From NCBI GenBank assembly GCA_027028225.1, contig JALVJP010000002.1:1-6416 (forward strand): a DNA stretch of 6,416 nucleotides, read 5' to 3'. The stretch's first letter is position 1. Each line of letters starts with the position of its first letter. The notes under the pieces are model-generated. The model was given only the letters and a program-made list of their open reading frames with translations, was not told where the DNA came from and searched no databases. This document shows, piece after piece, positions 1 through 6,416 of this stretch. The DNA comes from Candidatus Parcubacteria bacterium (lineage in GTDB: Bacteria > Patescibacteriota > Minisyncoccia > Phycocordibacterales > UBA1006). The translations under genes were made by a program, and so were the position numbers.

Positions 1-8
1 ATCTCATT

Positions 9-38
9 GCGAAACGTGACCTCTCGGTCACGCTTCGC
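9..38. repeat. hairpin, 5+7 bp stem
   Basis: CGTGACC (15-21) pairs with GGTCACG (26-32) around the loop TCTC. The stem continues after an A/C mismatch as GCGAA (9-13) with TTCGC (34-38). It sits at the left edge of the window, so any longer element to the left is not visible. No T-run follows. Confidence 0.7.
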
Positions 39-62
39 TACGGCCTTGCCTTCAAATGTACA

Positions 63-80
63 CCCCAGCTAAAGCTGGGG
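63..80. repeat. perfect 8-bp palindrome CCCCAGCT/AGCTGGGG
   Basis: CCCCAGCT (63-70) and AGCTGGGG (73-80) are separated by only AA. Physically the hairpin would open a few pairs to make a loop. This is probably one unit of a genome-wide intergenic repeat, but only one copy is in the window. Confidence 0.7.
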
Positions 81-89
81 GTTTAGAGG

Positions 90-136
90 ATAACAAGAGG
101 CGGGTGAGTGCTATGCACTCACCCTCCTCTTGTTAT
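90..136. repeat. long hairpin, 21 bp paired with one mismatch
   Basis: ATAACAAGAGG (90-100) pairs with CCTCTTGTTAT (126-136). After one C/T mismatch, GGGTGAGTGC (102-111) pairs with GCACTCACCC (115-124), leaving a TAT loop. This is the longest stem in the window. It has no T-tract on either side, which argues against a simple terminator and for a repeat element or a structured RNA. Confidence 0.75.
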
Positions 137-165
137 TATGTGATCGGTCAAGAATCTCTCCTCTT

Positions 166-190
166 GTCATTCCAGGCTTGATCCGGAATC
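166..190 (+). repeat. GTCATTCC...GGAATC palindromic repeat, copy 1
   Basis: This 25-base unit starts GTCATTCC, ends GGAATC and carries a central CTTGAT. It matches an inverted copy at 421-445 at 20 of 25 positions. The differences fall in the stem, and both versions still pair, while the central CTTGAT is unchanged. Repeats of the form TCATTCC...GGAATC are common between genes in several bacterial groups. In translation they yield the tell-tale VIPGLIRN-like string, which explains spurious open frames here. Confidence 0.75.
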
Positions 191-244
191 TAGAAAATAA
201 GCACGATGTTTGTTTTGTTAGCATGAGAGGTAATACTCACTGGA

Positions 245-343
245 GTGACACCACTTTTACTCTTTCATGTAAGATAATTAGTGGAAGTAAATGCACATTC
301 ACTTTAGATTTCATACCGAAATAAATGGCAAAAGTGGTGTCAC
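245..343. repeat. 14-bp perfect inverted repeat around a 71-base core
   Basis: GTGACACCACTTTT (245-258) and AAAAGTGGTGTCAC (330-343) are exact reverse complements. They lie between the two oppositely oriented copies of the GTCATTCC repeat and are roughly concentric with them, giving a nested, MITE-like architecture. No transposase or other gene is present in the core. Confidence 0.75.
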
Positions 344-420
344 CGACAAAGTGGTTTGGATGAAGTGGGTGGTTTGATATAACACAAAGTAGTTTGTTTG
401 CAGTAACGGTTCATTTACTG

Positions 421-445
421 GATTCCCAATCAAGTTGGGAATGAC
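421..445 (-). repeat. GTCATTCC...GGAATC palindromic repeat, inverted copy 2
   Basis: Read on the minus strand this is GTCATTCC, CAA, CTTGAT, TG, GGAATC. That is the same unit as 166-190 with five changed bases. Its stem ATTCCCAA/TTGGGAAT (422-429 with 435-442) is perfect. Together with copy 1 it forms possible terminal inverted repeats of a roughly 280-base element (166-445). Confidence 0.75.
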
Positions 446-465
446 AAAGCACAAAGTGCTTTGTC
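443..465. repeat. perfect 10-bp hairpin
   Basis: GACAAAGCAC (443-452) pairs exactly with GTGCTTTGTC (456-465) around an AAA loop. It shares its first three bases with the end of the preceding GTCATTCC repeat, so the two palindromes are fused. No T-tract follows. Confidence 0.75.
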
Positions 466-469
466 TAAA

Positions 470-503
470 AGCGGAGCGAGGATAATAAAATCCTCGCTCC
501 GCT
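470..503. repeat. perfect 14-bp hairpin AGCGGAGCGAGGAT
   Basis: AGCGGAGCGAGGAT (470-483) pairs exactly with ATCCTCGCTCCGCT (490-503) around AATAAA. The stem is G+C-rich and stable. The bases after it (GTTATTT) are only weakly T-rich, so terminator function for something entering from the left is possible but not shown. Confidence 0.75.
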
Positions 504-513
504 GTTATTTCCA

Positions 514-531
514 TGCCCGCCTACGCGGGCA
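514..531. repeat. 7-bp hairpin TGCCCGC/GCGGGCA
   Basis: TGCCCGC (514-520) pairs with GCGGGCA (525-531) around CTAC. It is the last palindrome of the cluster. CCCGC...GCGGG cores are typical of REP-like intergenic repeats. Confidence 0.6.
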
Positions 532-622
532 CAGGCTCCAACGGGAATATAGGGAGGTATCACTTTTGCAAGTATCCTCTGCGTGACTAATAATACCAAT
601 GTGGATAAATCGCTATCAGCTA

Positions 623-651
623 TTGACAACTCTCTCTCTCTTTGCTATGTT
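623..651 (+). promoter_or_regulatory. sigma70-type promoter of the small membrane-protein gene
   Basis: A perfect TTGACA (623-628) is followed, after exactly 17 bases, by TATGTT (646-651). Transcription should start near 658, giving a leader of only about 21 bases before the ATG at 679. The spacer contains a TC dinucleotide run. The leader has no Shine-Dalgarno sequence and instead carries ACCAAAAAATAAA at 661-673. Confidence 0.7.
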
Positions 652-660
652 TTATATGGA

Positions 661-673
661 ACCAAAAAATAAA
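661..673 (+). promoter_or_regulatory. A-rich leader element, copy 1
   Basis: ACCAAAAAATAAA lies 5 bases upstream of the ATG at 679. The identical 13 bases occur at 4145-4157, 4 bases upstream of the lipoprotein ATG, also just after a predicted promoter. It may be a translation-enhancing leader used in place of a Shine-Dalgarno sequence. That role is inferred. Confidence 0.5.
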
Positions 674-678
674 ATACC

Positions 679-834
679 ATGTTAGAAACAATCATCACCA
701 TCCTTGCAGGAATATATTTCGTTGTAACATTGTCTTTTTTGACAGACGAAGACCTACAAGGAAAGGTAAAACTAGCCATATTCTGGCCCATCTATATCGC
801 AAAAAACCTCCTTAAGAGATTGGTTTGTGATTAA
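679..834 (+). CDS. small hydrophobic (probable membrane) protein, 51 aa
   Basis: I do not recognise this protein. Its frame runs ATG (679) to TAA (832-834). Residues about 4-21 are strongly hydrophobic (IITILAGIYFVVTLSFL) and could form one membrane helix. A short charged turn (TDEDLQGK, 22-29) follows. A second, amphipathic hydrophobic stretch (KLAIFWPIYIAKNLL, about 31-45) leads to a basic end (KRLVCD). The gene has its own clear promoter (623-651) and a tight terminator starting right at its stop codon. This makes it much more credible than its length alone would. No Shine-Dalgarno sequence is visible, and the A-rich leader element lies just before the start. It converges on leuS and is not co-transcribed with it. 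No function is assigned. Confidence 0.65.
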   Translation: MLETIITILAGIYFVVTLSFLTDEDLQGKVKLAIFWPIYIAKNLLKRLVCD

Positions 835-835
835 A

Positions 836-862
836 AAAACACCTCAAAAGGTGTTTTCTTTT
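836..862. terminator. bidirectional intrinsic terminator between the small gene and leuS
   Basis: AAAACACCT (836-844) pairs with AGGTGTTTT (849-857) around CAAA. On the plus strand the stem runs into TTTTCTTTTT. On the minus strand it is followed by a run of T beginning within the stem's A/T end. It lies between the TAA of the small gene (832-834) and the TAG of leuS (866-868), so it can serve both convergent transcripts. Confidence 0.85.
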
Positions 863-865
863 TAC

Positions 866-3800
866 CTACACAACTACATTTACAATCTTTCCCTTCACAT
901 AGATGAGCTTCTTGATGTCTTTTCCCTCAATCCACTTTTGCAGTTCTGGGAGTTCTCTCACGAGATTCTTCACCTCTTCCTCTGTTGCATCAGCAGAAAT
1001 GGTGAGCTGTGCGCGAACTTTTCCGTTCACCTGCACAGGGAGTGTGAGTTCACTCTCCTGCATCATTGCTTCGTCATACTTTGGCCAATCGCTGAGGTGA
1101 ATACTTCCCTCGTTTCCTAATACTTCCTGCCAAATTTCCTCTCCTATATGAGGAGCAAATGCGGAAAACATTTTTACAAGGAGTTCGTACTCTGTCTTCC
1201 CTACCCCCTGCTTCTCCATCGTATTCACAAGCGTCATCATAGAGGAGATCGCGGTATTCAACTTCAATCGCTCTACATCTTCTGTCACTTTCTTTATCGT
1301 CTTGTGAGTGAGTTTTACAAGTTCCTCTGGAGATTCTTCTTTAAGGTTATCTCCAAGGCCATACACACGCTCAATGAAACGACGCACCCCTACAACCCCA
1401 TTCGGATCCCATGGGTAATTTCCTGGCTCATTGAACGGTCCAATGAATGCGAGATACATACGCACGGTATCAGCTCCCACTTGTGCAACAACCTCATCAG
1501 GATTGATGACATTCCCTTTTGATTTTGACATCTTTGCACCATCAGGACCAAGGATAAGCCCTCGATTGAGGCGTTGCTTATAAGGTTCTTTCTCCTCAAC
1601 AATTCCAATCTTGTGAAGTGCTTTCACCCAAAAACGAGAGTAGAGGAGGTGCATCGTCGTATGCTCTGCTCCTCCAAAGTAGAGGTCAATCGGCATCCAC
1701 AATCTCCGTTTTTCAAGCCCTGCAAATACCTCATCATTGTGCGGGTCGAGGTAGCGGTAGAAATACCACGAAGAGTCGACGAAGGTATCCATTGTATCAA
1801 TCTCTGGAGTCCAGCCTTCTCCAAAGAGCTCCTCTGTTCGCTTCTTTAATTCTTCAGAACGCGCGAGTGGTGCGGTTCCATCGGGGGTGTGGTCTACATC
1901 TTCTGGGAGTGTCCAAGGGAGGTGCTCTTCAGGAACTGGGTGAGGGTTCCCTTCTGGATCATATACCATCGGAATCGGTGTTCCCCAGTAGCGTTGTCGT
2001 GAAATAGCCCAATCGCGAAGACGATAGGTTTTCACCTTCTTTCCTCCAAGTGCTTCTGTGAGTGCATCACGCGCCTCTTGCGAGGTCATACGAGAGTATG
2101 CTCCGGAGTTAATAAGCTTCCCTTCAAACGCACAAGAGAACCGCTTTCCTTTAGGGAGCACTCCTCCCTGTTCGTGCACTTCATTGAGAAGATCATACAT
2201 TGCATTCCACTCTGCATTAATTTTTTCTTGCCCTTTCTTCCCTTCTCCTGCTTTGAGAATAAATTCATTCTCACCGCTCGTGACGAGTGGACGAGAGTTT
2301 CCTACTTCACCTGCAGAAGGAAGCACAACGAAACGAAACGGAAGATCATACTTGATTGCGAACTCTGCATCGCGCTCATCGTGTGCCGGCACCGCCATCA
2401 CTGCCCCTGTTCCAAAATGAGGAAGTACATAATCAGCAATCCATACCGGAACCTCTTCCCTATTTGCTGGATTTATTGCAGTAACTCCTTTGAGTGGAAC
2501 ACCTGTTTTCGTTTTATCCTGCTGTCGTTCGAGATCGGATTTTTTCTCAACTTCTTTGAGGTATGCTTCTACCTCGTCCCAGTTTTCAATACGATCTTTA
2601 AGCTTTTCCACAAGCGGGTGCTCGGGGGCAAGCACAACATACGTAACACCAAATAAAGTATCTGCTCGCGTAGTGAATACTTTTATTTCCTTCTCTTCTC
2701 CATCTCTTACAAAATTTAATAGCTGCTTAAGTGCAGATACAACGGGTTGCATTTCAAGAAGATAATCTTCTTCTGTTGCTTCGTGGTGGTATTTTCCTGT
2801 GTCCTGAGAATAATAAAGAGAACGAAGTGGAAAGTAAAGGTCAACTTCTCCGTGAATTTCATCGGTCAGCACAATATTCCTCTTTGCTTCACTTATATGT
2901 GTCGTTCCATCCGGCATTACTAATGCCCATTTTTCATACCAATATCCATTAACTTTTCCTCCTTTTTCTTTGATAATATCAATATAGAAATCAAGAATTT
3001 TTTGAGCAATTTCCTCTTGGCTCAAATCTTTTTCATCACTATCACCAAGCGCATTTCGTTTTACGCGTACAGGATCAAGCTCAACACCATCAATAACAAG
3101 CGAAGTATCATTCGCAAGAATAGGTAAATCTGTGTGTTCGCTATATGCCTGTGCTTTTGCAATAGCATTTTCTTCAAGCGTTCCGTCTTCAGCAACATCA
3201 ATATTTTCAATACCAAGTTCTGACGGAGATACTAAATCTACAACTATATTATTTTTTTCAAGAAGTTTCTGCACACGAGCTTTTTTACTCTTGTTGTTCG
3301 TAGCAATGAGGATTTTAACCGGTTCCTTATCCTTACCATTAACAACAACAGGAAAGGAAATTTCACTTCCCTCTTTTCGCCCAATCCATTCTCGTTGTGC
3401 TTGTTTAATAGATTCATCCCAATCAAGCGTGTCTAAATCATCAATAAGTTCATCAGCAAAATCGGTAATCTTAAACGCCCATTGTGTCATATCTTTTTGA
3501 ACCACATCAGAATCACAACGCTCACACTTTCCCGCAACAACCTGCTCATTTGCAAGCACGGTTTTGCAGGAATCACACCAGTTTGCCTTCGTATTCACAC
3601 GCGTAATAATTCCATGCTTGTAGAATTGAATAAACATCCACTGCGTCCACTTGTAGTATTCAGGATCTGCGGTGATAATCATCCGCTCCCAATCGAAGCT
3701 CGCCCCCATTGAATCGAGCTGTTTCCGCATATACTCGATGTTCTTGTAAGTCCAATCCTTCGGATTGAGCCCACGTTTAATCGCAGCATTTTCAGCAGGA

Positions 3801-4051
3801 AGCCCAAAAGCATCAAAGCCCATCGGATAGAGCACGTTGTATCCACTCATTCGCTTGAAGCGCGCATAAATATCCGGCACTGCAAATGCATACCAGTGTC
3901 CCACGTGGAGATTTCCAGATGGATACGCAAACTCAGAGAGAGTATAAAAGTTTTCCTTTCCATCCACTTTATCCTCTGTGCGGTAAATATTGTGCTTCTT
4001 CCAATATTCCTGCCACTTCTTTTCAATTTCCTGTGCGTCGTAATGTTTCAT
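866..4051 (-). CDS. leuS: leucyl-tRNA synthetase with an inserted RdgB/HAM1-like domain
   Basis: This cytoplasmic class I synthetase charges tRNA-Leu with leucine using ATP. Visible motifs are HVGH (49-52, the HIGH signature), a zinc site with Cys159, Cys162, Cys176 and Cys179, the editing motif TTRADT (460-465), HDERD (557-561, the conserved editing aspartate), YRLRDW (676-681), DSSWYFYRY (759-767), KMSKS (840-844), and a C-terminal VNGKVRAQL (1008-1016). The family is usually about 860 residues and this protein has 1061. Residues about 245-447 are an RdgB/HAM1-like domain inserted in the hairpin that begins CP1. CP1 also has about 45 extra residues near 580-640, and the leucine-specific domain before KMSKS is absent. 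The start ATG at 4051 fits the family N-terminus (KHYDAQEIEKKWQEYW). AAGGGG stands only 2 bases upstream, too close for a normal ribosome site. The gene ends in TAG. The synthetase identity is certain; whether it still edits is not. Confidence 0.97.
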   Translation of the reverse strand: MKHYDAQEIEKKWQEYWKKHNIYRTEDKVDGKENFYTLSEFAYPSGNLHVGHWYAFAVPDIYARFKRMSGYNVLYPMGFDAFGLPAENAAIKRGLNPKDWTYKNIEYMRKQLDSMGASFDWERMIITADPEYYKWTQWMFIQFYKHGIITRVNTKANWCDSCKTVLANEQVVAGKCERCDSDVVQKDMTQWAFKITDFADELIDDLDTLDWDESIKQAQREWIGRKEGSEISFPVVVNGKDKEPVKILIATNNKSKKARVQKLLEKNNIVVDLVSPSELGIENIDVAEDGTLEENAIAKAQAYSEHTDLPILANDTSLVIDGVELDPVRVKRNALGDSDEKDLSQEEIAQKILDFYIDIIKEKGGKVNGYWYEKWALVMPDGTTHISEAKRNIVLTDEIHGEVDLYFPLRSLYYSQDTGKYHHEATEEDYLLEMQPVVSALKQLLNFVRDGEEKEIKVFTTRADTLFGVTYVVLAPEHPLVEKLKDRIENWDEVEAYLKEVEKKSDLERQQDKTKTGVPLKGVTAINPANREEVPVWIADYVLPHFGTGAVMAVPAHDERDAEFAIKYDLPFRFVVLPSAGEVGNSRPLVTSGENEFILKAGEGKKGQEKINAEWNAMYDLLNEVHEQGGVLPKGKRFSCAFEGKLINSGAYSRMTSQEARDALTEALGGKKVKTYRLRDWAISRQRYWGTPIPMVYDPEGNPHPVPEEHLPWTLPEDVDHTPDGTAPLARSEELKKRTEELFGEGWTPEIDTMDTFVDSSWYFYRYLDPHNDEVFAGLEKRRLWMPIDLYFGGAEHTTMHLLYSRFWVKALHKIGIVEEKEPYKQRLNRGLILGPDGAKMSKSKGNVINPDEVVAQVGADTVRMYLAFIGPFNEPGNYPWDPNGVVGVRRFIERVYGLGDNLKEESPEELVKLTHKTIKKVTEDVERLKLNTAISSMMTLVNTMEKQGVGKTEYELLVKMFSAFAPHIGEEIWQEVLGNEGSIHLSDWPKYDEAMMQESELTLPVQVNGKVRAQLTISADATEEEVKNLVRELPELQKWIEGKDIKKLIYVKGKIVNVVV
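2711..3319 (-). other. RdgB/HAM1 (ITPase)-like domain inserted within LeuRS, residues about 245-447
   Basis: RdgB/HAM1 enzymes hydrolyse ITP, XTP and their deoxy forms to monophosphates. The insert opens with VKILIATNNKSKK (245-257), matching the family's xxxATGNxxK phosphate-binding start. EDGTLEENAIAKA (288-300) matches the ETGxTFxENAxxKA segment. LPILANDTSLVIDG (309-322) matches LPxxADDSGLxVD, with Asp315 at the catalytic aspartate. The end (SALKQLLNF, 439-447) matches the family's last helix. Differences are ADDSG changed to ANDTS, no GFGYDP motif and no SHR triplet, so substrate recognition is probably altered or lost. The split synthetase hairpin resumes at KEIKVFTTRADT (454-465). G+C in the insert is about 36%, against 46-47% in sampled leuS DNA on both sides. 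The fold assignment is by eye and fairly firm; activity is unknown. Confidence 0.85.
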
Positions 4052-4059
4052 ATCCCCTT

Positions 4060-4065
4060 ATTGTA
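4060..4065 (-). promoter_or_regulatory. possible -10 element of leuS
   Basis: On the minus strand TACAAT (4065-4060) fits a -10 hexamer. Its spacing would start transcription within about 2 bases of the leuS ATG at 4051, giving a leaderless or nearly leaderless mRNA. No good -35 is seen at 16-18 bases. The call is weak. Confidence 0.3.
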
Positions 4066-4105
4066 GAGAATTTCTCTGTTTTTAAAAGCGATGAAAGCAG
4101 GTTGT

Positions 4106-4133
4106 TTGACAAACTATATTATTATGTTAATCT
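4106..4133 (+). promoter_or_regulatory. sigma70-type promoter of the lipoprotein gene
   Basis: A perfect TTGACA (4106-4111) is followed after 16 bases by TAATCT (4128-4133). Transcription would start near 4140, leaving a leader of about 22 bases. This is nearly the same geometry as the promoter at 623-651. It lies in the divergent region shared with leuS. Confidence 0.6.
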
Positions 4134-4144
4134 TTTAGTCAGAA

Positions 4145-4157
4145 ACCAAAAAATAAA
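4145..4157 (+). promoter_or_regulatory. A-rich leader element, copy 2
   Basis: ACCAAAAAATAAA is identical to 661-673 and ends 4 bases before the ATG at 4162. The matching context runs slightly further on each side (GAA(A) before, and A/T-rich sequence after). No Shine-Dalgarno sequence is present in this leader. Confidence 0.5.
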
Positions 4158-4161
4158 TATT

Positions 4162-4638
4162 ATGAAAAAAATTATTATCTTTATGGCAATAATCCTTATT
4201 GCCATGTCTGGATGTACATCGAACAAAAAGATTGCATCCGCAAAAAATAATGAAGAAATTTTCGTTTATAAAAACGGAAAAAATTTCTTCAGGATAACCC
4301 CTTCTCCAAAAGAGAAAGAGGTTGTTGTATTGAGCCCAAAAAACGAAAAGAGGGTTCAGTATGAAAATACCGCCTATATACTTGATAAAGATGGAAAAAT
4401 TATTTCCATAAAAAAGAAAGGTGGTATGTTCCTTGTATACTATACAAGGAACGATGATGTAATTCACATTATAGACTCCCAAAATGTTGGTTCAATAATC
4501 AACATAAAGATTCATGATATCTACAATTTCTTCTCGCAAGAAGAACTTGGGATAAAAAAACTAGAGGAAATTCTTAACCAGAGAAAAATTACTCTAGTTA
4601 AAAGAAAAAGAAGTTCTTCTCTATCGTCTCTACAATGA
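4162..4638 (+). CDS. putative lipoprotein, 158 aa, unknown function
   Basis: I do not recognise a family beyond the export signal. The N-terminus MKKIIIFMAIILIAMSGC is a classic lipoprotein signal peptide: two lysines, a hydrophobic core (4-15) and a lipobox ending at Cys18. After cleavage the protein would be lipid-anchored at the membrane surface. The mature part is lysine-rich and beta-prone (IFVYKNGKNFFRI, AYILDKDGKIISIKKKG, MFLVYYTRND), then has a helical segment (FSQEELGIKKLEEILNQRK, 124-142) and a basic, serine-rich tail. I chose the ATG at 4162 because it begins the signal peptide and follows a promoter and short leader. The frame stays open upstream to 3886, but that part overlaps leuS antisense. 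The coding region includes a perfect 12-bp palindrome at 4428-4452. It ends in TGA, 22 bases before a terminator. Confidence 0.8.
   Translation: MKKIIIFMAIILIAMSGCTSNKKIASAKNNEEIFVYKNGKNFFRITPSPKEKEVVVLSPKNEKRVQYENTAYILDKDGKIISIKKKGGMFLVYYTRNDDVIHIIDSQNVGSIINIKIHDIYNFFSQEELGIKKLEEILNQRKITLVKRKRSSSLSSLQ
4428..4452. repeat. perfect 12+1+12 palindrome inside the lipoprotein gene
   Basis: GTTCCTTGTATA (4428-4439) and TATACAAGGAAC (4441-4452) are exact reverse complements around a single C. It lies within codons for residues about 89-97 of the lipoprotein. A symmetric protein-binding site or an mRNA hairpin is possible. No second copy was seen in the window. Confidence 0.7.
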
Positions 4639-4660
4639 GATGACAGGGTCTCAATATTTA

Positions 4661-4690
4661 AAAACCTGCACTATGCAGGTTTTATTTTTA
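4661..4690. terminator. intrinsic terminator, probably bidirectional
   Basis: AAAACCTGCA (4661-4670) pairs with TGCAGGTTTT (4674-4683) around CTA and is followed by ATTTTTATC on the plus strand. Read on the minus strand the stem ends in five T residues. It sits between the lipoprotein stop (4638) and the convergent DUF1232-like gene stop (4706), so it can end both transcripts. Confidence 0.85.
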
Positions 4691-4705
4691 TCTCAAATAG
4701 ATTAG

Positions 4706-4942
4706 CTAATCCCTTTTAAAAAGAGACTTCATTTTAATCCCAAAGTATTCCGCAGATGAATAGACGAGAAATAGCGCGAATACTTCATCCACATTCCCTA
4801 CGAAAGGAAGGTTGTCCGGCAAGAATTCCATAACTCCAAAACCAAAATTGAGCATATAGAGAATCCCAACAATACCAAGAATCGCCACAAGGTAATCTTT
4901 CGGCTTTGTGAAATAGTTCTGTTTTTTAATTTCTTTTTTCAT
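4706..4942 (-). CDS. DUF1232/YkvA-like small membrane protein, 78 aa
   Basis: A charged N-terminus (KKEIKKQ) precedes a hydrophobic helix (about 17-39). The signature LPDNLPFVGNVDE (41-53) comes next, then a second hydrophobic helix (about 54-68) and a basic tail. The central motif corresponds to the IPDxIPxxGxxDD pattern of the DUF1232 (YkvA) family, whose biochemical role is not established. Orientation in the membrane is not determined. It is the last gene of the minus-strand run. Its ATG lies inside the end of the upstream TPR-like gene (17-base overlap, 4926-4942), which suggests translational coupling. It stops in TAG, just before the shared terminator. A function in envelope biology is plausible but inferred only from its membrane nature and neighbours. 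Confidence 0.8.
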   Translation of the reverse strand: MKKEIKKQNYFTKPKDYLVAILGIVGILYMLNFGFGVMEFLPDNLPFVGNVDEVFALFLVYSSAEYFGIKMKSLFKRD

Positions 4943-5420
4943 ACTTTTCTATTCCGTTAAGTATAGCTTTTGCGCTCTCTAACTCAACCCCAGACATTTT
5001 TGAGAGATGGTTCTTTGCTTGGGAAAAATTCCCTTCATAGATATATGATAGAAATTCTGTCATTTGGTTCGGGTGATTGAGAGGCTCATGGTATTTAAGT
5101 GCTTCTTTTATAAACTCTCTCGCTTTCTCTCTATCTCCTTTTTCAAAGAAAGCATATTGAGATGCGTGGTGATACCATAGCCATAGGGTATGATATTTTT
5201 CTTCTCGAAACTTTTCTGATTCGAGACTTTCATCTATTCCCTCTAGAAGATTTTTAATTTTATTTGTGACAAGGGTCTCATCTTCATAATTCCAATTAAG
5301 TTTCTGGTCATATTCCAAAAATGCATTATAAAAATACTCGTCTGAACCTATAAGTTTTTTCAACTCTTCTTTAAATTTTGCATTTTCATTTATTTTTTTG
5401 TTTTCAAAATCCTCTCTCAT
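4926..5420 (-). CDS. TPR-like helical protein, 164 aa, unknown function
   Basis: I do not recognise a named family. The protein is almost all helix and rich in Lys and Glu, with no signal peptide or membrane segment, so it is probably cytoplasmic. Residues about 78-111 (WYHHASQYAFFEKGDREKA, then helix B ending ALKYHEP) have the small/large spacing of a tetratricopeptide-type repeat. A second helical pair at about 118-141 (TEFLSYIYEGNFSQAKNHL) looks like a degenerate next unit. Such repeats usually mediate protein-protein contacts. The start ATG at 5420 follows the polyprenyl synthetase-like stop by 22 bases, with no Shine-Dalgarno sequence visible. Its end overlaps the downstream membrane-protein gene. 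The layout implies one transcript for the three genes. Confidence 0.7.
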   Translation of the reverse strand: MREDFENKKINENAKFKEELKKLIGSDEYFYNAFLEYDQKLNWNYEDETLVTNKIKNLLEGIDESLESEKFREEKYHTLWLWYHHASQYAFFEKGDREKAREFIKEALKYHEPLNHPNQMTEFLSYIYEGNFSQAKNHLSKMSGVELESAKAILNGIEKYEKRN

Positions 5421-5442
5421 AAAACTATCAATTGCAAATAAG

Positions 5443-6387
5443 CTAAGTGTGTAGCTCGAATACTTTTTTGGTTAAAATCAAATCACAATCTATAAAAATT
5501 TTTTGATATTCAAAATCTGTTTTTGTTTCTCTACATCTCGCGAGGTTTTCCTTACAATAGGTATACAATTGATTTCTAACTTTTTTATTAAGAACTGTAT
5601 CAACAGCCTTTTGAAAATCTTTCTTTTCAATTGCATCAAGTACCACATCTCTATTACCACCATTAAGTATAAAAAGTATCTCTGGTAATCTTTTTGTACT
5701 TCTCTTGATATCTCCAAATGGATAGTGGTGTGAAGTGAAATAATCTTGAAAATCGTCCACAATCTGCCTATTAATCCCAAGTAGTTCTCCTATAAGACTT
5801 ATCTTTTCGTCTGGGTCCTTACCTGCAAGCAATTGACCAATTTCGAGACCGTATCGTATGTGCCCACCAGTAAATTTTTTCACCATTAGAAAATACTTAT
5901 CAAGTGTTTCTTTTGTTATAAAACTACTTTTTTCTAGTTCTTTATCTATCTTTTGTCCCTCATAAATTCCACGTATATAATTATCGTTAAATATTTTTAA
6001 GATTTTATATCCAAAAATTGGAGAAAGCTTACGTATTTCAATTAAACTTATCAAAGCACTAAGTCCATTAATTTCATCTAGTCTTGCATTGATAATTGTA
6101 TTCTCTACGCCATCGATAAGATAAATACACTTACTCCCATTTCTCTCCTGCTCATTATCTAAAATATCATCTATCTTTATAATTGAAGTATCTATATCAG
6201 AAATATTCCTTAGTAAAATTAATTCACTATCGGTAAACTTTCTCCCAGAAGCATATTCGAAGCCAACAGAAATGTAATATTCAAATGACTTATCTTTCGG
6301 TTGATATCCCATAATATTCTTACTATACAGAAAAATTAAAAAAACAACTACTTCATAAAAATTTTCCAAACAAATATCTCCCATCAA
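5443..6387 (-). CDS. polyprenyl synthetase family protein, divergent, possibly 5'-incomplete
   Basis: Trans-prenyl diphosphate synthases extend allylic diphosphates with isopentenyl diphosphate. Both aspartate-rich, magnesium-binding motifs are present: DDILD (73-77, followed by NEQERNG) and DDFQD (211-215, preceded by RQIV and followed by GDIKRSTKRLPEIL). GQKID (144-148) and FTGGHIRYGLEIGQLLAG (172-189) match other family regions. The IPP-binding GKRxRP near the N-terminus is not recognisable, and the second arginine pattern after the first motif is weakened (ERN instead of RRG). The first in-frame start here is TTG at 6387, directly followed by ATG at 6384, with another ATG at 6312. The frame stays open to the window edge at 6416. 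The usual family N-terminus is somewhat longer, so the true start may lie outside. Sampled G+C is about 25%, far below leuS. The product chain length cannot be told. Confidence 0.75.
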   Translation of the reverse strand: MMGDICLENFYEVVVFLIFLYSKNIMGYQPKDKSFEYYISVGFEYASGRKFTDSELILLRNISDIDTSIIKIDDILDNEQERNGSKCIYLIDGVENTIINARLDEINGLSALISLIEIRKLSPIFGYKILKIFNDNYIRGIYEGQKIDKELEKSSFITKETLDKYFLMVKKFTGGHIRYGLEIGQLLAGKDPDEKISLIGELLGINRQIVDDFQDYFTSHHYPFGDIKRSTKRLPEILFILNGGNRDVVLDAIEKKDFQKAVDTVLNKKVRNQLYTYCKENLARCRETKTDFEYQKIFIDCDLILTKKVFELHT

Positions 6388-6416
6388 CAGGATCTTTATT
6401 GAGCACCCTATTAAAT

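Follow-up and report, generated by a model that had tools for sequence, protein, structure and literature searches.

Why does a leucyl-tRNA synthetase (LeuRS) carry the fold of another enzyme at the mouth of its editing domain? The question is raised by the window analysed here, a stretch of 6,416 nucleotides from a Candidatus Parcubacteria bacterium, in which the original prediction had described one uninterrupted LeuRS frame of 1061 residues. The frame is borne out: it occupies positions 866-4051 of the minus strand and matches the LeuRS profile TIGR00396 with 901 bits, above the equivalog cut-off of 548.4. The protein has both the HVGH and the KMSKS motifs, and shares its catalytic, editing and anticodon-binding parts with other bacterial LeuRS (TIGR00396; PDB 1h3n, 5ah5, 4aq7). 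It differs from them by a 205-residue enzyme domain added on the CP1 entrance hairpin, where the alignment to the LeuRS of T. thermophilus shows zero extra residues in the latter. In the full-length model this guest, residues 245-449, is flanked by the host strands 226-237 and 455-460 (Table 1). Of the extent first proposed for the insert, 2711-3319, the end at 3319 stands, and the model puts the other end at 2705. The CP1 core downstream keeps the editing motifs TTRADT (460-465), GTG (547-549) and HDERD (557-561). In a profile search of the draft genome, the leuS frame gave a strong editing-domain match (167 bits), and the only other match, in a frame of 764 residues, was weak (20.5 bits, 25.9 with its neighbours).

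Table 1. Features of leuS in the window (residues are numbered along the 1061-residue protein).
Feature	Position in the window	Strand	Basis
leuS, LeuRS with embedded Ham1 domain, 1061 aa	866..4051 (stop codon included)	minus	single uninterrupted ORF
Upstream side of site A: host strand 226-237, which forms the first arm of the hairpin leading into CP1	3341..3376	minus	model and junctions
Ham1/ITPase-fold guest domain, residues 245-449	2705..3319	minus	full-length model
TNNKSK, residues 251-256	3284..3301	minus	RdgB alignment
E288 (RdgB E41 equivalent)	3188..3190	minus	RdgB alignment
ENAIAKA, residues 294-300; K299 = RdgB K53 equivalent	3152..3172	minus	RdgB alignment
NDTS, residues 314-317; D315 = RdgB D69 equivalent	3101..3112	minus	RdgB alignment
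FPLRSLY, residues 407-413, subfamily motif	2813..2833	minus	comparison with relatives
CP1 editing core, residues 455-578	2318..2689	minus	Pfam tRNA-synt_1_2 (PF13603), E 1e-52
Site B region, residues 576-660	2072..2326	minus	84-residue connector in the window protein

The insert passed the gathering score of the Pfam profile Ham1p_like (PF01725; E 1.5e-11, 45.0 bits against 22.5), in agreement with the original prediction. This match was confined to positions 1-85 of the 186 of the profile, i.e., to the first half of the insert; in the second half, the sequence has diverged beyond what Pfam recognises. The NCBIfam profile PRK14822 extended over insert residues 2-176, and structure prediction followed by PDB comparison gave a Ham1 fold across the entire insert. 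For the full-length model, the 50 PDB matches listed were all LeuRS chains, as a single dominant host would lead one to expect; the isolated domain was therefore modelled and compared separately. In the full-length model it forms the separate Ham1-fold domain between host strands that had been anticipated. This predicted fold speaks against an intein or another self-splicing element, which we had considered. The insert missed the equivalog cut-off of TIGR00042 by a wide margin (38.3 against 145.35 bits).

The enzymes of the RdgB/ITPA/HAM1 group are free dimers, and GFGYDPxF and SHR are the base-recognition motifs of RdgB. The guest differs from these free-standing pyrophosphatases (PF01725; PDB 1k7k, 2pyu, 3tqu, 1b78) in being inserted in a synthetase, in having N314 in place of RdgB D68, in a P-x-R-x-x-Y motif (FPLRSLY in the window) at the canonical position of GFGYDPxF, and in the absence of the SHR triplet, where the window has MQP. 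The ALKQLL segment previously read as the end of an RdgB fold is at the right position; the two RdgB motifs that should precede it are the missing ones. Queried against 5.8 billion proteins, the insert retrieved 19. Eighteen (P0021-P0038) are free-standing, have 200-220 residues, are 41-53% identical over 98-100% of the insert, and share with it both the P-x-R-x-x-Y motif and the lack of SHR. The 19th (P0039) is a weaker match and a canonical-looking Ham1. By these sequence comparisons, the guest is a member of a divergent Ham1 subfamily together with its 18 free-standing relatives.

The guest is the sole Ham1 match in its own draft genome, which is 81% complete, so that a second Ham1 could be missed. 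Among 21 genomes with an embedded copy (visible only with the subfamily profile in G042 and G050), 18 had no Ham1 besides it, the exceptions being G276, G694 and G481. This favours reading the guest as a captured, predicted-active Ham1 NTP pyrophosphatase, in which case LeuRS would carry the only such enzyme of the cell; we give this reading a probability of about 0.6. The guest would split a nucleoside triphosphate into monophosphate and pyrophosphate, D315 being the putative general base, and the host would keep charging and editing tRNA-Leu alongside it. Because the base-side motifs GFGYDPxF and SHR are replaced, the base specificity is probably unlike that of RdgB. The hairpin tip would accept folded domains with closely spaced ends, so that free-standing house-cleaning genes, some of them adjoining leuS, could have been captured repeatedly and exchanged between leuS genes. 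A PF01725 match was absent from 51 of the 61 genomes of the relatives sample (which includes the window's own), two of which, G042 and G050, have a divergent Ham1 in LeuRS; the activity thus seems not to be generally needed there.

A search for the same insertion in other LeuRS found it on other contigs, for a total of 95 protein clusters, the window's included. Named carriers include Kaiserbacteria, Jorgensenbacteria, Nomurabacteria, Portnoybacteria, Dojkabacteria, Parcubacteria and Paceibacterota. The Ham1 guest was at the hairpin (site A) in 92 of them and at site B in one (P0008); the remaining two are N-terminally cut. Site A, taken as everything from residue 236 to residue 455 of the host, was measured in 55 of 60 relatives (G008, G032, G051 and G054, where an anchor is missing, and G025 are omitted): 16 had 135-315 extra residues, and 39 had 2-35, i.e., an empty site. 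Within the genus, the site holds Ham1 in the window, G001 and G011, an RBBP9-like serine hydrolase in G002, one Nudix domain in G003, G006, G007 and G009, and two in G004 and G010; it is empty in G005 and cut by the contig in G008. Outside the genus, we found the serine hydrolase (G022, G052, G056), a divergent Ham1 (G050, 22.6 bits; G042, subfamily profile only), a DUF559 domain (G017) and a 135-residue insert without an assigned family (G028). These Pfam assignments were made on excised inserts for G002, G003, G004, G009, G010, G011, G017, G022, G028, G042, G050 and G056, and inside whole leuS frames for G001, G052, G006 and G007. A weak PF06821 match in a 1097-residue frame of G050 was set aside, as its 18.6 bits are below the cut-off. 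The identical two host positions bound every site-A guest in the junction listing, and the frame is conserved. Hence, profile, fold, relatives and junctions support the proposed capture of a house-cleaning NTPase fold at the mouth of CP1. The picture of a single odd insertion is too narrow, since domains of several enzyme families recur at this hairpin.

Two relatives lack the CP1 editing domain: the LeuRS frames of G032 (C5:4478-6358, locus L055, 644 residues) and G054 (C4:53009-54616, locus L077, 555 residues) jump from about host residue 225 to about 670.

Site B also takes guests in some relatives, either Nudix or serine-hydrolase domains. Among the 95 Ham1-bearing LeuRS, 38 had an additional Nudix domain at site B according to our own profile and 35 had a PF00293 match. 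The profile contained LeuRS flanks and a Nudix call therefore needs at least 130 residues; of the 38 calls, the 35 with PF00293 are safe. The profile-called domains without PF00293 are in P0057, which shows a nucleotidyltransferase (PF10706), P0068 and P0082. An RBBP9-like hydrolase was found at site B or C in 17 of the 95, all with PF06821. The three enzymes occur together in nine LeuRS (1344-1381 residues in the eight complete ones), with PF00293 and PF06821 found for all nine. Of the 38 Nudix-called proteins, 31 contain the Nudix box, and 12 of the 17 proteins with an RBBP9-like guest contain GHSxG, both patterns being counted anywhere in the protein. In the 1795-residue LeuRS of G438, site A contains a HAD and a Ham1 domain, site B a Nudix domain and site C another Ham1, with a nucleotidyltransferase beyond.

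Eleven genomes of family f90 encode a canonical Ham1 elsewhere in LeuRS, after the KMSKS part and ahead of the anticodon-binding domain. Pfam covers at least 184 of its 186 profile positions in all 11, and the motifs ADDSGL, GFGYDPIF and DHR were seen in the two genomes inspected. The f90 domain is a separate capture at a different LeuRS site. In Gracilibacteria, Nudix-like and Ham1 stretches lie in leuS site A at L108:1336-3210 and L263 (G511), in a frame interrupted even under code 25.

The Ham1-in-LeuRS trait is rare. The subfamily profile matched in 65 of 383 genomes of the class sample and 101 of 379 of the phylum sample, mostly in free-standing frames of about 200 residues. The window type within LeuRS was found in two of the class genomes (its own and G146) and five of the phylum genomes (its own, G694, G438, G769 and G481), and the f90 type in 11 of the 383 class genomes; G511 is excluded from these counts, since its Ham1 and LeuRS pieces are on separate or broken contig ends. 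There were 17 different subfamily-matching frames longer than 700 residues, 16 of them LeuRS and one a fusion in G779 (L261:1023-3290, 756 residues), in which Ham1 precedes an IMP dehydrogenase-like part. The 766-residue Ham1 frame of G694 may be of the same type. Nudix matches in frames longer than 600 residues (14 in 11 of the 21 genomes scanned) were all in leuS. The serine hydrolase is not limited to LeuRS, and starts proteins of 560-660 residues in G012, G016, G018 and G019. RBBP9-like-headed proteins are encoded at L234:1429-3405, L235:2-1693, L236:2463-4157 and L237:1669-3468; in the two scanned, L234 and L236 (G016 and G019), no Pfam family was matched in the remaining 400 or so residues.

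This near-exclusive choice of long host might mean that the guest serves the synthetase itself, clearing a LeuRS by-product (candidates are a damaged ATP analogue, an aminoacyl-adenylate or a dinucleoside polyphosphate) or assisting editing, with the Nudix and RBBP9-like guests in parallel roles. The capture of two Ham1 types at different LeuRS sites, the nine stacks and the free-standing Ham1 genes that adjoin leuS in some genomes (see below) are in line with such a role. So is what is reported of human RBBP9 (PMC8866121): it traps Leu/Ile, Met, Phe, Tyr and Trp, and its proposed activity is the cleavage of amide, ester or thioester bonds that involve hydrophobic amino acids. Such a reaction resembles the one by which wrong amino acids are taken off tRNA. 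We nevertheless regard this role as unlikely. The free-standing subfamily has the same active-site residues without LeuRS, the DUF559, HAD and nucleotidyltransferase guests do not fit a single pathway, the host has its own editing motifs, and most of the relatives measured do without any guest at site A.

The reading of the guest as an active pyrophosphatase depends on its active site. In the alignment to RdgB (numbered by our own count), K256, N253, E288, K299 and D315 correspond to K13, N10, E41, K53 and D69. E41 and D69 count among the triphosphate-site and catalytic residues of RdgB, D69 being the proposed general base. E288, N295, K299, D315, R332 and P408 are kept in all of the 95 embedded domains, i.e., in all LeuRS protein clusters found with a Ham1 guest; N253, K256 and R391 are kept in 94, the single domain without K256 or N253 having a gap there. 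The subfamily motif is nearly as constant (P408 in 95, R410 and Y413 in 92 each). The nine positions from E288 to R391 named first are also invariant among 31 free-standing proteins and 21 inserts, in a comparison that left out G042, G050, P0008 and P0039. R332 is a candidate equivalent of RdgB R87, in a region where the alignment is ambiguous. K13, K53 and R87 of RdgB make up the triphosphate site (PMC3899018), and activity is abolished by a change of K13 and reduced by a change of N10 (PMC8893687).

Could catalysis have been lost, leaving a nucleotide-binding regulator or a structural spacer? The equivalents of RdgB D68, GFGYDPxF and SHR are gone and Pfam matches just half of the domain, as this would predict. 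Yet E288, K299 and D315 in all, and K256 in all but one, of the 95 domains persist although embedded copies are as little as 34% identical to P0019, and we consider the loss of catalysis quite improbable. The conservation pattern looks like that of a working active site; it does not identify the substrate. A purely structural role, one of the options of the original prediction, is made unlikely by these near-invariant residues. With N314 for D68, an unsure R87 equivalent, and both base-recognition motifs missing, the substrate of a predicted-active guest may not be a non-canonical purine NTP.

The guest and its host have different histories. In a LeuRS core tree of 75 rows, built with a quick method and without G008, G032, G051, G054 and G025, Ham1 needs 11 changes, eight of them forced by well-supported branches, and empty and filled hairpins alternate with 19 changes. 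A single clade of Ham1 hosts was rejected (AU p 2e-39, on a 38-row host-core subset chosen afterwards), which speaks against the guest having arisen in LeuRS just once and been inherited vertically. One clade of inserts is, however, not rejected when the Ham1 tree is taken by itself (p 0.21), so the guest may have been captured from free-standing genes once or several times. The insert tree groups the window with P0002, G011 and P0003 (support 99/97), and the host core rejects a clade of the window, G001, P0002, G011 and P0003 (AU p 1e-9). In the host core, P0003 is the sister of P0014 (98/96), and their inserts as sisters are rejected (p 7e-5). An insert clade of the window, P0002 and G011 without P0003 is not rejected (p 0.19), so P0003 may be a sister rather than nested. 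The groupings for these AU tests were picked after the trees were seen.

Some free-standing genes are well placed for capture. We checked 19 different free-standing Ham1 loci for leuS (L093-L107, L052, L249, L252 and L253), several of which had less than 4 kb on one side. Four have a leuS with an empty site A on the Ham1 strand, beginning 0.2-1.5 kb downstream of the Ham1 gene: L093 (Candidatus Uhrbacteria), L096 (bacterium), L097 (Patescibacteria group bacterium) and L253 (G464), against a chance expectation estimated at about 0.15 for some 8 kb seen in genomes near 1 Mb; L096 and L097 share a common gene order and are not independent. G464 belongs to family f153, where G481 has Nudix and Ham1 inside site A. 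Elsewhere, free-standing Ham1 genes neighbour RBBP9-like hydrolases (L103, L052) or Nudix (L100). Locus L052:464-2540 (G029) is a cluster of genes for DUF84 (ITPase-type), an RBBP9-like hydrolase, a free-standing Ham1 and PNPOx.

So mobile a set of guests could be neutral, the hairpin being a tolerant, recombination-prone place that fills without benefit. The great diversity of guests at one junction, the DUF559 cassette of G017 included, and the alternation of empty and filled sites fit this. We think it very unlikely, because guest active sites are conserved over the long term (most Nudix- and RBBP9-bearing proteins have the expected box or GHSxG), the assigned guests are mostly small enzyme domains, and the embedded copy is usually the only Ham1 of its genome. 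In G017 the DUF559 cassette lies in frame in leuS site A (L040:487-961) between 43-nt inverted repeats with 93% complementarity; these might represent a mobile-element route into the hairpin.

That the insert is an assembly or binning chimera, a concern raised from the start, can be dismissed, as it recurs with frame and junction conserved in two more genomes of the genus (G001, with a 97% identical LeuRS, and G011, with a 72% identical one) and in 95 LeuRS clusters in all.

With the guest as a probable captured pyrophosphatase, a wider and more tentative reading is that the LeuRS of Patescibacteria is a modular clean-up hub, which would combine repeated capture, protective guests and the exchange of cassettes. 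Captures would have occurred at four or more sites and involved two Ham1 subfamilies, Nudix and RBBP9-like amino-acid hydrolases, joined in the 1795-residue protein by a HAD phosphatase and a nucleotidyltransferase. The guests might protect leucine charging from damaged nucleotides, from by-products of the dinucleotide type and from wrong aminoacyl esters, and might pass from one leuS gene to another as cassettes, whatever the sequence of the host.

The HAM1 of ipomoviruses is a polyprotein neighbour of the polymerase, and the insertional domains of bacterial RNA polymerase are not known to be enzymatic. Additions to synthetases are already known. Among the literature matches listed, which cover neither subscription papers nor preprints, no synthetase insertion of the Ham1-in-LeuRS kind was described, nor any essential synthetase whose editing domain contains an inserted metabolic enzyme domain, with other enzyme domains in its place in further species of the genus. 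Ipomovirus HAM1 is likewise a Ham1-type pyrophosphatase partly kept covalently bound to an information-processing enzyme, but this is a viral RNA polymerase and HAM1 is not inserted within another domain (PMC8893687). The methionyl-tRNA synthetase of Mycoplasma penetrans likewise joins a metabolic enzyme, an aminotransferase, to a synthetase in a reduced genome, but as an N-terminal appendage that supplies the amino acid, outside the editing domain (PMC7694997, PMC13215547). Bacterial RNA polymerase has lineage-specific insertions in an essential machine, in another host (PMC11515920). In its passages on the LeuRS editing domain, PMC13114784 presents this domain as a module that was itself inserted, not as a host for guests.

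LeuRS seems to have turned into a platform on which captured enzymes are mounted. This suggests a way in which very small genomes might retain house-cleaning activities, namely by attaching them to an indispensable protein. It also shows, by natural example, at which places a large enzyme tolerates the insertion of entire folded domains, and makes a physical coupling of nucleotide and aminoacyl quality control to tRNA charging directly testable. The fusions are an annotation hazard, as the LeuRS P0050 and P0077 are publicly named 'non-canonical purine NTP pyrophosphatase'. Elsewhere in the window, a polyprenyl synthetase-like frame (PF00348, E 5e-18) lies at its end (5443-6387, minus strand), and several imperfect inverted repeats with arms of 18-35 nt lie at its left end (90-507).
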